Source: Bacteroidota bacterium (GTDB taxonomy: Bacteria; Bacteroidota; Rhodothermia; JANXDC01). Taken from it: a stretch of DNA of 64,000 bases. Made by a program: the position numbers and the translations under genes. The notes beneath the pieces are model-generated. The model was not told the DNA's origin, searched no databases, and saw nothing but the letters and a program-made list of their open reading frames with translations. Location of the stretch: assembly GCA_025059945.1 (NCBI GenBank), contig JANXDC010000005.1, forward strand, positions 62,001 to 126,000. The letters are read 5' to 3'. The first letter of the stretch is position 1, and each line of letters opens with the position of its first letter. Positions 1-64,000 of this stretch are shown piece after piece.

Positions 1-93
1 GTTGCGATCCAGAATGCGCCAGCCCTTGCGCTCCAAGTATGCCGCCGCAAGCGCTTCGCCCTGGCGGCCCAGCTCCCGGGGATTGCGCCTCAT
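1..93 (-). CDS. yraN: YraN/UPF0102 family protein, 3' end cut by window
   Basis: Only the first 31 codons are inside the window, on the minus strand. They read MRRNPRELGRQGEALAAAYL and continue with ERKGWRILDRN, which matches the start of the YraN/UPF0102 family (predicted restriction-endonuclease-like nuclease fold). The family usually has about 120 residues, so about three quarters lies outside. The ATG at 93-91 overlaps the TGA of the upstream Nfu-like gene in an ATGA junction, which fixes the start and suggests translational coupling. The cellular role of the family is not well established. Confidence 0.8.
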   Translation of the reverse strand, partial: MRRNPRELGRQGEALAAAYLERKGWRILDRN

Positions 94-365
94 GGGCCCT
101 CAAAATACCGCTCCAGGATCTCCCGAAGAGCGGGCAGAAGACGGTCCCAGTCCTCCTGAGGCATCTTCGTCACCGTCAGAAATTGAGGCATAATGAAGAC
201 GCTATAGATGCCCCCCAGAGCGAAGATGGGCTCCGCTAGGGGATGGCCAGCCGCCTTCTCCGGTGAAGTGAAGGACAAGCTGCCGGATTCCAGAAACGGC
301 CTATCGGCCGTAATTTTGACGCTGTTAGGATTCGGCGTTGGGGAGAACAGTAGCTGCACCGCCAT
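90..365 (-). CDS. Nfu N-terminal-domain protein (Fe-S scaffold related)
   Basis: This 91-residue protein carries the Nfu/NifU N-terminal domain signature: SPTPNPNSVKI near the N-terminus, then the typical short beta-strand and helix pattern to IYSVFIMPQFLTVTK. It lacks the C-terminal CxxC NifU domain, so it is a stand-alone N domain, which in full-length proteins supports Fe-S cluster delivery to clients. I chose the ATG at 365 because the family motif begins a few residues later; an in-frame TTG at 395 would add ten unrelated residues. It is cotranscribed with yraN through an ATGA overlap. A Bacteroidota-type promoter lies about 60 bases upstream. Confidence 0.8.
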   Translation of the reverse strand: MAVQLLFSPTPNPNSVKITADRPFLESGSLSFTSPEKAAGHPLAEPIFALGGIYSVFIMPQFLTVTKMPQEDWDRLLPALREILERYFEGP

Positions 366-426
366 GACGCACTCATCAGGGTCCTCGGGAAGCAATAACA
401 GTACCAGACTATTAAGTGGACCCGGC

Positions 427-457
427 GAAAGGTAGAATGCTTCCAGAACGGGCGCAA
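427..457 (-). promoter_or_regulatory. Promoter of the nfu-like/yraN pair
   Basis: On the minus strand a TTG (457-455) is followed after 20 bases by TACCTTTC (434-427), close to the Bacteroidota consensus TTG-N19-21-TAnnTTTG. It points toward the Nfu-like start at 365, leaving a leader of about 55 bases. Assigned by pattern only. Confidence 0.5.
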
Positions 458-484
458 GCGCATCCTGAATGTTCTATATAGCGA

Positions 485-1207
485 ATGGAGCGATTCTTCT
501 GTCCGGCATCTAACATCAGCCCCCCGGTGTTGCGGTTTCCCCCGGAAGAGACCCAGCATCTGATGCGGGTGCTTCGGCATCGGGTGGGGGATCTGGTTGA
601 GGTCACCGACGGACAAGGAGCCGTCCACACGGTGCGCCTGCGCCGCCTCTTGGGCCCGGAGGCCGAGGGGGAAATCCTCGAGACCCGGCGCGATTTAGGA
701 GAGCCCCCCTACGAGTTGAGTTTAGCCGTGGGGGTGCTTAAACAAGAGGAACGTTTTGCCTGGCTGGTGGAAAAGGCCACCGAACTGGGGGTGCGGCGCA
801 TCGTGCCGCTGCGCACACGACGCAGCGAACGCCAACAGATACGCCCGGAGAGGCTAAAACGCGTGGCCATAGCAGCCCTCAAACAGAGCGGCCGCAGCCG
901 CCTGCCTGAGCTTTGGCCCCTCACCCCTTTTGAGCGGTGGCTGGAGCGGGACCGATCGCGCTGGCGCTACATAGCCCACGGCCCCGGCTTCGAATTCCCG
1001 TCATTGGGGCAACTGCTACCCCTTCCGCTTCCTCAAGGAGCCACCTTGAGCGTGCTGATCGGGCCCGAAGGGGGGTTCACTCCAGAGGAGTTCAATCAAG
1101 CCTGCGCCCATCGGGTGACCCCCTGTGGCCTGGGACCACGCCGGCTGCGCACAGAAACCGCCGCCCTTGTGGTGGCTTCGCTCCTGCTCGGGGCCAGTCG
1201 CGACTAA
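485..1207 (+). CDS. rsmE: 16S rRNA (uracil-1498-N3)-methyltransferase RsmE
   Basis: A 240-residue SPOUT-class methyltransferase that methylates U1498 of 16S rRNA in the 30S subunit using S-adenosylmethionine. The N-terminal PUA-like part contains HLMRVLRHRVGD. The C-terminal SPOUT trefoil-knot motifs are clear: EKATELGV near residue 100, IGPEGGFTPEE near 191-201 and LGPRRLRTETAA near 216-227. Length and motif order match the family. The start ATG at 485 gives the normal N-terminus MERFFCP. It is divergent from the nfu-like gene and its 3' end touches a small antisense frame at 1204-1344. Confidence 0.95.
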   Translation: MERFFCPASNISPPVLRFPPEETQHLMRVLRHRVGDLVEVTDGQGAVHTVRLRRLLGPEAEGEILETRRDLGEPPYELSLAVGVLKQEERFAWLVEKATELGVRRIVPLRTRRSERQQIRPERLKRVAIAALKQSGRSRLPELWPLTPFERWLERDRSRWRYIAHGPGFEFPSLGQLLPLPLPQGATLSVLIGPEGGFTPEEFNQACAHRVTPCGLGPRRLRTETAALVVASLLLGASRD

Positions 1208-1344
1208 ACCCGTCCATCTGGCGGCGGAGGCGACGGGGGTTCTGGATCCCCGCCGCCAGAGCTCCCTCCCCCAGAGCCTCCTTTGCCCTTTCCTCCCCCG
1301 GATGCCTCATCTTCGTCATCAAAACGTTCCCAAAGCAGCTCCAT
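1204..1344 (-). CDS. Possible small acidic, Gly/Ser/Pro-rich protein (46 aa)
   Basis: This short minus-strand frame sits in the interval between rsmE and the CHAT gene. It starts MELLWERFDDEDEA and continues as a Gly/Ser-rich stretch ending in a Pro-rich tail, stopping at TAG 1206-1204. The sequence preceding the ATG is purine-rich (GGCAGGGGA), which could act as a ribosome binding site. The composition looks like a disordered linker or tail rather than random translation. I recognise no family. It could be a real small gene or a chance frame in GC-rich sequence; nothing here decides between them. Confidence 0.3.
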   Translation of the reverse strand: MELLWERFDDEDEASGGGKGKGGSGGGSSGGGDPEPPSPPPPDGRV

Positions 1345-1429
1345 GGGTCCCCTGCCTCCATTTCGGTTTGGGCCATAAGCCCCCTATATTAGCTTGGGGT
1401 GTGTCTTTACAAAGACGCCTAACGTCAGC

Positions 1430-4078
1430 ATGACGCAACAGGTCCGCAAGGGGCTTCCAGCAGCGGTGGGGCTATTGTTGTGCCTCTCTGGGCCCATGCA
1501 GGCACAGGTCTCCCCAGACATCCTCCAGGAGCTGCCTGAGGAGCTTAGGGCTGAATACGTAGCCATCCGCCAAACGCTGCAAGAAAGACCCTATGAGGCC
1601 CTGGTGCGCAGTCAGCGCTTTCTGCGCCGCGCTCAGCTTCTAGACCATTCCATGGCGCAGGTGCACGGCCATTCCGTACAAACGCAGGCCTACATAGCCA
1701 TGGGGCTTTGGGAGCCTGCTTGGGAAGCCGGTCAGCGGGCGCTGGCGCTTTACTTAACTCAAAAACGCAAGCGGCCCCGCCTGCTTTACAGCCTGCATTA
1801 TCGGCTCGGGTACGTGCTGCAGCAGCTGGAGCGCTATGGGGACGCGCTAGAACAGTATCTAGCGGCCGCGCAGCAGGCTGCGCAACTCAGGCCTCCCGAT
1901 CCGAACGAGCTCGTGCGCAGCCAGAACGCCGTCGCCAGCGTGTATCTAGTCCTCTCCGACACGGCCCGCGCGATGCGGTGGCTAAGCCGGGCAGAACAGG
2001 TGTTGCGCGCCGCTTCGGTCGCTTCTGAACATCGATCACTGTGGTCCTCGCTACGGGCCTTCGCCTTGTATCGCGCCGGCCGCATCCGCGAAGGGATCGT
2101 CCTGCAAGAGCAGGCGCTTAAGGAGGCGATACAAGCCCAAGAATGGGGGCGGGCCGTTGTGCGCTATGAGCTCTTGGGGTGGCTCTGGATGGAGGCCGGA
2201 TTCCCGGAGCGCGCCGGAGCGGCGCTGCAGGCCGGGCTGCGGCTCACCAAACTCCACACGCTGCCGGAAGGTACGGTCCGCCTTTATACGCGCCTGAGCG
2301 ACCTCGCCCTCAATCGGGGCCGGGCAGAGGAAGCCGTCTCCTACGCCCTTAGAGCCTTAGATTGGGCGCATCGCTTTGGAGTGCGGGGCTCTACGTTGTG
2401 GACCCTCAGCCTGCTAGGCGAGGCCTATCGGCGCTCCGGGCGTTTGCAAGAGGCCGAGTTCGCGCTGCGCGCGGCCTGTAGGCTAGCGGAACAGCGCCGG
2501 CACTCGATCGCCGGCACGCCCTGGGCTCCCGGGGCGTTCGCCCAGTGGCAAGAGCCCTATCGGGGGCTGGTCCGCGTGCTGCTCGCTCAGGGCCGACTCG
2601 AAGAGGCCCTGCTGGTCTTGGAGCAAACGCGCGGGCGATACGCAGAGGACCTGATGGGACGACGCCGGCTCCTGGCTCGGCTTTCCCCTGAAGAGGCTCG
2701 CGACCTCGAACGGGTGCAGGACCACTTGAGCGACCTCTACGCCCGTCGGGCCCTCCTGCCCCCTGGGCCGGAACGAGACCGCGTAGAGGAGGCGATCAGC
2801 CAAGCCGAATTGCTTTGGACGCGCTACCAGCGGCGCGGATCCCTCGGAGTTGCGCTTTCTCGGGAGAAACTGCGGGCGATCGGTCGCCTGCTGGAGGAGC
2901 AAAACCGACTCGGGCTAGTCTACTTTATCGAACCCGACAGCGCGTGGGTCTTTTTGCTACAAGGGACCTCGGTTTCGGTCCGCAGCCTGCCGACCAACAG
3001 AAGCCGGCTGGCTTCGGCCTTGAGCGGGTTGCCGTGGCTACGGGGAGCTACGAGTTTCCATAGCGCCCCCCTAGCCGCGGACACGCTCTGGGCGTTATAT
3101 CGCGTTCTATTGGAGCCGCTGGAGCGGGAGCTCAGCCGTGTCGCGCGCTTGCTCTTGGTGCCCGATGAACCCCTGTACGGGCTCCCATTTGAGATGCTCC
3201 TGTATCGCCCTCCTTCGGATCGGCATGCCCTAGAGGACGCCAAGTGGGCCCTTAAGCGCTGGGCCATTACCTACAGCCCGGCGCTGCGGCTGTTGGCCTC
3301 CTACCAGCCCGATACCCTCCTGAAACCTTCTGTAGTGGCCTTCGGGTATCCGGATCGGCTTCCGGCGCGCTTCGCTTCGGCCGGACTTCCGGCGTTGCCG
3401 GAGGCCCGACGCGAGGTTGTGCTGCTGAAACAGCTCTTCGAACGGGCGGATGTGCTCACAGCCGCCGAGGCCACCGAGGAGGCCTTTTGGCGAATCGCGA
3501 CGAACGCTTCTTTGCTGCACATCGCCACCCACGCCGTGGTGGATCCCGCCGACCCGTCGGGTTCGGCGATTTTGCTAAGCCCTACGGCGGAACACGACGG
3601 ACTTGTGCAGCTGCATGAAATCCTGGCCCGTCCGCTGCGCGCGGAGCTCGTGGTGCTCAGCGCCTGCAACACAGCCCGCGGCCCGGGTTACGTGGGCGAG
3701 GGGTTGCTGTCCTTGGCTTACGGCTTCTTCGCCTCCGGCGCCCGCAGCCTGATCGGGAGCCTGTGGCCGGTCGATGACGCCATAACGGCCTGGATCGTGG
3801 GGCGCTTTTATATGCATCTGCGTTCCGGGCAGGGGCGCGATGAGGCGCTGCGTCTGGCCCGCCTGGACTATCTAGCCCAAGCACCCGGGATCGCCCGGCA
3901 TCCGTTCTTCTGGGCGTCGTTTGTGCTCTACGGGCACCCTGAGCCGGTCGCCCTCCCCCCTCCGCGCAGGACCCGGTCTGGGCTCACGTTGGCCCTCGCC
4001 GCCGCGCTCCTGCTGAGCGCGATGGGATTATGGCTATGGCGGAGGCGTGTTTTGCAACGGCCCGCGCCAGGGCGCTAA
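1430..4078 (+). CDS. Secreted, membrane-anchored TPR-CHAT protein
   Basis: An 882-residue protein with three parts. Residues 1-26 form a signal peptide (hydrophobic core AAVGLLLCLSG, cleavage after QAQ). Residues about 40-480 are helical repeats of TPR type. Residues about 560-840 form a CHAT (caspase HetF-associated with TPRs) domain. The catalytic pair is intact: His in LHIATHAVVDP near residue 700 and Cys in VVLSACNTARG near 745. A C-terminal membrane helix (about 851-872) ends in a WRRR basic tail, which predicts that the TPR and CHAT parts face the periplasm. I chose the ATG at 1430, not the TTG at 1394, because it places the signal peptide at the N-terminus. The substrate is unknown; the family includes proteases and regulators. 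Confidence 0.85.
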   Translation: MTQQVRKGLPAAVGLLLCLSGPMQAQVSPDILQELPEELRAEYVAIRQTLQERPYEALVRSQRFLRRAQLLDHSMAQVHGHSVQTQAYIAMGLWEPAWEAGQRALALYLTQKRKRPRLLYSLHYRLGYVLQQLERYGDALEQYLAAAQQAAQLRPPDPNELVRSQNAVASVYLVLSDTARAMRWLSRAEQVLRAASVASEHRSLWSSLRAFALYRAGRIREGIVLQEQALKEAIQAQEWGRAVVRYELLGWLWMEAGFPERAGAALQAGLRLTKLHTLPEGTVRLYTRLSDLALNRGRAEEAVSYALRALDWAHRFGVRGSTLWTLSLLGEAYRRSGRLQEAEFALRAACRLAEQRRHSIAGTPWAPGAFAQWQEPYRGLVRVLLAQGRLEEALLVLEQTRGRYAEDLMGRRRLLARLSPEEARDLERVQDHLSDLYARRALLPPGPERDRVEEAISQAELLWTRYQRRGSLGVALSREKLRAIGRLLEEQNRLGLVYFIEPDSAWVFLLQGTSVSVRSLPTNRSRLASALSGLPWLRGATSFHSAPLAADTLWALYRVLLEPLERELSRVARLLLVPDEPLYGLPFEMLLYRPPSDRHALEDAKWALKRWAITYSPALRLLASYQPDTLLKPSVVAFGYPDRLPARFASAGLPALPEARREVVLLKQLFERADVLTAAEATEEAFWRIATNASLLHIATHAVVDPADPSGSAILLSPTAEHDGLVQLHEILARPLRAELVVLSACNTARGPGYVGEGLLSLAYGFFASGARSLIGSLWPVDDAITAWIVGRFYMHLRSGQGRDEALRLARLDYLAQAPGIARHPFFWASFVLYGHPEPVALPPPRRTRSGLTLALAAALLLSAMGLWLWRRRVLQRPAPGR

Positions 4079-4096
4079 CTTGGCCCTGCTTGCGCG

Positions 4097-4894
4097 ATGC
4101 GCCACCCCACACGGCATCAAACGATCTTCTCTAGCCCGATTCGCTACAGCGTCCATGGCGAGGGCCGGCCGGTGTTCTTACTACATGGTTGGGGGGCCAA
4201 CGCCCAGGCCATGGCCCCTCTGGTGACGTCTCTGGCCCCTCAACATCGGGTGTACGCCATCGATCTACCCGGTTTTGGCTATAGTCCTCCGCCACCGGAG
4301 GCCTGGACCGTACAGCGTTATGCAGAAGCCATAGCGGAGCTAGCACGGCGCGAAGGCATTGCAGAAGGACTTGCGGCGATCGGGCACTCTTTTGGCGGCC
4401 GCATCGCACTTCGCTGGGCGGCCGATCCACAGCTTAGGGGCCCCCTGGAGCGGCTGGTGCTGCTCAGCGCGGCGGGTCTTCGTCCCCGGCGCACCTGGCG
4501 CTACTATGCGCGGCACACCGCAGCCGAGGCGCTTAAAGCTCCGCTCCGGATGTTGCCTGAGCTGTGGCGCGACAGGGCCCTAGACCGCCTGCGCCGAAGC
4601 GCGCTCTGGCGTATGCTGGGCTCGCGCGACTATCGACAGGCCCACGGGGTCATGCGCGAAGTCCTGGTACGCACGGTAACGGATCACCTAGACGGCCTGT
4701 TGCCGCAAATCCGCCTTCCCACCCTCATCTTGTGGGGGGAACAGGACCGGGTTACACCCTTAGATCAGGCGTATCGGCTCCGGGAGGGCATCCCGGGGGC
4801 GCTTCTGCACGTAATACCCCAGGCGGGCCATCATCTGCTGCAGGATGCGCCCAAAACTGTATGCCACCTTGTGCGGGAGTTCTTGCACAGCTAG
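4097..4894 (+). CDS. Alpha/beta hydrolase
   Basis: A 265-residue cytoplasmic alpha/beta-hydrolase-fold protein. The oxyanion region reads LLHGWGANAQAM near residue 30, the nucleophile elbow is AAIGHSFGGR near 95-104 with Ser about 98, the acid is the Asp of LWGEQDRVTPL near 216, and the His is in AGHHLLQD near 243, so the triad is complete. The specific substrate cannot be read from sequence. It ends five bases before the membrane-fused Mur ligase, with no terminator between, so the two are probably one operon. This suggests a role in cell-envelope metabolism, which is inference only. Confidence 0.85.
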   Translation: MRHPTRHQTIFSSPIRYSVHGEGRPVFLLHGWGANAQAMAPLVTSLAPQHRVYAIDLPGFGYSPPPPEAWTVQRYAEAIAELARREGIAEGLAAIGHSFGGRIALRWAADPQLRGPLERLVLLSAAGLRPRRTWRYYARHTAAEALKAPLRMLPELWRDRALDRLRRSALWRMLGSRDYRQAHGVMREVLVRTVTDHLDGLLPQIRLPTLILWGEQDRVTPLDQAYRLREGIPGALLHVIPQAGHHLLQDAPKTVCHLVREFLHS

Positions 4895-4899
4895 TGGAC

Positions 4900-6522
4900 A
4901 TGGGGCTGCTGGACTGGATTGGGCTTGGGCTTACGTTGGTAGCGGCCGGGTACTACGGCTGGATCCGGCTTCGGTTTTTCCTGCACGTGCTCCAACTTGA
5001 GGGCTATTCCTTCGGCTTTTACCGCAAATGGCTGGCCGAGCATCGGACCCAAGTGCTCACGCCGACGGATCTGGGCATGGCCCTGCTGGCGCTGGGATCT
5101 TGGTGGACCCCGCGACCGGAGGTCGCCCTGCTGGTCGGGGCTGGCTTATCCGCGTACTGGATCAGCCGGGCTCCCCTGTATCGGCGATCCCGACAAAAAA
5201 AGCCGCTCGTTTACACTTGGCGCCTCAGGCGGCTTCTTTCTGTGAGCGCGCTGCTTCTGCTTTTGACTTCAGCGCTTGTGCCACTCGGGCAGGCCCTCCT
5301 AGGGCTTGCGCCGTACTGGGGGGCCTGGTTGCCCGGGTTGCACGGAGCGCTTTTGGCTATTCCGGCCCTGGTTTACGGGGCGGCGTGGCTGCTTAAACCC
5401 CTAGAACACCGCATCCAGGAGGGCTTCAAACGCCGGGCGCGCGCCAAGCTCGCCGACGCAGCTGAGCTGCTCGTTATCGGCATTACGGGTAGCTACGGCA
5501 AAACGAGCACGAAGTTTATCCTGGCCGAACTCCTAAAGAGCCGCTTTCACGTGCTGGCCACGCCCGGCAGCTATAATACCCCGATGGGGATATGCAAGGT
5601 GATCAACGAACAGCTCAGTCCCCATCATCAGGTGCTCATCCTCGAGATGGGGGCTCGATATCCAGGCAATATCCGGGAGCTGTGCGCCATCGCCCGTCCG
5701 CGCATTGGGGTGCTAACGGCCCTCGGCGTGGCCCACTTGGAGACGTTTGGCTCCGTGGAGGCGATCCGGCGCACCAAGTACGAGCTTATCGAGGCTTTGC
5801 CCGAGGGGGGCATGGCGGTCTTCAACGTAGATTACCCCGCCTTGGCCGAGGACGCGGCGCGCACGCGCCACGTTGTGGTGCGCACGGTGAGCTCGACACG
5901 GCCGGAGGCCGACTACGTGGCCCGAGAGATTCGTTATGGGCCCTGGGGCACGGAGTTCGAGCTTCTGGAGAGCGCCACGGGCGTCGCGCACACCTTGCGC
6001 ACGCGCCTGCTGGGCCGCCATAATGTGACGAACATCCTGCTGGCTGTAGCCGTGGCCCGACATCTGGGCGTCGAGATGGAGGCGATCCGGCGCGCGGTGG
6101 CGCGCCTGGAGCCCGTTCCGCATCGGCTGCAGTTGATCGAGCGGGATGGCGTCTACATCATCGACGACGCTTTCAACTCCAACCCCGTTGGGGCGCGTAA
6201 CGCGCTGGAGATCCTGGGGCAGTTCCGCACCGGAAGGCGCTTCGTCGTCACCCCGGGCATGGTGGAGCTCGGCCCCGAGGAGGCGAGCTTTAACCGCGAG
6301 CTGGGCCGGATCATCGCGCAGAACGCCGACGAGGTGCTGCTTATCGGATCCAAGCGCGCCCAGCCCATTCGGGAGGGGCTAGAGGAGGCGGGTTTTCCTA
6401 AGAAACGCGTGCGGGTTTTCCGGAACCTCTTTGAGGCCAACGAACACCTACGCCAGCGGCTGCGGCCGGGCGATGTGGTGCTGTACGAAAACGATCTGCC
6501 TGACATCCATGAGGAGCCCTGA
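4900..6522 (+). CDS. Mur ligase (MurF-like) with N-terminal membrane domain
   Basis: A 540-residue protein. Residues 1-180 hold about four to five hydrophobic segments (such as LLDWIGLGLTLVAAGYYGWI, then LSVSALLLLLTSALVPLG) instead of the soluble N-terminal domain of canonical MurF. From residue about 190 it is a MurF-type ATP-dependent ligase: P-loop GITGSYGKTSTK, YNTPMGICKVIN, LEMGARYPGNI, LTALGVAHLETFGS, and DDAFNSNPVGA near residue 425. All ATP-binding motifs are intact, so it should form an amide bond. Whether the acceptor is UDP-MurNAc-tripeptide, a lipid-linked form or another amino-acyl substrate is not clear. Longer upstream in-frame sequence overlaps the hydrolase gene and was rejected as start; the ATG at 4900 opens the first membrane helix. 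Confidence 0.8.
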   Translation: MGLLDWIGLGLTLVAAGYYGWIRLRFFLHVLQLEGYSFGFYRKWLAEHRTQVLTPTDLGMALLALGSWWTPRPEVALLVGAGLSAYWISRAPLYRRSRQKKPLVYTWRLRRLLSVSALLLLLTSALVPLGQALLGLAPYWGAWLPGLHGALLAIPALVYGAAWLLKPLEHRIQEGFKRRARAKLADAAELLVIGITGSYGKTSTKFILAELLKSRFHVLATPGSYNTPMGICKVINEQLSPHHQVLILEMGARYPGNIRELCAIARPRIGVLTALGVAHLETFGSVEAIRRTKYELIEALPEGGMAVFNVDYPALAEDAARTRHVVVRTVSSTRPEADYVAREIRYGPWGTEFELLESATGVAHTLRTRLLGRHNVTNILLAVAVARHLGVEMEAIRRAVARLEPVPHRLQLIERDGVYIIDDAFNSNPVGARNALEILGQFRTGRRFVVTPGMVELGPEEASFNRELGRIIAQNADEVLLIGSKRAQPIREGLEEAGFPKKRVRVFRNLFEANEHLRQRLRPGDVVLYENDLPDIHEEP

Positions 6523-6529
6523 AGCAGGC

Positions 6530-6560
6530 TTGCGTTTGCCGGTTCCGGATGCGAATTTTG
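6530..6560 (+). promoter_or_regulatory. Promoter of tRNA-Pro
   Basis: TTG at 6530-6532 is followed after 20 bases by GAATTTTG (6553-6560), one mismatch from TAnnTTTG. The tRNA begins ten bases later, a fitting distance for transcription start. Confidence 0.5.
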
Positions 6561-6569
6561 TCTTCCGCT

Positions 6570-6643
<74 letters not shown>

Positions 6644-6647
6644 CGCG

Positions 6648-6684
6648 AGCCCGCCTTGGCTTATCCAGGCGGGCTTTTTATTTT
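6648..6684 (+). terminator. Rho-independent terminator after tRNA-Pro
   Basis: AGCCCGCCT (6648-6656) pairs perfectly with AGGCGGGCT (6667-6675) around a ten-base loop, followed by TTTTTATTTT. It ends the tRNA transcript just before the DUF58 start at 6691. Confidence 0.85.
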
Positions 6685-6690
6685 GGCTTC

Positions 6691-7575
6691 GTGCAAGCCT
6701 ATGAGCTCCGCGAACTTGTAGCCCAGGTGCGCCGCCTAGAGGTGCGCACGCGGGGGCTTGTCAACCAACTCTTTGCCGGTCAGTACCAAGCGGCCTTCAA
6801 GGGCCGGGGGCTTACCTTCACCGAAGTGCGTCCGTATCAGCCGGGCGATGAGGTGCGGGCGATCGATTGGAACGTATCGGCCCGCATGGGGGAAACCTAC
6901 GTCAAGGTCTTCGAAGAGGAGCGGGAGCAGACCCTGCTGATCTTGTTGGACGTGTCGGCCTCGCTGCGCTTCGGGTCACGCTCCCGTCTTAAGGCCGAGG
7001 CGGCCACGGAAATCGCGGCCCTTCTGACCTTGAGCGCGCTGCAGAGCCAGGATCGGACAGGGCTCGTGCTTTTCTCCGATCGCATCGAACGCTTTCTGCC
7101 GCCCCGTAAGGGGCGCGGACACGGCTTTCGGATCCTGCGGGAACTGGTGGCTTTTCGTCCCGAAGGCCGGGGCACGGACCTGGCGGGGGCCTTGGAGTTC
7201 GCCCGCCGCCTGCTGCGACGCCGCAGCATCGTGCTCGTGCTCTCCGATGGCTGGGCCTCCGAATACGGCAAACAGCTGCGCATGCTGCGCGCGCGACACG
7301 ATGTGGTCTTCATCCGCCTCTTTGATCCCCGCGAGGCGGAGCTAGAGCCCGTTGGCTGGGTACCGACTCAGGACCTAGAGACGGGTCGCCTGCGGTGGCT
7401 GGACACGCTTCGGGCCGATGTGCGCCGATCTTGGGCGCGCGTCTATGCGCAAGAGCGGATTCGATGGCAGGAGCGATGCCGGAGGGCCTCTGTAGACGCG
7501 ATCGAAATTGACGTAAGCCGTCCCTTTGTAAGGGATCTCGTCCTGTTTTTCCGGAATCGGAGCAGAAGGCCATGA
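6691..7575 (+). CDS. DUF58 domain protein (Bat cluster)
   Basis: A 294-residue cytoplasmic protein of the DUF58 family. The signature RPYQPGDEVRAIDWNVSAR lies near residues 46-64 and is followed by a von Willebrand A-like core with LLILLDVSASLRFG near 83-96. Related proteins are partners of MoxR AAA+ ATPases and BatA/BatD proteins in envelope stress tolerance or protein maturation. I chose GTG 6691, because earlier in-frame starts fall inside the tRNA and its terminator. The stop overlaps the next gene in an ATGA junction. No moxR gene is adjacent, which is unusual for the cluster. Confidence 0.85.
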   Translation: MQAYELRELVAQVRRLEVRTRGLVNQLFAGQYQAAFKGRGLTFTEVRPYQPGDEVRAIDWNVSARMGETYVKVFEEEREQTLLILLDVSASLRFGSRSRLKAEAATEIAALLTLSALQSQDRTGLVLFSDRIERFLPPRKGRGHGFRILRELVAFRPEGRGTDLAGALEFARRLLRRRSIVLVLSDGWASEYGKQLRMLRARHDVVFIRLFDPREAELEPVGWVPTQDLETGRLRWLDTLRADVRRSWARVYAQERIRWQERCRRASVDAIEIDVSRPFVRDLVLFFRNRSRRP

Positions 7576-8465
7576 TCTGCGCGGCGGCGCTAGCCGTTTT
7601 GCTGCTCGCCAGCCGGCAGGCAGAGCCCGTGGTGCGCTCCTATTGGAGCGCACCCCAACGAGCAGAGCTGGGAGATCGGGCCAGTTGGGTCCTCGTGGTG
7701 CAACATCCCGACTCCATGACGCTGGACTGGCTTGCGCCCCCAGAGGTCGATAGCCAGCTTGCGCAGGTGCTGGCCTTTGCGCGCTGGCCGGCCGAGCCAG
7801 TAGGGCCGGGATGGCGACGCGATAGCTTGCTCGTCGTCGTGCTCTTGCTGGCTGCGGACACCGTGGTGCAGCCTTCTTGGCGTTTGGCGCTTCGCGCCTC
7901 TTCCGGCTGGAGCGGATCGCTCACCGTGGCCGCGCCCCCCTTGCGGGTGCTCTCCGCCCTGCCAGATACGATGCGCGATCTGGCGGACCTAAAGAGCGCA
8001 TCCATGGCCGCCCCGGAGGCCCGATGGCCGGCCTACATCCTACTGGGCCTTGTGCTCCTATGGGCGCTTTTCGTCATCCACAAAGGGCGTGTTCAGCTGT
8101 ACTTTGGGGAGCCCGGGGTTTACCGCGCTCGTCTGCGGGCCCAAGAACGCCTGCGTCGGCTCCTTTGGACGGAGGGCTCCGATCCCGGGGCATTTATCGA
8201 GGAGTTGGTCGATACGCTGCGCGATCTGCTGGCCGAGGAGGCTGGGCTTCCGGCCCGGGAGCGCACCAGTTCCGAGCTGTTAGCTCTGGCCCGAGAACGC
8301 GGCTGGCCGGAATCGGCCCTAAGTCTGCTGCGCCAGCTCCTCGAGAAGGCCGACTTGGTCAAGTTCGCCCGATACCCAGCTTCAGCCGAACAGGCTCAGA
8401 GGGCTCGTGAAGCCGCCTTGGGTTTGCTGGGCATGTTGCTGGGCCCAGAAGCAAGACGCCGATGA
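7572..8465 (+). CDS. BatD-like membrane protein
   Basis: A 297-residue protein with a short N-terminal signal segment (ICAAALAVLLLAS), a periplasmic beta-rich stretch of about 130 residues, a membrane helix near residues 153-171 (YILLGLVLLWALFVI), and a cytoplasmic helical tail rich in Arg and Glu. The topology and the position between DUF58 and BatA fit the BatD or DUF4381-like component of Bat clusters. Sequence similarity alone is weak, so the call rests on topology and context. It overlaps both neighbours by four bases, so the three genes form one operon. Confidence 0.6.
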   Translation: MICAAALAVLLLASRQAEPVVRSYWSAPQRAELGDRASWVLVVQHPDSMTLDWLAPPEVDSQLAQVLAFARWPAEPVGPGWRRDSLLVVVLLLAADTVVQPSWRLALRASSGWSGSLTVAAPPLRVLSALPDTMRDLADLKSASMAAPEARWPAYILLGLVLLWALFVIHKGRVQLYFGEPGVYRARLRAQERLRRLLWTEGSDPGAFIEELVDTLRDLLAEEAGLPARERTSSELLALARERGWPESALSLLRQLLEKADLVKFARYPASAEQAQRAREAALGLLGMLLGPEARRR

Positions 8466-9436
8466 TCACTTTCGCCCATCCGCATTGGCTCCTTCTGCTC
8501 GGTCTGCTTCCGTTTTACTGGGGCTTTCACTTCTGGCGAGAGCGGCGCTGGGGAGCCGTTCCCGTTTCAAGGTTTCCGGCCGCTGTGGGGACCTCATTCT
8601 GGTTTCGGATTGTACCGCTGCTTTTGCGCTCCGGAGCGTTTGCGCTGTGCGTGCTGGCCTTAGCTAGCCCAGAGCGAACTTTCGGCGTGGCCCCCGAGGC
8701 GCGCATGGGCATCGATATCGTGCTGGCGTTGGATCTTTCGGGTAGCATGCGAGCCGAGGACTTACGTCCGAATCGCTTTGAGGCGGCCCAGGCGATGGCG
8801 CGCGCCTTTATCCAGAGCCGCACCCAAGACCGCATCGGCCTTGTGGCCTTCGCCGGCGAGGCGTACACGGCCTCGCCTCTGGTAACGGACTACGGATTTC
8901 TACTGCGCATCTTAGATGACCTGCGGCCCGACTTGCTCGAAGACGGCACGGCCATCGGCATGGGCCTGGCTACGGCCGTGGCCGCGCTGCGCACCTCCCG
9001 GGCGCCAAGCCGCGTGATCGTGCTCCTGACAGACGGCCAGAACAACCGCGGCCCTATCGCGCCCGAGACAGCGGCCGAATTGGCCCGGCAATTCGGCATC
9101 CGCGTCTACACGATCGGCGTCGGCACGCGCGGCGAAGCGCCCTATCCGATCGAGGATTCTATACTGGGGCGCCGATACGTGATGGTGCGCGTGGACGTAG
9201 ATGAACCGACCTTGGAAGCGATCGCCGCTCGGACAGGCGGGCGTTACTTTCGGGCAACGGACAACACGAGCCTGGAGCGCATCTACCGGGAGATCGATCA
9301 ACTGGAGCGATATCGAATCGTGGTTCCGGGCCCCGGTTTGCGCGAACCCCTTTATCCGATCTTGCTGCTTGCGGCCCTGGGCTTGCTAGTGTTGGACTTT
9401 CTGCTCTCCGGCACGCGGCTCCGAGCCCTTCTGTAA
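8462..9436 (+). CDS. batA: BatA-like von Willebrand factor A membrane protein
   Basis: A 324-residue protein with two N-terminal membrane helices (about 8-25 and 55-75), a VWA domain and a C-terminal helix (LLLAALGLLVLDFLL). The metal-ion-dependent adhesion site is complete: DLSGS near residues 91-95, a Thr in the second loop, and LLTDGQNN near 188-195. This is the organisation of aerotolerance-operon BatA. No second VWA gene (BatB) or TPR protein (BatC) follows; instead the oppositely transcribed coaD overlaps its last 51 bases. Confidence 0.85.
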   Translation: MITFAHPHWLLLLGLLPFYWGFHFWRERRWGAVPVSRFPAAVGTSFWFRIVPLLLRSGAFALCVLALASPERTFGVAPEARMGIDIVLALDLSGSMRAEDLRPNRFEAAQAMARAFIQSRTQDRIGLVAFAGEAYTASPLVTDYGFLLRILDDLRPDLLEDGTAIGMGLATAVAALRTSRAPSRVIVLLTDGQNNRGPIAPETAAELARQFGIRVYTIGVGTRGEAPYPIEDSILGRRYVMVRVDVDEPTLEAIAARTGGRYFRATDNTSLERIYREIDQLERYRIVVPGPGLREPLYPILLLAALGLLVLDFLLSGTRLRALL

Positions 9437-9904
9437 CCGAGACCGAAGCGCTTCAAGTACGGGATCGGGCACATATGGGCTTACGTCACCGCCCCAGTGC
9501 GCGATCTCCCGGACCAAAGAGGCGGACAGCACGGTGTATTCTTGACTGGGCATGAGGAAAACGGTCTCGATCTCGGGGGCCATACGACGGTTTGTAAGCG
9601 CCATCTGGAACTCATAGTCGAAGTCGCTCACCTGGCGCAGCCCCCGGATTACGGCGCAGGCGCCCACGGATCGGGCGAAATCCACCAAAAGTCCCTCAAA
9701 GGCCACCACCCGCACCTGGGGCCAAGAGCCCACGCAGCGCTCTATGAGGGCCAGCCGCTCGTCGAGCGAGAAAAGCGTCTGCTTCTTTGGGTTGACTCCC
9801 ACGGCCACCCACACCTCGTCAAAGAGCCGGCAGGCCCGCTCTAGGATGTCCAGATGGCCTCGGGTGATCGGATCAAAAGTGCCGGGGTAAAGCGCGCGCC
9901 TCAT
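9386..9904 (-). CDS. coaD: Phosphopantetheine adenylyltransferase CoaD
   Basis: A 172-residue nucleotidyltransferase of the coenzyme A pathway that makes dephospho-CoA from 4'-phosphopantetheine and ATP. The N-terminus ALYPGTFDPITRGHLDIL contains the TxGH version of the HxGH motif. RGLRQVSDFDYEFQMA and the C-terminal LSASLVREIA (the ISSTxxR-like motif) are present. The start ATG at 9904 is set by the family N-terminus and overlaps the rsmD stop in an ATGA junction. Its last 51 bases run antisense to the 3' end of batA, coding about 17 variable C-terminal residues. Confidence 0.95.
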   Translation of the reverse strand: MRRALYPGTFDPITRGHLDILERACRLFDEVWVAVGVNPKKQTLFSLDERLALIERCVGSWPQVRVVAFEGLLVDFARSVGACAVIRGLRQVSDFDYEFQMALTNRRMAPEIETVFLMPSQEYTVLSASLVREIAHWGGDVSPYVPDPVLEALRSRLQKGSEPRAGEQKVQH

Positions 9905-10473
9905 GACGCAGAACCCTCCCAGGGCGGCGGAGGTTCGGAATGAAAGTAGCTCACCATCGTGCGGCCGTAGCGGCGCGTATCGATCCAGTCCGGCTGCGCC
10001 TCCCAGAGAAGTCCGGGGCCGTGTTCGAGCACCAGCCACGTGTTAGGTCCGTAGACGGCCGAGGCCTGGATGCGGCGCACCAAATCCGGGTAGTCCCGGT
10101 AATGATACGGGGGATCGGCGAAAATAACCTCGAAGGGCTCCTGAGCCCGCTCCAGATAGCGTTCTACGGCCATGCACACCGGTTCGGCCCGCTCCCAGAC
10201 CGCCCAAGAATCGAGGGTGCGCCGAAGCTGGGCGCACGCCACGGGATGCCTTTCTACGAAGGTCACGCCCCGCGCCCCTCGGCTCAAGGCCTCCAGCCCC
10301 AAAGAGCCAGTCCCGGCGAAAAGATCCAGGACGCGAACCCGAGGCCAGTCGACGCGGTGTTGCAGAAAATTGAAGATGGCCGCGCGCACGCGCTCGCTTG
10401 TGGGCCGGATGCGCACACCAGCCGGTGTGTACAGGCGACGTCCTTTGAACGCCCCGGCGATGATGCGCATCAT
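9901..10473 (-). CDS. rsmD: 16S rRNA (guanine-966-N2)-methyltransferase RsmD
   Basis: A 190-residue class I methyltransferase. The SAM-binding motif is VLDLFAGTGSLGLEAL near residues 48-63 and the catalytic NPPY-type motif is IFADPPYHYRD near 116-126. The N-terminus MRIIAGAFKGRRL is characteristic of RsmD. Two ATGs in a row are possible starts (10473 or 10470). The upstream DUF3822 gene overlaps it by four bases and coaD follows with another overlap. The order DUF3822-rsmD-coaD is, from memory, common in Bacteroidota. Confidence 0.95.
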   Translation of the reverse strand: MMRIIAGAFKGRRLYTPAGVRIRPTSERVRAAIFNFLQHRVDWPRVRVLDLFAGTGSLGLEALSRGARGVTFVERHPVACAQLRRTLDSWAVWERAEPVCMAVERYLERAQEPFEVIFADPPYHYRDYPDLVRRIQASAVYGPNTWLVLEHGPGLLWEAQPDWIDTRRYGRTMVSYFHSEPPPPWEGSAS

Positions 10474-11363
10474 AGCCCCAGGGCCGCGCCGATTGGAAGC
10501 GCGTACGTAGAAAGCGGCAGATCCGGCGGTAGACGGTGCCGTTGGAGCACAAGCCCGGCGAAGGGATCTAAGGGCTCAATCGGGCAACGCAACACTTCGC
10601 GCGTCTGCCCAAATGCCGACTCCTCGGCGTTCGTGTAGTAATAGACGCGCCCCAGATGGGACAATCCGATCCGATGCGCCTCCAGCAGCCGCAGGCCGAA
10701 ATACAGGGCGTTGAGGGCGTCACCAACGGGGTAGCTCGCCGCGGCCGCCCAGGCGCTCTGCCACCTGAGAGCCACTTCCGTGTATTCGTGATACGCGCCC
10801 ACAAGCAGTATCGCCTGCTCCTGCCTCTCTCCGAAAGAAACCTCGAAAGCCCGTTCGGCGGCCACAAGCGTGGGCGCGATGTGGATCGATTTTACCGCCA
10901 GCGGACGTACGAGCTCCCGCCAGCGCTCATATAAGGCCTCTGAGACGGCTACCGCAAGCACCGCCCCCGCTTCATCGGGTCTATGATGGGTGTAACAGCG
11001 CAATCGGTGCTTGGAAGGCTCCAGAACAGGGTAGAGCCGTTCAAGCTCCCACCAGGCGCTTCGGGCCTGCTCTTGCGGGGACGCGTCCGGGGGCAAGGGG
11101 ATGAAAGCATGTGGCAATGCCGAGAGCGGCGCGCTCACCGTAAGGCGCCTGGACAAGGAACGCCCCAGCACGCTTTCGAGCGCTTGCCGAACTGTGTCCA
11201 GCTGCCCCGGCGGGGGGGATGGCCCCAACAAGACCGGCTCCAGAGGAAAAGAGAACTCGCAGCTCCCCAGCCGCACCAGCCGCCGAGCTAAGGGCTGATG
11301 CTCGATCTCGGCATAATAGAGCACCGAGCCCTCGAAGGCGATGCCCACGCTGAGGCGATCCAT
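10470..11363 (-). CDS. DUF3822-type actin-fold protein
   Basis: A 297-residue protein. It opens with LSVGIAFEGSVLYYAEIEH and ends with TYALPIGAALGL, a pattern like the first and last strands of the PilM/FtsA/Hsp70 actin fold. In Bacteroidota a DUF3822 protein of this size with this fold usually sits beside rsmD, as here. The ATP-contact glycines of true actin-fold ATPases are weak, so catalytic activity is doubtful. The function of the family is unknown. It follows the one-TM protein gene at 15 bases, suggesting a shared transcript and perhaps a membrane complex. Confidence 0.55.
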   Translation of the reverse strand: MDRLSVGIAFEGSVLYYAEIEHQPLARRLVRLGSCEFSFPLEPVLLGPSPPPGQLDTVRQALESVLGRSLSRRLTVSAPLSALPHAFIPLPPDASPQEQARSAWWELERLYPVLEPSKHRLRCYTHHRPDEAGAVLAVAVSEALYERWRELVRPLAVKSIHIAPTLVAAERAFEVSFGERQEQAILLVGAYHEYTEVALRWQSAWAAAASYPVGDALNALYFGLRLLEAHRIGLSHLGRVYYYTNAEESAFGQTREVLRCPIEPLDPFAGLVLQRHRLPPDLPLSTYALPIGAALGL

Positions 11364-11378
11364 GGAGGGCGCCGACGA

Positions 11379-11843
11379 TCACTCCCAGCTAGCCACGTGG
11401 ACCTTGGTCGCGTCCACGGAGTCCCCGATGAAGTCCGGCCCGTCGGGGTCCTTGAGAAAATACACTTTCGCCGTATCGTTGACGAAGAGGATAAAGCGCT
11501 TACCTGTTCTCGGGGAGAAGGGCAGGGAATCCGGGACAAAACGCGAGCCGACGTAGACCGGAAACAGGCTATCGAGCCTGGCCTGCACGAGCGAGTCCGT
11601 TTTCAGAAACTGGATCAGGGAATCCCAGTTGGCCGTGAAGCGGCCGAAGGCCCGAAAGAACTCTCGCTCGGCCGTTCGGACGTTGTCCATGCGGATGCGG
11701 ACGAGCTCCGTCATCCGCTGCTGGCGTTCGTACTCCCGCCACGGGTCTGTAATCGAGCGATAGAGCAGATAGCCCAATACGGCGATAAGAACGGCCAAGA
11801 CACCCTTGAGCAGGTTTTGCAGTGTGTTTTGTGGTGACGCCAT
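11379..11843 (-). CDS. Conserved Bacteroidota one-TM protein
   Basis: A 154-residue protein with one N-terminal membrane helix (GVLAVLIAVLGYLLY, about residues 13-29), a short coiled segment (RMTELVRIRMDNVRTAEREF) and a periplasmic beta-rich domain. Similar proteins of unknown function recur in Bacteroidota, next to DUF3822 genes. The start is unusually well supported: AGGAGG lies seven bases before the ATG at 11843-11841. Its topology resembles PilN-type partners of actin-fold proteins, but that is only an analogy. Confidence 0.6.
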   Translation of the reverse strand: MASPQNTLQNLLKGVLAVLIAVLGYLLYRSITDPWREYERQQRMTELVRIRMDNVRTAEREFFRAFGRFTANWDSLIQFLKTDSLVQARLDSLFPVYVGSRFVPDSLPFSPRTGKRFILFVNDTAKVYFLKDPDGPDFIGDSVDATKVHVASWE

Positions 11844-12002
11844 CCGCAAGCCTCCTGTGATCCGTAACAGCCCTCCGCGAGCTCCCGAAAAGGCCTTTTT
11901 ATGGGGCCGATCATCGGCAAGCAGGGCGCGTGAAAATACGCGCGCAGCGCCTGAAGCGCAACGCGCCTAGACTCTAGCTCGGTCGGATTACAACAAAGTT
12001 GC

Positions 12003-12974
12003 CTAGCCGGTGGCCCGTACGCGTACCGGCCTTCGCGGGCGTATCCGAACGGCTAAGGCCTCGGGGAAATCGGCCGGCACCCAGACACGCAAAGGTTCCG
12101 CTTCAGCCTGCACCAGCAATTCCACATAGAGCCCAAAAAACTGCCGAGCCAACACGGGCCAGCCGGCCGGATCCGGGCTGACGTCCCAGTCCTCCGGACG
12201 TACGGCCCATCGGTGCCCGGGCTCGGAACGCAACCCCCAAGCCTCCACCCAGGGCGCCTCAGGCAGCACGTTGGCGCCCAGAAAACGAGCCACGAACTCG
12301 GTCTCGGGCTGCCTATAGACCTCCTGCGGCGTGCCTACTTGCTCCAGCCGCCCCTGCCACAGGATACCTACCCGATCGGCTAGGGCTAGAGCCTCCTGCT
12401 GGTCATGGGTTACGTAGATGGCCGTAAGCCCGCTCTCGCGCTGCAGGCGCTTAAGCTCCGTGCGAGCCTGCTCGCGCAGCGCCGCATCCAGGTTGGAAAG
12501 CGGCTCGTCAAAGAGCATAAGACGAGGCTCCAGGACGAGCGCACGGGCCAGGGCTACGCGCTGCTGCTGACCACCGCTCAGAGCGGAGACGGGCTTGCTC
12601 AGCTCCCGCTCCAAACCCAGCCGCCGCAAGATGCGCATCGCATGCGCATGTTGTGCTGAGCGTGCCAGGCCTCGCGCGGCTAGCCCGAAGCCCACGTTTT
12701 CCAGCACGTTCAGGTGGGGAAATAAGGCGTAATCTTGAAAGACCATCCCCACAGGTCGCCGCTGCGGAGGCAGTTCGGTGATATCCCCGCCGTCAAGCCA
12801 AATGCGGCCGAGATCGGGCCGCTCAAGGCCGGCTATGAGCCGCAGCAAGGTGGTCTTGCCGCATCCGCTTGGCCCTAGCAGAGCAAAACATTCCCCCTGC
12901 GCGACCTCCAGGTCGATACCGCGCAGCACCTCCTGATCCGAAAAGCGCTTCCAGATACCGGCTAGACGCAACAC
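12003..12974 (-). CDS. ABC transporter ATP-binding protein (PotA/CysA/FbpC type)
   Basis: A 323-residue ATPase subunit of an importer. Walker A is GPSGCGKTT (residues 34-42), the Q-loop is VFQDYALFPHLNV, the signature is LSGGQQQR, Walker B is LMLFDEP, and the H-loop His is in YVTHDQQEA. A TOBE-like beta domain of about 90 residues follows and usually mediates regulation. The group imports sulfate, iron, polyamines or molybdate; substrate cannot be told. No permease or binding protein is adjacent, so it is an orphan here. The GTG at 12974 is the best start; the GTG at 13034 adds 20 unrelated residues. Confidence 0.85.
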   Translation of the reverse strand: MLRLAGIWKRFSDQEVLRGIDLEVAQGECFALLGPSGCGKTTLLRLIAGLERPDLGRIWLDGGDITELPPQRRPVGMVFQDYALFPHLNVLENVGFGLAARGLARSAQHAHAMRILRRLGLERELSKPVSALSGGQQQRVALARALVLEPRLMLFDEPLSNLDAALREQARTELKRLQRESGLTAIYVTHDQQEALALADRVGILWQGRLEQVGTPQEVYRQPETEFVARFLGANVLPEAPWVEAWGLRSEPGHRWAVRPEDWDVSPDPAGWPVLARQFFGLYVELLVQAEAEPLRVWVPADFPEALAVRIRPRRPVRVRATG

Positions 12975-13120
12975 GGCCGTGAAGTTAGGGCTACGCAAGG
13001 CGCGAAAAAATAGCGCTCCGGCTCTACATCCCACCTGGGCCCGATACCTGCCCGGAAGAAAAAGCCGGAACCGAACCCCACACCAGCCCGTTTTTGCTCT
13101 CTGGAAGAGGGGGGCAAAGA

Positions 13121-15157
13121 ATGCCGTTTCAGCTTGTCTCCGAATACGAACCCACCGGTGATCAGCCTAAGGCGATTCGAGAGCTCGTCGAGGGGGTACG
13201 ACGCGGCCTCAAATACCAGACCTTGCTGGGCGCCACGGGCACGGGCAAGACGTTTACCATCGCCAACGTGATCGCCCAGGTCAACAAACCCACTTTGGTG
13301 ATCAGCCCCAACAAGACGCTCGCCGCGCAGCTTTACGGGGAGTTCAAGCAGTTCTTCCCGCATAACGCCGTGGAGTTCTTCATCTCCTACTACGACTACT
13401 ACCAGCCCGAGGCCTACTTGCCGGCCACAGATACCTACATCGAAAAGGATTTCGCCATCAACGAACAGATCGACCGGCTGCGGCTGCGGGCCACAAGCGC
13501 CCTGCTATCGGGTCGAGACGACGTGCTGGTGGTCGCCTCCGTTTCGTGTATCTACGGGCTGGGCTCACCAGAGGACTACCGCAGCCAGATCCTGCACCTT
13601 AGAGCCGGACAGCCGCTGCGGCGTCATGAGCTGCTGTCGCACCTGGTCAACGTCTTCTATACGCGCCAAGATGAAACCCTGGAACCCGGCACCTTTCGGG
13701 TCCGAGGCGATCTCGTGGAGCTTTTCCCGGCCTATGAGGACGCTCCCTTGCGCTTCGGCTTCTGGGGGGATGTGCTGGAAGAAATCGTGCGCCTCGATCC
13801 CCTCACAGGGAGGGCGCAGGCCCATCTGGAAGCGGTTAGCATCTATCCCGCTAAGATCTTCGTTACGCCCGCTGAACAGTTGGAGCGGGCCATACGCAGC
13901 ATCGAAGCCGAGCTAGAGGAGCGCCTAGCCGAATTGCGGGCTCAGGGTAAGCTCCTGGAGGCCCAGCGACTAGAGCAGCGCACACGCTTCGATTTGGAGA
14001 TGATGCGGGAGCTCGGCTACTGCTCCGGGATCGAGAACTATAGCCGGCATCTGTCCGGCCGCGCGCCTGGCCAGCGGCCGTATTGTTTGTTCGATTACTT
14101 TCCGCGAGACTACCTGCTCATTATCGACGAGTCCCACATCGCCATCCCGCAAATCCGCGGCATGTACAACGGAGACATCAGCCGCAAACAGGTGCTCGTA
14201 GAGCACGGGTTTCGGCTGCCGAGCGCCCTGGATAATCGGCCGCTGCGCTTTGACGAATTCGAATCCCTGATCCAGCAGGTCATCTTCGTCAGCGCCACCC
14301 CGGGTCCGTATGAACTAGAAAAATGCGGCGGGGTGGTCGTGGAGCAGATCATCCGTCCCACGGGGATTTTGGACCCAGAGGTGGAGGTCCGACCAACGCG
14401 CAACCAGATCGAAGACCTTATGAACGAAATCCGGCGCGTGGTCGAGCGCGGGGAGCGAGCCCTGGTCACCACGCTCACCAAGCGCATGGCCGAAGACTTG
14501 ACGGACTACCTGGTGAGTTTCGGTTTTCGCGTCCGCTACCTGCATTCGGAGATCGATGCCCTGGAGCGGGTGGATATCCTGCGCGATCTGCGGCTAGGTG
14601 AGTTCGACGTGCTCGTGGGAATCAACCTGCTCCGCGAGGGCCTTGATCTTCCGGAGGTGGCGCTTGTGGCGATCCTGGATGCGGACAAAGAGGGGTTTTT
14701 GCGCTCCGAGCGGTCCCTGATCCAGATAGCCGGACGGGCTGCGCGCAATGCGGCCGGCAAGGTGATCCTGTACGCAGATCGGGTCACCGAGGCCATGCGG
14801 CGCATGATCGAAGAGGTCCGCCGCCGCCGGGCTATTCAAGAGGCCTACAACAGGCGGCACGGCATCGTCCCGCAGACGGTGCGCAAACGACCAGAGCAGA
14901 TCCTGCAGACGACCGCGGTGGCCGATCACCTGACCGCGCGTCAGGAGCGGCGTCGCTATTACGTAGAGCCCGAGCCAACGCAGGTCGTAGATCCGCTGGT
15001 CTCGTACTTGAAGCCGGAGCAACGGCAGCGGCTCATAGCGGAACTCAGGCGCCAGATGCGAGAGGCCATCGAGGCCTGGGAGTTTGAGCGCGCAGCCGAA
15101 CTGCGGGACGCGATCCGACAGCTGGAGCAGCTCGAAGGCGCCCTAGGGCCTTCTTAA
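13121..15157 (+). CDS. uvrB: Excinuclease ABC subunit B (UvrB)
   Basis: A 678-residue helicase-like subunit of nucleotide excision repair, which receives damaged DNA from UvrA and recruits UvrC. Walker A is [12 protein letters not shown] near residues 37-47. The flexible beta-hairpin region is [12 protein letters not shown], the DEAD-like box is IDESH, motif VI is QIAGRAARN, and the C-terminal UVR domain ([18 protein letters not shown]) contacts UvrC. The ATG at 13121 gives the family start [19 protein letters not shown]. The gene stands alone and its last 15 bases overlap the PLD gene on the other strand. Confidence 0.97.
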
Positions 15158-16309
15158 GAAGGGGGCCTGGGCCAGGGCCTGTTGCGCCTGTGCGCGCAGC
15201 AGGGCGAATTCCTCTTCGTAGTAGCGGGCTAGTTCCGGATCTTCGATGATGAGGAGGTTCTCCTCGTTGGCGCGCTCGGCGTTGGCCGTGAAGTTGTACG
15301 AGCCCGTAATGACGATACGGCCGTCGATCACGTAGACCTTGTGGTGCATCACGTATGGGTTGCCATCCTTGAGCACGTCGAGGCCCTCGCGCCTGAGCCG
15401 CTCGAAGTCCGCCCCGGCGGCCTCCACGTTTCGGGTTTCAAAAATCCCGCGCACCTGCAAACCGGCCCGATGCTTAGCGATGAGCCAACGGGCCTGCCCG
15501 TTGGCCGTAAAGGCGAAAGCCATTAGCAGGATGCGCTCCTGCGCTGCGGCCAAGCGACGCTCGATGGCCCGCTCGGCCCCGCCGCGAGGCGAAAAGTACG
15601 TCTCCACCCGCGCCCCTTCGGGAAGCTTGACTACGGGATGCGGAATCTCCCGCCTGTCGTAGGACCCGAAGCGGCCTGCGAAGAGCGCCTCAAAACGCCA
15701 AGCATAGTTGGCCACGATTTCGGGCCTCGACAGCCGAAGCATGTTGTTGTTGTTGCGGTAGGTCTCGTTTTCCGTCATGTTCCAGGAGCCGGTCCAGAGC
15801 ACCCGCCCGTCCAGGATGGCGAACTTATGATGCATGAAGGCCGGTCGTCGATCCCACGCGATGGGTACGCCCTCGGCCTCTAGCCGGCGCACGGCGCGCG
15901 CCATGCGGGGATCAGACAGGTTTTCCGCATCCAGAACCAGCCGGACCCGAACCCCTCGTCTGTGAGCGCGCACGAGGGCCTCCACGATGCGGGGGGCGTC
16001 CAGATCGAAGACGGCTATGTCAACGGAGCGGCGCGCGGCCTCAAGATCCGCTGCAAAGACCTCATCCAGCCCTCCGCGGCGCGTTTCGGGCCGATCCGGA
16101 TAGCGGGGGCGCGTAAAGTAGGCCGTAAACCACTTGCCCTGGCGCACCGCGACAGCCTCCGAGGGGGCAAGCGGGGGCGCGGGAACCTCCGAGCTCGGCA
16201 GAAGCCGCCGTAGCAGCTCCCCTGCTCCGCCGCGGTAGGCCAAGTAGGCCAAGGCCGCAAGCAGGATAAGCCCGCTTACCCATCGCAACGGTGCGGCGCG
16301 ACGCAGCAT
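15143..16309 (-). CDS. Phospholipase D-like protein with two HKD motifs
   Basis: A 388-residue protein with an N-terminal membrane helix ([17 protein letters not shown]) and two PLD domains. Both HKD motifs are intact: [19 protein letters not shown] near residue 160 and [19 protein letters not shown] near 322. The enzyme is therefore predicted to be an active phosphodiesterase anchored to the membrane. Members act on phospholipids (including cardiolipin synthesis) or nucleic acids. The single anchor and spacing fit a nuclease-like PLD at least as well as cardiolipin synthase. It is the last gene of a long minus-strand run, 11 bases after the thioesterase. Confidence 0.85.
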
Positions 16310-16320
16310 ACGGAGGGCTT

Positions 16321-17007
16321 TCAGGATTCACTAAGCAGGGCCTGGGCCCTGTTGAGGGCCTCTTCGGGATCGGCGGGCCCCTCTAGATTGAGCCGCCGGA
16401 GCAATGCAAAAAGACGATCCGGCTGTATGAGGCCGGCTCGCAGTTGGGCTTCGGCCCACTGCAGGACGGCCTGGGCGACTTCGTCGGAGAGGTTGTCCGT
16501 GAGGCGGGCGTTCTCGCGCAGGCGCTCCAAGGCCGCCTCCGGATCCGCCTCCGCCGCGGGCAGATCAGCCCGTCGCACGGGAACGATGGCTATCGTGCAG
16601 CGGCCAACGGCTACAAGCCGGTCGGCCTCGTCGCGAACGCGTACGTCCCAGACGTGCAGGCGCCTGCCCAAATGCAGGGGTTTGGCGATGGCCTCCACCC
16701 ATCCGCCAGTCTTGGAACGCAGATGGTTGCAGTTGATCTCCACCCCCACGGGCATCGAACCGGGCGGACAATGCAGAGCGCTGCCGAAGGAGGCGACCGT
16801 TTCCACCAGGGCCGCCGTGGCCCCCCCATGCAGCAGGCCCATGGGTTGTTTGTGGCGCTCTGATACGGGCATGCGCAGCACAAGCCGATCGGGGCCTACC
16901 TCCCGGAACTCCATCTCCATCCACTCGCCCATCGTGCCCCGAAGGCGCTCCTGAAAGGCCTTGCGCAGCAGTTGCGGATGCAGATTCGGATCGGGCCAGT
17001 TCGTCAT
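16321..17007 (-). CDS. PaaI-type hotdog thioesterase with C-terminal extension
   Basis: A 228-residue protein. The first 150 residues form a hotdog thioesterase domain with the signature QPMGLLHGGATAALVETVAS, in which HGG and the downstream acidic residue (E in LVET) are the usual catalytic site. It probably hydrolyses an acyl-CoA. A further 75 to 80 residues, helical and Ala/Leu/Glu-rich, follow the domain, whereas stand-alone family members usually end near residue 140. No known domain is recognised in that tail. The ATG overlaps the stop of the histidine kinase in an ATGA junction, implying cotranscription. Confidence 0.8.
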   Translation of the reverse strand: MTNWPDPNLHPQLLRKAFQERLRGTMGEWMEMEFREVGPDRLVLRMPVSERHKQPMGLLHGGATAALVETVASFGSALHCPPGSMPVGVEINCNHLRSKTGGWVEAIAKPLHLGRRLHVWDVRVRDEADRLVAVGRCTIAIVPVRRADLPAAEADPEAALERLRENARLTDNLSDEVAQAVLQWAEAQLRAGLIQPDRLFALLRRLNLEGPADPEEALNRAQALLSES

Positions 17008-20000
17008 GTTCCGCCCGTCGTTTCCGATTCCGATGAAGACGCCGAGGCCGAAACGCCCGCCTGAAGCGGAAGTTCCACAAAAAACGTCGTTCCCCTGCCC
17101 AGTTCGGTCTCGAAGTACACCCGTCCCCCCAGGTCCTCCACCGTCTTGCGCACGATCGCCAAGCCCAAGCCCATGCCGCTGGATTTGGTCGAAAAATTCG
17201 GCAAAAAAAGCTTGTCCCGGATCTCCGGCGGGATGCCCGGACCGGTATCCGATACGGCCACGCGCACGTATCCGTTTTGGGCCCTGAGCTCCAGGTGCAC
17301 CTCTCCGCCCTTGGGCATGGCTTGTATGGCGTTTTGCAGCAGGTTCACGAAAACGCGCCGCAGGTCTTCGCGTCCGGCCCGCACGACGTGAGGTTGATCC
17401 GGAAACAGGCAGTTGATTCGGATGCCCGGATGCTGCTCGAAAAGCGCGGCCGCCTCTTGCAGGACCTCTCGCACGTCCAGCGGCTCCGGGGGGGCTGGAC
17501 TCATGCGGGCGAAGTGGGAAAACTCCGAGGCGATGCGGCTGAGCGTTTCGATTTGCTCCAGCAGCACGCGCACGGTGCGCGCGAACAGGTCGCCGAAGTC
17601 TTCGCGGCCCTCCCGGTAGCTGCGTTCCAGGTACTGAAGGCTCAGCTTCATGGGCGTAAGGGGGTTGCGGATTTCGTGCGCGACCTGTCGGGCCATTTCG
17701 CGCCAGGCCAGCTCCTGGGCCTGTCGGGTCAGGGCCTTCTGCGAGCGATCCAGCTCGGCCAGCATGGCGTTGTAGGAGCGAGCCAGCTCCCCCAGTTCGT
17801 CTTCGGTCCGCACCGGAATGGGCTCATCGAGCCGCCCCTGGGCCACCCGCTCCAGCCCAGCCCGCAGTCGCCGCAGAGGGGCGGCGACGGCGTCAGCCAA
17901 CAAAGCCACAAGGAGCACCATAACAAGCAATACCCCCGCATAGGCGCCGATAAGGTAGGCCATCGTGGTGGCCAGCTGCAGCTCGACGCGCTGCTGCTGC
18001 GGCAGCGTGGGTACGGCCAACACGCCGCGGAAGGTGCTGGGGGGCTGCTGCAAAAGACGATAGCCCGTCCAAAACGTAAAACGTCCGATCTGCGTGCGGC
18101 TAAATACCTCCAGCAGCCCTTCTCCATAGAGCTGCCGATACACGGCAAGGGGCAACCGATCGTCGAGCAGGTGGTACTGAAAGACCGCCGGCCGGCTTGT
18201 GGCTTCTAGCCGCGCTTCGCGATAAAGGTTGATGTCCACGTCCAGCAATTGGGCCAGAGAGTCCAACTGCGCACTGGCGACTCGAAACCGGGCCGTCTCC
18301 CAGGCTCCTGCGCGCCCCAAGTACGCCTGTACGGTCTCGAGATCCCCGCGCACCTGCTGCCGCAGCTGCTCTAGGTTCTGCTGTCGGATAACCCGGTAGG
18401 CCATCCCGCCTACGGCGATGAACACGAGCAACGACAGAAGCAGCACCGCGTCGAAAAGCTTGTCCCGGAAACGCCGATACCGCCACAGCACCCCTCGGGG
18501 CAGAGCGAAGCTAAGGGCCAACAACAGGCACAGAGCGGCCGCAAACGCCGGCGGCCACAGCTGGAAGGCGAAAAACAGATGCAACAGCCCGGCTGGGGCC
18601 TCCGCACGCACAGCCACCACGCGTTCTTGTCCGGCGGGGCGATAGAGGGTCCAATACGTGCGCTCCCCCTCGCGCTCCAGCCGCCACTGGTCCTGGGTGA
18701 GGGCCGGCAGATCCAGCCGATGGCGCGCAAAGGCCCCACCCCGGCTGCGCAGTAGCTGTCCGCGTTCGAAGACGGCCACAGCGAAGCGAGCCTGCCAATC
18801 GGCATACATCTCCGAGCGCACCAGCACCCGCGGAAGGGGCATGTCGATAAGCGTGCTCAGGCCCGTCGGCACAGCGCGGACCACGATCCAGCCCACAAAG
18901 AAGCGGCGGTCCGGGGTGAGCACCGGAGCCACCCCCTCATAGCGCTCTTGACGACCGGAACGCCCGGGCACCACGTACACCCAAGGTCCAGCTCGGCGCA
19001 CCTGCCGGTAATAGGAGGCGATCCAGTCAGCCGGAAGCCGCTCCGGAAGAGCGGGCCCCAGTACAATCGCCTCCGGTGGATGGTTGCGGCCGCGGCCCAG
19101 TAGGTCGTATACTCGCAGCTCGATTTGATATCCGCGTAAGGCGCGCAAAAGGGCCCATAGCCCCATATCGGCCAACAGGGAATCCACCGAGCCCCCGGAC
19201 CGGCGCAACGCCTCGGCCAGTTCAGGCTCGCCTTGTAGCTGGCGCAACGCCTGTTCCAAGGTGAACATCACCCAGCGATCCTCCTGACGCACCAGGCGCT
19301 GGGCGAGCTCCTGCATCTGCACCCGCCACTGCGCGCGCACCGCCCGCAGCCATAGCGGATACAAAAGCAGCACAAGGACCGTAGGGGCCAACAGCAGAAA
19401 ACGCAGGGCCATCCCATAGGGCAGTAGCGGCCCGCCCGCGCCCTGCGAGCGCAGGCGCCATAGCGTGTACGCCAGCGTCGCCCCGAAGGAAAAGGCCAGG
19501 TGCAGATCCCAGGCCGCAGGCCTTGCGACGCCGGCCACAAGAAGGCCTCCCAACAGCGCGGTCGCCGCCGCAAGAGGGCTCAAGGGCGGAGATCGCCGCT
19601 CCAGCTGCCCCAAAGGCCAAAGGCCCACAAGCAGCATGGCCGTCCCCAGCAGACACAGGGCCGCATATAACCCCATCACGGGGAGGTCCGGCAATAGCCC
19701 CTGTAGCGCGAGATACGTAAGCGTGGAATCAACGGCCAGCTGCTCCAAGAGCCTCCCCAGGCCCGCCCAGATTAGGCCCAGAAAGAGTCCGCAAAACGCG
19801 TAAGCCGGCCCCCAGAGGGTGTTTGTCGGGAGGAAAGCCGGCGGCCAACGGGCCCACCGCCATAGGCCGAGCGCCCAGCCGAAGGCGAAAAGGCCCGTTA
19901 GCAACAAATCCCCTAGCGAGCGGCTCAAGCTCCCCAAAGCTCCGGATCCAAGCCAAACCGGTCGGAACCATTCCCCCGTCCACGGCACAGCTTGAAGCGC

Positions 20001-20882
20001 CCATCGAAAAGCCCACCAGAAAAGGCTCCACACAAGCAAGGCGAGCTCGGGTCGGGGGCCATTCAGCGGAGGACCCCATCGAAGCGCCAGCAGGACGCAC
20101 CCCAAGATGAGCCAGAGCGCCCACAGGCCTTTGCTGGCCTGGGCAAACCAGGGCAGAAACGCGAGGGGGCGCTCTAGGCGGCCTACGCGCACCAGCCCTA
20201 CCATGCGGCCGTCCGATAGACGCAAGGGCGCACCTTCGGCCATATTCGCCTGTGGCTCACCTACGGACCCTAGCCAATGGATCTCAATCCCCCTACCCCA
20301 TCGCTCCCGCCAAGGTCGCACCCAATCGTATTCGCGGATATAGGCGTTTTGCACGGGCAACCAGGAACGGAGCAAGCGCCCGATCCGCACAAAACCGAGC
20401 AGGCGATCTTGAGTCCGCACGGGATGCAGCGCCACCAAGTACACCCGACGGCCCGGCTCCACGATGAGCTCGCCCTGCGGCCCTTGAGCGCTCCCTTCTG
20501 CGGCCAGGGGCATCCGCTGGCCACGCCAGGCCAGCTCCCGACCATCGGGGTCCAGAACATCCACACTCCAGAGCTCCTCCTCCCAGCGCAGCTGCTCCAG
20601 CCAGCTCACCAGCGTCCAAGTCTGGCCCTCTAGCCCCTGGCGCACGATGGGATGACGGACTAGCTGCGTGGCACGCCCTTGTAGCTCAGCCTCAAACCCC
20701 CTCCATGCGTTCTGGATGGCTTCTTGGACCTTTTGGCGGGCTCGGGCTTCGGCCTCATCCCAGCGAAGCCAGCGCGTATACTCCCACAGCCCCCACAGGC
20801 CAAACAGGCAGAGGCCCCCTCCGAAATACGCAAAAAGGACGATACGCGCGCATCGTCCTCGCTGTAGCCTCTTGCAACGCAT
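17004..20882 (-). CDS. Giant NtrY-like sensor histidine kinase (about 13 TM)
   Basis: A 1292-residue kinase. TM1 lies near residues 12-32. An extracytoplasmic domain of about 200 residues follows, then a bank of about nine helices (about 240-520), a second loop domain (about 540-770), two helices, a third domain (about 840-960) and TM13. The cytoplasmic end is HAMP (about 985-1035), HisKA with VAHEIRNPLTPMKLS (phosphoacceptor His about 1065), N-box NLLQNAIQAM, and G-boxes DTGPGIPP and GMGLGLAI. It is thus catalytically complete. The HEIRNPLTP motif and multi-TM plan resemble NtrY-type kinases. No response regulator is adjacent. The ATG at 20882 lies seven bases after the DUF4783 stop. Confidence 0.85.
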   Translation of the reverse strand: MRCKRLQRGRCARIVLFAYFGGGLCLFGLWGLWEYTRWLRWDEAEARARQKVQEAIQNAWRGFEAELQGRATQLVRHPIVRQGLEGQTWTLVSWLEQLRWEEELWSVDVLDPDGRELAWRGQRMPLAAEGSAQGPQGELIVEPGRRVYLVALHPVRTQDRLLGFVRIGRLLRSWLPVQNAYIREYDWVRPWRERWGRGIEIHWLGSVGEPQANMAEGAPLRLSDGRMVGLVRVGRLERPLAFLPWFAQASKGLWALWLILGCVLLALRWGPPLNGPRPELALLVWSLFWWAFRWALQAVPWTGEWFRPVWLGSGALGSLSRSLGDLLLTGLFAFGWALGLWRWARWPPAFLPTNTLWGPAYAFCGLFLGLIWAGLGRLLEQLAVDSTLTYLALQGLLPDLPVMGLYAALCLLGTAMLLVGLWPLGQLERRSPPLSPLAAATALLGGLLVAGVARPAAWDLHLAFSFGATLAYTLWRLRSQGAGGPLLPYGMALRFLLLAPTVLVLLLYPLWLRAVRAQWRVQMQELAQRLVRQEDRWVMFTLEQALRQLQGEPELAEALRRSGGSVDSLLADMGLWALLRALRGYQIELRVYDLLGRGRNHPPEAIVLGPALPERLPADWIASYYRQVRRAGPWVYVVPGRSGRQERYEGVAPVLTPDRRFFVGWIVVRAVPTGLSTLIDMPLPRVLVRSEMYADWQARFAVAVFERGQLLRSRGGAFARHRLDLPALTQDQWRLEREGERTYWTLYRPAGQERVVAVRAEAPAGLLHLFFAFQLWPPAFAAALCLLLALSFALPRGVLWRYRRFRDKLFDAVLLLSLLVFIAVGGMAYRVIRQQNLEQLRQQVRGDLETVQAYLGRAGAWETARFRVASAQLDSLAQLLDVDINLYREARLEATSRPAVFQYHLLDDRLPLAVYRQLYGEGLLEVFSRTQIGRFTFWTGYRLLQQPPSTFRGVLAVPTLPQQQRVELQLATTMAYLIGAYAGVLLVMVLLVALLADAVAAPLRRLRAGLERVAQGRLDEPIPVRTEDELGELARSYNAMLAELDRSQKALTRQAQELAWREMARQVAHEIRNPLTPMKLSLQYLERSYREGREDFGDLFARTVRVLLEQIETLSRIASEFSHFARMSPAPPEPLDVREVLQEAAALFEQHPGIRINCLFPDQPHVVRAGREDLRRVFVNLLQNAIQAMPKGGEVHLELRAQNGYVRVAVSDTGPGIPPEIRDKLFLPNFSTKSSGMGLGLAIVRKTVEDLGGRVYFETELGRGTTFFVELPLQAGVSASASSSESETTGGT

Positions 20883-20889
20883 GGGGTGT

Positions 20890-21318
20890 TCAGGTTTCAA
20901 AGCGCAGCTCTTCGATCTCCCATCCCCGTTCACCCATGCGGAGCAGCACGTAGACGCGCAGCTGCCCCCGGCGACCATCGGGGCCGCGATACGTGTACAC
21001 CCCTATGCCATAAGAGCTGCCGTCAGCGCCCCCACGGTGGCGAAACTGAAAACCGGCGGGGGGGAAGCGCTGAAAGAACGCGCCCAGGACGTACTCGGCC
21101 TGACGACGGCTGTAGAGGTCGCGCTCTTCCAGCACAGCGATCTCCACGCCCTCTTTGACTAGGGTCACCAGGGCCCGCACCGCGCCGCTCGACAAGGCGC
21201 TCTGGATCTGCGCAAAGGGCCCCTCAGCCGGTTCCCGCGGCGGGCCTCCGGTCTGGGCCCACAGGGGGGCGAAGCCCGCCCACAGCATCAGCCCCAGTAT
21301 TCGCAGCTTGCGACCCAT
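20890..21318 (-). CDS. DUF4783-like secreted protein
   Basis: A 142-residue protein with a signal peptide (ILGLMLWAGFAPLWA, cleavage after AQ). The mature part shows the NTF2-like pattern of the Bacteroidota DUF4783 family: LSSGAVRALVTLVKEGVEIA, then AEYVLGAFFQRFPPAGF, and a C-terminal strand WEIEELRFE. No catalytic residues are known and function is unknown. I chose the ATG at 21318 because it starts the signal peptide. On the minus strand TTGACA (21359-21354) and TACCTAATTG lie just upstream and may form a promoter, so the kinase operon may start here. Confidence 0.7.
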   Translation of the reverse strand: MGRKLRILGLMLWAGFAPLWAQTGGPPREPAEGPFAQIQSALSSGAVRALVTLVKEGVEIAVLEERDLYSRRQAEYVLGAFFQRFPPAGFQFRHRGGADGSSYGIGVYTYRGPDGRRGQLRVYVLLRMGERGWEIEELRFET

Positions 21319-21377
21319 AGGCACACCGCAATTAGGTACGATGGAAGTGGTCTTGTCAACGCCGGCGGGTTTAGCCG

Positions 21378-22355
21378 CTAAGTGAGAGCCTCTGGGTTGA
21401 CGACCCGGGGCACCGGTCCGCGGCCAGAAAGAGCGGCGATAATGGATTCGGCGCACAGCACGGCCATGCGCTCCCGGGCCTCGCGCGTGGCGCTGCCAAT
21501 GTGGGGCGTAAGGACCACGTTGGGCAACTCCAGCAGGGCCGGATGGACGCGGGGCTCCTCTTCGAAAACGTCCAGACCCGCCCCCGCGATGCGCCCCGCT
21601 TGCAGGGCTTCCACCAAAGCGGTCTCGTCCACAACGGGCCCCCGGGCGGTGTTGATAAGGATCGCCGTGGGCTTAAGGCGCGCCAGCGCGCGCCGGTCGA
21701 TCAGGTGATACGTCTCCGGCGTAAGCGGACAATGCAGCGAGACCACATCGGCCCTCTCCAGGAGCTCCTCCAGGGAAACGTACTGGGCTCCGACCAGATA
21801 CGTGAGCGTCGGGTTGGCGGGTCGACGGTTATGGTACAACACATCCATGCCAAAGGCCACGGCCCGACGGGCTACGGCGTAGCCGATTCGGCCCATCCCC
21901 ACGATGCCCAGCACCTTGCCGCGCAGCTCCAGCCCCAGCCACAAATTGGGCTTCCACCCCGTAAAGCGGCCCTGACGCACAAAACGATCGGCCTGCACCA
22001 CGTGCCGGGCCACGGCCAGGATAAGGGCCATCGTCAAATCGGCCGTGGCGTCGGTCAGCACATCGGGGGTGTTCGTGACCAGCACCCTCCGGCGCGTGGC
22101 GGCGGCTATGTCGATGTTGTTGTAGCCCACGGCGTAGTTGGCGATGATCTTCAACCGAGGCAGGGATTCGATCACCCGGGCCGTGATGGGATCCTGGAGC
22201 AAACTCAGGAGCGCGTCGGCTTCTTGGGCGGCCGCGATGATCTCCTCTTCGGTAAGAAACCGATCTTCCGTGTTGAGCAGCACCTCGGCCTGCTCCCGCA
22301 GCAGCCGAAGCCCGGCCTCTGGAATAGGGTATGTCACGAAGACTTTGTACTTCAC
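21378..22355 (-). CDS. D-2-hydroxyacid dehydrogenase (glyoxylate reductase type)
   Basis: A 325-residue NAD(P)-dependent dehydrogenase. The nucleotide-binding loop is GIVGMGRIGYAVARRA near residues 148-163. The catalytic Arg is in NTARGPVVDE, the Glu in FEEEPRVHP, and the His in TPHIGSATREAR. The overall pattern is closest to glyoxylate/hydroxypyruvate reductases (GyaR-like), which reduce 2-oxoacids to D-2-hydroxyacids; exact substrate is uncertain. It follows mutS2 by eight bases in the same run. Confidence 0.9.
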   Translation of the reverse strand: MKYKVFVTYPIPEAGLRLLREQAEVLLNTEDRFLTEEEIIAAAQEADALLSLLQDPITARVIESLPRLKIIANYAVGYNNIDIAAATRRRVLVTNTPDVLTDATADLTMALILAVARHVVQADRFVRQGRFTGWKPNLWLGLELRGKVLGIVGMGRIGYAVARRAVAFGMDVLYHNRRPANPTLTYLVGAQYVSLEELLERADVVSLHCPLTPETYHLIDRRALARLKPTAILINTARGPVVDETALVEALQAGRIAGAGLDVFEEEPRVHPALLELPNVVLTPHIGSATREARERMAVLCAESIIAALSGRGPVPRVVNPEALT

Positions 22356-22363
22356 AACGCCTC

Positions 22364-24733
22364 CTAGCGCAACATCAGAATACTGACTCCGGCTCCGCCC
22401 TCCTCCGGACGAGCCTCAGCCCAGCCGGAGACAGCCGGATGCGACCGGGCCACCTCCTGCACGACCTGCCGCAGCACCCCGTGGCCCTTGCCGTGGATGA
22501 CGCGCACTTGCTGCAGACCCGCCGCCAAGGCTTCATCCAGAAAGCGCTCCACCGCTAAGGCGGCCTCCGCGGAGCGCATGCCGCGGATGTCCAGCTCATG
22601 CCGAGCGTGCAGCGCCAGCATGGGGCGTGCGAGAGAGCGCACTTGCACCGGTTCCGGCTTGGGGGCCATTACGGCGCGCCGCACTTGATCTAGGTGCGTA
22701 CGCAACCTGAACTCTCCCACGCGGAGCAGCACTTGATCACCCGACACCTCCAGAACCTGCCCCCGAAGACCGGCCCGATCCAGTAATTCGACCCAATCGC
22801 CCACGGCTATGGGCTCGGCGGCCTTGGCCGATGTGGCAAGCTGGTGGCGTTCACGTCGTATGGACTCATGCAGCCGCTCCAGCGCGGCCCGGGCGTTTCG
22901 GGTACGCTCCCGCTCAGCCTGCGCCTCCCGGATCTCCCGAATCGTGCGCTCCACGGTCGCGCGCGCCTCCGCAAGCACGCGTTCGGCCTCCTCCAGGGCT
23001 TTTGCGCGCAGCGCCGCAAGCTCGGCCTCCCAGCGGGCCTTTTGTGCGGCCCACTCCGAGCGCATGCGCTCTAGCGCCTCTCGTTCTTGCTCCAGACGCA
23101 GACGCGCCTCGGCCATAGCCTGGCGTTCCGCCTCCCAGGCGGCTAGAACCGATTCTAGCTTACCTGAGCTGGCCCGCATGCGCGCCTGAGCCCTGTCCAG
23201 GATCGCATCCGGCAACCCGATGCGTCGGGCGATCTCGAAAGCATAAGAACGGCCCGGAAGCCCGGCTTGAAACCTGTAGGTGGGCTTAAGCTGCTTTTCA
23301 TCAAAAGCCATGGAGCCGTTTTCCGCCCCCTCTGTGACCAGAGCCCAGGACTTGAGGGCTCCATGATGGGTGGTCACGATCACGCGGGCGTTTTTCTGGA
23401 GCAGCTCCTCCAAGACGGCTTGCCCCAATAGCGCCCCTTCTTCAGGGTCTGTGGCCGTGCCGAGCTCGTCGATGAGCACCAGCGTCCGCTCGTCGGCGCG
23501 CGCCAGGATGTCCCGCTGACGAGCCAGGTGGGCGCTAAAGGTGGACAGATCGCTTTCCACCGACTGCGCATCGCCGATGTCCACGCCTACGCGCTCGAAG
23601 ATGCCGATGCGGCTTCGGGGATGAGCGGGTATAAGCAGGCCCGCCTGGGCCATGAGGACCAACAGACCCACGGTCTTCATGGTCACGGACTTGCCCCCGG
23701 CGTTGGGGCCGGAGATCACAAGCACCCGAGCTCGCCGGCCCACCTCTAGCGTCACGGGGACTACGGAGCTTTTGTCCTCCCGGCTCAGCCACAACACGGG
23801 ATGTCGGGCCTCGTAAAGCGCGACGGATCCGTCGGCTGTGAGCTCCGGCATCTCGGCTCGAAGCTCCCGGGCCAGCTGGGCGCGCGCCCAAAGCTCATCG
23901 AAAGAGGCCATGAGCTCTAGGTTCCGTTCTAAGCTGGCCAGCTGAGCGCGGACCGATTCGGTCAGAGCGCGCAGTACGCGCTCGCGTTCCCGCTCGATTT
24001 CCGCCTCCAGGGCGCGCAGCTCGTTGTTGAGCTCCAAGACAGCCGCAGGTTCGACGTACACCGTCTGGCCCGTAGCCGAGACGTCGTGCACAAACCCCGC
24101 CACATGGCGCTTATGCTCGACGCGAACGGGCAAAACAAGACGACCGGCCCGAAACGTAGGCTGATCTTCGGCTAAAAAACCCTTTGCGGCCCATTGCTGC
24201 AGGATCTGCTCCAGACGCCGACGCAGCTGAGCGTCCACGCGGGCCTGCTCCTGATGAAACCGGATAAGCTCTGGGGAGGCCGTCGGGCGCACCTGTCCAT
24301 CTTCCGTAAGGGCCTTCAGGATGGCCTCCTCTAGCTCCGGAAGCGGAATTAGGGAGCCAAAGGCCTCCCAAAGTGGGGCGCACTGCTCGCGACGAAGCGC
24401 CAGGTAGCTACGCAATCGCCGAACCTGTCGAAGCCAACGGGCGAGCGCAACCAGTTCAGCTCCGGACAAGGCGGCGTCCACAACGGCCGCCGCTTTGAGG
24501 CTTGTGCGCACATCCGGCCATGGCTCCATAGGAGGGGGATCGTCGCAGGCTAGGAGGGCTTTTAGCGCCTCTGTGCGGCTCATCCAGAGCCGGATCCGAT
24601 CCAGATCGGTCCAGAAGCCGAGCTGGCGGATCCGCTCTCGACCGGGCTCGGAGAGCGCTAGGCTTTCCAAGCGCGACCGGAGCGTTCCGAAACCCAGCAG
24701 CTCCGGCGCGTGAGCCGGAATGCACTCTATCAT
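22364..24733 (-). CDS. mutS2: Endonuclease MutS2
   Basis: A 789-residue MutS-family protein without the mismatch-recognition domain. The core and clamp helices occupy the first 300 residues. The ATPase has Walker A GPNAGGKSVTMKT near residue 340, STFSAHLARQ and the DELGTATDPEEG Walker B. A long coiled coil spans about 520-640. The C-terminal Smr nuclease domain has LDIRGMRSAEA and VIHGKGHGVLR. Proteins of this type suppress recombination or rescue collided ribosomes. The ATG overlaps the stop of the nucleotidyltransferase gene in an ATGA junction. Confidence 0.95.
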   Translation of the reverse strand: MIECIPAHAPELLGFGTLRSRLESLALSEPGRERIRQLGFWTDLDRIRLWMSRTEALKALLACDDPPPMEPWPDVRTSLKAAAVVDAALSGAELVALARWLRQVRRLRSYLALRREQCAPLWEAFGSLIPLPELEEAILKALTEDGQVRPTASPELIRFHQEQARVDAQLRRRLEQILQQWAAKGFLAEDQPTFRAGRLVLPVRVEHKRHVAGFVHDVSATGQTVYVEPAAVLELNNELRALEAEIERERERVLRALTESVRAQLASLERNLELMASFDELWARAQLARELRAEMPELTADGSVALYEARHPVLWLSREDKSSVVPVTLEVGRRARVLVISGPNAGGKSVTMKTVGLLVLMAQAGLLIPAHPRSRIGIFERVGVDIGDAQSVESDLSTFSAHLARQRDILARADERTLVLIDELGTATDPEEGALLGQAVLEELLQKNARVIVTTHHGALKSWALVTEGAENGSMAFDEKQLKPTYRFQAGLPGRSYAFEIARRIGLPDAILDRAQARMRASSGKLESVLAAWEAERQAMAEARLRLEQEREALERMRSEWAAQKARWEAELAALRAKALEEAERVLAEARATVERTIREIREAQAERERTRNARAALERLHESIRRERHQLATSAKAAEPIAVGDWVELLDRAGLRGQVLEVSGDQVLLRVGEFRLRTHLDQVRRAVMAPKPEPVQVRSLARPMLALHARHELDIRGMRSAEAALAVERFLDEALAAGLQQVRVIHGKGHGVLRQVVQEVARSHPAVSGWAEARPEEGGAGVSILMLR

Positions 24734-25731
24734 GCGCCTTCAGCCGCGCTGTGATCGCCCACGTTGAAGCGGCCTGAAAGCCCCCGCAGGCGGGCGTGCT
24801 GTCCGATGAAGCTCTCCTCCAAGGCTACGCGCACCAGCTCGGCTCTGCGGTTTACGATGGAGCGCCGCACGATCGCGTCCTCCAGGCGCGCGCCCGCCTC
24901 TACGGAAACATATGGGCCCACCACGGAGCGCGAGATCACAGCGCCTGGACCCACATAGACGGGCTCAATCAGGACGCTCCTTTCTACCGCGGCCGCCGGA
25001 TCCACGGAGCGTCCCAAACGTTCCAAGAAGTAAAACGTGCTCCGTAAGGTGTCCGCGACCGTGCCGCAATCAAGCCAAGCCGAAACGCTTGAGGTGGCGA
25101 AATGTAGACCCTGTTTGAGTAGGTCATCCAAGGCGTCCGTTAGCTGCAGCTCCCCTCCGTATCCGCGCCGGTCTTCTGCGATCAGGCGCTCCAAGGCCCT
25201 GCGCAGGTGCGCCCCTTCTCGGAAGTAGTAAATGCCGACTATGGCCTTGTTTGAGATAGGCGTGGAGGGTTTTTCTACGAAATCCGTAATCCGGCCCTCG
25301 CGCTCGAGCACGACCCCGAAGCGTCGGGGGTCCTGAACTTCGCAGGTCCAGACGACGGCCTCCGCCTCGAAATGCGGCGCGTGGTCCAGTTCAAAAAGCG
25401 TATCGGCAAAAGCCACCAACACTGGGCCCGCAAGCAGCTCGGCCGCCATGTAGACGGCGTGCCCCGTACCCTCAGGCCGCTCTTGGCGGTAAAAGCGCGC
25501 CTCAAAGCCCAGACGATCGCAGATGGCCCTGAGCTCCCGAGTTACCTCCGGACCGAAATCGCCCAATACAAAACCCACGGTCGCGATGCGCTCCGGAAGG
25601 ACGGCGGCGAAGGTCTCCAGGATGCGTTCGATCATGGATTTGCCCGCAATGGGTAGCAGGGGCTTGGGCGTGGTGTGGGTGTGCGGCCGCAGACGCGTGC
25701 CCTTGCCCGCCATGGGCACCACAAGATGCAT
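24730..25731 (-). CDS. Sugar-nucleotide nucleotidyltransferase with left-handed beta-helix
   Basis: A 333-residue protein. The N-terminal Rossmann-like nucleotidyltransferase domain opens with VPMAGKGTRLRPHTHTTPKP, the activated-sugar-binding signature of glucose-1-phosphate nucleotidyltransferases. Residues about 240-320 form hexapeptide-type repeats (ERSVLIEPVYVGPGAVISRS) as in GlmU or ManC-like enzymes. The nucleotide and sugar used are not determined by sequence. It is likely to supply a precursor for lipopolysaccharide or capsule. It begins directly at the stop of the DUF4198-like gene. Confidence 0.85.
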   Translation of the reverse strand: MHLVVPMAGKGTRLRPHTHTTPKPLLPIAGKSMIERILETFAAVLPERIATVGFVLGDFGPEVTRELRAICDRLGFEARFYRQERPEGTGHAVYMAAELLAGPVLVAFADTLFELDHAPHFEAEAVVWTCEVQDPRRFGVVLEREGRITDFVEKPSTPISNKAIVGIYYFREGAHLRRALERLIAEDRRGYGGELQLTDALDDLLKQGLHFATSSVSAWLDCGTVADTLRSTFYFLERLGRSVDPAAAVERSVLIEPVYVGPGAVISRSVVGPYVSVEAGARLEDAIVRRSIVNRRAELVRVALEESFIGQHARLRGLSGRFNVGDHSAAEGA

Positions 25732-26406
25732 TCAGTCCCCCTCTTCGCAAAGAATCCAGAGCGTGGCGCGGTGTTCGATGGCCTCATACGGGCGACCCCG
25801 TACGGTGCCGGAGCGCTCCAGGCGCACCACAGCAAGCAGCCCATAAGAGCCGGGCTCAAGCGGCGCCATCTCGACAAGCCCTTCGGCGTCGGCTATGCGT
25901 TCTTCCGCCGTCTTGTGAGCGCCTATGAGCTGCAGCCTAGCGCCTGCCGCGGGACGGTTGAAAAACTCCAAGCGCACAAGCCAGGGCCTTCCCGGCTGCG
26001 GCCAGCCGCTGGGCAAGAGCCGCAGACTAAGATGCGGAACCGGCATGGTCGAGGGCTTGGGGCCTGGGCCGAGCAGGAAGCTCTGCGCATAACAGTGCAC
26101 ATACAAGGCCGGACGTTCCGGCGCTTCGTAGTAGCCAAGGTCGTAATACAAGCCCAACGCTAGGGGAGGACGTTCCGGGCTCACGTAGAAGCCCAACTTC
26201 CGCTGCGCGTTTATGCTTAAGCGCAACGTCTCAACGTCGAGCTCTTGGGCGCGTTCGGCCCAAATCCGGGCCCGCACCAGCGCGCTCTCCACCGCGGGCG
26301 GCAAGACCCCGTCCGCTTCCGGATGCCCATAGCGCACCTCCACCCAAAGTCGCCCCGCCGAGGCCTGAGCCGGCGGGGGCGGTATGATCCAGAACATCGG
26401 TTCCAT
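25732..26406 (-). CDS. DUF4198-like protein
   Basis: A 224-residue protein, beta-rich. It starts MEPMFWIIPPPPAQASAG, similar to the HEFWL opening of DUF4198 proteins, and ends in a predicted beta-sandwich (RLEFFNRPAAGARLQLIGAH, then GLVEMAPLEPGSYGLLAVV). DUF4198 proteins are often linked with nickel or cobalt uptake, but no such transporter is nearby, so I infer no role. The ATG at 26406 is favoured because a TATTTTCG promoter element lies about 25 bases before it, excluding the longer frame. A normal signal peptide is not evident, which is odd for the family. Confidence 0.45.
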   Translation of the reverse strand: MEPMFWIIPPPPAQASAGRLWVEVRYGHPEADGVLPPAVESALVRARIWAERAQELDVETLRLSINAQRKLGFYVSPERPPLALGLYYDLGYYEAPERPALYVHCYAQSFLLGPGPKPSTMPVPHLSLRLLPSGWPQPGRPWLVRLEFFNRPAAGARLQLIGAHKTAEERIADAEGLVEMAPLEPGSYGLLAVVRLERSGTVRGRPYEAIEHRATLWILCEEGD

Positions 26407-26428
26407 GGCCCGATCCGAAAAACCGGCT

Positions 26429-26436
26429 CGAAAATA
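26429..26436 (-). promoter_or_regulatory. -7 element upstream of the DUF4198-like gene
   Basis: TATTTTCG on the minus strand (26436-26429) lies 22 bases upstream of the ATG at 26406. It matches the element seen before the amidohydrolase and tRNA genes. A clear TTG at the -33 position is missing, so the call is tentative. Confidence 0.35.
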
Positions 26437-26528
26437 CGCGCCTAGGCGCTTCGCTGTAAAGGCGCTTCTTGTCCGGGCTCGATCGGCATCGCCATATTTA
26501 CAACAGTGGAGACGAAGGGAGACCTGGC

Positions 26529-27284
26529 ATGTCTCGCGGCCTTTTACCGGCGTCCTTGATTTTATGCATCCTCCTGGGCTGCGCAAGCCGCCCTCCGGCC
26601 TCCCCCTCATACACTCCCGAGGAGTTATGGCGCATGGCCGCAGAACGCTTGCAGCCCGCCCCCCCACCGGCCCAGATGAGCTTCGAACTTACGCTCCAGA
26701 CCCCGCAGCAGAGCCTGCCAGCGGGGGGTGAGCTCTTCTTCCGAGGCGATAGCCTATTGTTTGCCCGCATCGTGGCCTTGATGGGGCTGGAGGTGGCCCG
26801 CGTGCGTCTAGTCCGGGACTCCCTGGAGATCTGGGACCGCTTCAACGGACGGATCGTGATGCTGGGCGCGCGCCCCCGTCAGCTGCCCTTCGGATTGGCC
26901 CTGCCTGAGCCGGTGCGCTTTAGCCCGGCTCTGGTGTGGACGTGGCTATCAGGACGGGATCTGGCCCGCTTTTGGTCCGATAGCGCACGCCTTGAGCTCG
27001 CCGAATCCGAACAGCCCTCCTGGCGGGGGCCGGATGTTCGGATCAGCTTGGACCCCACCAACGGGCTACCAGCGCGCCTGGAGCGATATGCCGGAACGAC
27101 CCTGCTAGAGGAACGGCGCTACGAGGAGTGGTCGTCTTGGAACGGCGCCTGGCTGCCCCGTCGGATTCTGGTGCGCAGACCCCGCGAGGGATGGGAGCTC
27201 GTGTATCGCCTGCGCGCCCTCTCCGAATCCGGCGCCCCGCCAGAGTGGAACCCTCCGCCACAGCTTCCCCGGTTGCGATGGTAG
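26529..27284 (+). CDS. DUF4292 family lipoprotein
   Basis: A 251-residue lipoprotein. The signal peptide ends in the lipobox ILLGC (Cys about 18). The mature protein has the LolA/LppX-like half-barrel pattern of the Bacteroidota DUF4292 family: SFELTLQTPQQSLPAGGELFF, then LFARIVALMGLEVARVRL and a run of beta strands. It is likely attached to the outer membrane, where relatives of the fold bind lipids; function here is unknown. I chose the ATG at 26529 for the lipobox. Its stop overlaps the EnvC-like start by seven bases, which repeats the DUF4292-peptidase pairing that I recall from other Bacteroidota. Confidence 0.8.
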   Translation: MSRGLLPASLILCILLGCASRPPASPSYTPEELWRMAAERLQPAPPPAQMSFELTLQTPQQSLPAGGELFFRGDSLLFARIVALMGLEVARVRLVRDSLEIWDRFNGRIVMLGARPRQLPFGLALPEPVRFSPALVWTWLSGRDLARFWSDSARLELAESEQPSWRGPDVRISLDPTNGLPARLERYAGTTLLEERRYEEWSSWNGAWLPRRILVRRPREGWELVYRLRALSESGAPPEWNPPPQLPRLRW

Positions 27285-28477
27285 GCCTGCTGTTGGGGTT
27301 TCTGTGGCTGGCCAGCATCCCGGCCTGGGCTCAGGATCCGAACGCGCGTCAACAGACACAGCAGGAGCTGGAGCTGCTGCGCCAGGAGATTCGACGCTAC
27401 GAAGAAGCCTTGCGCCGCGCCCAACAGGCCGAACGTCAAGCCCTTCGGCTGTTGGAGAACTACAACCGGCAGATCCGACTGCGGGACGCCTTGCTGGCGA
27501 CTCTAGCCCGGCGCGTACGGGAGCTAGACGCGGAAATGGCGCATACGCAGGAGCAGATCGCGCAGATTCAAGACCGATACAGGGGGCTTTTGGAGCAGTA
27601 TCGTCGGCGGGCCCAATACGCCTATCGATACGGCCGGCTGCATGAGCTGGCCCTCGTCTTTACGGCCGAGAGCTTCAATCAGGCCCTCATCCGGGCTCGC
27701 TATCTGCGACGCTTTGCCCAGGAGCGTCGCCGGCAGGCTGAGGCGCTGCGCGAGCTGGAGCGGCTGCTTCTGGAAAAGCAACGAGCCCTGGCCAGCCAGC
27801 GAAGCGCTAGCCAAACCCTGCTACAGGACTCCGAGCGGGAGCGGCGGGCGTTGTTGGCCAAGCTGCAAGAAAGAGATGCCTTCGTACGCTCCCTGCGCCA
27901 AGACCGGGCGCGCATCCAGCGGGAGCTTGAAGCCAAGCGCCGGTATGCGCGGGAACTGGAGCGTCGACTGGCCGCGCTTATCGCGGAGGAGCAGCGCCGC
28001 AGCGCGGCCGAAGCAGCGGCCTCGCCGGAAGCGGAAGCGAACCTAGCGCGGCTCAGCGGGGACTTTGCGGCCAACCGAGGGCGACTTCCCTGGCCCGCCG
28101 ACGGTTTTATCGCCGAGCGCTACGGCAGGCGCGTGCATCCCGAGTACGGTACGCAGACGCTCAACATCGGCATCGACATCGCCACCCCGCCGGCCGCCCC
28201 CGTTCGGGCCGTCTTCGACGGGCGCGTAACGCGTGTGCTTTTTATGGCCGACTACGGCAACACGGTGCTCATTCAACATGGGGCCTATACGACGGTGTAT
28301 GCAAACCTCTCGACCGTGTTCGTGCAAGAGGGCGAGCTCGTAGCGGCCGGCCAGATCATCGCCCGGGCGGGCCTGGAAGAATCCCCTCGCGGCACGGGGG
28401 TCTTCTTCGCCCTCTGGCATGGACAGAGGCACGTCGATCCCGAACCCTGGCTTGCACCCCGCCGGGAAAGACCATGA
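27278..28477 (+). CDS. EnvC-like protein with degenerate LytM domain
   Basis: A 399-residue periplasmic protein. It has a signal peptide (LLLGFLWLASIPAWA), a long coiled coil (about residues 22-270) and a C-terminal M23/LytM domain (about 280-395). The zinc-binding residues are replaced: the HxGxD motif reads NIGID, the HxH motif reads FFALWHG, and YAHLS reads YANLS. It therefore should not cut peptidoglycan. EnvC of Escherichia coli is likewise an inactive LytM protein that activates amidases during cell division; I infer the same role. It overlaps mobA by four bases. Confidence 0.85.
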   Translation: MVGLLLGFLWLASIPAWAQDPNARQQTQQELELLRQEIRRYEEALRRAQQAERQALRLLENYNRQIRLRDALLATLARRVRELDAEMAHTQEQIAQIQDRYRGLLEQYRRRAQYAYRYGRLHELALVFTAESFNQALIRARYLRRFAQERRRQAEALRELERLLLEKQRALASQRSASQTLLQDSERERRALLAKLQERDAFVRSLRQDRARIQRELEAKRRYARELERRLAALIAEEQRRSAAEAAASPEAEANLARLSGDFAANRGRLPWPADGFIAERYGRRVHPEYGTQTLNIGIDIATPPAAPVRAVFDGRVTRVLFMADYGNTVLIQHGAYTTVYANLSTVFVQEGELVAAGQIIARAGLEESPRGTGVFFALWHGQRHVDPEPWLAPRRERP

Positions 28478-29079
28478 GCGTAAGCCCGCAAGAAGTCTCG
28501 GCCGTGCTGCTGGCCGGAGGACAAAGCCGGCGCTTCGGGGGTCGGGACAAAGCCTTATTGCCCTGGGGGGACCGGACGCTGCTGGAGCATCTCGTAGACC
28601 GGCTGCATGCGGTCTTTGAGGATCGCGTGCTGTTGTCCGCACCTCGAAACCGAAATTATCCTACGGCGGTGCCGCGCGTAGAGGATCGCTACCCCGGAGC
28701 CGGACCCTTAGCGGGCATTCATGCGGCCTTCAAACGGTTGCGCACCCCTTATCTGCTCGTGCTCGCCTGCGATTTGCCTTTCGTAAGCGAGGCCTTTCTG
28801 CGTTGGCTTGCTGTGCATCCCCCCGCGGAGGCCGTGGTGCCAACCGTGAACGCTCAGCCCATGCCCTTATGCGCTCGCTACAGCCGAACCGCCCTGGAGC
28901 CCCTGGTCGTTTCGCTTAAGCTGGGGGCGTTTCGGGTCCTGGACTGGCTGCAGACGCTCGAGGTGGAGCTGATCCCCCTTGAGTCCTCTCCGTTTTCCCC
29001 TGAGGTGCTCTTCAACATCAACACCCCCGCGGACTACGAACGGGCCCGGCATCTGGCCGCCTCCGGAACGCTTTCCTAA
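28474..29079 (+). CDS. mobA: Molybdenum cofactor guanylyltransferase MobA
   Basis: A 201-residue nucleotidyltransferase that attaches GMP to molybdopterin to make the dinucleotide form of the cofactor. The GTP-binding signature is AVLLAGGQSRRFGGRDKALL near residues 9-29. VEDRYPGAGPLAGIHAAF and LACDLPFVS (Mg-binding Asp) follow, and FNINTPADYERA ends the fold. All are typical of MobA. The ATG overlaps the EnvC-like stop. It is convergent with nadD and shares four bases with it. Confidence 0.9.
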   Translation: MSVSPQEVSAVLLAGGQSRRFGGRDKALLPWGDRTLLEHLVDRLHAVFEDRVLLSAPRNRNYPTAVPRVEDRYPGAGPLAGIHAAFKRLRTPYLLVLACDLPFVSEAFLRWLAVHPPAEAVVPTVNAQPMPLCARYSRTALEPLVVSLKLGAFRVLDWLQTLEVELIPLESSPFSPEVLFNINTPADYERARHLAASGTLS

Positions 29080-29663
29080 GGAACCCGATACAGGCCTCGC
29101 TCTTCGATGTAGGCACGCACGGGCTCCGGAACCCAGAAGCGAATCGATTGGCCCCTACGCACCCGCTCTCGGATAGCGCTAGCCGAGATCCCGATAAGAG
29201 GGGCCTCCAGAAAAGTGACCTCCGCCCTCCATTCCGCGGGGATAAGCTCGGACTCGTATCCCGGACGTTCCACCACGACAAGCCGAGCCAGCTGTACGAT
29301 GCGATGGGGCTCTCGCCAACTGGCAAACTGTCTTAGGCTGTCGCTTCCCAAGATCAGATGCAGACGCGCCTCGGGATATATCGTCTGCAGCTCCTCGAGG
29401 GTATGAACCGTATACGAGGGCCCTTCGCGGGCGAACTCCAGATCCGAGGCCAGAAATCCGGGCGCCTCCGCTACAGCAAGCTGCGTCATGCGCAGTCGGT
29501 CTTCGGCTGGGGCCAACTCCGGATCCTCAAGCTTATGCGGCGGGCGCGGGGCGACCACAAACCAAACAGCTTCCAGGGCGAGCGCGTCGCGCACGTATTC
29601 GGCCATGAACAGATGCCCCCAGTGCGGAGGGTTAAAGGAGCCACCCAGGATGCCGATGCGCAT
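29076..29663 (-). CDS. nadD: Nicotinate-nucleotide adenylyltransferase NadD
   Basis: A 195-residue nucleotidyltransferase of NAD synthesis that converts nicotinate mononucleotide and ATP to nicotinate adenine dinucleotide. It opens with the canonical GILGGSFNPPHWGHL, in which HWGH is the HxGH motif. APRPPHKLE, LILGSDSLRQFASW and the C-terminal ISASAIRERVRRG (ISxTxxR-type motif) complete the site. Five bases separate it from bamD upstream. Confidence 0.95.
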   Translation of the reverse strand: MRIGILGGSFNPPHWGHLFMAEYVRDALALEAVWFVVAPRPPHKLEDPELAPAEDRLRMTQLAVAEAPGFLASDLEFAREGPSYTVHTLEELQTIYPEARLHLILGSDSLRQFASWREPHRIVQLARLVVVERPGYESELIPAEWRAEVTFLEAPLIGISASAIRERVRRGQSIRFWVPEPVRAYIEERGLYRVP

Positions 29664-29668
29664 CAGCT

Positions 29669-30487
29669 TCAGCGGATGGCCTGTTCCGAGGGGAGCCGGC
29701 TTTGGATCTCCGCGGCCAAGGCCTCTACCTGGGGCCGCAAGGGGCTTTGGGGGAAGAGCTGACGAAAGCGGTTTACGGCCTCCAAGGCCATCCGGTACCG
29801 CTCAGCTTGACGGGCCCGCACGCTGGAGTGCGCAAAGGCCGCATAGGCTTGGATCTGGCCCAATAGGGCCTTGTCGGCCCACTCGGATTCCGGATACTGG
29901 TTGAGCACCTCGGCAAAGGTGAGCGCAGCCGCCTGCCAGGCCTCCATGCGCATGTACAACTGAGCCGCTTCGTAAATCTTATGCGCCAGCCGGTTGCGCA
30001 GCTCCGCGACATATTGGCTGGCTTCGGCTGCGCGGGGGGAGTCCGGATAGCGCATCACAAACAGGCGCAATAAGTCGAGGGCCCGCTGCGTGTCGGCCTG
30101 ATCCAGGTAATGCGGCGGCGCGAGGTGATAATAGCATAGGGCGCGCTCGAACTCAGCCTCCGGCAGGTGTTCGCTTCGGGGATAAAGCGTAATGTAGCGG
30201 TTGTACTCGTTGGCGGCCGCCAGGTAGTCGCGCGCACGAAAATAAGCCCGGGCCAGCAGCAGCTGCGCCGGTTCGGCATACGCATGGCCGCGGCCGAACT
30301 CGAAGACCCGTTGGGCCATTTCGGCCGCCTGGCTGTAACGACCCCTTTCGAATAGGGCCTTGGCGCGCTCGTAAGCCTCCTCGGCCGTATCGAGGCGCTC
30401 GGCGGATCGAGAGGCCGCACAGCCACTCCACATTAGAGACCCCACTAGCAGGGCCCTGCACAGAGAGGTAGGCAGAGATCGCCGCAT
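29669..30487 (-). CDS. bamD: BamD-like outer-membrane assembly lipoprotein
   Basis: A 272-residue lipoprotein with signal peptide and lipobox-like GSLMWSGC, followed by about five TPR repeats (such as AEEAYERAKALFERGRYSQA). The mature protein starts SAERLDTAEEAYERA. Size and repeat layout match BamD/YfiO, the lipoprotein of the beta-barrel assembly complex. The order BamD-NadD is compact here. The start could be 30487 or, nine bases earlier, 30496. Both lie just after the amidohydrolase stop, so the three genes probably share a transcript. Confidence 0.8.
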   Translation of the reverse strand: MRRSLPTSLCRALLVGSLMWSGCAASRSAERLDTAEEAYERAKALFERGRYSQAAEMAQRVFEFGRGHAYAEPAQLLLARAYFRARDYLAAANEYNRYITLYPRSEHLPEAEFERALCYYHLAPPHYLDQADTQRALDLLRLFVMRYPDSPRAAEASQYVAELRNRLAHKIYEAAQLYMRMEAWQAAALTFAEVLNQYPESEWADKALLGQIQAYAAFAHSSVRARQAERYRMALEAVNRFRQLFPQSPLRPQVEALAAEIQSRLPSEQAIR

Positions 30488-30500
30488 GAGGGGCATCTTG

Positions 30501-32162
30501 CTAGCGTCCAGCCCGATAGACGCGCTCACCCCCTAGCCAGGTTTCCAGCACGCGTACATTAGCGATTTCCCGCTCCGGTATGGTGAACACGTCTTGATCG
30601 ATCACGATAAAATCGGCCAGCTTGCCGGGCTCCAGGCTGCCCTTGAGGTCCTCCTCAAAGGCCGCGTAAGCGGCCCCCAGCGTGAAGGCGCGCAAGGCCT
30701 CAAGACGCGTCAGCCGCTGGTCCGGATACCATCCTCCGGGAGGCCACCCTTGCAGATCCTGGCGCGTTACAGCCGCGTAGATGCCCCAAAAGGGGTTGAC
30801 GGGCTCCACGGGGAAGTCCGATCCGGCGGCAAACCGCACTCCGGCATCTAGGAAGCGCCGCCAAGCGTACCCTCCCCGAATGCGAACCGGCCCGACCCGC
30901 TGCTCAGCCCAGTACATGTCGCTTGTGGCGTGTATGGGCTGCATGGAGGCGATCACGCCCAGTTCGCGAAACCGGGCTATATCCTCTAGAGCCACGACCT
31001 GGGCATGCTCGATGCGGGGGCGCAAATCCCGTCGGCCGGTGCGCGAAAGGGCGTATGCGATCGCCTCCAAGGCAACGCGGTTGCCCCGATCGCCGATGGC
31101 GTGGATAGCCACCTGAAAACCACAGCGCATGACGCGCTCCACCTGCTGGGCGAGCGAATCCGCGGAAACAATTAGCAGGCCCCGGTTGCCCGGATCGTCG
31201 GCGTAGTCGGCCAACAAGGCCGCCCCGCGCGAGCCTAAAGCGCCGTCGGCGTACAGCTTGACGGCGCGCACGGTGAGCCGGTTGCCGCCGTATCCGATAA
31301 GGGGACCTTGGGAGCAAAAACGCGACAGGGTCTCCCCCACTCCGCCGATCATCGCGTATACGCGCAGCGGGAAGCGGCCTTGATCGATAAAGCGACGGTA
31401 ACGCTCAATCGTGCGGCCGTCGACGCCGGCATCGTGTACACCTGTGATGCCATATCGGAGGCACTCTCGGATGGCCAGCTCCAGGGCTCGCTCTAGCTCC
31501 TCCTCCGAGGGCGGAGGGATGACGCGCTCCACTAGCGTCATGGCGCGGTCTATGAAGACCCCCGTGGGACGGCCATCTGGATGGCGCAGGATTTTACCGC
31601 CCTCCGGATCCGGGGTCTGCGCCGTGATCCCGGCTAGCGCCATGGCCTTGCTATTGGCCCAGGCGGCATGTCCGTCGATGCGGCGCAGCCAGACGGGCCG
31701 ATCCGGAAAGACCCGATCCAGGTCCTCAGCCGTCGGAAAGGCCTTCTCGGGCCAGCGGTTCTGATCCCAACCGCGTCCCATGATCCAGGAACCAGAGGCG
31801 AAGTTTTGGGCGAAGCGGCGCAGGCGCTCCAGGATCTCCTCTTTGGAGTTGGCGCCCACCAAATCGGCCTGCAGCATGCTCAGGCCCAGGCCCATTAGGT
31901 GCGCGTGCCCGTCGATTAGACCCGGCAGGACCACGCGTCCGGCCAGATCAACTTCGGTGCGCGCCCGAAAGCGACGTCGCAGTTCGGCCGCGCTACCGAC
32001 GGCCGCGATGCGATCTCCGCGCAAAACCATGGCCTCGACCTGAGCCGGCTCGGCCAGGGTGTAAATCCGGCCGTTATAGAGCAACACGTCCGCCGCTTCT
32101 TGCGCCATAACCGGCCCACCTATGAGGAACGCGCTTAGTATGGTGCCCCAACCCGTGCGCAT
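30501..32162 (-). CDS. Exported amidohydrolase (YtcJ-like)
   Basis: A 553-residue amidohydrolase-3 family protein. A signal peptide (TILSAFLIGGPVMAQ) predicts export. The first metal ligands are in VVLPGLIDGHAHLMGLGLSM near residue 88. Further ligands are His in GFQVAIHAIGDRGN and RIEHAQVV, and Asp in FAAGSDFPVEP. The metal-binding set seems complete, so it should hydrolyse an amide or related bond; the substrate is unknown. The ATG at 32162 begins the signal peptide. A TATTTTCG promoter element lies 31 bases upstream, and bamD follows 13 bases downstream. Confidence 0.85.
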   Translation of the reverse strand: MRTGWGTILSAFLIGGPVMAQEAADVLLYNGRIYTLAEPAQVEAMVLRGDRIAAVGSAAELRRRFRARTEVDLAGRVVLPGLIDGHAHLMGLGLSMLQADLVGANSKEEILERLRRFAQNFASGSWIMGRGWDQNRWPEKAFPTAEDLDRVFPDRPVWLRRIDGHAAWANSKAMALAGITAQTPDPEGGKILRHPDGRPTGVFIDRAMTLVERVIPPPSEEELERALELAIRECLRYGITGVHDAGVDGRTIERYRRFIDQGRFPLRVYAMIGGVGETLSRFCSQGPLIGYGGNRLTVRAVKLYADGALGSRGAALLADYADDPGNRGLLIVSADSLAQQVERVMRCGFQVAIHAIGDRGNRVALEAIAYALSRTGRRDLRPRIEHAQVVALEDIARFRELGVIASMQPIHATSDMYWAEQRVGPVRIRGGYAWRRFLDAGVRFAAGSDFPVEPVNPFWGIYAAVTRQDLQGWPPGGWYPDQRLTRLEALRAFTLGAAYAAFEEDLKGSLEPGKLADFIVIDQDVFTIPEREIANVRVLETWLGGERVYRAGR

Positions 32163-32193
32163 AGGCTTATGCTGACGGTTATCGATAGCGATG

Positions 32194-32201
32194 CGAAAAT
32201 A
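32194..32201 (-). promoter_or_regulatory. -7 element upstream of the amidohydrolase operon
   Basis: TATTTTCG on the minus strand (32201-32194) lies 31 bases before the ATG at 32162, with TTTG about 22 bases further upstream. It matches the window's recurrent promoter element. Confidence 0.45.
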
Positions 32202-32235
32202 CGCCCCGGATCGACCATCGGCGCAAACGCGCCGA

Positions 32236-33501
32236 TCAGCGCAACGCGCTCCCCACCCACAACAGGCGATCCGTGGGAATGCGGGGGTCGCGGTAGTATA
32301 CGAAAGCGGTAAAGAGCGCAACGTTCGGAAACAGCCGCTCAAAGACGGGCCGTAGGCGGCCGGTGCGGCCGTCCAGGGTTACGTATTGGTACGCGTACAC
32401 CCCCTGCTTGAGCCGGATCGTAGCCCGATAGCGTCCGGATGCCGGATCATAGCGCATCTGAAATTGCGCACCGGGGCGGAAGTCGTTGAAACTGCCCACT
32501 AGGAACACGGGCCCCTCCAGACGGCGTCTTTCGGGGAGCTCCAGTTCGAAGTCCACATCCACGTATTCGGCCGTCAGGTCCACATCGGCCCGAGGAGCGT
32601 ACCGCCGAATGATCGGATTAGACCCCACTAGGAGTTCCGCCTCTCCCCCGGTGGGGGAGGTCAGCCGATCTGTATCCAACTGCACCCGCACACCGGAGCC
32701 GCCGAATTCCACGCTTCGGATTCGAGGGAAGCGCGCGCCCTCCAGACGCGTCAGATCCAGCACAAAGGGCTCCTGTATCCAGGCTGGGGTGCGAAACGCG
32801 CCCGACCGATACTCCACCCAAGGGGATTCCAGCAGCACGGGCGGGGGGCAATCCGGGGCCTCCAGACGGCCGTTTACGGCGAAACAGGCGTGTAGGTCCC
32901 CAACGGGGTTGAGCACGAACTCCGGCGGGCGCACCCGCAGCACAGGCAACGGGAGCCGGCCGCGCACGGAGGCGAGCCAGTCCAGGTGGAGACGCGCCTC
33001 CAGGTTTTGCTCAGATACGTAAAAACGCCGCTCCAGCAGCACGGCATCCGTCTTAGGATGCAACACGCGCACCAGATACTGACCGCTGAGCCGAAAGGCG
33101 ATCTGTTCGTTCGGAAAGGTGTAGCGCACATGATAGTACGGGATCCGCGTGCGGATTGAGGCCCGGTAGTCGCGCACCACGTCCCGGTCAAAACGCGCCA
33201 TGTATTGCGTGGGCAGCAGATCGGGCCTGCCTGTGCGATCCAGATGATAAAAAACCACCTCCAGAGCCGGAGGGGGTTCGGCGCCCAGCCAGTCGAAGGC
33301 GAGCGTCAGGGTTTGCTTCTGGTCCAGCACGAGCACAGGCAGAGCCTCTTCGGCGCCAGTGGGAAACAGCTGTACCGTAGCCAGAGTGAGCGAATCGGTC
33401 CGATCCGACGTAGCCTCCGAAGGAAAGCGCTCTAACGACCCGGCCCCCGCGCAGCCCCCCAGCAGGGCGAGCGCAAGCATCCGACATGCGCTTCTGATCA
33501 C
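32236..33501 (-). CDS. DUF5103/type IX secretion plug-like lipoprotein
   Basis: A 421-residue protein of the DUF5103 family, now described as the type IX secretion system plug domain. The N-terminus has a signal peptide with GGC (lipobox-like LALALLGGC). Diagnostic segments are VFYHLDRTGRPDLLPTQYM, YYHVRYTFPNEQIAFRLSGQ and VFLVGSFNDF. It also ends in the expected RLLWVGSALR-type tail. Its presence points to a Bacteroidota-type secretion system elsewhere in the genome. The GTG at 33501 overlaps the dapF stop in a GTGA junction, so I prefer it to the later ATG. Confidence 0.75.
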   Translation of the reverse strand: MIRSACRMLALALLGGCAGAGSLERFPSEATSDRTDSLTLATVQLFPTGAEEALPVLVLDQKQTLTLAFDWLGAEPPPALEVVFYHLDRTGRPDLLPTQYMARFDRDVVRDYRASIRTRIPYYHVRYTFPNEQIAFRLSGQYLVRVLHPKTDAVLLERRFYVSEQNLEARLHLDWLASVRGRLPLPVLRVRPPEFVLNPVGDLHACFAVNGRLEAPDCPPPVLLESPWVEYRSGAFRTPAWIQEPFVLDLTRLEGARFPRIRSVEFGGSGVRVQLDTDRLTSPTGGEAELLVGSNPIIRRYAPRADVDLTAEYVDVDFELELPERRRLEGPVFLVGSFNDFRPGAQFQMRYDPASGRYRATIRLKQGVYAYQYVTLDGRTGRLRPVFERLFPNVALFTAFVYYRDPRIPTDRLLWVGSALR

Positions 33502-34313
33502 GGCCCCTCCCCCAGGAACGTGCCCGCGAAGGTGACCTGCACGGGCCCCTCTAGATACAGGTTGATCCAGCGCCCCTCCGGGGTGGGCTCTCCGCCTACG
33601 GTGAGCACCCCGCCAGGCATGTGCACCTGCACGGGAAGCGAACCGATCCAACCTAGGCGATAGGCCACCAGGGCCGCGGCCAGAGCCCCTGTGCCGCAGG
33701 CCAAAGTCTCAGCCTCCACCCCGCGCTCGTAGGTTCGCACGCGCAGCGCGTCGGGGCCAATGGGCGCCACAAAGTTCACGTTGGCCCCCTCCGGACCCAG
33801 ATCGGGGTGCGCCCGGAGGCGAGGGCCGAGTTGGTTCACCTCAAGCCCGTCCACATCGGCCAGCGGTCCAACGACGAGGTGTTCTGTGCCAGTGTCGATC
33901 CAACAGGCCGGCCAGCCGTCTACGGTCAACCCCGGCCGCCACGGACCCAGCTCGGGCCAGTAGAGCCGCACCCGCTCAGGCCCGCTTCGGGAGGCCCGGT
34001 ATGGGCCGGAGTCGGTTCTAAAGACCACAGGATCGTCCGGGATGCCGTGCGCCCAGGCGAAGTAGGCCAGACACCGAGCCCCATTGCCGCACATCCGGGC
34101 CCGAGAGCCGTCTGCGTTGTAGTAGCGCATGCGAAAGGCGTATTCCGGATCCGACTCGAGCAGCAGCAACCCATCGGCCCCGATTCCGAAACGGCGCTCG
34201 CAGAGCCGGACGGCCCACCGAGGCTGCAGTTCGAGCTCAAGGCCCAGGGCGCGGTTGTCTACGACAACGAAATCGTTGCCCGCACCGCACATCTTCCAAA
34301 AAGGGATGCTCAT
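33498..34313 (-). CDS. dapF: Diaminopimelate epimerase DapF
   Basis: A 271-residue PLP-independent epimerase that converts LL- to meso-diaminopimelate for lysine and peptidoglycan synthesis. The two catalytic Cys residues are in SRARMCGNGARCLAYF near residue 74 and in AETLACGTGALAAALV near 205. The N-terminus FWKMCGAGNDFVVVDNR is canonical. It lies between ricT and the DUF5103 gene with four-base overlaps at both ends. Confidence 0.95.
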   Translation of the reverse strand: MSIPFWKMCGAGNDFVVVDNRALGLELELQPRWAVRLCERRFGIGADGLLLLESDPEYAFRMRYYNADGSRARMCGNGARCLAYFAWAHGIPDDPVVFRTDSGPYRASRSGPERVRLYWPELGPWRPGLTVDGWPACWIDTGTEHLVVGPLADVDGLEVNQLGPRLRAHPDLGPEGANVNFVAPIGPDALRVRTYERGVEAETLACGTGALAAALVAYRLGWIGSLPVQVHMPGGVLTVGGEPTPEGRWINLYLEGPVQVTFAGTFLGEGP

Positions 34314-35569
34314 CGGCGTCGCCGCTTTCTGCGCCTGCGGCTTGAAGACATCGACTGATTGAGCTGGGGTTCTGAGGAGGCCGCCGAGGAGGAAGATCCG
34401 CCGCGTTTACGCCGCCTCCTACGCCGTCTGGATGGGGCTTGGGACTGTTCCGGAGGCGGAGCTTCGGCGTCATCAGCGGGGGCCTCCTCCTCCAGCCAGG
34501 GCTCTCCATCCAAGCTCAAGTCGTCCGGAGCCGTCTCTTGAACCGGCGCTTGCACGGCCGGGATTACCCCCTGCTGGTTAAGCTCCAGGATCCGCCGCAC
34601 CTCCGCTAACAGCAGGCTTTCCCAGGTGTCGGATTCAGGGTAGTGCACCCAGAGCCGTTCCTGGAAGATGTCGATCTTCTCGATCACACCCTCGCCGCGT
34701 TGCGTAAGCAGACGCGTACCCAAAGAGGGATACTGAGCGAGCGCTTCCAGGTACTGCTCCAACTCGTAATTCAAGCAGCATTTGAGGCGGCCGCATTGGC
34801 CGCTGAGCTTGGCGGGGTTGAGGGGCAGGTTCTGCACGCGCGCCGCCTGGGTGGAGACATGCTTGAACTCTTGCAGCCACGTTGAGCAACAGAGTTCTCG
34901 GCCGCAGCTGCCGATACCGCCCAAGCGGGCGGCCTCGTCTCGAACGCCGATTTGACGCAGTTCGATGCGCGTACGAAATTCGGCGGCGAGCTCGCGCACG
35001 AGCTGCCGAAAATCCACGCGGCGTTCGGCAGTGAAGTAAAAGGTAAGTTTTTTGCCGTCGAATTGCCATTCGGCGTCCACGAGCTTCATGCCCAGATTGA
35101 GCCGCTCGATGTATCGACGGCAGATCGCGAAGGCCTCCGTCTCGCGGGTTCGATTCCCCTCATGTCGGGCTAGGTCCTCGGCCGTGGCGCGACGCAGAAT
35201 GAGGGGAAACTCCGTCTGTGGGTCGATCCCCTTTGCCTTCAGCCGCAGCCGCACTAGCTCTCCCGTCAGGTTAACCCGACCCAGGTCCACGCCGCGATCG
35301 GCCTGCACGATGACGGGATCTCCCGCTCGCAGGGCGAATCCTTGCTCGTTACGGTAAAAAGCCTTCCGATTCCCCTTGAACGAGACCTCCACCACGTCGA
35401 AGGTCTGCGCAGCCTGCTCGATACCAAAATCGGCCAGCCAGTCGAACACCCGCAGCGCGGGGCAGGCGCCTGTACCGCAAGCCCCACCCTGACATCCTTT
35501 ACCGCAGCCACTGGCGCACCCGCTGCAACCAAAGGCGGGGCGCGCTGCCGTTGTGGCCATTGCCATCAT
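34310..35569 (-). CDS. ricT: RicT/PSP1-domain protein with Cys-rich head and Arg-rich tail
   Basis: A 419-residue protein. The central PSP1 domain (about residues 85-270) is recognisable by FYFTAERRVDFRQLVREL, IGSCGRELCCSTWL and GRLKCCLNYE. The N-terminus has six Cys within 22 residues (CSGCASGCGKGCQGGAC and onward), which may bind an Fe-S cluster. The C-terminus is acidic and then a dense Arg/Lys tail (RRRRRRRKR). RicT (YaaT) in Bacillus belongs to an Fe-S complex that promotes RNA processing by RNase Y. The order holB-ricT matches that of Bacillus. The head and tail are likely lineage-specific. Confidence 0.85.
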   Translation of the reverse strand: MMAMATTAARPAFGCSGCASGCGKGCQGGACGTGACPALRVFDWLADFGIEQAAQTFDVVEVSFKGNRKAFYRNEQGFALRAGDPVIVQADRGVDLGRVNLTGELVRLRLKAKGIDPQTEFPLILRRATAEDLARHEGNRTRETEAFAICRRYIERLNLGMKLVDAEWQFDGKKLTFYFTAERRVDFRQLVRELAAEFRTRIELRQIGVRDEAARLGGIGSCGRELCCSTWLQEFKHVSTQAARVQNLPLNPAKLSGQCGRLKCCLNYELEQYLEALAQYPSLGTRLLTQRGEGVIEKIDIFQERLWVHYPESDTWESLLLAEVRRILELNQQGVIPAVQAPVQETAPDDLSLDGEPWLEEEAPADDAEAPPPEQSQAPSRRRRRRRKRGGSSSSAASSEPQLNQSMSSSRRRRKRRRR

Positions 35570-35584
35570 GAGCGGTTCCCTGAT

Positions 35585-36730
35585 TTATGCTTCCAGTCCC
35601 CCAGCTATCGGCTGGGCCTGCAGAGCTTGGCCGCGCATAGCCCGCCTTAACCGCAAGCTGAGCGCCATACTGACCAGGAGCGCGTTGCCGTTGCGTTCAA
35701 TAGCCCGCAAAGCGTCTTCGGTGGCCTGGATCATCGCCTCTAGGTCCGCCTCCGGAAGCTTGGCGTGAAAACGCGCGAACACCTCGACCTGATCCGGATA
35801 GTAAAGCCCTTGAGGGTCCGGGTTGTGCCCATATCGCCACAGGTCGCGCAGCCAAAAAAGCAGAACCTGCAGGCGATCCTTGAGCTGCTCGCGATTCAGA
35901 CGCTGGGCTTCTTCCGCATGACGAGCGAGCTCCATCCAGCGGCCCGAGGCCGCGGTCCGCAGCCACGCCAAGACGGCCTCGCGCTCCACACGCCAGGCGG
36001 CTTGGCGCAGCGCGAGGGCCCGCGAAAGGTTGCCCGCCGCGATGCGGGCCAGTGAGATGGCCTCCTCAGGCTCAAGCCCCCGCGCCCGAAGGGCCGCTAC
36101 CACATCCTCCTCCGCAAGGGGATCAAAGCGAACCTTCTGGCAGCGCGATACGATCGTGGGCAACAGCCGATCCGGACGGCTTGTGGTGAGCACAAACAGA
36201 GTCGCCTCCGGGGGTTCCTCCAGGATCTTGAGCAAGGCGTTGGCCGCCTCCTGGCGCAGGGCCTCGGCCGCCAGGAGGAGCACCACCTGATAGCGCCCTT
36301 CATGAGGGCGCAGATATAGGCGGCGACGTAGGGCTTCGATCACGGCCACGCTGTAGAGGACCTGCCGGTTGCGCGCCCGATCCCCTTCGGCCTGACGCTG
36401 GCTGAAATCCAACTCCGCATACGGATCCTCAGCCAGCCGGGCCCGACGCTCTGCGATCTCCTCTTCAGAGGCGTCCGTCGGGGCCGGGAAGAGCACGTGA
36501 ACGTCCGGATGTACCAGAGCGCGCACCTTGCGACAGGCCGTGCACTCATCGCAGGGGTCCGGCTCCCCGCGCCGGCATTGTAGGGCGCGGGCCATAAGCA
36601 AAGCGGCCGGCTCCGTTCCCGCGCCGCTGGGGCCATAAAACAGATAAGCGTGCCCCAAGCGACCGCTGCGTAAGGCCCTGCGCAGCGTCTCAAGCGCCCG
36701 AGATTGCCCGATAAGTTCCTGCCAACCCAT
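35585..36730 (-). CDS. holB: DNA polymerase III delta-prime subunit HolB
   Basis: A 381-residue clamp-loader subunit. The N-terminus MGWQELIGQSRALETLRRAL is canonical. The zinc module CRRGEPDPCDECTACRKV holds four Cys. The P-loop is altered: YGPSGAGTEP has Thr where Lys is expected, consistent with delta-prime being a non-hydrolysing subunit. LLKILEEPPEATLFVL and the SRC motif TIVSRCQKV are present. It opens the holB-ricT-dapF-DUF5103 operon and is divergent from rsmI. Confidence 0.93.
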   Translation of the reverse strand: MGWQELIGQSRALETLRRALRSGRLGHAYLFYGPSGAGTEPAALLMARALQCRRGEPDPCDECTACRKVRALVHPDVHVLFPAPTDASEEEIAERRARLAEDPYAELDFSQRQAEGDRARNRQVLYSVAVIEALRRRLYLRPHEGRYQVVLLLAAEALRQEAANALLKILEEPPEATLFVLTTSRPDRLLPTIVSRCQKVRFDPLAEEDVVAALRARGLEPEEAISLARIAAGNLSRALALRQAAWRVEREAVLAWLRTAASGRWMELARHAEEAQRLNREQLKDRLQVLLFWLRDLWRYGHNPDPQGLYYPDQVEVFARFHAKLPEADLEAMIQATEDALRAIERNGNALLVSMALSLRLRRAMRGQALQAQPIAGGLEA

Positions 36731-36734
36731 AGCC

Positions 36735-36765
36735 TTGCACCGCCGGAGCCGACGCGCTACTTTCG
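36735..36765 (+). promoter_or_regulatory. Promoter of rsmI
   Basis: TTG at 36735-36737 is followed after exactly 20 bases by TACTTTCG (36758-36765), matching TAnnTTyG. The rsmI ATG is 33 bases further on. Confidence 0.55.
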
Positions 36766-36797
36766 CAAACGATGTAAGATAACCACCTCACCCTCCG

Positions 36798-37478
36798 ATG
36801 GCCAACGGCCGGCTTTTCGTCGTTCCGACCCCGATCGGAAACCTGGAGGATTGGACTTTTCGCGCCGTGCGCGTGTTGCGCCAGGAGGTGGAGCTTGCGC
36901 TCTGCGAGGACACGCGCACCAGCCGCGTGCTATTGGAGCATTACGGCATCGCGATACGCTGTGAAAGCTACCACGCGCACAACGAGCACCGAAAAATGCC
37001 GGAGCTCATCCGCCGGCTGGAGGCGGGGGCGCGCATGGCCCTGTTGGTGGACGCGGGCATGCCGGGGATCTCGGACCCGGGGTTTTTGCTCATTCGAGCC
37101 TGCCTGGAGGCGAACGTGCCTGTGGAGGTTCTTCCGGGGCCCACGGCCTTTGTGCCCGCTCTCTTGTTAAGCGGATTGCCCTGTGAGCGATTCGTCTTTG
37201 AGGGCTTTTTGCCCGCCCGAAAGGGCAGACGCAGGCGCCTGGAGGCGTTGCGCCAGGAAGGGCGCACCATCGCCCTATACGAAGCCCCCCATCGCCTGGC
37301 GCGCACCCTGCAGGACCTGGCGCAGGTGCTGGGACCGGATCGACCCGCAGCGCTCATACGGGAGCTCAGCAAACGCTTCGAAGAGGTTCGGCGTGGCACC
37401 CTGGAATCCCTGCTTCGCTCTGTGCAGGCGCAGCCCCCCAGAGGGGAATTTGTGCTCGTGGTGGCCGGCAAAACCTAG
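36798..37478 (+). CDS. rsmI: 16S rRNA (cytidine-1402-2'-O)-methyltransferase RsmI
   Basis: A 226-residue tetrapyrrole-methylase-fold enzyme that adds the 2'-O-methyl group to C1402 of 16S rRNA. The N-terminus LFVVPTPIGNLEDWTFRAV is diagnostic. CEDTRTSRVLLEHYGI, LLVDAGMPGISDPGF and the VLPGPTAFVPALLLSGLP loop follow. It lacks the C-terminal extension of longer RsmI proteins, which is common. It is divergent from holB, and lnt follows 13 bases downstream. Confidence 0.95.
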   Translation: MANGRLFVVPTPIGNLEDWTFRAVRVLRQEVELALCEDTRTSRVLLEHYGIAIRCESYHAHNEHRKMPELIRRLEAGARMALLVDAGMPGISDPGFLLIRACLEANVPVEVLPGPTAFVPALLLSGLPCERFVFEGFLPARKGRRRRLEALRQEGRTIALYEAPHRLARTLQDLAQVLGPDRPAALIRELSKRFEEVRRGTLESLLRSVQAQPPRGEFVLVVAGKT

Positions 37479-37491
37479 GTAGACCGGACCG

Positions 37492-39126
37492 ATGCCTAAG
37501 GCGACGCCCGCCGCAGCCCCCGTCCTCCGCATCGAGAGCCCCGTGTCCTTTGTGGATCGGCATCCGATGCTGGCCGGTCTTTTTGGGGGGCTGCTGCTGG
37601 GGTTGGCCTTCCCGCCGATCTCTTGGGCGCCTCTGGCCTGGGTCGGGCTGATACCCTTTTTCCGGATCGCAGAGACGGCCCCCTCGGCTTTTCGGGCGGC
37701 AGCCCGCGCATGGCCAGGGCTTCTGCTCTGGAATGTGCTTGTTACGTACTGGCTGCTGTTTAACGTGGTCCCGGCCGGGGCTTGGAGCGCGGCGGCCGTC
37801 TTTCCGGCCCATGCAGCCGTGCAGAGCCTGTGCGTGGGCCTGGCGAACTGGGTCCGGCGCCGCTCCGAGAGGGTCTGGTTGGGGCGCTCGATCCTGCTCG
37901 CCTCCTGGATCGGCCTGGAGTGGCTGCACTTTCGCTGGGAGCTTCGCTTCCCCTGGCTGGTGCTGGGCAACAGCCTGGCCGACTGGCCTCTGCTGGCGCA
38001 ATTTGTGGACCTGACCGGGGTGCTCGGGGCCTCGGCCTGGATAGGAGCCTGGAATCTTTGGGCTTATCATGGGCTACACGGCCGACGCGACTTCCGCTGG
38101 GCCCTGCTGGGGTGGCTTTTGTTCGTGCTGCCTGTAAGCTATGGGGCTGTGCGCATGGGTCAGTGGGAGCGGGCGCCGCGCACAAATCCGTTCGGGGTCG
38201 TACAGCCCAACGTGGATCCGGGGGAGAAGTTCAGCACCCTCGGACCCCAGGAACAGCTAAAGCGGCTTCTGCAGGCCAGCTGGGGCCTGCTTCCGAAGCG
38301 GCCGCTGTTGATCGTGTGGCCCGAGACGGCCATCCCGGAACCGATCTGGGAACACCAACCCTCGGACCTGCTCGATTCCGTACAGGCCTGGGTGGACCGA
38401 CACGGCGTGCCCGTGCTGACCGGGTACGTCTCGGTGCGGTTCTATCCAGACCCCGATCAAGCCCCCCGATCGGCGCGGCGCGCGGCCGACGGCAGGCCCT
38501 TTGACGCCTTCAACTCGGCGGCCCTTTTCGAGCCGGGCCGCCCCCGACAGCGCTACGACAAAATACAGCTGGTGCCCTTCGCGGAACGCGTGCCGTTTTT
38601 GGATCAGCTGCCCATTTTGGCCGCCCTCACGGTCGATCTAGGCGGCGTAAGCAGCTACGGGGTGGGGAGGCGAACGGAACCGTTTACGCTGTCGAACGGG
38701 CTACGACTGGCCCCGCTGATTTGCTACGAGTCTGTCTTCGACCCCTTTATCCGGCGCTTCGTCCGCCAAGGGGCGCAGCTGCTTGTGGTCATCACCAACG
38801 ACGGATGGTGGGGCGACACGGGCGGCTATCGCCAACACTTCGCCTACGCGCGGCTGCGGGCCATCGCCTTCCGTCGGGCCGTGGTGCGGGCGGCCAACAC
38901 GGGGATCAGCGGCTTTATCCTGCCCTCGGGACGCGTGCTAGCGCGCACGGCTTGGTGGAAGCCCGAAGCGCGCCTGGCCGCCGTGCCGCTGGTGCGCCAC
39001 CAGAGCCTGTACGCCCATCTCGGAGACTGGCCCGGCACGTTAGCCTTGACCTGGCTGGGCCTGGGGCTGGCCTATGCCCTGTGGTCGCGCAGAAGCTTTC
39101 CCCCCTTCGGCCGAAGCCTGACTTGA
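37492..39126 (+). CDS. lnt: Apolipoprotein N-acyltransferase Lnt
   Basis: A 544-residue inner-membrane enzyme that adds the third acyl chain to lipoproteins. About six N-terminal helices precede a periplasmic nitrilase-like domain, and a last helix lies near residues 511-531. The catalytic triad is intact: Glu in VWPETAIPEP near residue 280, Lys in RYDKIQLVPF near 356 and Cys in LICYESVFD near 410. This fits the lipoproteins encoded in the window. Its final 87 bases overlap the 3' end of thiI on the other strand. Confidence 0.95.
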   Translation: MPKATPAAAPVLRIESPVSFVDRHPMLAGLFGGLLLGLAFPPISWAPLAWVGLIPFFRIAETAPSAFRAAARAWPGLLLWNVLVTYWLLFNVVPAGAWSAAAVFPAHAAVQSLCVGLANWVRRRSERVWLGRSILLASWIGLEWLHFRWELRFPWLVLGNSLADWPLLAQFVDLTGVLGASAWIGAWNLWAYHGLHGRRDFRWALLGWLLFVLPVSYGAVRMGQWERAPRTNPFGVVQPNVDPGEKFSTLGPQEQLKRLLQASWGLLPKRPLLIVWPETAIPEPIWEHQPSDLLDSVQAWVDRHGVPVLTGYVSVRFYPDPDQAPRSARRAADGRPFDAFNSAALFEPGRPRQRYDKIQLVPFAERVPFLDQLPILAALTVDLGGVSSYGVGRRTEPFTLSNGLRLAPLICYESVFDPFIRRFVRQGAQLLVVITNDGWWGDTGGYRQHFAYARLRAIAFRRAVVRAANTGISGFILPSGRVLARTAWWKPEARLAAVPLVRHQSLYAHLGDWPGTLALTWLGLGLAYALWSRRSFPPFGRSLT

Positions 39127-40329
39127 CTGCGTTCCGTCCTCGGGCAAGCGCCAAAAGACAACACTTCGCAGCGTGCGGCCGATCATCTCCTCCAGCGGAA
39201 GCCGGGCCTCGGCTTCGTGAACCCGCTCCAGGCGGGGGCGCGTATCCGGACGGCGCGCGATTAGCGAGCAGCAGTCCTTGTAAGGCTGCACGGCCCACCG
39301 GTAGGTGCCGATTTGCTGAGCTAAGGCGATGATATCCGGCTTGTTGTAGGTGAGCAGGGGCCGGAAAACCGGTAACTCCGCCGCCTCCTCCAGGGCGATC
39401 AGGCTTTCGAGGGTCTGGGAGGCGACCTGCCCCAGGTTATCGCCGGTGGCCAGGGCGCGATAGCCGTGCGCGCGGGCAAGACGGGAGGCCACGCGCACCA
39501 TGAAACGGCGAAAGAGGACGAGCTCCAGATCCGGAGGGACCGGATGAGCAAGCAGCGCGAGCTGAAAGACGTGATAGGGCACCGCAAACAAGCGCGCCCG
39601 CAGCCCTTGGTCCCGCACCAATTGGGCAATCATCTGGGGGATTTTGCTTGTGCGCACCGGTTCGGCCGAAGGGAAAGCGTGAAAATGCACGAAATCGACC
39701 GTGCATCCACGGCGCATAAGCAGCCAACCGACGACGGAGGAATCGATTCCGCCGGAGAAAAGCACAAGCACCCGACCTGTAACCCCGACCGGAAGGCCGC
39801 CCGGACCCCGCCACTTGGGGCCGAGCAAGTAAACCGCGTGGGGCTGCACGCGGAAGCGGATCTCCAGATCCGGCTGGGAAAGCCGAACCGGCGCCCCCGC
39901 GACCTCGACCAGCCGCCGTCCAATCAGGCGCTCTAGCTCCCGAGAGCTCAACGGGAAGCCCTTGTCTGAACGGTGCACCCGCACCGCTATCGCGGGCCGA
40001 TCGGCCCCCGATAGGGTGTGATACAGCGCCAGGGCCGCTTCCACCATGGCCTCCGCGCTTCGGGGCAAAAGACGCACCGGAACCGCATAGGCGACCCCGA
40101 AGACGCGGCTTGTGCGTTGCAAGGCCTCATCCAGGTGATCTGGGCGGAGGGGGATGAAAAGATGATCAAGACGATCTTGGACCGTCAGATCCTGATCGGC
40201 CAAAACGGCTTGCAGGCGCTCCAGCAGACGACGGCGAAAAAAGCGCCGGTTTTGGCCCTTTAGGGCGATTTCATGATAGTGAACGGCTAGGCCGTCCCAG
40301 ACGAGCTTGCGCCAACAATCTTGCTTCAT
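39040..40329 (-). CDS. thiI: tRNA 4-thiouridine synthetase ThiI
   Basis: A 429-residue enzyme that makes 4-thiouridine at tRNA position 8 and can supply sulfur for thiamine. The order is an N-terminal ferredoxin-like part, a THUMP domain and a PP-loop ATPase with LVLFSGGIDSSVVGWLL near residues 185-201. The active Cys is in QPYKDCCSL. There is no rhodanese domain, so sulfur transfer needs a partner. The ATG at 40329 overlaps the stop of the oxidoreductase. The last 45 or so residues form a polar, low-complexity tail encoded antisense to the end of lnt. Confidence 0.93.
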   Translation of the reverse strand: MKQDCWRKLVWDGLAVHYHEIALKGQNRRFFRRRLLERLQAVLADQDLTVQDRLDHLFIPLRPDHLDEALQRTSRVFGVAYAVPVRLLPRSAEAMVEAALALYHTLSGADRPAIAVRVHRSDKGFPLSSRELERLIGRRLVEVAGAPVRLSQPDLEIRFRVQPHAVYLLGPKWRGPGGLPVGVTGRVLVLFSGGIDSSVVGWLLMRRGCTVDFVHFHAFPSAEPVRTSKIPQMIAQLVRDQGLRARLFAVPYHVFQLALLAHPVPPDLELVLFRRFMVRVASRLARAHGYRALATGDNLGQVASQTLESLIALEEAAELPVFRPLLTYNKPDIIALAQQIGTYRWAVQPYKDCCSLIARRPDTRPRLERVHEAEARLPLEEMIGRTLRSVVFWRLPEDGTQSSQASAEGGKASARPQGIGQPQAQPGQG

Positions 40330-41291
40330 TCCGGCACCAAGACGATTTTGCCCCGTGCGCCCGGCTCCAGAACGACCCGATGCGCGCGCGGGGCCTCCGC
40401 AAGCGGCCACTGCGCGCGCACCAGCGGGTTTAAAACCCCCGCTTGAAGCCCCGCCTGAATCGCCGCGTGGATCTGCCGGCGCTCCTCAGGGGGGGTGTAG
40501 AACAGCATAAAGCCCATTAGGACGGCCTCGCGGTTCATCAGCTGCCGAGGGGTGATCGCAATCGTACCCCGACTTCCGACGATGATTAAGCGGCCGCCGC
40601 GAGCGAGCAAACCCAGGTCGCGCTCCAGGTTTTCGTTGGCCAGCATCTCCACGATCAAATCCACGCCTCGCCCTTCGGTCCACGCCAGGATCTGATCCTC
40701 GTAGCCGGGAGCGCGGTGATTGAAGGCGGCCTCCGCTCCGCGGGAGCGGATGAGCTCCATCCCCTCCGCCGTGCCCGCGGTGCCCAGCACGCGCGCGCCC
40801 CAGAGCCGGGCCCACTCCAGACAGGCCAGCCCGACCGAGCCGCTGGCCCCGTGTACGAGCACAAGCTCCCCGGGCTTTAGACGTCCTTTCTGAAACAGCG
40901 CCCTGTAAGCTGTGGCGTACGGAATGCCCAGCGCCGCCCCTTGGGCAAAGGAAAGCCGATCCGGCAAGGGGAAGACCTGATCGGCCTCGCAGAGCGCGTA
41001 TTGCGCGTAGGTGCCCGTGATCGAGCCCGCTACGTAGACGCGATCGCCCGTGCGCAGCCCCTTTACGCCCTCGCCCACCGCGTCCACCACGCCGGCTCCA
41101 TCATGCCCGGGGGTGTAGGGCAGCTCAGGCAGCCGACCGTAGACGCCAGAACGGATGTAGGCGTCTACGGGATTGACCCCGGCTGCGTAAATGCGCACCC
41201 GCACCTGACCCGGAGCGGGCTCCGGCGTGGGCACCTCCTCTAGGCGCATCACCTCCGGATCGCCAAAAGCGCGCACGCGTATGGCTTGCAT
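40326..41291 (-). CDS. Quinone oxidoreductase-like (zinc-free MDR) dehydrogenase
   Basis: A 321-residue medium-chain reductase of the zeta-crystallin/quinone oxidoreductase type. The N-terminus MQAIRVRAFGDPEVMRLEEV and GVNPVDAYIRSG are typical. The nucleotide-binding loop is LVHGASGSVGLACLEWA near residues 143-159. Cys and His ligands of zinc alcohol dehydrogenases are missing, so it is a zinc-free member that probably uses NADPH. Its physiological substrate is unknown. It overlaps thiI by four bases. Confidence 0.9.
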   Translation of the reverse strand: MQAIRVRAFGDPEVMRLEEVPTPEPAPGQVRVRIYAAGVNPVDAYIRSGVYGRLPELPYTPGHDGAGVVDAVGEGVKGLRTGDRVYVAGSITGTYAQYALCEADQVFPLPDRLSFAQGAALGIPYATAYRALFQKGRLKPGELVLVHGASGSVGLACLEWARLWGARVLGTAGTAEGMELIRSRGAEAAFNHRAPGYEDQILAWTEGRGVDLIVEMLANENLERDLGLLARGGRLIIVGSRGTIAITPRQLMNREAVLMGFMLFYTPPEERRQIHAAIQAGLQAGVLNPLVRAQWPLAEAPRAHRVVLEPGARGKIVLVPE

Positions 41292-41330
41292 AGCAGGTGC
41301 GAAAGCCGGTTACCGCCCCAAAAGGTGTCG

Positions 41331-41729
41331 CTATAATTCACGCTCCACGAACGCACTCCAGGGACAGAAGCGCCGAACCGTGCCCAGCCAGTAGGGGAGA
41401 TTGGCCTCCACGTGCGAGGGCAGCCCATCACAGAGCTCTATGGCAACCTCGGCAAAGACCACGGTCTGGGGATCTAGGTGCCAGGACCAACGCCGTCCCG
41501 TCTGGGGATCTCGGTTGAAGCCGCCGTCTCCGGCCCTAAGCTCCCCGCTGATGATCCGCTGGCTTAAGCGTCCAGCCAGAATCTGCCGGGCTGTTTCGAT
41601 CTGATCCGGGCTCATGATGCGGACCACAAAACGCTCCTGCCCTACACGCACCACGAACTCGGCGGCCCCTTGCTCGTGTCCGCATCCCAGAAGCGCGATC
41701 AACCCAATTCCAATGCAAAAAGCCCTCAT
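41331..41729 (-). CDS. BP74-like domain lipoprotein
   Basis: A 132-residue lipoprotein: the signal peptide ends in LIALLGC (Cys 16). The mature part reads FVVRIMSPDQIETARQIL, then WSWHLDPQTVVFAEVAIELC and VRRFCPWSAFVERE. This layout (WS-hLDP, AiElCDg, CPW) matches the BP74 N-terminal domain known from Dictyostelium-type secreted proteins and found in some bacteria. I recall no enzymatic role. It lies 17 bases after a large hypothetical gene and 39 bases before the oxidoreductase. Confidence 0.55.
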   Translation of the reverse strand: MRAFCIGIGLIALLGCGHEQGAAEFVVRVGQERFVVRIMSPDQIETARQILAGRLSQRIISGELRAGDGGFNRDPQTGRRWSWHLDPQTVVFAEVAIELCDGLPSHVEANLPYWLGTVRRFCPWSAFVEREL

Positions 41730-41746
41730 AGGCGATCCGGTGTCCC

Positions 41747-43189
41747 CTAGGCGCGGCCCCGCCGCACAAACCAGTCTTGTAGCAGGTCGATTAGCTCCAC
41801 TGTAGCCGGCGCGTAGGGGTCCACGTCGTAGAGCTCAAAGAGTTGCTCATCAAGAAATCGGCTGCACGCTTTCCAGTCCGCAAACTGACGCACGCTGTGC
41901 AAGAGCGCCTCCAGAGCCCCTTCTTGGCCCCGAAAGATCTCCCGCACAAAGCGGGATCGCTGTTCAGGGCTGAGCACGAGCTCCGGTTCCCGATCTCCGG
42001 GATCTGTGCGGAAACGCCTCCAGAGCGGATCCGAGCGGCCCTGAATCCGACGAGACGGCTCAGATCGGCGGCTTAGAAAAACCTTCCACAGGGGCGTGGG
42101 CCCGGCCGGCTCCTCGTGTACGTCGGACCGCCGGGGAGCAGCGGAAGTATCCTCCTCGGGCGGCTCCACCAATGGTCTTTCCGGACTCGCCGGTGACGTC
42201 CCCGGCTCGCCCTCTGAGGACGCTTCATTGGCCGTACCTCCCAGGGACTCCTGCGCAGCAGAGAGGGCTTCCGCCTCCCAGAGCCGTAGCCGTTCGTAAA
42301 AGTGCTCCCGGGGGGCTAGGTCCTCAGCCTCCGCTTGAGTGGACTCGGAGGACGCTAGGGGCTCCGAATCCGGGGGGCCTGCAGATCTTTCGCTTGCGAA
42401 GGTCGCGCTGAGATCAGGTGCCCACACGCGGGGGAGTGATGCCGAGGTTTCCTCCGGCGTATGCGAAACCCGGAGCGCGGCCTCTAGCTCCTCGGGGCTA
42501 CGAATGCGAGCCCAGCTGGAAAACCGAGCCGCCTCTTGAGGGCGCTCTTTGCGGGCGAAATACGAAGACAGGGCCTCGCCGGGAACGCCCTCTGGAAAAC
42601 AGGCAAACCACGGGCTTAAGAGCTCTCGCCATCCTTTGGGATCTAGGTCCTCGCAGAAAAGCCGATCCAGCCGTCGCAGAGCTCGCGCTACCTCATCGCG
42701 CTCCGGGTGCGTCCAGCCGCGTTGGCGCGCATAAACCTCAAAGAGCTCCAGCAGATACGGATAAGCCGCAAAGTAGCGCATGCGAAACAGGACCCGGTCC
42801 AACTCCTGCGCCCCGGAGCCATGGGGGAAGGCGAAGTCCACGAGCGCCGATACGGGCTCCAACAGGTGCCAGATAATCGCCCGAGCAGCCTTTTGGATAA
42901 GATCAGCCCGATGATCCATAGGAAGGCGGGCGGTTCGGTACACGGCCCGCCAAAAGGCAGCCGAAGCCCCCTGTACTGCGGGGTCGTCGAAGTCAAACCA
43001 GGGGTTTGCCAGATGCGCCCGGGCTTCTTCAAGGGCCTCCACAAAGGCCTGGCGCAAAAAGGCCAATACTGGTACGGGCCAGCCCAGCGCCTCTAGTTCC
43101 GCTAAACGCACTGAGGCGGATCCGGCCGGCAACATCCGGAGCAGACGCTGAGCGAGCCGATCGGCAAGCGCTTCCGTAAGCTGCGTCAT
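41747..43189 (-). CDS. Hypothetical protein, two conserved ends and a disordered middle
   Basis: A 480-residue protein that I do not recognise. The N-terminal 200 residues are helical and look folded (LGWPVPVLAFLRQAFVEALE, PWFACFPEGVP). Residues about 240-390 are low complexity, rich in Glu, Ser, Pro and Ala. The last 85 residues are again well ordered (LLHSVRQFADWKACSRFLDE and ELIDLLQDWFVRRGRA). No signal peptide or membrane helix is visible, so it is probably cytoplasmic. Two globular ends joined by a linker suggest a scaffold or adaptor, which is inference. It is followed by the BP74-like lipoprotein gene. Confidence 0.6.
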   Translation of the reverse strand: MTQLTEALADRLAQRLLRMLPAGSASVRLAELEALGWPVPVLAFLRQAFVEALEEARAHLANPWFDFDDPAVQGASAAFWRAVYRTARLPMDHRADLIQKAARAIIWHLLEPVSALVDFAFPHGSGAQELDRVLFRMRYFAAYPYLLELFEVYARQRGWTHPERDEVARALRRLDRLFCEDLDPKGWRELLSPWFACFPEGVPGEALSSYFARKERPQEAARFSSWARIRSPEELEAALRVSHTPEETSASLPRVWAPDLSATFASERSAGPPDSEPLASSESTQAEAEDLAPREHFYERLRLWEAEALSAAQESLGGTANEASSEGEPGTSPASPERPLVEPPEEDTSAAPRRSDVHEEPAGPTPLWKVFLSRRSEPSRRIQGRSDPLWRRFRTDPGDREPELVLSPEQRSRFVREIFRGQEGALEALLHSVRQFADWKACSRFLDEQLFELYDVDPYAPATVELIDLLQDWFVRRGRA

Positions 43190-43270
43190 CGTCTATCCAA
43201 CGTCGCCGCGGCAATATACGCCGAAAGGCGGCCTCATGAAAGGTGCGCATCCAGGGGAGGCCATAGGCTC

Positions 43271-43301
43271 TTGCGCTTGCGAGCGAAGCGCCGTATTTTA
43301 T
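43271..43301 (+). promoter_or_regulatory. Promoter of tRNA-Arg
   Basis: TTG at 43271-43273 is followed after 20 bases by TATTTTAT (43294-43301). The tRNA starts 12 bases later. The -7 element has two mismatches to TAnnTTTG. Confidence 0.4.
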
Positions 43302-43312
43302 TTGGCGCTTGT

Positions 43313-43387
43313 GCCCTCGTAGCTCAGCCTGGATAGAGCGTCTGCCTCCGGAGCAGAAGGTCGCAGGTTCGAATCCTGCCGAGGGTA
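43313..43387 (+). tRNA. tRNA-Arg (anticodon CCG)
   Basis: The acceptor GCCCTCG (43313-43319) pairs with CGAGGGT (43380-43386), with a G-U pair at position 1-72 and discriminator A. The anticodon stem TCTGC/GCAGA encloses CTCCGGA, so the anticodon is CCG (43348-43350). D-arm and T-arm (CAGGTTCGAATCCTG) are standard. CCA is not encoded. Confidence 0.95.
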
Positions 43388-43394
43388 CGTTGAG

Positions 43395-43419
43395 GCCCGG
43401 ATGAAATCCGGGCTTTTTT
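43395..43419 (+). terminator. Rho-independent terminator after tRNA-Arg
   Basis: GCCCGGAT (43395-43402) pairs perfectly with ATCCGGGC (43406-43413) around a GAA loop, followed by six T. It separates tRNA-Arg from the promoter of tRNA-Leu. Confidence 0.9.
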
Positions 43420-43420
43420 G

Positions 43421-43451
43421 TTGCCCCGCCTGATGGGCGAGGTTATCTTTG
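43421..43451 (+). promoter_or_regulatory. Promoter of tRNA-Leu
   Basis: TTG (43421-43423), 20 bases, then TATCTTTG (43444-43451): an exact Bacteroidota TAnnTTTG element 13 bases before the tRNA. Confidence 0.65.
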
Positions 43452-43464
43452 TAGAGTCCTTTTT

Positions 43465-43552
43465 GCCCGGGTGGCGGAATCGGCAGACGCGCTTGACTCA
43501 AAATCAAGTGGCCCTCGAGGCCGTGTGGGTTCGAGTCCCACCCCGGGTACCA
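43465..43552 (+). tRNA. tRNA-Leu (anticodon CAA), CCA encoded
   Basis: The acceptor GCCCGGG (43465-43471) pairs with CCCGGGT (43542-43548), then discriminator A and a genome-encoded CCA (43550-43552). The anticodon stem CTTGA/TCAAG encloses CTCAAAA, so the anticodon is CAA (43499-43501). A long variable arm (GGCCCTCGAGGCC) shows a class II tRNA. The T-arm is GGGTTCGAGTCCC. Confidence 0.95.
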
Positions 43553-43588
43553 TCGAGCTCCTCTGAAGAGTCTTCAGGAAAGCGCCTC

Positions 43589-44365
43589 TTAAACGTTCGA
43601 CGCCACAGGGAGCCGAAAGCCACCTTTTAGCCCTAGAAAGGCCTTCTTCGCAGGCACCTCTGGAGCTCGGTTGACCGAGACCCACCCCGCGTATCGCAGG
43701 GCCAGATGCGCCCCCCATTGCAGGAAGAAGAGTGGGCGGGGTGCGAAATCCATCACCTCGGCGCGTGTGCTGCGCGCTAGCAGCGCCTGGCGCAACTCCT
43801 CGGCAGTACGGCCCGGAAAATACGTGGCCGCCGATCCGATCAGGGATAGCAGATGGGCGTCGCTGCTGCTGATGGGCGCCAGGGGCCATCGCATGCGCTG
43901 TAGGGTTGCGTGGGCGATCTCGTTTTGCCGCTGGCTGTTGGCGCTGGAGTTGAATACCTCCATGCCCACGATGAAGGGGGCCACGTCCGGCTCCTGAAGC
44001 ACCCGCTGGATGGTCCCAAAGCGCACGCTATAGCGGCTCTGACCCGGGTGCGGGATAATGCACAACCCCCCCTCATCGCGCACCCACCGCACCGTATCGC
44101 CTAAAGAAAGCCCGGCAGGGGGGGTGCGGTACACGAAAAGCGCCAGCAGATGCCCCTCCGCCGTGGACACCTCGCTTCCCGGAACGACTTGTAGCCCATA
44201 GGCCGGAGCCAGAGACAACGCTTCCAGAGAAGCTCGGATCTCATCATGATCCGTGATCGCAACAACGTCCAGGCCGACCTCTGCAGCCCGTTTGAGCACG
44301 GCCCGTACTGTGCTGGTGCCATCCAGGCTATAGATCGTATGGATATGCAGGTCGGCTAAACCCAT
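43589..44365 (-). CDS. PHP-domain metal-dependent phosphoesterase
   Basis: A 258-residue PHP-family protein. The N-terminal metal motif is ADLHIHTIYSLDGTS, the second is VVAITDHDEIRAS, followed by the Glu in VVPGSEVSTAEGHLLAL, CIIPHPG, and the late Asp-His in ISSSDAHLL. The metal site is thus complete. It is probably a phosphatase or nuclease acting on a small nucleotide or RNA; many relatives (YciV/RnaAM) are 3'-5' RNA exonucleases or phosphatases. It is transcribed divergently from the tryptophan operon and converges with tRNA-Leu. Confidence 0.85.
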   Translation of the reverse strand: MGLADLHIHTIYSLDGTSTVRAVLKRAAEVGLDVVAITDHDEIRASLEALSLAPAYGLQVVPGSEVSTAEGHLLALFVYRTPPAGLSLGDTVRWVRDEGGLCIIPHPGQSRYSVRFGTIQRVLQEPDVAPFIVGMEVFNSSANSQRQNEIAHATLQRMRWPLAPISSSDAHLLSLIGSAATYFPGRTAEELRQALLARSTRAEVMDFAPRPLFFLQWGAHLALRYAGWVSVNRAPEVPAKKAFLGLKGGFRLPVASNV

Positions 44366-44492
44366 CGGCGCACCCGCTCTAGTCCCAATACGCCCGCCAA
44401 AAAAGCGTTCCCGGGTTAAGCCTCGATAAAGGCGACATTAAAAAATCACGCTATAGGGCGCGGTTGTTTACTTATCGACGCGTGCAGTGCCC

Positions 44493-44524
44493 TTGACTGC
44501 TCTACCGTGCTCTCCGTATACTTG
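44493..44524 (+). promoter_or_regulatory. Promoter of the tryptophan operon
   Basis: TTGACT (44493-44498) and TATACTTG (44517-44524) lie 18 bases apart counted as a -35/-10 pair, or TTG-N21-TATACTTG in the Bacteroidota pattern (one mismatch to TAnnTTTG). Transcription would begin near 44530, giving a leader of about 190 bases before trpE. Confidence 0.65.
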
Positions 44525-44566
44525 CTTTTGAGCCTGTAACGGGCATACAGAAAGGGGTTTGCCACG

Positions 44567-44650
44567 ATGCGGCGTACGCATATCGCCCATAGCGGGTGGT
44601 GGTGGCTCTGGTTCGGGCCCCGGACCGGTGGGCGGATATGCTGCGCATAA
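44567..44650 (+). CDS. trpL: Tryptophan operon leader peptide (27 aa)
   Basis: A 27-codon frame from ATG 44567 to TAA 44648-44650, preceded nine bases upstream by GGGG of AAAGGGG. It begins MRRTHIAHSG and then has four Trp codons: three in a row (44597-44605), one Leu codon, and another Trp (44609-44611). The chance of WWWLW in such a short frame directly ahead of trpE is low. The peptide itself should have no function; the ribosome's position on it does. If charged tRNA-Trp is scarce, the ribosome stalls in 44597-44611 and frees the antiterminator arm. The stop lies between the antiterminator arm (44623-44634) and the terminator arm (from 44670). Confidence 0.85.
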   Translation: MRRTHIAHSGWWWLWFGPRTGGRICCA

Positions 44651-44706
44651 TCGAGAAAGGTCTCTTACGAAAACGCCCACCGGTCTCCGGTGGGCGTTTT
44701 CGCTTT
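44580..44706 (+). promoter_or_regulatory. Transcription attenuator of the tryptophan operon
   Basis: Four pairing segments are visible. Segment 1 (44580-44589, ATATCGCCCA) can pair with 44629-44639 (one bulged G), enclosing the Trp codons. Segment 2 (44623-44634, GACCGGTGGGCG) is perfectly complementary over 12 bases to segment 3 (44674-44685). Segment 3 lies inside the terminator and also pairs with segment 4 (44687-44700). So 1:2 and 3:4 (terminated) compete with 2:3 (read-through). A stalled ribosome at the Trp codons blocks segment 1; a ribosome at the TAA covers part of segment 2. This is the classical ribosome-mediated attenuation layout. Confidence 0.8.
44670..44706 (+). terminator. 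Attenuator terminator of the tryptophan operon
   Basis: AAAACGCCCACCGG (44670-44683) pairs perfectly with CCGGTGGGCGTTTT (44687-44700) around a TCT loop. The ten-pair GC core is followed by TTTTCGCTTT. trpE begins 12 bases after the hairpin region. It serves as the off state of the attenuator. Confidence 0.85.
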
Positions 44707-44717
44707 AAGAGAAAGCC

Positions 44718-46181
44718 ATGGTGGAGCAAGGCGCTAGCCGCTACAGGCGGCTTTTCATTCGGGCCCTCGCGGCGGATCTGCTGAGCCCCGTTTCGGCCTA
44801 CCTGAGGCTTCGAAGGCAGGGGGCGCTTTCCTTTCTTTTGGAGTCCGTAGAGGGCGGAGAGCGACTGGGTCGGTACTCCTTCATCGGATGCGAGCCCATA
44901 GGATGGCTGCGCTCGCAGCGGGGGCGCGTGCGCTGGACGACGTCCGAAGCCGAAGAAGAGAGCCCGGATGTTTTCCGGGCCCTGGAAGCCCTTGTCGCCG
45001 CCGCTGGCCTTCCGGCTCAAGAGACAGATGGAAGCGCGCTGCCGCGCTTCTCCGGTGGCGCGGTGGGCTATATCGGCTACGAGGCTGTGCGACACATAGA
45101 ACGCCTTCCGGAGCCCAAACCGGCCCCGTTTGCGATCCCGGAGGCTTGCTTTGGACTGTACGACACCCTGGTGGCCTTTGACCACGTTCAGAGGCGGCTG
45201 CTTCTGTTGACCTATGCACAGGATCAGCTCCAGGCGCAGCGGCGGCTGCGCGCGCTGGAGGAACGGCTGCGACGGCCGGCCCCGGAGGAAATCGATAAGC
45301 CGGCCCCTTTTATGCTGCTGGATCGCGCACCTACCAGCAACCAAAGCCGCGAGGCGTTCGAGGCCGCCGTGCGGCGGGCGCTTGCTTACATCGAGGCCGG
45401 GGACGTATTTCAGGTCGTGCTCAGCCAGCGCTGGGGGATCCGATACACGGGCGATCCCTTCCAGGTCTACCGGGCCCTGCGCATCATCAACCCCTCTCCC
45501 TACTTGTTTTACCTGGACTTTGGGGACTTCGCCGTATTTGGATCTTCTCCAGAGGTCCTGGTGCGCGTCGAGGGCTGTCGAGCTGAGCTGTTGCCCATAG
45601 CCGGCACGCGAAGGCGAGGCCGCGATCCGGAGGAGGACGCCGCGCTGGAGCGCGAGCTGCTTGGCGACCCCAAGGAGCAAGCCGAACACGTGATGCTCGT
45701 CGACTTGGGACGCAACGACCTGGGACGCGTGGCCGAGCCGGGCTCGGTGCGGGTGGAGCGTTACGGCTTTGTGGAGCGCTACTCGCACGTCATGCACTTG
45801 GTCTCGCACGTTACGGCCCGCCTGCGGGCCGAGGTGAGCGCCGTAGAGGCGCTGCGGGCCTGTTTTCCGGCCGGCACCGTAACCGGCGCCCCCAAGGTGC
45901 GCGCTATGGAGATCATACACGAACTCGAACCCGAATCCCGGGGCCCGTACGCGGGCGCCGTGGGATACTTGGATTTGCACGGCAATCTGGATACTTGCAT
46001 CGCAATCCGCACCTTCATCGCCACCCGAGATCGGCTTTTTTATCAGGCGGGGGCCGGCGTGGTGGCCGACTCCCTGCCCGAACGGGAATACGAGGAAACG
46101 CTCGCCAAGGCCCGCGCCCTGGAACGCGCCCTGGCGCTTGCTTCCGCCAACCTGGAGCTATCTGCGATAGAACCGACATAG
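44718..46181 (+). CDS. trpE: Anthranilate synthase component I
   Basis: A 487-residue chorismate-using enzyme that forms anthranilate with the TrpG glutaminase. The N-terminal LSFLLESVEGGERLGRYSFIG contains the LLES motif, which in characterised enzymes binds tryptophan for feedback inhibition. The C-terminal catalytic part has NPSPYLFYLDFGD, LLPIAGTRRRGRDPEED, VDLGRNDLGRV, and the late FPAGTVTGAPKVRAMEII. All are typical of TrpE. It is the first gene after the attenuator and ends 18 bases before trpS. Its start has only a weak AAGAGAAAG ahead of it. Confidence 0.96.
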   Translation: MVEQGASRYRRLFIRALAADLLSPVSAYLRLRRQGALSFLLESVEGGERLGRYSFIGCEPIGWLRSQRGRVRWTTSEAEEESPDVFRALEALVAAAGLPAQETDGSALPRFSGGAVGYIGYEAVRHIERLPEPKPAPFAIPEACFGLYDTLVAFDHVQRRLLLLTYAQDQLQAQRRLRALEERLRRPAPEEIDKPAPFMLLDRAPTSNQSREAFEAAVRRALAYIEAGDVFQVVLSQRWGIRYTGDPFQVYRALRIINPSPYLFYLDFGDFAVFGSSPEVLVRVEGCRAELLPIAGTRRRGRDPEEDAALERELLGDPKEQAEHVMLVDLGRNDLGRVAEPGSVRVERYGFVERYSHVMHLVSHVTARLRAEVSAVEALRACFPAGTVTGAPKVRAMEIIHELEPESRGPYAGAVGYLDLHGNLDTCIAIRTFIATRDRLFYQAGAGVVADSLPEREYEETLAKARALERALALASANLELSAIEPT

Positions 46182-46199
46182 AAGAAGGGAAAACAGACC

Positions 46200-47255
46200 A
46201 TGCGCACCGCGACCGATCACGTGCAAGAGTTAGTGCCCCATCTGCCCAAGGGGCGCGTGATCTTGTCCGGCATCCAGCCCTCAGGCCGTCTGCATATCGG
46301 CAACTACTTTGGGGCCATTCGCCAACATCTGGCCTTCCAATACGAAAACCGCGCCTTCTACTTCATTGCCAACTATCATGCGCTGACCTCGATGCAGGAT
46401 CGGGCGCTGTTGGAGCGCTATACGCTAGATGTGGCCCTAGACTACCTGGCCCTGGGCCTGGACCCCGAACGGGCTACCTTCTTTCTGCAAAGCGACGTGC
46501 CGCAGGTGACGGAGCTAGCCTGGATTTTCAGCTGCCTTGTGCCCGTGAGCCTGCTCGAAAAGGGGGTCTCTTATAAGGACAAGATCGCCAAGGGGCTATC
46601 GCCGGTGGCAGGGCTGCTGACATACCCCGTTTTGCAAGCGGCCGACATTTTGATCTACGGAGCAGAGCTCGTGCCCGTGGGACAAGATCAGAAGCAGCAT
46701 CTGGAATTTGCGCGCGACATCGCGCAGAAGTTCAACCATCTTTACGGGGAGCTGTTGAAGCTTCCGGAGCCTTACATCCATCCCGATGTGGCCGTCGTGC
46801 CGGGTATCGACGGGCAGAAGATGTCTAAGTCCTACGGCAACACGATCGAGATCTTCGCCTCTGGGCCGGCCCTGCGCAAGCGCATCATGAGCATCGTCAC
46901 GGACTCCACGCCTCTGGAGGCCCCCAAAGACCCGGATACCTGCACCGTTTTCGCGCTGCTGAAACTGTTCGCCACCCCGGAAGAGCTAGCCGAGATCCGC
47001 AAGGCCTATCTACGAGGGGGATACGGCTACGGACAGGCCAAGGAGCGCCTATATACGCTCATGGAGCATTACTTCGCCGAGGCCCGAGAGCGGCGCCTGT
47101 ACTGGGAGGCCCACCTGGATGAAGTCCGGGACATCTTGCGGGAAGGCGGACGCCGGGCGCGCGAGGTGGCCGAAGAGCTCATGGAGCGGGTGCGGCAGGC
47201 CACGGGCCTGTTGACGACCTATAGCTCGGTCTTCGCCACAAGGAACGAACCATGA
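46200..47255 (+). CDS. trpS: Tryptophanyl-tRNA synthetase
   Basis: A 351-residue class I synthetase charging tRNA-Trp. The HIGH-type motif is QPSGRLHIGNYFGA near residues 25-38. The KMSKS motif is DGQKMSKSYGN near 201-211, and VGQDQKQHLEFARDIA binds the substrates. All active-site elements are present. It lies between trpE and trpG, overlapping trpG by four bases, so it is under the tryptophan attenuator. This placement is unusual, because trpS is normally elsewhere on the chromosome. It couples synthesis of the charging enzyme to the supply of charged tRNA. Confidence 0.95.
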   Translation: MRTATDHVQELVPHLPKGRVILSGIQPSGRLHIGNYFGAIRQHLAFQYENRAFYFIANYHALTSMQDRALLERYTLDVALDYLALGLDPERATFFLQSDVPQVTELAWIFSCLVPVSLLEKGVSYKDKIAKGLSPVAGLLTYPVLQAADILIYGAELVPVGQDQKQHLEFARDIAQKFNHLYGELLKLPEPYIHPDVAVVPGIDGQKMSKSYGNTIEIFASGPALRKRIMSIVTDSTPLEAPKDPDTCTVFALLKLFATPEELAEIRKAYLRGGYGYGQAKERLYTLMEHYFAEARERRLYWEAHLDEVRDILREGGRRAREVAEELMERVRQATGLLTTYSSVFATRNEP

Positions 47256-47854
47256 TTGTCGTCATCGACAACTACGACTCCTTCACCTACAACCTCGTGC
47301 AGCTGCTTTATGGCGTAACGGACCGAATCCGCGTCTTTCGGAACGACGCCGTAGGCCTGCAGGAGCTTTGGGCGCTTGAGCCGGCCGGGATCGTGATCTC
47401 CCCCGGACCTGGCCGGCCTCATGAGGCCGGGATCACGGAGTCCGTCATCGCCCACTTCGGGGGCCAAGTGCCCATTCTGGGGGTCTGCCTGGGACATCAG
47501 GCCATTGGGGAGGTCTTCGGAGGCCGAGTCGTGCGAGCCCCTCGTCCTCTGCACGGCAAAACGAGCGCGATTTATCACGACGGCCAAACGATCTTCTCAG
47601 GCCTGCCCAACCCGTTTCAGGCGACCCGTTACCATAGCCTCGTCGTTGAACGGGAGAGCCTGCCGCCGGTGTTGCAGATCTCGGCCTGGACCGCCGATGG
47701 GCTCATCATGGGGCTGCGCCACCGATACTGGCCCATAGAGGGGGTGCAGTTCCACCCGGAATCCGTGCTGACACAGGTAGGGGCCCAACTTGTGCAGCGC
47801 TGGGCGGCCCAGGTGCTGCGCGATTGGGCCTGCGCGCAGGAGAGGCCGTCATGA
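47252..47854 (+). CDS. trpG: Anthranilate synthase glutaminase component II
   Basis: A 200-residue class I glutamine amidotransferase that supplies ammonia to TrpE. The catalytic Cys is in GVCLGHQAIGEVFGG (Cys about 79) and the His-Glu pair in VQFHPESVLTQVG near 168-170. IVISPGPGRPHEAGI is the family N-terminal motif. It may also serve para-aminobenzoate synthesis (PabA), as in many bacteria, but no pabB lies here. It overlaps trpS and trpD by four bases each. Confidence 0.95.
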   Translation: MIVVIDNYDSFTYNLVQLLYGVTDRIRVFRNDAVGLQELWALEPAGIVISPGPGRPHEAGITESVIAHFGGQVPILGVCLGHQAIGEVFGGRVVRAPRPLHGKTSAIYHDGQTIFSGLPNPFQATRYHSLVVERESLPPVLQISAWTADGLIMGLRHRYWPIEGVQFHPESVLTQVGAQLVQRWAAQVLRDWACAQERPS

Positions 47855-48885
47855 ACCCAGTATCCCCGCTGCGCTTGGCCTTGGGCCGGTTGGCTGAGGG
47901 GCAGTCGCTGGGGCGAGAGCTAGCCCGGGCCGCTTTGCAGCAGATCATCGAGGGGCAGGGGACAGAACTCGAAACAGCCGCCCTGCTTTTGGGCCTGCGC
48001 GCGCGAGGCGAAACCTTGGAGGAGCTAGTGGCTTTTGTGGAGGTGATGCGCCAAGCCGCCGTGCCCATTCCGTTTGAACACCCCCAGCTGGTGGACGTCT
48101 GCGGCACCGGAGGCGACAACGCCGAAACCCGAAACATCTCCACGGCCGTAGCCTTCGTGGTGGCCGGAGCGGGCGTGCCCGTGGCCAAACACGGCAATCG
48201 GGGCGTTTCCAGCCGCTCCGGATCGGCCGACGTGCTGGAGGCCTTAGGAGTGCCCATTGAGCTGGAACCCGAGGAGGCGTCCTGGGCCCTTCAAGAGCAC
48301 GGGATGGCGTTTCTGTTCGCGCCCCGCTACCATCCGGCCATGCGGCAGGTGGCGCCCGTGCGACGTGCCCTGGGCGTGCGCACCTGCTTCAACCTCATGG
48401 GCCCCCTGCTTAACCCCGCCCCCGTGCGGCGGCAGCTCATAGGGGCCTTTTCGCACGAGGCCGCACAGCAGATCTTGGAGGTAGCCGTCCTGTTGGGATG
48501 GGAGCACATTCTGGTCGTACACAGCGATGAGGGCTGGGATGAGCTCTCCGTCTGCGCCCCCACGACGGTTTACGAATACCGCTCCGGACAGGGCAAGCGT
48601 ATCTACCGGATAAGCCCGGAGGACCTGGGACTAGAGCGCAGCGCCCCAGAGGCCCTTCGGGGCGGCTCGCCCCAGGAGAACGCCCGCGCCCTGGCTGCTT
48701 TGTTGGAAGGAGAACCCGGGCCCTACCGCGATGCGGTGCTCTTGAACGCAGCTTTCGCCCTCTACGCGTCGGGGGCGGCTGAAGACCCCACTCGAGGCCT
48801 AGAGCTAGCCCGAGATAGCCTCGAGAGCGGTCGCGCCTGGGCCGTGCTGGAAGCGTTGCGTCGGATAAGGGAAAAGTCCGTATGA
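47851..48885 (+). CDS. trpD: Anthranilate phosphoribosyltransferase
   Basis: A 344-residue type III phosphoribosyltransferase that joins anthranilate and PRPP. The PRPP loop is VDVCGTGGDNAETRNIST near residues 81-98, with VAKHGNRGVSSRSGSADVLE and LMGPLLNPAPVRRQLIG also typical. The ATG at 47851 overlaps the trpG stop in an ATGA junction; an earlier in-frame start inside trpG was rejected. It overlaps trpC at the other end. Confidence 0.95.
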   Translation: MNPVSPLRLALGRLAEGQSLGRELARAALQQIIEGQGTELETAALLLGLRARGETLEELVAFVEVMRQAAVPIPFEHPQLVDVCGTGGDNAETRNISTAVAFVVAGAGVPVAKHGNRGVSSRSGSADVLEALGVPIELEPEEASWALQEHGMAFLFAPRYHPAMRQVAPVRRALGVRTCFNLMGPLLNPAPVRRQLIGAFSHEAAQQILEVAVLLGWEHILVVHSDEGWDELSVCAPTTVYEYRSGQGKRIYRISPEDLGLERSAPEALRGGSPQENARALAALLEGEPGPYRDAVLLNAAFALYASGAAEDPTRGLELARDSLESGRAWAVLEALRRIREKSV

Positions 48886-49718
48886 ACATCTTGGAACGCA
48901 TCTTGGAGCGTACGCGGGCGGATCTAGCGGAGCGCAAACGGCGCTACACGCGCGCCTACCTGGAGTCCATGCCCTATTTTGGAGGTCCGATCCTGGACCT
49001 AGAGCGGGCGCTGCGCCAAAACGGGCCCATGGCCCTGATCGCCGAAATCAAGCCTGCTTCCCCCTCGGCCGGCCGGATCCGAAGCGCTCCGGACGTAGTC
49101 TCCATAGCCACGAGCTACCGCCTGGCCGGAGCCGCGGCGCTTTCGGTGCTCACCGAGGAGCCCTTCTTCGGGGGGTCTTTGGAAAACCTGCGACGGATCC
49201 GGCCCTGGGTGGATGTCCCGTTGATCCGCAAGGACTTCATCATCGATGAATTCCAGCTCTACGAGGCGCGCGCCTTCGGAGCGGACGCCGTGCTGCTGAT
49301 CGCGTCCATCTTGGACCGCTATCAGCTTCAAGACCTTCTGCAGGCCGCCCGCGGCCTGGGGCTGGGCGTGCTTCTGGAGCTATACTCCCAGGAGGAGTTG
49401 GAGCGGGTGGACTTTGACGCCGTTCGCTTAATTGGCGTCAACAACCGAGACCTGCGCACCTTTGCGGTGGACTTGCGGCACTCGGTGGAGATCCTGGCCC
49501 ACGTGCCCACGCATGTGCTGAAAGTCTCCGAGTCCGGTATTCGCTCGGCCGATGATCTATGGTTTCTCTACCAGCATAACGTTGAAGCCGCCTTGATCGG
49601 GGAATCGCTTATGCGCGCGCCCGACCCTGGCGAGGCGCTCTACCGTCTGCGTCATGACTTCTATGAGCGGCTACGGCAAACCTCGGCTGAAAGTTTGCGG
49701 CATTACGTGCTTGGATGA
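48882..49718 (+). CDS. trpC: Indole-3-glycerol-phosphate synthase
   Basis: A 278-residue TIM-barrel enzyme closing the indole ring. The substrate loop is LIAEIKPASPSAGRIR near residue 50. Catalytic Lys and Glu lie in LIRKDFIIDEFQLYEARA and LLELYSQEELERVDFD. INNRDLRTF and SESGIRSADDLWFL follow. It is monofunctional, without the fused TrpF of some enterobacteria. Its last 56 bases overlap the trpF start in another frame. Confidence 0.95.
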   Translation: MNILERILERTRADLAERKRRYTRAYLESMPYFGGPILDLERALRQNGPMALIAEIKPASPSAGRIRSAPDVVSIATSYRLAGAAALSVLTEEPFFGGSLENLRRIRPWVDVPLIRKDFIIDEFQLYEARAFGADAVLLIASILDRYQLQDLLQAARGLGLGVLLELYSQEELERVDFDAVRLIGVNNRDLRTFAVDLRHSVEILAHVPTHVLKVSESGIRSADDLWFLYQHNVEAALIGESLMRAPDPGEALYRLRHDFYERLRQTSAESLRHYVLG

Positions 49719-50331
49719 CGCCCGGCTGGTGGCCGCTGGGGGAGCCGATTACTTGGGGTTCATCTTCTACCCCCAAAGCCCTCGCTACGTGGAGCCGGAG
49801 CGGGTCCGGGAGATCTTGGCCTGGGTGCACGGCCCAGAACCCGTGGGCGTGTTCGTAAACGCCGACCTCGAGGCGATCCTGGAGATCACCCGCGCAACAG
49901 GCATCCGACTGGTGCAACTGCATGGGCTAGAGCCCCCCGAGCTGCTGTATGCGTTGCGCGCTCGAGGGCTGCGGGTGATCAAGGCCATAGCCGTAGCCCA
50001 CGATGCCAGCATAGAGCAAATCCAGAAGCTGGCCGAACCCTATCGGGGCGCGGCGGATTACCTGCTGCTGGATAGCTTCGATCATAACCTGTGGGGTGGC
50101 ACGGGGCACACCTTCAACTGGCGCCTGGCGCGGGCGTTGGCCCAAGAAACACCCCTGTTTCTGGCTGGAGGGATCGGCCCCGATAACCTTGTCCTGGCCG
50201 CCCAAACCGTGCGGCCCTTCGCGCTAGACGTCAACAGCCGTCTGGAGGTTGCACCGGGCCGCAAGGACGGCGCCAAACTGCAGGCGCTCTTTGCCGCTTG
50301 GTCCGCCTTAGAGGCCCAGGAGCACGTCTAA
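49663..50331 (+). CDS. trpF: Phosphoribosylanthranilate isomerase
   Basis: A 222-residue TIM-barrel isomerase making CdRP. The N-terminal LKVCGITCLDDARL holds the catalytic Cys, and LVQLHGLEPPELLYAL the later motif. DSFDHNLWGGTGHTFNW holds the active Asp. PFALDVNSRLEVAPGRKDG ends the phosphate-binding region. I chose the ATG at 49663, 56 bases inside trpC; the ATG at 49654 is also possible. No start lies downstream of the trpC stop that would keep the conserved CGIT strand, so the long overlap is real. Confidence 0.93.
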   Translation: MSGYGKPRLKVCGITCLDDARLVAAGGADYLGFIFYPQSPRYVEPERVREILAWVHGPEPVGVFVNADLEAILEITRATGIRLVQLHGLEPPELLYALRARGLRVIKAIAVAHDASIEQIQKLAEPYRGAADYLLLDSFDHNLWGGTGHTFNWRLARALAQETPLFLAGGIGPDNLVLAAQTVRPFALDVNSRLEVAPGRKDGAKLQALFAAWSALEAQEHV

Positions 50332-51561
50332 ATGGAGCCCGTTCAAGCTGTGCTTGCGCCGCAGCCCGACGCCCGAGGGCGGTTCGGTCCCTACGGAGGT
50401 CGGTTTGTGCCCGAGACGCTCATGCCGGCCCTCGAGGAGTTGGAAGCCGCCTATCGAGAGGCCCGTCAAGATCCGGCCTTCTGGCAGGCCTATCGGTCGC
50501 TTTTGGCCGAGTACGTAGGCCGGCCCACCCCGCTTACGTATGCCGAGCGCCTGAGCGCCCACTTTGGACGGGGGCGCATATACCTCAAGCGGGAGGACCT
50601 CTGCCATACGGGCGCGCACAAGATCAACAACGCCTTAGGGCAGGTGCTTCTGGCCCTGCGCATGGGCAAACGCCGCATTCTGGCCGAGACCGGAGCCGGG
50701 CAGCACGGGGTGGCCACGGCCACGGCCTGCGCCCGATTCGGCCTGGAGTGCGTCGTCTATATGGGCGCGCTCGATATGCGCCGGCAGCGCCTGAACGTGG
50801 AGCGCATGCGCTTGCTCGGGGCCGAAGTACGGGCCGTCTCGACCGGCACCGGCACTCTAAAAGACGCCATCAACGAGGCCATCCGGGACTGGGTCACGAA
50901 CGTGCGCACGACGTTTTACGTGATCGGCTCCGTGGTCGGCCCTCATCCGTATCCCCTGCTCGTGCGGGATTTTCAGCGCATCATCGGCGATGAGGTGCGG
51001 GATCAACTTCTGGCCCGCGAGGGACGGCTGCCCACGCACCTGGTCGCTTGCGTAGGCGGGGGATCAAACGCGATCGGGCTCTTTTACCCCTTTCTGGCGG
51101 AGCCCTCCGTGCGGCTTTACGGGGTCGAGGCCGCGGGACTGGGGCTGGACACGGACAAAACGGCCGCCACGCTCAGCCGCGGCCGCCCTGGGGTCCTGCA
51201 TGGCGCCTATACGTACGCGCTGCAAACCCCAGATGGGCAAATTCAGCCCGCTTACTCCCTCTCGGCGGGGCTAGACTATCCCGGCGTGGGACCCGAGCAC
51301 AGCTACCTGCGCGACGTCGGGCGCGTGCGCTATGAGGCCGTAACGGACGCCGAAGCCCTAGAGGGGGTGCGCTTGTTGACGCGGCTTGAGGGGATTCTGC
51401 CCGCGCTAGAGACAGCGCACGCCGTGGCGTTTCTCCGCAAGCTCATGCCCGAAACAAGCCCCGAAGACCTGATCGTGCTTAACTGCTCCGGCCGCGGGGA
51501 CAAGGACATGACCACGCTTATGGAGGCCTCGGGAGGCGACAAGGAGCCTGCGCATGCATGA
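50332..51561 (+). CDS. trpB: Tryptophan synthase beta chain
   Basis: A 409-residue PLP enzyme that makes tryptophan from indole and serine. The PLP Lys is in [17 protein letters not shown] near residue 97. [33 protein letters not shown] and [17 protein letters not shown] (phosphate loop) are the usual motifs. The start follows the trpF stop directly (TAAATG). It overlaps trpA by eight bases, consistent with 1:1 translation of the alpha and beta chains. Confidence 0.97.
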
Positions 51562-52369
51562 AGTCGCCCCAAACCGCCTGCAGGAGCTGTTTCGACGGCG
51601 CCGTCCGGTGCTGGGCCTGTACGTTATGGCCGGCCTTCCGGAGCCAGAGGCCGCGCTACCGCTTTGGCATGCGCTGGTTGAAGCCGGCGCCGATTTTCTG
51701 GAAATCGGCGCCCCCTTTAGCGACCCTCTGGCCGACGGCCCCACGATCCAGCGCGCCAGCCAGCGCGCCCTCGCCTACGGAATCGATCTATCCTGGATTC
51801 TGGAGTGCGTGCACGCCTTCCGTCGGCGCGATCCGCACACTCCTCTGGTGCTCATGGGCTATCTCAACCCCATCTTGGCTTACGGGGTAGAGGCGTTTGC
51901 GCACGCTGCGCGCGCCTCAGGCCTTGACGGACTGATCATCCCGGACTTACCCCTCGAAGAACGCCCTTGGGTCGGGGAGGCTTTCGATCGTGCGGGCCTG
52001 AACCTGGTGCTGCTGGCGGCCCCCACCTCATCGGCGGATCGGCTGCGGCAGATCGACGGGCTCAGCCGGGGCTTTGTGTACGCCGTCTCGATTACGGGCG
52101 TAACGGGGGCGCGAACCGGAGTGGCGGAGCAGGCGCGGGCTTTTCTGGAGCGGGCGCGTCAGCTGGTGCGGCGCAACCCCCTGCTGGTGGGCTTCGGCAT
52201 CGCGACCCCGGAGGACGCCGGCGCTATGCTGGAGTACGCCGACGGGATCATCGTCGGAAGCGCCTTGGTAGAACGCCTAGAGCGCGCCTATCCCAGCCCC
52301 GACTGGCTGGAGCAGCTCATCGCGTGGGTGCGCGCGCTTAAGGCGGGGATGAGCGTTCATGCCGCGTAG
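51554..52369 (+). CDS. trpA: Tryptophan synthase alpha chain
   Basis: A 271-residue TIM-barrel subunit that releases indole from indole-glycerol phosphate. The active-site Glu is in [21 protein letters not shown] near residue 52 and the Asp follows in the same stretch. [28 protein letters not shown] and the phosphate loops [10 protein letters not shown] and [13 protein letters not shown] are present. It overlaps trpB by eight bases and the DUF4837 gene by eleven. Confidence 0.96.
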
Positions 52370-53447
52370 CGAGCTCCTTCTGCCCCTCGTCCTTTTGGGC
52401 GCGGCCTGCCGCCTGAGTCCCGCGGAGTTTCTCCCCCCCTCGGTCGGCAGGCCGGGACTTGTGACGATCGCCATGGATTCGGCGGCCTGGGCTGGCCCGC
52501 TGGGTGAGGCCGTTCGCGAAGTCTTCGGGGGCGATGTCGAAACGCTCCCGCAGCCGGAACCGTGGTTTGACCTGGCCTTTAAGGCCTTACGCGATCAGGC
52601 CGCTTTTGAGCGGCTCAAACGCGATCGGAACATCGTCTTCGTTGCGCCTCTGGACGGCCCCACCCCTGCAAGTGCCTTTATAAGAGCGCGCCTGGACTCG
52701 GCCGTGCAGGCTTACGTGCGGGCCGGCAATCCTCTGAGCGTGAGCCGCCAAAACCTATGGGCCCAGGATCAGCAGGTGCTCTACCTGACGGCGGCCGGCG
52801 AGCAGGATCTGATCCGGTTTGTGCGCGAAAAGGCCCCAGAACTGCGCGCGCTCTTTGACCGCGTCGAGCGCACCCGGACTGAACAGGATCTTTTCCGCAG
52901 AGCTGAACAAGTAGCCTTGGCCGATAGCCTGCTGAGGCGCCACGGCTGGCGCGTGCGCATCCAACACGATTACCTGATCGCCAAAGACACGGCGAACTTC
53001 GTCTGGGTCCGACGCCTGCTTCCCGATAACCAGCGGTGGTTTTTCGTCTGGTGGCGTGATCGCGCCCGGCCCGATCAGATCACGCCGGCCTGGATCCTGC
53101 GCGTGCGCGACAGCCTCACGCAGCGTCACCTGCGGGGCAAATACGAGGACAGCTACGTCACGCTTGAGCGCCGCCGGCCTGTGCAACAGGCCGTGATCAA
53201 CTTTCATGGCCGCTTCGCCTACGAAAGCCGGGGCCTTTGGCGCATGACCGGCGACGCCATGGGCGGCCCCTTTGTGAACATCACGTTCTTTGACCCCGGA
53301 CAGCAGCGCATCTACATGCTCGACGGCTCGGTCTTCGCCCCGCGCTACGATAAGCGGGAGTTTCTGCGCCAAATGGAGGCCATCCTATACACGTTTCGCA
53401 CCCAAGCGGAGCTAAACTCGGCATCTAAACGGGAGCCCGGCTCATGA
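52359..53447 (+). CDS. DUF4837 family lipoprotein
   Basis: A 362-residue lipoprotein. Its signal peptide ends in VLLGAAC (Cys 18). The mature protein has the DUF4837 pattern: a domain starting [20 protein letters not shown], then [20 protein letters not shown], followed by a duplicated C-terminal half with [13 protein letters not shown] and [19 protein letters not shown]. It should sit in the outer or inner membrane; its function is not known. The start overlaps trpA by eleven bases and its stop overlaps hisG by four, so it is inside the tryptophan transcript, a placement without obvious reason. Confidence 0.75.
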
Positions 53448-54370
53448 GCAGCACCCAAACAGCGATGCAGCGTTTTCTGGCCGTGGAGCCCAACGGCGCT
53501 CCAAAGCTTCGGCTCGGCCTTCCCAAGGGCAGCTTACAACAAGCCACCTTGACGCTGCTGGCCAAAGCGGGTTTCGGATTTTATGTGCAGGAGCGCTCCT
53601 ACTTCCCCGTATCCGAAGACGAGGAGATCACGGCCATGCTCGTGCGGGCCCAAGAGATGGCCCGCTACGTCTCCCTAGGGCTCTTCGACGCCGGCTTTAC
53701 AGGCAAAGACTGGGTCCTAGAGACCGGCGCCGACGTGGTGGTCGTAGCCGACCTCATCTATTCTAAAACGAGCTTCCGGCCTGTGCGCTGGGTTCTGGCC
53801 GTGCCTGAGGATTCTCCGATCCAAAGCGTCCACAACCTGCAGGGCAAACGCATCGCTACGGAGGTGGTCAACATCACGCGCAGGTGGCTTGCCGAACGCG
53901 GCATCGAGGCGGAAGTGGAGTTCTCTTGGGGCGCTACGGAGGTAAAGGCCCCGTATTTGGCCGATGCCATCGTGGAGGTGACGGAGACCGGCACCTCCCT
54001 CAAGGCCAACAAGCTCCGCATCGTGGACGTGGTGCTGGAATCCAATACGCAACTTATCGCCAGCCACTTCGCCTGGGCCGATCCCTGGAAGCGGCAGAAG
54101 ATCGAAAACCTAGCCCTCCTGGTCCAGGGCGCCATTTTAGCCGAGGGCAAAGTGGGGCTGAAGCTCAACTGCCGACGCGAAGACGTTCCCCAAATCGTCT
54201 CCATTTTGCCCTCCCTGCGCAACCCCACAATCGCGGACTTGGCCCTGCCCGGCTGGGTGGCCGTAGAGACGATCATAGACGAGGCGCTTGTGCGTCAGCT
54301 CATTCCGGAACTGAAACGCCGGGGCGCAGAGGGGATCATCGAATATCCGCTCAACAAGATCATCCCCTAA
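53444..54370 (+). CDS. hisG: ATP phosphoribosyltransferase, long form (HisG)
   Basis: A 308-residue first enzyme of histidine synthesis, joining ATP and PRPP. The N-terminal [18 protein letters not shown] is diagnostic. [20 protein letters not shown] and the PRPP-binding [20 protein letters not shown] follow. The C-terminal 75 residues ([20 protein letters not shown]) are the regulatory domain, so this is the long homohexameric form that needs no HisZ. Other his genes are not in the window. It is joined to the DUF4837 gene by an ATGA overlap, implying expression from the tryptophan promoter. Confidence 0.95.
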
Positions 54371-54372
54371 GC

Positions 54373-54404
54373 TTGCCGGCTGCCGTTAGCATGCGCCATC
54401 TTTG
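54373..54404 (+). promoter_or_regulatory. Promoter of the zinc-ribbon gene
   Basis: TTG (54373-54375), 21 bases, then CATCTTTG (54397-54404), one mismatch to TAnnTTTG. It lies directly after the hisG stop and 24 bases before the next ATG, so a new transcript starts here. Confidence 0.5.
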
Positions 54405-54428
54405 CCTTGGTCAAACGAGGAGGTGCAG

Positions 54429-54677
54429 ATGCCGCTGCTGCTCTGCCCCAACTGCCAGACCGGAATGCAAGAGGTGGTCCGCAACGGGGTGCTGATCGAC
54501 GTCTGCCCCCAATGCCGCGGGGTGTGGCTGGACCGCGGGGAGCTGGAGAAACTGCTCGGCGCGGCCCGGGAGCTCGATCGAGAGTATGAGCGGGAATACG
54601 AGCGCTTCTACAAGGGGCACCCCCCGTACCCGCAGAAGCGCAAAAAGTGGTCGGATCTATTCGACATCTTCGACTGA
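54429..54677 (+). CDS. TFIIB-type zinc-ribbon small protein
   Basis: An 82-residue protein with the zf-TFIIB pattern of bacterial zinc-ribbon proteins: LLCPNCQTGMQEVVRNGVLI and DVCPQCRGVWLDRGELEKLL, giving four Cys in two CxxC knuckles and the GVWLDRGELE tail. It probably binds zinc; no function is known for the family. The rest is a charged helix. AGGAGG (54418-54423) lies five bases before the ATG, one of the clearest ribosome binding sites in the window. It is followed five bases later by the AtuA-related gene. Confidence 0.85.
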   Translation: MPLLLCPNCQTGMQEVVRNGVLIDVCPQCRGVWLDRGELEKLLGAARELDREYEREYERFYKGHPPYPQKRKKWSDLFDIFD

Positions 54678-54682
54678 AGACC

Positions 54683-55015
54683 ATGGCTCGGGTGCGGCTG
54701 TGGGATCTGGCCATCGCTCGCTCCGGCGACAAAGGAGATGCCGTTAACATCGGCGTTATAGCCAGAAAGCCGGAATACTATCCCTTGCTTTTAGAGACGC
54801 TCACCGCCGAGCGCGTGCGTGCGCACTTTGCGGGCATCTGCTTGGGACCGGTGGAGCGTTACGAACTACCCAACTTGCACGCGCTCAACTTCGTTTTGCA
54901 CCGCGCCCTGGGCGGTGGGGGCACGGTCTCCCTTAAGCTTGACGCCCAGGGGAAGACCTACGCCTCGGCTTTGTTGCGGATGGAGCTAGACGTGCCAGAG
55001 GAGCTGTTGCCTTAA
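54683..55015 (+). CDS. AtuA-related ferredoxin-fold protein
   Basis: A 110-residue protein with the sequence of the small AtuA C-terminal-like family: AIARSGDKGDAVNIGVIARK near the N-terminus, then RYELPNLHALNFVLHRALGG and SLKLDAQGKTYASALLRME. In other bacteria this domain is the C-terminal part of AtuA, a protein for acyclic terpene use, or a separate small protein beside acyl-CoA genes. Those partners are missing here. I chose ATG 54683, right after the zinc-ribbon stop; upstream in-frame sequence lies inside that gene. Confidence 0.8.
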   Translation: MARVRLWDLAIARSGDKGDAVNIGVIARKPEYYPLLLETLTAERVRAHFAGICLGPVERYELPNLHALNFVLHRALGGGGTVSLKLDAQGKTYASALLRMELDVPEELLP

Positions 55016-55113
55016 CCGAGCGCACCGGCTCGGCTATAGACCCCTCCTCTTGTAGCTTTTTGGGAAGGCGCAACTCGGATCTACCCGCTATTGTTGCCCT
55101 GCTAAAGCCCCAG

Positions 55114-55202
55114 CGGAGAGGGAGGGATTCGAACCCTCGAGACCCCGGAAGGGGTCTAGCGGTTTTCGAGACCGCCCCGTTCAACCGCTCCGGCACCTCT
55201 CC
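55114..55202 (-). tRNA. tRNA-Ser (anticodon CGA)
   Basis: On the minus strand the acceptor GGAGAGG (55202-55196) pairs with CCTCTCC (55121-55115), discriminator G. The anticodon stem GCGGT/ACCGC encloses CTCGAAA, so the anticodon is CGA (55168-55166). A long variable arm (AGACCCCTTCCGGGGTCT) shows class II. The T-arm is GAGGGTTCGAATCCCTC. CCA is not encoded. Confidence 0.95.
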
Positions 55203-55207
55203 GGGCG

Positions 55208-55239
55208 CGAAGATACGCCTGCCGGGCTAGCGGTCGCAA
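55208..55239 (-). promoter_or_regulatory. Promoter of tRNA-Ser
   Basis: On the minus strand TTG (55239-55237), 21 bases, then TATCTTCG (55215-55208), five bases before the tRNA start. Confidence 0.55.
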
Positions 55240-55244
55240 CGGCT

Positions 55245-56213
55245 TTAGTCCAGGGAAACGCGGCTGCGTTCTGCCGCCTGACGCAGTGCCTGGTACTGGG
55301 CTGGGGTCAAGTCCGCCACGAAGAAATGCAGCGGATTTAAAGGCCGCCCGAAGCGGCGCACCTCATAGTGCAGATGCGGACCCGTGGAGAGCCCCGTGTT
55401 CCCGATGTAGCCGATCACCTCTCCCCGCTTGACCTTGCGCCCAGGCCGCATCCCCGGAGCGAAGGCTCGTAGGTGTCCGTACAGGCTCGTATACCCAAAG
55501 CCGTGCTCGATGACGATGTGATTGCCATAGCCTCCGCCGGACTCGAGCTTCTGGATCACCCCATCCCCGGTGGCGTACACCGGTGTGCCGGGCGGAGCGA
55601 TAAAATCCACGCCTTCGTGATCCCGCACGATGCGCAAGATGGGGTGCAGACGCTGCCCGAAGCCGCTGATCAGCCGCCCTTGTACGGGCAGAATGGCCGG
55701 AAGCGCGGACAGCAGCTTTTCCCGCTCCCGCAGTAGCCGATCCAGCTCCCCAAAGCTGGCCTGTTGGAGCTGGATCTGCCGCTCTAAACGATCCAGCTGC
55801 TCCACCAACCGTTCTAAAGCAGCGGCCGCAGGGGTGGAGAAGCCCTCCAAAGAGCGATACGCATCGGCGCCGCCCACGGCCACCTGACGTTCCGCTGGAT
55901 CCAGCGGCCTGGCTCCGAGCAGCAAACGGTACAGCTCCTCATCGCGGCGGACTAGCCGCTCCAAACGCGCCTGCAGGGCCTGAATCCGATGCTGGGTTCG
56001 CTCCACCTCCTGCCGCAGAGCCTCGTTCTCCGCACGCAAAGCCGTCTCAGCCGGCGTGCCCAGAACGGGGCTCAACAGCCAAAGCCCAAGAAGGCTCAAA
56101 GCGACGCCCGAGAAAAACACGAAGAGCAGAACCCCGTAACGACGACCCCAAGAGGGGCGGGCTTCGACGAAGGCGCAGGCTCCTTCGTCGTAGACGAACA
56201 GCCGTCTACCCAT
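55245..56213 (-). CDS. Membrane-anchored M23 metallopeptidase
   Basis: A 322-residue protein with one membrane helix (VLLFVFFSGVALSLLGLWLL, about residues 28-47), a coiled coil (about 60-170) and a C-terminal M23 domain. The zinc ligands are intact: His and Asp in DHEGVDFIAPPGTPV near 197-211 and HxH in GPHLHYEVRRFG near 279-290. It is thus a probable peptidoglycan endopeptidase, unlike the inactive EnvC-like protein at 27278. It is divergent from the Omp85 gene. The ATG at 56213 follows no strong Shine-Dalgarno. Confidence 0.92.
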   Translation of the reverse strand: MGRRLFVYDEGACAFVEARPSWGRRYGVLLFVFFSGVALSLLGLWLLSPVLGTPAETALRAENEALRQEVERTQHRIQALQARLERLVRRDEELYRLLLGARPLDPAERQVAVGGADAYRSLEGFSTPAAAALERLVEQLDRLERQIQLQQASFGELDRLLREREKLLSALPAILPVQGRLISGFGQRLHPILRIVRDHEGVDFIAPPGTPVYATGDGVIQKLESGGGYGNHIVIEHGFGYTSLYGHLRAFAPGMRPGRKVKRGEVIGYIGNTGLSTGPHLHYEVRRFGRPLNPLHFFVADLTPAQYQALRQAAERSRVSLD

Positions 56214-56374
56214 ACCCTTCTCCTTACCGATTGGTGCACCCCCGCTGGAGACAAGGCGCGCAAGTCACCTGCGGACAGGGATGCATTCGCACCTCGACTC
56301 CATGCAAGCCGACAGAAAATAGGCCGTAGCCGAAGGGGATGTCAAGCTGGCCCCTGCCGGCCTTACCTCCGACC

Positions 56375-56400
56375 GGCCGATTGGGTTTCTCCCATCGGCC
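56375..56400. other. Inverted repeat in the M23/Omp85 intergenic region
   Basis: GGCCGATTGGG (56375-56385) pairs with CCCATCGGCC (56391-56400) as ten pairs with one bulged T and a five-base loop. It lies in a 220-base gap between two divergent genes, ten bases before a TATTTTTC element. It is not followed by a U-tract immediately, so it is not a standard terminator. An operator is possible; nothing else shows its role. Confidence 0.35.
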
Positions 56401-56434
56401 CGGCGACCGTATTTTTCTTCCCCAAAGCGAACAG

Positions 56435-58762
56435 ATGCGCGTCCGCATGCGAGGCTGGTGGTGGCTCTGGATAGGACTCGGATTCGGAGGAACGGGCTGG
56501 GCAATGGCCCAGCCAGCACGCCCGCCCTTAGTGCGCGAGGTGCAGCTGGAGGGCAATCGGACCTTTGCCGATGAAGAGCTATTGCTTCTGCTGCAAACAC
56601 GCCCTAACCGAAGGCTGCTTGACTTTCTACCCTGGCCCCGACTGCCGATATGGCTCTGGATGTACGAACTGGGTCAAAATCGTCGTCTGCCCCCCTTCTT
56701 GCGCCGGGTGCTTCTGCAGAGTGGTGAGCCCCCCCAACTGTTGGACACGGCCCGGGTCTCGGCCGACCGGAGAACCCTGGAGCGCTTCTACCGGCGCCGT
56801 GGCTTCCGCTCCGTACAAGTGGATACCCAGTTCGTATACCGGATAGGCGACCCCAGCCAGGTCACGGTGCGCTTCCGCATCCGGGAGGGGCCGCGCACGA
56901 CCTGGTCGGATGTGCGCATCGCGGGCGCTCCCCCGGAACTGGAGACCCTGCTGCGCCGACCGCGCGGCCCTCTAAGGCCGGGTAAACCCTTAGACGAACT
57001 GCTGTTGGTTGAGGAGCGGGACCGAATTCTAAACTGGCTGCACGATCACGGATACGCGGCGGCCAATCTAGACAGCATCCGCGCCTACGTGACCGTCGAT
57101 CCCCGGCGCGCTGAGGCGCGCCTGGAGCTTTCCATTCGAACCGGACCGCGCTTCCGCATCGGCGACGTGAGCGCATTCGTCGAAGGACCCCTTCCCCAGA
57201 GCCCCGCTCGCACCGATTCCCTGCGCTTGCCCGCCGACAAAAGCCCGGATGGACAAGCCCACTGGATGCGGGCGCACCTGAACGGGGAACCTTTTCTAGA
57301 ACCCGGTGGCATCTGGCGGCAGCTCAAGTTCCAACCGGGGGAGTGGTACAACCGCTCCCGTCTGTTGGCGACCAAGCAGCAGCTGGCGAATCTGCCTCTG
57401 GTGGGGTTCGCTGACCTGACCGTGGCGCGCCCGACAACGAGGGAACAAACCCATCTACCGGTCCGGCTTGAGGTGCGCACCCTGCCTCGGCATCAGCTTG
57501 ACGTGCAGGGTGATTTCATCAGCCGCGAGGGGATTGGTTTTAGCTCCGGTATTGGGTATCAGAACGCGAACTTGCTCGGAGAGGGAGAGCAGTTGGGCCT
57601 GCGTCTAAGCGGAAGCTTAGAATCCTCTGTGGCCTCTGGGCCTGCGCTGCGCCGCTTTGGATTCTTCGATCGTCTGCAGGCCGAAGCCCAAATCCGCTTT
57701 GAGCTGCCGTATTTGGCCTTTCCGCTTCAGCGCTGGGATGCCCAGGAGCTCCTAAGCAGCCGCATGGCCCTGGAGCTCTCCGGCGTGCTGGCCCAGCAAC
57801 GCGAATATCGGATCTGGCCTCGGTGGACAATTCGCTACCGGGCCAACTTGCAGCACGACTGGGTCCGCTCGAGCCAATTTGATCTGCTGGAGCTGCTCTG
57901 GTCGGACGTGGACACGCTGCGCGGCTTTCGGCAGGCTTTCCTGCTAGGCTTGGACACGCTGGCCGGGGTGCCGGTGCTGGAAAGCTACCGGCCCTACGTG
58001 AACTCCGTGACCCGTTGGACGTACCGCTGGATCACGGCCAACCTGCTTACGCGTCGGACCGGCGTTTACCTGGAGGCCCTAGCCGAGCTAGGGGGTATAG
58101 CACCCTGGATTCTGGACCTCTGGGCCTACACACCAGGGATCCTGGAGGGCTCTCTGCCTAGCGTGGGCCGGGCCCGTCGGCTGAGTTATAGCCTTTATGC
58201 CAAACTGCAATTGGACGCGCGGCGCTATTACGCGATCTCAGAACGCGCCACCTGGGGATGGAAGCTCCTGGTGGGCGCGGGTCTGCCCTTCGGAGCACAA
58301 CCCACGCTGCCTTTTGAGAGCCGCTTTTTCGGCGGCGGGCCCACGAGCGTGCGCGGCTGGGAATTCCGCCAACTCGGGCCCGGCCGACTTCGGGACAAAA
58401 GCCTACAGGCCACCGGAGCAGACATAAAACTGGAGGCGAGCCTGGAGTGGCGCACCGAGCTGTTGCGCAACTTCTTGGCCGCGAACTGGAACGCGGCCTT
58501 CTTCTCCGATGCGGGCAACGTCTGGTACGGCCCCCGCAACCCTGGGCCCGAGGCGGGCCGCTTTCGGTTTCCCGAATCGCTGGGTCAGCTGGCCTGGGGG
58601 GCCGGCTTGGGGCTTCGACTGGACTGGACTTTCGTGGTCTTCCGCGCTGACTGGGCCGTGCGGCTCTACGATCCCGCTATAGGAAGAGGCTGGCTGCCCT
58701 CTCGACCTGGCCAACGGGGCTTGTGGTGGACGCTGCACGTAGGCCTGGGGCAGGCCTTTTAG
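56435..58762 (+). CDS. Omp85-family outer-membrane protein (POTRA plus barrel)
   Basis: A 775-residue protein with a Trp-rich signal peptide (GWWWLWIGLGFGG, cleavage near AMA-QPA). Two or more POTRA domains follow (VREVQLEGNRTFADEELLLL, RTLERFYRRRGFRSVQVDTQF, KPLDELLLVEERDRILNWLH). The last 400 residues form a beta-barrel: FGGGPTSVRGWEFRQLGPG is the conserved Omp85 lid-lock type motif, and the chain ends in a C-terminal Phe (VGLGQAF). It could be BamA or a TamA-like relative; POTRA count is not certain. Its position beside a peptidase does not help to decide. Confidence 0.8.
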   Translation: MRVRMRGWWWLWIGLGFGGTGWAMAQPARPPLVREVQLEGNRTFADEELLLLLQTRPNRRLLDFLPWPRLPIWLWMYELGQNRRLPPFLRRVLLQSGEPPQLLDTARVSADRRTLERFYRRRGFRSVQVDTQFVYRIGDPSQVTVRFRIREGPRTTWSDVRIAGAPPELETLLRRPRGPLRPGKPLDELLLVEERDRILNWLHDHGYAAANLDSIRAYVTVDPRRAEARLELSIRTGPRFRIGDVSAFVEGPLPQSPARTDSLRLPADKSPDGQAHWMRAHLNGEPFLEPGGIWRQLKFQPGEWYNRSRLLATKQQLANLPLVGFADLTVARPTTREQTHLPVRLEVRTLPRHQLDVQGDFISREGIGFSSGIGYQNANLLGEGEQLGLRLSGSLESSVASGPALRRFGFFDRLQAEAQIRFELPYLAFPLQRWDAQELLSSRMALELSGVLAQQREYRIWPRWTIRYRANLQHDWVRSSQFDLLELLWSDVDTLRGFRQAFLLGLDTLAGVPVLESYRPYVNSVTRWTYRWITANLLTRRTGVYLEALAELGGIAPWILDLWAYTPGILEGSLPSVGRARRLSYSLYAKLQLDARRYYAISERATWGWKLLVGAGLPFGAQPTLPFESRFFGGGPTSVRGWEFRQLGPGRLRDKSLQATGADIKLEASLEWRTELLRNFLAANWNAAFFSDAGNVWYGPRNPGPEAGRFRFPESLGQLAWGAGLGLRLDWTFVVFRADWAVRLYDPAIGRGWLPSRPGQRGLWWTLHVGLGQAF

Positions 58763-58775
58763 CAATAAACCCTCC

Positions 58776-58783
58776 TAACTTTG
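58776..58783 (+). promoter_or_regulatory. -7 element upstream of the cNMP-binding gene
   Basis: TAACTTTG (58776-58783) matches TAnnTTTG exactly and lies 14 bases before the ATG at 58798, which implies a very short leader. A TTG at the proper spacing is not visible. Confidence 0.4.
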
Positions 58784-58797
58784 CGCAGGGAGTCCCC

Positions 58798-59382
58798 ATG
58801 CAAACACGCCTCCTATGGCATCGCCTGAGCAGCTGGGTTCGCCCCCAGGACCCCTCTGAGATCGCAGAGGCCCTCGGTGCGCTCCAACGCACCCGCGTCC
58901 TACGTCACCTCACCGAAGCAGAACGAAGAGAACTGGCCTACGCTGGACACTTCCGACGCTTCAGCCCCCAAGAGGTGATCCACTATCAGGGCGACCCCGG
59001 CCTGGGGCTGTATCTGATCACCCGAGGGGTCGTGGAGCTGCTGGTGCAAACCCCAGTGGGTATGCAAGACGTAGCCACGCTCGGGGTGGGGCAGTTTTTC
59101 GGAGAGCTTACGCTCTTTGGACCCTACCGGCGTCTTTTCACGGCCGTGGCCGCCGAAGAGGTGCACGCGCTCTGCCTGTTCCGGCCTGATCTAGAGGCCC
59201 TGCGCAGCCGCCAGCCGGCATTAGCGGCCAAACTCTACGCGGGCTTAGCGGAACATCTGGCGGCCCAGCTCGTGCTCTTGCTACAGGGGCTACAAGAAAC
59301 CCAGGGGACCCTTTCCGCCCTGCAAACGCTCTTACGGGTCTGGATGGATGCGGACGCCTATGGAGAGGGAATGGATCGTTGA
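58798..59382 (+). CDS. Cyclic nucleotide-binding domain protein without DNA-binding domain
   Basis: A 194-residue protein with one cNMP-binding beta-roll (about residues 30-145): LAYAGHFRRFSPQEVIHYQG, LGLYLITRGVVELLV and GQFFGELTLFGPYRRLFTA, the last being the phosphate-binding cassette. The Arg that contacts cyclic phosphate in CAP is in the cassette (YRRLFT). The C-terminal 45 residues are helical and no helix-turn-helix is seen, unlike Crp/Fnr regulators. It may be a small-molecule sensor acting on a partner. It overlaps rlmD by 23 bases. Confidence 0.85.
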   Translation: MQTRLLWHRLSSWVRPQDPSEIAEALGALQRTRVLRHLTEAERRELAYAGHFRRFSPQEVIHYQGDPGLGLYLITRGVVELLVQTPVGMQDVATLGVGQFFGELTLFGPYRRLFTAVAAEEVHALCLFRPDLEALRSRQPALAAKLYAGLAEHLAAQLVLLLQGLQETQGTLSALQTLLRVWMDADAYGEGMDR

Positions 59383-60757
59383 GATCGAAAAGCCGGCCTT
59401 TGAGGGCAAGGGCTTAGGGCGAATCGACGGCCGGATCATCTTCGTGCCCCGCGCCGTGCCCGGGGATCGGCTTCGGGTGCGCCCCGTCAAGATCAAATCC
59501 CAGTACGCCGAGGCCGTAACGCTTGAGGTCCTGCGCTCCTCGCCGGACCGCGTTGAAGCCCCCTGCCGGCACTTCGGCCTCTGCGGGGGTTGCTCTTGGC
59601 AACACGTGCGCTATGAGGCCCAGTTGGCCTACAAACGGGAGCTTGTACGCGAGCTCTTTGTGTACCTCGGCAACCTAGACGGCTTGCCCGAGGTGCGCCC
59701 CGTAATTGGAGCCGATCCGATATTCGGCTACCGCAACAAATTGGAGTTCTCCTTTTCCCCGCGAAGGTGGCTATCAGCCGAGGAGATCGCCACCGGAGAG
59801 CCTCTGGACAAGGGCTTTGCGCTGGGCTTTCACCTGCCCGGCCGCTACGACCGAGTCTTGCACCTGGAGCGCTGCTGGCTAGCTCCGGAGCTAGGCAACC
59901 GGCTGCTTGCGGCCATCGGCCAGTACGTGCGCACTCAAGGCTGGAGCGTCTACGACCCGCACCGACAGAGGGGCTACCTACGCCACCTTGTGCTGCGCTT
60001 CGGCGTGCGCACCCATCAGGTGCTCGTCAACCTTGTTACGCACACCGATGAGCCCGAGCGCATGCAGGCCCTATCCGGATGGCTCCAGGAGACCTTCCCG
60101 GAGGTGAGCACGTTCGTCAACAACATCACGAGCCGTCCGGCGCAAGTGGCCGTAGGGGAACAGGAGCGCGTCTACCTGGGTCCGGGATATATCGAAGAGC
60201 AACTTGGGCCCTTCCGGTTTCGCATCGCGGCCAACACCTTCTTTCAGCCCAACACGCACCAGGCCGAGCGACTCTATGAGGTCGTGCGCGAGCTGGCCGA
60301 GCTTCGGCCCACAGATCGGCTCTTCGACCTGTACTGCGGCGCGGGTACGATCGGCATCTACTTAAGCCCGTGGGTGCGCGAGGTAGTGGGCATCGAACAG
60401 GTGCCCGTGGCTGTCGAAAACGCGCGCCAGAACGCGCTCCTTAACGGGGTGCGCAACGCCACCTTTTACTGCGGGGACGTACGCCAAATGCCCTGGCCTG
60501 AGCTCATGGCCGCTCACGGAGCCCCGGACGTGGTCGTGCTCGATCCCCCCCGATCCGGCCTGCACCCCGACGTGGTGCGCCTGTTGCTAGAGCTGGGCCC
60601 GGAGCGCATCGTGTACGTAAGCTGCAACCCGGCCACGCAAGCACGGGACCTTAAAGGGCTCATCACGCGCTATCGGATAGAGGCCATTCAGCCCGTAGAC
60701 CTGTTTCCGCACACGTATCACATCGAAACCGTGGTTCGGCTCACGCGCCAGCCGTGA
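59360..60757 (+). CDS. rlmD: 23S rRNA (uracil-5-)-methyltransferase RlmD
   Basis: A 465-residue RumA/RlmD-family enzyme for m5U in 23S rRNA. An N-terminal TRAM domain (IEKPAFEGKGLGRIDG) is followed by an Fe-S site with CRHFGLCGGC and later Cys. SAM motif LFDLYCGAGTIGIYL lies near residue 320. The DPPRSGLH and catalytic VSCNPATQARDL motifs near 405-430 are intact. The exact target could also be tRNA (TrmA-like), but the Fe-S Cys set favours RlmD. The start ATG at 59360 is preferred; 59348 is possible. Confidence 0.9.
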   Translation: MEREWIVEIEKPAFEGKGLGRIDGRIIFVPRAVPGDRLRVRPVKIKSQYAEAVTLEVLRSSPDRVEAPCRHFGLCGGCSWQHVRYEAQLAYKRELVRELFVYLGNLDGLPEVRPVIGADPIFGYRNKLEFSFSPRRWLSAEEIATGEPLDKGFALGFHLPGRYDRVLHLERCWLAPELGNRLLAAIGQYVRTQGWSVYDPHRQRGYLRHLVLRFGVRTHQVLVNLVTHTDEPERMQALSGWLQETFPEVSTFVNNITSRPAQVAVGEQERVYLGPGYIEEQLGPFRFRIAANTFFQPNTHQAERLYEVVRELAELRPTDRLFDLYCGAGTIGIYLSPWVREVVGIEQVPVAVENARQNALLNGVRNATFYCGDVRQMPWPELMAAHGAPDVVVLDPPRSGLHPDVVRLLLELGPERIVYVSCNPATQARDLKGLITRYRIEAIQPVDLFPHTYHIETVVRLTRQP

Positions 60758-61560
60758 AACCTGAGCTGCGCCCCACCTGGAAGCCCCGCAAGCGCTGGGG
60801 GCAGCATTTTCTGCGCGATTTGCACGCGGCCCGTCACATCGCCGCCTTAACGGAAGCCGGTCCGGCGGACTGGGTGATCGAAATCGGCCCCGGAACAGGT
60901 TCGCTTACGGTTTGGCTTCTGGAGCGCACCCCACACGTGACGGCCCTGGAAATCGACCCCCAAGCCGTGACGCAGCTGCGCCGGCGGCTTCCGGAGCTCG
61001 ACGTGCGCCAAGCGGACGTGCGGGATCTGAACTGGCCGGCCCTGCTTGAGGAGCGCCCGCAACGACCCATTCTCTGCGGCAACCTCCCCTACTACCTGGG
61101 CTCCTGGATCGTGCGCATGGCGCTGGAGAACCGAAACCGGCTGCGCGCAGCCGTTTTCACCCTGCAACGCGAGGTGGCCGAACGCCTTACCGCCTCCGCC
61201 GGCACGAAGGCCTACGGGAGCTTGAGTGTGCTGGCGCAGCTTTGGAGCCGACCGGAGCTCTGCCTTCGACTGCCTCCGGGGGCCTTCTATCCCCCTCCGA
61301 AGGTGGAAAGCGCCGTCGTGCGTCTTGTCTTCGACCGGCCCGAGCTCCCCGTGCGGGACGCCTTCGTAGAGCAGCTGGTGCGCGCGGCCTTCGCCAGGCG
61401 ACGCAAGACGTTGCGCAACAACCTGCGCTCGCTACCGTTGCCGGAGAAGCTGCTCCTGCGCTACGGGAACAGGCGCGCCGAGGAGCTTTCGCCGGAGGTC
61501 TTCGTGGAACTAGCCCAAGCCTATGAGGTCGCAAGCCGGCAGACGGGTCCCTCCCCCTAA
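60754..61560 (+). CDS. rsmA: 16S rRNA dimethyladenosine transferase RsmA (KsgA)
   Basis: A 268-residue methyltransferase that dimethylates two adjacent adenosines in helix 45 of 16S rRNA. The N-terminal PRKRWGQHFLRD, SAM site VIEIGPGTGSLTVWLL, and catalytic NLPYYLGSWIV (the NLPY motif) near residue 109 are present. The C-terminal RRKTLRNNLRSL is typical. The start is a GTG at 60754 that overlaps the rlmD stop in a GTGA junction. It converges with the symporter gene and shares four bases with it. Confidence 0.95.
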   Translation: MKPELRPTWKPRKRWGQHFLRDLHAARHIAALTEAGPADWVIEIGPGTGSLTVWLLERTPHVTALEIDPQAVTQLRRRLPELDVRQADVRDLNWPALLEERPQRPILCGNLPYYLGSWIVRMALENRNRLRAAVFTLQREVAERLTASAGTKAYGSLSVLAQLWSRPELCLRLPPGAFYPPPKVESAVVRLVFDRPELPVRDAFVEQLVRAAFARRRKTLRNNLRSLPLPEKLLLRYGNRRAEELSPEVFVELAQAYEVASRQTGPSP

Positions 61561-62948
61561 AGAGATCCCCGAAAAAGGCGCTCGCGCACAAGGTTCGCCA
61601 GCCAGAGCAAGACGCACCAAGCCAGGCCCGCGTACAGGGGCTCAATACCCCCCCAGTAACCCTCTGGCCTTCGGGCTAGCGCCATCCAAAGCAGCGCGCA
61701 AAGTGGGCCGCCTATGAGCATTCCAAGCGCGATCATCCGAGAAGGACGCCAACGCGCAGCATAGGCCCCCAGCGTAGGCAGAAGCAGCCCCGGAATCATG
61801 AGCGTGCCCAGCGTATACCAAATCGCGATCACCCCGGGGGCCCATAGCGCGATCAGAAGCGCAAGCAAAAGCGTGGCCAGCAGGCCCACCCGAACATACG
61901 TGCCAGCAGGCCATCGGGCATGCCAACGGCCCAAGACTTCAAAACCGAGCATCTGCGCCGAAAGCAACAGGTAACTGTCCACCGTGGACATGATCGTGGC
62001 CAATAGACCCACCCAGAAGAGCCCCTTTAGCCCCGGCGGTAGGGCCTGTTCGGCTAAGGCGGGATAAGCCAAGGCGGGATGCGCTAGCTCCCTCAGAAGG
62101 GCGCGTGCGTACAAACCGGCCGCGGTGGTGAGAGCATCGAAGAGAACCCAGAACAGCACCGCGCCCAAAATGCCCTTTCGGGCCGTCTCGGGAGAGCGAG
62201 CGGCCAAAACGCGCTGATGAAAGCCCGGATCTACGAACGTCCACAGGGCCACGAAAAACCAGACAAGCACATACCCTAAACCCTGCCCGCCGTCCCAGGA
62301 CCAGTGGCTCGGGGGCAGGGCCGAGCGCAGAAACGCCCACCCTCCGTACTGCAGCACAAGCCAAGGCACGATAAGGCCAAAGCCTAGGTACATGAGCCCG
62401 AACTGCCACGCGTCGGTGCGCACCACAGCCCGGAAACCGCCCGTCCACACGTACGCCCCCGAGGCCACAGCCCCCAAAAGAAGCGCCCACACGAAGGGCA
62501 GCCCGGTTGCCGCCTGCACCAGCAGGCCCAACATATACACGTACGGCGCGGGGCTAGCCAGCACGGCGCTCCAGAGGGCGCCCAGAAGACCTGCCCACGG
62601 TCCATAGACGGCTCGCAGCCGATCGGGCACGGAAAGGGCCCCGCTGCGCCGGATGGGCTCAGCCCAAAACAAGGCGAAAAGCAGGGCGAACACGTAGTAG
62701 GGTAACCCGAAAACGAGCCACTGGGAGATGCCGTACCGGTAAGCGTACTCCCCCACCCCCAGGATGCCCCCATACCAGGTGGAGACAAGCGTGGCCACGA
62801 AAGCAGGGGCCGTAAGCGCGCGCCCGGCTAGCAGAAAATCCTCGGCTGCTTGACTTCGGGCGCGCGCCCTCCAGAACCCCCGGTAGAGGACCCACAGCGC
62901 GTAGGCGCCCACAAGCGCCCAGTCGATCAGGTGCAACCGGAAAGGCAT
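61557..62948 (-). CDS. Sodium:solute symporter family transporter
   Basis: A 463-residue SSS-family permease with about 12 to 13 membrane helices. Typical stretches are FLLAGRALTAPAFVATLVST near residue 40, the helix with GGFRAVVRTDAWQFGLMYL, and LFWVGLLATIMSTVDSYLLL near 310. Substrate cannot be told from the sequence: relatives carry sugars, proline or pantothenate. Its start overlaps the thiamine pyrophosphokinase stop region by 22 bases, and a TonB receptor precedes both, so thiamine uptake is a reasonable inference. Confidence 0.85.
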   Translation of the reverse strand: MPFRLHLIDWALVGAYALWVLYRGFWRARARSQAAEDFLLAGRALTAPAFVATLVSTWYGGILGVGEYAYRYGISQWLVFGLPYYVFALLFALFWAEPIRRSGALSVPDRLRAVYGPWAGLLGALWSAVLASPAPYVYMLGLLVQAATGLPFVWALLLGAVASGAYVWTGGFRAVVRTDAWQFGLMYLGFGLIVPWLVLQYGGWAFLRSALPPSHWSWDGGQGLGYVLVWFFVALWTFVDPGFHQRVLAARSPETARKGILGAVLFWVLFDALTTAAGLYARALLRELAHPALAYPALAEQALPPGLKGLFWVGLLATIMSTVDSYLLLSAQMLGFEVLGRWHARWPAGTYVRVGLLATLLLALLIALWAPGVIAIWYTLGTLMIPGLLLPTLGAYAARWRPSRMIALGMLIGGPLCALLWMALARRPEGYWGGIEPLYAGLAWCVLLWLANLVRERLFRGSL

Positions 62949-63616
62949 CGCAGCTGGGGCTCCAGGCGGGCCCCCGACCGAAACCCCGCTCGGCTCGGGT
63001 GGGTGATGAGGATCAGCAGATCACCTCGCTCCAGGCGCACGCGTGCAGGACGGGCGCTAAGCTCGTTTGAGGATCCATCGCGCACCCCGTTCTCCAGCGC
63101 CTCCCCTCTTAAAGCCCATCGCAAGCCCTCGGTCCAGATCCCTTCGGCGCGTCCGGACAGCGGGAAAAGGGACACGGGAAGCCCCACCGGGCCGTCGAAG
63201 ATGAGCTCCTGTCCCCCTCGGATAAGCTCGATGCGATGGTCTTCGTCCTCTAACCAGATCCGTTCAAAACGCGGCTGAAAGCGCCGCATCACGGACAGGT
63301 TCTTGAGCGTGTGATCCAGACGCCGGCCTGTGGCGCCGAGCACGACAACCTGTTGGACCCCCTGGCTGAGGACCCAGGCCAGGGCTTTTTCCAGATCGTT
63401 CGTCTCCTGGTCTGGGTCCCGCACCAGAAGCGTCCTGCCCTCGAACTCGCCTTGGTAGCTGTCCATGTCTCCGATGATCGCATCCGGAACTAGACCCCAG
63501 CGCGCCGCCAGGCGAGCTGCGCCGTCTGTGACGACAAAACAGCCCGAGCGTCGCAAATGCCCCCGCAGGCGGCGCTTGCGGGGGGGCTGTCCATCGGCCA
63601 GCACCAGCGCGCGCAT
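62927..63616 (-). CDS. Thiamine pyrophosphokinase
   Basis: A 229-residue enzyme of the Thi80/TPK family that makes thiamine diphosphate directly from thiamine and ATP. Signature motifs are AIIGDMDSYQGEF near residues 47-58, DQETNDLEKALAW near 69-81, and VLGATGRRLDHTLKNL near 94-109. A C-terminal beta domain binds the thiamine. It is used for salvage of imported thiamine. It starts six bases after the TonB receptor stop and overlaps the symporter by 22 bases. Confidence 0.92.
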   Translation of the reverse strand: MRALVLADGQPPRKRRLRGHLRRSGCFVVTDGAARLAARWGLVPDAIIGDMDSYQGEFEGRTLLVRDPDQETNDLEKALAWVLSQGVQQVVVLGATGRRLDHTLKNLSVMRRFQPRFERIWLEDEDHRIELIRGGQELIFDGPVGLPVSLFPLSGRAEGIWTEGLRWALRGEALENGVRDGSSNELSARPARVRLERGDLLILITHPSRAGFRSGARLEPQLRCLSGCT

Positions 63617-63622
63617 GGCCCT

Positions 63623-64000
63623 CTATAACTCCAGCTTCAGCCCCGCGTATACGGCGCGCGGCGCGGCCGGGAAGAAGTTGTCCGCCCCGAAGCCCGTCGT
63701 CAGGTAGCGCCGGTTTGTGAGGTTGCTCACCTCCAGGTTCAGGCGCGCGCTCAGGCGATCGGCCCACCGCAGCCGATAGGTCAGTCGGGCGTCCGCAACC
63801 GCATAGGCCTCTACGTAACGGGCCGGATCCCGGGATCCTGAATTATCCGTATGATGGGGCCCTACGTGCCGGGCTAGCAGCTCCAACTCCCAAGGGCCGC
63901 GCTGATAGCGCAAGGTGAGGTTGGCCAGCCGCTCCGGGGCGCTAGCGATCGGGTTGCCGTCGCGCTTTTGAGGCTGGGCTTGGTCGTCGTATTCCGTAAA
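63623..64000 (-). CDS. TonB-dependent receptor, C-terminal part
   Basis: The frame is open to the window end on the minus strand and gives the last 125 residues of a TonB-dependent receptor. ASAPERLANLTLRYQRGPWE is the usual start of the final barrel strands, NLEVSNLTNRRYLTTGFG is the conserved 'NLTNRRY' segment, and the chain ends AVYAGLKLEL, a barrel-closing strand. Plug and TonB box are outside. It is followed by thiamine pyrophosphokinase and a symporter, so its ligand may be thiamine. Confidence 0.85.
   Translation of the reverse strand, partial: FTEYDDQAQPQKRDGNPIASAPERLANLTLRYQRGPWELELLARHVGPHHTDNSGSRDPARYVEAYAVADARLTYRLRWADRLSARLNLEVSNLTNRRYLTTGFGADNFFPAAPRAVYAGLKLEL

Follow-up and report, generated by a model that had tools for sequence, protein, structure and literature searches.

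The 352-bp gap between two divergent genes in the stretch of Bacteroidota DNA analysed here (64,000 nucleotides, hereafter the window) harbors, upstream of trpE, what is almost certainly a ribosome-mediated transcription attenuator that tunes trpE-trpS-trpGDCFBA to the supply of charged tRNA-Trp; an attenuator of this kind is the usual arrangement in the bacterial class to which the window belongs, and not a rarity. The anatomy of the element, its conservation and its pairing energies were determined directly, and use of its promoter, translation of its leader peptide, ribosome stalling, termination and a response to tryptophan are the behavior that those observations predict. A first-pass annotation, made from the window alone, had proposed leader-peptide attenuation as the mechanism, and that proposal is now strongly supported by the anatomy, by conservation in the genus and the class, by joint changes in the pairing arms, and by the lack of any match to TrpR or TRAP in the genome.

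The leader is followed by an operon of tightly packed genes on the plus strand, in the order trpE-trpS-trpG-D-C-F-B-A and then a gene for a DUF4837 protein and hisG (Table 1). The last two lie 3' of trpA (window positions 52359-54370) and, as the frames of trpA, the DUF4837 gene and hisG overlap, hisG may also respond to the trp attenuator; a distance from trpE to hisG within approximately 10 kb was also seen in families f1, f3, f8 and f11. In nearly all same-class loci examined (L003-L033 and L184-L203 among them), trpS either adjoins trpE or lies no more than about 0.8 kb past its end, so that this synthetase, on which the sensed signal depends, may itself share the attenuator. No T-box RNA was found in the window. 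As a separate observation, two whole genomes (G000 and G001) contain one TrpE/PabB-family match each, whereas two or three are present in most same-class genomes. Neither of the two has an acetolactate synthase large subunit that scores above the curated cut-off; it is possible that genes of the folate branch and of branched-chain synthesis have been lost from both.

Reading of the leader letter by letter confirmed a 27-codon frame with tryptophan at codons 11, 12, 13 and 15, together with the previously described succession, in the right order, of putative promoter, leader peptide, competing arms and terminator hairpin, a promoter-like site having been found once in a scan where 0.2 were expected. 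The TG just after TATACT is also compatible with a Bacteroidota-type -7 box, TATACTTG. The perfect complementarity of segments 2 and 3 over 12 bases was confirmed as well, and two further features were retained with altered extents. The terminator, annotated at first as a perfect 14-pair stem at 44670-44700, indeed possesses that core at those coordinates (44670-44683 paired with 44687-44700), but the stem in fact continues to 16 bp; segment 1, placed initially at 44580-44589, does pair with segment 2, but the complete helix joins 44572-44590 to 44628-44646 and comprises 18 pairs, with bulges at 44577 and 44634. The 16-bp GC-rich hairpin carries TTTTCGCTTT, in which the T-tract amounts to only four consecutive T residues after the GC core, all of them paired within the stem.

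Table 1. Coordinates, strands and supporting evidence for the features of the trp leader and operon (window positions).
Feature	Position	Strand	Basis or remark
PHP-domain gene	43589-44365	minus	far side of leader gap
Promoter-like TTGACT (44493-44498), 18-nt spacer, TATACT (44517-44522)	44493-44522	+	hexamers and spacing identical in KatS3mg041
Shine-Dalgarno-like GAAAGGGG, 9 nt 5' of leader ATG (putative)	44550-44557	+	suggested by sequence
ORF of the leader peptide (27 codons plus stop), MRRTHIAHSGWWWLWFGPRTGGRICCA	44567-44650	+	coding 44567-44647, stop 44648-44650; core conserved in KatS3mg041
Segment 1, partner 44628-44646	44572-44590	+	fold; core CGCCCA conserved in genus and families f3 and f11
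Regulatory Trp codons 11-13 and 15 (TGG TGG TGG CTC TGG)	44597-44611	+	sequence reading
Segment 2 GACCGGTGGGCG, 12-bp antiterminator arm, within leader ORF	44623-44634	+	exact complement of segment 3
Terminator hairpin 3:4, 16 bp, loop TCT, then CTTTAAG	44668-44702	+	sequence, fold
Segment 3 CGCCCACCGGTC, pairs with segment 2; also terminator 5' arm	44674-44685	+	sequence, fold, KatS3mg041
trpE	44718-46181	+	TIGR00564, above cut-off
trpS, tryptophanyl-tRNA synthetase	46200-47255	+	TIGR00233, above cut-off
trpG	47252-47854	+	TIGR00566, above cut-off
trpD (approximate start)	47824-48885	+	TIGR01245
trpC	48882-49718	+	NF001377
trpF (approximate start)	49654-50331	+	PF00697
trpB	50332-51561	+	TIGR00263
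trpA	51554-52369	+	TIGR00262

The predicted fold of 44525-44710 lies 5.8 standard deviations below dinucleotide shuffles, none of 200 being as low. Conformers were computed with a stalled ribosome, the front edge of which was taken as 12 nt past the first base of the A-site codon. With the ribosome on any one of codons 11, 12, 13 or 15, the RNA left free before segment 4 adopted the 2:3 pairing; once it was placed at the stop codon, 3:4 was the sole pairing that could form downstream; and ribosome-free RNA adopted a long 1:2 hairpin together with 3:4. At equilibrium, with all segments present and the ribosome stalled, 3:4 was still favoured (-43 to -53 kcal/mol, against approximately -34 kcal/mol without segment 4). 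Because 3:4 is the more stable pairing once segment 4 is present, the switch must be kinetic, with 2:3 forming first; antitermination in the classical attenuator is likewise assumed to be kinetic. The distance from the last Trp codon to segment 2 is 11 nt in the window and has a median of 14 nt in the class; the class spacing corresponds approximately to the reach of a stalled ribosome, and the 11 nt of the window would also leave segment 2 free. In 89% of class leaders segment 2 falls within the frame of the peptide, and its end precedes the stop codon by a median of 7.5 nt.

In the proposed mechanism, transcription would begin a few bases past 44522, and a ribosome would initiate the 27-codon peptide on the emerging RNA. 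When charged tRNA-Trp is scarce, that ribosome would stall at codons 11-15, covering segment 1 as well as the RNA as far as about 44621; segment 2 would remain free and would pair with segment 3 before segment 4 exists, allowing read-through into trpE. When charged tRNA-Trp is ample, the ribosome would proceed to the stop codon at 44648 and cover part of segment 2, and its release, or a lack of translation altogether, would allow 1:2 to form; with segment 2 either covered or sequestered in this manner, 3:4 would form and transcription would stop near 44700.

The Bacteroidetes bacterium KatS3mg041 (AP024675.1) belongs to the same genus, and its TrpE is 70% identical. Its leader shares with that of the window the segment 1 motif CGCCCA, segment 2 (GGACCGGTGGGCGG), the terminator arms, and both promoter hexamers with their 18-nt spacer, in the midst of intervening sequence that is largely different; its peptide, MxxHTAHGWWWRWSDARTGGRDGRA, retains the core WWWxW. 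When the search was extended to 97 genomes of the same class, the full set of features (a Trp-cluster leader ORF, a terminator and a 2:3 pairing, in the right order) was found upstream of trpE in 74 of them, as compared with two of 97 reverse complements and none of 485 dinucleotide shuffles. The terminator rule of this survey was widened after it had missed the window, such that the T-run was not forced to the end of the stem, and the controls were then rerun; the genomes are related to one another, and the counts therefore describe the spread of the element and not independent origins. A recognisable Trp leader upstream of trpE was not found in family f5 or in most of family f10 (L138, L139 and L142; L022, L114, L117, L124, L130 and L131).

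A covariance model (R1) was derived from 32 leaders, all taken from other class families, with the genus of the window left out and with L158 excluded, a low-GC-type match from the rule-based scan in which the wrong start or ORF had been picked. Applied to the 64 kb of the window, R1 produced a sole significant match at 44567-44698 (20.2 bits, E = 5.3e-7), the next best having an E-value of 0.086. In several genomes the model also recovered leaders that had escaped the rule-based scan, and it matched several leaders that lie outside the class but within the phylum, for which common descent with strong divergence is possible.

Several observations indicate that the arms change jointly. Within family f3, segments 2, 3 and 4 read GCGG/CCGC/GCGG in one genome (G005) and GCAG/CTGC/GCAG in another (G027). 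A MAFFT alignment places segment 2 of the window's genus out of register, so 2:3 was assessed by a swap test in place of pair counts. In this test the 2:3 pairing stood at -16.6 with own arms, as compared with -12.1 when the arms came from other families and -9.1 when they were shuffled. In ten of the 74 genomes the native segment 2 performed no better than the mean of the others, a result attributable to the class-wide motif CCCRCTG that the arms share. Both the Trp codons and the complementarity are present in KatS3mg041 and in 74 of 97 class genomes. The conserved residues that flank the Trp run (HxAH upstream; RTGGR, AVESL or SSG downstream) look explained by the RNA arms that they encode, namely segment 1 in the case of HxAH and segment 2 in the case of RTGGR, AVESL and SSG; no further constraint on the peptide was seen.

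The class leaders share an additional property at their 5' ends, where the DNA preceding the leader ATG reads TTGC, a spacer, TATCTT, and then ATG 5-10 nt further on. The pattern TTG-N14..22-TAnnnT-N3..12-ATG is present in 73 of 78 class leaders (for example L006, L132 and L166), as compared with a mean of 5.6 (maximum 12) after shuffling, a mean of 5.9 (maximum 14) after dinucleotide-keeping shuffling, and 22 of 720 other ATGs (3%) in the same regions. With an ATG so near the -10 box, and a start site 6-7 nt past that box, the mRNA would be leaderless, and the class leader peptides are thus probably translated in that manner. KatS3mg041 fits this pattern (TATACTTGCGCCGGCATG), whereas the window is an exception: 44 nt separate its -10 box from the ATG (44523-44566), and AGAAAGGGG precedes that ATG. 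The Shine-Dalgarno-like stretch is absent from the leaders of relatives, in which there is no room for one. It appears likely, from the approximately 18 families sampled, that the trp attenuator is old in the class and was built with a leaderless peptide, an antiterminator arm within the last codons of that peptide, and coupling of ribosome and polymerase from the first nucleotide, and that the lineage of the window has, since its split from KatS3mg041, come to possess a short 5' untranslated region and a Shine-Dalgarno-like site instead.

One alternative explains the hairpin at 44668-44702 as an ordinary terminator, or as a palindrome that arose by chance, and the Trp-rich frame as an accidental ORF in GC-rich DNA; it is vanishingly improbable. 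Chance ORFs carrying two neighbouring Trp codons do arise in approximately 8% of shuffled regions (39 of 485), and the hairpin went unlisted in a simple terminator scan, because its T-run sits inside the stem; but the flanking genes are divergent and both start at the gap, such that there is no gene for an ordinary terminator to serve, and both the order and the kind of the elements are conserved across the class. It is mainly this conservation, in the survey of 97 genomes and in the match to R1, that rules out chance.

Control exerted mainly at another level, with the ribosome on the leader peptide governing translation or Rho-dependent termination and the hairpin serving only to trim or stabilise the RNA, is also very improbable, despite a weak T-tract and an effect on termination that is a prediction: the same hairpin is followed by longer T-runs in relatives (in KatS3mg041, GGGCGTTTTTT), the three-way complementarity of segments 2, 3 and 4 has been kept through sequence change, and the trpE start lies outside the hairpin. 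A somewhat less remote prospect, although still an unlikely one, is an effect in trans on other mRNAs, alongside attenuation, exerted by the peptide or by the leader RNA once released. Attenuation would indeed set free both a peptide and a short leader RNA, and peTrpL and rnTrpL of Sinorhizobium meliloti provide a precedent (PMC7298713), but the conserved peptide residues appear to be accounted for by the RNA arms, as described above. Transcription attenuation by a translating ribosome thus remains the favored reading.

The trp leader of Escherichia coli combines a leader peptide bearing tandem Trp codons with 1:2, 2:3 and 3:4 pairings that exclude one another and with a terminator before trpE, and its segment 2 is located after the leader stop codon. 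The element of the window shares the first two of these features and, with its hairpin as the predicted terminator, the third, and differs in that its segment 2 lies inside the leader ORF, trpS is part of the operon, and TrpR is absent; the corresponding Rfam model (RF00513, Trp_leader) gave no match in the window. Matches of the leader to other Rfam models at E-values of 0.05-8 (STnc310 and others) were dismissed as terminator look-alikes or chance. Leaderless trpL genes, with the ATG at the start of transcription, have been described in Sinorhizobium meliloti (PMC7298713) and Streptomyces lividans (PMC8079986); these belong to other phyla and resemble what is predicted for most class leaders, but not the window, where the ATG follows the -10 box by 44 nt and a Shine-Dalgarno-like stretch is present.

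The first-pass annotation had considered a complete attenuator noteworthy in a Bacteroidota genome, and this assessment did not survive comparison with earlier work. Although a 2010 paper still described the demonstrated leader-peptide systems as confined to Proteobacteria and Actinobacteria (PMC2965389), a trp peptide leader from Bacteroidota (Bacteroid-trp, RF01692) has been in Rfam since that same year (Weinberg et al. 2010, PMC2864571), a trp leader has been recognised upstream of the Flavobacterium psychrophilum trp operon (PMC6414381), and clues to leader-peptide attenuation before amino-acid operons have been reported in that species (PMC9723704). Trp-cluster leaders were also found here before trpE in 28 of 42 Bacteroidota genomes outside the class (L204, L226, L234, L236, L238 and L240 among the loci), in addition to the 74 of 97 within it. 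RF01692 and the window have in common a leader RNA for a Trp peptide that precedes trp genes in a Bacteroidota host, but the window differs in its high GC content, longer arms, extra segment 1 helix and different peptide. At its gathering threshold, the RF01692 model detected leaders before trpE in two positive controls from other Bacteroidota classes (L229 and L232, with NTWWW-type peptides) and missed several other-class Trp-cluster leaders; searched against 44440-44760 of the window, it gave no match up to E = 10, and the window does not belong to RF01692 as modelled. Among the papers searched, none that names trp attenuation in this class was retrieved. What is new, from sequence, is the predicted leaderless architecture of the class leaders, together with the in-frame position of segment 2 in most of them.

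Leaders of other amino-acid operons were also sought. His-rich short ORFs (for example MKQTLLYISHLHLDVHHAHHGHHHIHVQ) lie upstream of hisG in several same-class genomes (L245, L248, L249, L253, L254, L255 and L270), some of them with the spacing of the trp leaders from -10 box to ATG, and are probable his attenuators; no convincing leader emerged from scans upstream of ilvB.

Attenuation of trp genes through a leader peptide is the rule in an entire class of Bacteroidota and, as far as tested, is invisible to the existing Rfam model, so that many genomes lack annotation of both the switch and its peptide. The predicted leaderless start of 73 of 78 class leaders stands against the 5.5% of mRNAs reported as leaderless in Flavobacterium psychrophilum (PMC9723704), and the class leaders represent a set of natural variants in which leaderless initiation might be studied together with attenuation.

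Follow-up and report, generated by a model that had tools for sequence, protein, structure and literature searches.

Known counterparts of the locus

One described counterpart of the locus analyzed here is the OMthi-PnuT-Tnr3 system of Bacteroides, which likewise brings together a TPP riboswitch, a TonB receptor, an inner-membrane carrier, and a thiamine pyrophosphokinase. These parts form a single operon in most gut genomes, and at least one host, B. thetaiotaomicron, is also capable of thiamine synthesis (PMC5613172). The inner-membrane carrier of the Bacteroides operon is PnuT (PF04973) (PMC5613172), whereas the locus described below encodes a sodium:solute symporter of the SSS family. A riboswitch, a receptor, a thiamine pyrophosphokinase (TPK), and an SSS protein have been reported at one locus in Caldithrix abyssi (Cabys_3975-3977), where the passages devoted to the locus name the receptor as the thiamine transporter and leave aside what the symporter carries, how widely it occurs, and PnuT (PMC5317091).

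SSS proteins have been connected with vitamin B1 in two further settings. ThiV/SSSP of SAR11, Methylobacillus, and algae resembles the protein studied here in belonging to the SSS family, in being PanF-like, and in its association with a TPP riboswitch; unlike at our locus, linkage to a TPK or a receptor is not named in the relevant parts of these reports (PMC4260697, PMC2211319, PMC11452348). ThiV/SSSP has been listed as a B1 transporter (PMC6593275), although the SAR11 protein is likely an HMP carrier in a strain that is unable to use thiamin (PMC11452348). The second is fungal Dur31, also of the SSS family, which has a TPP riboswitch in many species and whose deletion leads to pyrithiamine resistance, taken as a sign of thiamin transport; it differs in being eukaryotic, in having a riboswitch that acts on splicing, and in that no kinase linkage is mentioned in the account of it (PMC5997356).

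A receptor-kinase-symporter locus behind a TPP riboswitch

Three minus-strand frames were confirmed from the open reading frame list of the window, the whole 64,000-nucleotide stretch of DNA that was analyzed. They encode an SSS-family (PF00474) symporter of 463 amino acids (61557..62948; assigned by Pfam, orthologues, and AlphaFold2), a TPK of 229 amino acids (62927..63616; Pfam and NCBIfam), and the 3' part of a TonB-dependent outer-membrane receptor (63623..64000; Pfam and the position of its homologues 3' of TPP riboswitches). The genome beyond the window supplies the whole receptor of 800 amino acids on the same strand (63623-66025 in window numbering, L003:5623-8025). As an earlier note on this DNA had described, the three genes run in one direction, with 6 bases between receptor and TPK (63617-63622) and an overlap of 22 bases between TPK and SSS (62927-62948), a spacing which suggests that they are cotranscribed.

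The earlier note had proposed that the three genes form a thiamine uptake unit and had named a TPP riboswitch upstream of the receptor, past position 64000, as the feature to look for. Such a riboswitch is present just outside the window on the minus strand (66149-66259; L003:8149-8259; G000:C5:128149-128259), scoring 64.1 bits against a gathering cutoff of 54.3 and lying 123 bases 5' of the receptor gene. The order along transcription is riboswitch, receptor, TPK, and SSS symporter, and the SSS gene is a predicted member of a TPP-riboswitch transcription unit, as would be expected of a ThiV/SSSP gene. The riboswitch is followed on the same strand by a terminator-like hairpin (66109-66139; L003:8109-8139), recognized from its sequence and fold (z = -1.29, with equally good folding in 21 of 200 shuffles). 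The terminator scan did not list this hairpin, probably because of its long loop. Only two TPP riboswitches were found in the 2.14-Mb genome; the second is separate and stands over HMP-salvage genes. The gene group exceeds chance, since many named lineages have it as well and one of the genome's two TPP riboswitches stands in front of it. A narrower search, within about 1.5 kb of SSS genes, returned no TPP riboswitch in 11 loci, because the receptor and TPK intervene in the organism's own genus and the riboswitch is not nearby elsewhere; the whole-genome search did recover the riboswitch of our locus.

The receptor matches the TonB barrel of Pfam at 123.1 bits (cutoff, 27) and also carries plug and CarboxypepD_reg-like domains. 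In a set of 40 genomes, made up of the organism's own and 39 others of its class, the receptor has 29 matches, found in 28 genomes, and all but one of them sit 3' of a TPP riboswitch; the other 12 genomes gave no match at an E value of 1e-60. The receptor therefore belongs to a family found downstream of TPP riboswitches and is not clearly of another class, an outcome that the earlier note had left to be checked. TPK matches the Pfam models TPK_catalytic (78.6 bits; cutoff, 30.7) and TPK_B1_binding (31.6; cutoff, 22) and the NCBIfam equivalog thi_PPkinase (124.3; cutoff, 76.4); its residues D50, D52, S53, Q70, D74, K77, G97, R99, D101, and N106 are invariant in all 12 aligned kinases.

With the riboswitch upstream and the TonB receptor and TPK in a single run, the locus would work like an OMR-PnuT-TPK thiamine operon, yet it is not a PnuT operon: no match to PF04973 was found in the organism's genome, where the earlier note had proposed to look for PnuT. 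ThiC and ThiG were not found in this genome either, and the search for another carrier gave, besides the negative result for PnuT, a ThiB-type match (43.6 bits) that falls short of the cutoff of 93.4. From these gaps the organism is predicted to depend on external B1 or its precursors. It does encode thiM, thiE, thiD, tenA, and thiL.

Exchange of SSS and PnuT beside the kinase

An SSS orthologue was found in 9 of the 40 genomes; it adjoins TPK in all 9, and none of these genomes has PnuT or ThiC. TPK itself occurs in 21 genomes, 9 of them with SSS and 12 with PnuT, none with both and none with neither. A weak ThiB-type match below the cutoff was seen in eight of the nine SSS genomes. SSS and PnuT occupy one slot beside TPK in seven syntenic loci compared, four of which are PnuT loci selected for PnuT-TPK adjacency. 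Among the 12 genomes that have both TPK and PnuT, however, 6 have PnuT away from TPK, and the shared slot is therefore valid for part of the PnuT group only. In the seven other orthologue loci of this set that lie outside the organism's own genus, neither a TPP riboswitch nor a receptor was found beside SSS.

The linkage extends beyond the class. Among the 80 best-scoring SSS loci elsewhere, TPK is directly 5' of SSS in 69; 3 of the remaining 11 have less than 900 bases of upstream DNA. A related receptor is found upstream in 37 of the 80 loci, preceded by a TPP riboswitch in 31 of the 37, and one locus from a Calditrichaceae MAG (L096) has the gene order of our own. PF04973 was detected in 1 of 50 genomes carrying these loci (over 63 residues, at 29.5 bits against a cutoff of 27.3) and ThiC in 2 of 49, compared with 5 of 14 and 13 of 14 control genomes, respectively. 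An apparent TPK-SSS fusion in locus L052 was rejected, as there is an ambiguous base at the junction.

The replacement of PnuT by an SSS protein, judged from these gene contents, is a real exchange, as the earlier note had suspected. The note needs one correction, in that the combination is not new: it occurs in many other genomes, and the arrangement of riboswitch, receptor, TPK, and SSS is already in print once, for C. abyssi. Neither the spread of the arrangement nor the exchange with PnuT was found in searches of openly licensed PubMed Central papers.

Family, fold, and conserved residues of the SSS protein

The SSS protein matches Pfam SSF (PF00474) at 74.1 bits (cutoff, 22.8). The best NCBIfam models are the generic sss superfamily (TIGR00813; 89.2 bits, cutoff 184) and panF (64.7 bits, cutoff 328), both far below their cutoffs; since the sss match nevertheless has an E value of 2.8e-25, the protein is best read as a divergent member of the family. 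In a tree that took in 17 of the 80 outside rows, 26 rows of the SSS clade separate from all others with support of 100/100, the others being E. coli PanF, three plasmid SSS proteins, and 21 paralogues only. Long-branch warnings apply to PanF, the three plasmid rows, and paralogue L034 (taken from another frame of its locus, which scored best there), and of the 48 inner forks of the tree 8 stay open. Plasmid-borne SSS matches reach at most 31.6% identity among the best 30 of 142, and no thiamine genes were found in the three plasmid contexts inspected.

The AlphaFold2 model (pLDDT 94) has the LeuT-type SSS fold, and the nearest solved folds in the PDB are CHT1, SiaT, SGLT, and NIS. The alignment behind the structure (A3) holds the window protein and sequences from 53 outside loci, which were hand-picked from the 80 for spread. 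On the eighth core helix, Ser321 is found in 79 of 81 clade rows and Thr/Ser322 in all 81, a pair that we take to be the Na2 site; all 25 of the other SSS rows likewise have both kinds of residue. CHT1 is the nearest solved fold to the model (VIA Z 44.7, 3.0 Å over 454 residues), and in an alignment that was read by hand Trp58, Tyr84, and Trp377 coincide with W99, Y126, and W445 of the bacterial sfCHT and with W62, Y91, and W406 of the choline transporter CHT1 (PMC11589582, PMC13220886). Trp58 and Trp377 are present in all 81 clade rows, as is Tyr or Phe at position 84; in the other SSS rows, Trp377 is common (17 of 25) and Trp58 rare (3 of 25). CHT1 binds quaternary ammonium. The likeness has limits, as the substrate of CHT1 and sfCHT is choline, not thiamine, and two of the five positions compared differ: W141 of CHT1 is aligned with Ser132, a position at which 75 of 81 clade rows have Ser or Thr, and W254 falls in a gap. 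Sequence profiles place SGLT1 slightly ahead of CHT (4.7e-16 versus 1.9e-15), and the likeness to CHT is therefore one of fold and a few residues.

The pattern described for ThiV is a Tyr on cTMD2, an Asp on cTMD3, and a Phe on cTMD6, at SiaT positions 78, 139, and 254 (PMC11452348). Tyr85 and Phe243, both found in 81 of 81 clade rows, could be two of these three. By eye, the third core helix shows no conserved Asp in alignment A1.

Proposed function

We consider it highly likely that the locus is an operon for the uptake and trapping of thiamine (vitamin B1). The earlier proposal of such a unit is borne out by the riboswitch, the lack of a PnuT match, and the class of the receptor, with transport activity itself being putative. 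When cellular TPP is low, the riboswitch would allow transcription through the downstream terminator; the TonB receptor would then carry thiamine across the outer membrane, and the SSS symporter, probably in exchange of no more than a Na+ gradient, would carry it across the inner one. TPK would convert it to TPP, which would be trapped and feed back on the riboswitch. The genes, their order, the riboswitch, the conservation, and the negative results for PnuT, ThiC, and ThiG can be read from the sequence; we infer that the substrate is thiamine rather than HMP, and likewise the ion, the cotranscription, and the terminator mechanism. Given the linkage to TPK, the exclusion of PnuT, the shared slot, and the riboswitch-receptor loci, it is very probable that the SSS protein imports thiamine across the inner membrane and so fills the role held by PnuT in related genomes. 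The conserved Na2 pair, the closeness of the fold to CHT1, and the precedent of Dur31 also favor this reading. Against it count the likely HMP specificity of SAR11 ThiV, the 11 outside loci without TPK directly 5', the seven orthologue loci with neither riboswitch nor receptor, the six genomes with PnuT away from TPK, and the slightly better profile match to SGLT1 than to CHT.

It is possible, though unlikely, that the SSS protein carries HMP, or HMP and thiamine, in the manner of ThiV and that thiamine enters by another, unrecognized route. SAR11 ThiV, the bacterial SSS relative for which there are uptake data, stands under a TPP riboswitch and likely carries HMP (PMC11452348), the salvage genes listed above would permit use of HMP and thiazole alcohol, and SSS genomes nearly all lack ThiC (present in 0 of 9 and 2 of 49), as those of HMP users would. 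However, the SSS gene is tied to TPK (69 of 80 outside loci and 9 of 9 genomes), a kinase for thiamine and not HMP; it stands in the slot of the thiamine carrier PnuT; the HMP-salvage genes are under a separate riboswitch; and of the other inner-membrane systems for thiamine, the two that were searched for, PnuT and ThiB, gave no match above the cutoff. That its substrate is something unrelated, such as a sugar, pantothenate, or choline, with TPK adjacent by chance or shared expression, is very improbable in view of the TPK linkage in many lineages, the exclusion of PnuT, and the upstream TPP riboswitches, even though the SSS family as a whole transports many solutes, the top-scoring NCBIfam models are distant, and four loci with room upstream (L059, L093, L094, and L104) have SSS without TPK and with different genes 5' (Pfam assignments for three of the four).

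Returning to the SSS protein as a thiamine importer, we lean toward a broader reading, in which a distinct SSS subfamily, spread across the FCB group and a small number of other lineages, would be dedicated to the sodium-driven import of thiamine and would have an aromatic pocket resembling that of choline transporters. This subfamily and PnuT would have replaced each other in place beside TPK. Predicted B1 auxotrophy is usually judged by missing ThiC and known carriers. If this reading is true, many such bacteria import B1 via a carrier that is unnamed by the family models searched, and the SSS clade, recognizable by its sequence and its kinase neighbor, would supply the carrier that many uncultured FCB bacteria seem to lack. 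As two unrelated proteins interchangeable in one slot, SSS and PnuT would also make a clean pair for testing what is required of a thiamine carrier.

Gene organization and upstream elements

The minus strand of the window carries an SSS (sodium:solute symporter; PF00474) gene at 61557-62948, a thiamine pyrophosphokinase (TPK) gene at 62927-63616, and a TonB receptor gene at 63623-64000 that is cut by the window edge. The gene group described in the earlier note is thus correct, with all three genes confirmed on that strand. The kinase was identified as TPK by both Pfam and an NCBIfam equivalog model; Pfam places the symporter in SSF, and its score is far under the NCBIfam superfamily cut-off. 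The window is part of one of the 16 contigs of a 2.14-Mb genome, and DNA beyond it completes the receptor, an 800-amino-acid protein with barrel, plug, and carboxypeptidase-regulatory-like domains (Pfam). On its other side, the SSS gene converges with a plus-strand gene (60754-61560; rsmA/ksgA-like by eye), with a 4-base overlap at 61557-61560.

The earlier note had proposed looking for a TPP riboswitch upstream of the receptor, beyond position 64000, and one is present (RF00059; score, 64.1 bits; cut-off, 54.3). It ends 123 bases 5' of the receptor start codon. Between the two lies a hairpin in which GCCGCCUU pairs with AAGGCGGU, followed by six U residues. Intrinsic terminators usually consist of a hairpin with a U run; the folding energy of this one is unexceptional, being equaled by 21 of 200 shuffles. 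AAGGAG stands immediately 5' of the receptor ATG.

A receptor search of 40 genomes (this one and 39 of the class Rhodothermia) at a threshold of E 1e-60 gave 29 matches in 28 genomes and none in the other 12. All but one of these matches (28/29) start 78 to 406 bases 3' of a same-strand TPP riboswitch, the exception being G002, where receptor and riboswitch are on separate contigs. The receptor is of the thiamine-linked kind, and the alternative of a receptor of another class, with PnuT elsewhere, fares poorly on both counts, as PnuT, the inner-membrane thiamine carrier of related genomes, gave no match in this genome.

ThiC and ThiG also gave no match, no ThiB-type protein reached the cut-off, and the organism does not seem able to synthesize thiamine de novo. 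A second TPP riboswitch on another contig heads thiM, thiE, thiD, and tenA, and thiL was also found; this genome can therefore salvage both thiamine halves as well. After tenA, the second riboswitch unit continues in the same direction with a 306-amino-acid frame that Pfam did not match and another TonB receptor; the whole stretch is at positions 7566-14303 of locus L004 (G000:C1:104000-120000).

The SSS protein in the place of PnuT

Some SSS match was present in 34 of the 40 genomes, and in nine it was clearly separate (E ≤1.4e-103; next best, 2.0e-26). TPK adjoins the SSS gene in all nine, none of which has PnuT or ThiC, and PnuT is present in all 12 remaining TPK genomes. Fisher's exact test over the 21 TPK genomes gave 3.4e-6 with genomes as the units and 0.005 with genera (4 versus 6), the latter being the fairer figure because the genomes are related. 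This distribution supports the inner-membrane role that the earlier note had assigned to the symporter, and the proposal that the SSS protein would fill the place of PnuT is well supported by it. TPK is lacking in 19 genomes; a PF04973 protein occurs in 10 of these and ThiC in 6, leaving 3 with neither. Because PF04973 cannot separate PnuT from PnuC, the carrier of nicotinamide riboside, PnuC may be among those 10. Ten relatives (G007, G009, G011, G017, G019, G021, G023, G029, G033, and G038) combine a TPP-riboswitch receptor with a PF04973 carrier and have no TPK (PF04263) or ThiC match; the families searched give them no route from thiamine to TPP.

Of the 12 PnuT genomes, five (G008, G016, G018, G024, and G026) have PnuT within about 1 kb of TPK; the distance is about 5 kb in G014, and in six (G004, G006, G010, G012, G020, and G028) the two genes are far apart or on different contigs. 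Four of the first five were compared with the three SSS-carrying members of their family (G022, G032, and G037). At all seven loci, protein clusters 6, 5, 4, and 3 lie on one side and the DHH-family cluster 1 lies beyond TPK on the other, with the SSS or PnuT gene between cluster 3 and TPK. This shared gene order indicates an in-place exchange of SSS and PnuT within only part of the group. Outside the window's own genus, neither receptor nor TPP riboswitch stands beside the SSS orthologue (0/7 loci); four of these genomes (G022, G030, G034, and G039) have the receptor elsewhere under its own riboswitch, in G002 receptor and riboswitch are split over two contigs, and at E 1e-60 the receptor gave no match in G032 or G037.

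Wider distribution

A one-per-species genome scan found at least 578 confirmed relatives, of which the best 80 were kept, and the counts given here describe these closest relatives. Their records name Ignavibacteriae, Kryptoniota, Marinimicrobia, KSB1, Balneolaceae, Calditrichaceae, Zixiibacteriota, Armatimonadetes, and other groups; one, L047 (Bacteroidetes bacterium KatS3mg041), belongs to the window's own genus and is also in the 40-genome set, as G001. In 69 of these best 80, the gene immediately upstream, on the same strand, is TPK; 37 have an upstream receptor match above 150 bits. A TPP riboswitch was found at 31 of the 37 receptor loci; a short sequence pattern picked up 21 of them and Rfam a further 10. 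The pattern had 22 hits in total, one of them (L121) without a receptor. Rfam confirmed all four pattern hits rechecked (L090, L096, L108, and L121), and L047 was confirmed by a whole-genome riboswitch search. At L051 a single riboswitch precedes thiM and thiE, with receptor, TPK, and SSS downstream in the same direction; the receptor is truncated by the contig end at L057, L070, and L091, and Rfam detected no TPP riboswitch at L073 or L113.

TPK is not directly upstream at 11 of the 80 loci (L059, L063, L064, L072, L076, L090, L093, L094, L102, L104, and L108), of which L063, L076, and L102 have less than 900 bases of upstream DNA. L090 (KSB1) and L108 (Zixiibacteriota) have riboswitch, receptor, and SSS with no TPK between. 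L059, L093, L094, and L104 hold an SSS relative without TPK; upstream of it is an alpha-amylase/CBM48 enzyme at L059 and L093 and a universal stress protein at L104, and these three form one small clade in the SSS tree. For the first 50 of the best 80 loci, the source genomes gave PF04973 matches in 1/50 (63 residues; 29.5 bits against 27.3) and ThiC matches in 2/49, the yardstick being 14 control genomes with 5 and 13 matches, respectively.

Fold and candidate binding residues

The SSS structure model, built from 54 sequences, has a mean pLDDT of 94. The solved structures closest to it in fold are CHT1, a choline transporter (Z 44.7; 3.0 Å over 454 residues), SiaT, and SGLT, with Z differences that partly follow conformational state; a sequence-based score placed SGLT1 slightly above CHT. 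In an alignment to bacterial CHT read by hand, Trp58, Tyr84, and Trp377 correspond to W99, Y126, and W445, which are W62, Y91, and W406 of CHT1, three residues described around choline (PMC11589582, PMC13220886). In contrast, CHT1 W141 aligns with Ser132 and W254 with a gap. Trp58, Tyr59, Glu67, Tyr85, Trp230, Phe243, Gln245, and Trp377 are kept in all 81 rows of the clade; the counts in 25 other SSS rows are 3 for Trp58, 1 each for Glu67 and Phe243, and 17 for Trp377. The pocket may bind the charged thiazolium ring.

In the tree, 26 clade rows group at 100/100, and the next row is a Clostridioides difficile SSS protein (L127:4986-6380; NZ_CP149720.1). It has SWYGG in the first core helix and DPTFYQR in the sixth, like this clade, is only 25.9% identical, stands on a long branch, and has no thiamine genes among its listed neighbors.

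Relation to known systems

Our searches of openly licensed PubMed Central papers turned up no account of the in-place exchange with PnuT or of how widely the SSS arrangement is spread. Riboswitch, receptor, kinase, and SSS symporter have been reported together at a single locus of Caldithrix abyssi (PMC5317091). ThiV, a member of the SSS family, stands under TPP riboswitches (PMC4260697, PMC2211319) and is given as a B1 carrier (PMC6593275) and, in SAR11, as the likely HMP carrier (PMC11452348); Dur31 of Candida, also an SSS protein, is a reported thiamin carrier (PMC5997356). With these precedents, the kind is therefore already known. The reading of the locus as an operon for thiamine uptake and trapping, with the SSS protein as probable inner-membrane importer, is well supported, and the locus is a member of that known kind.
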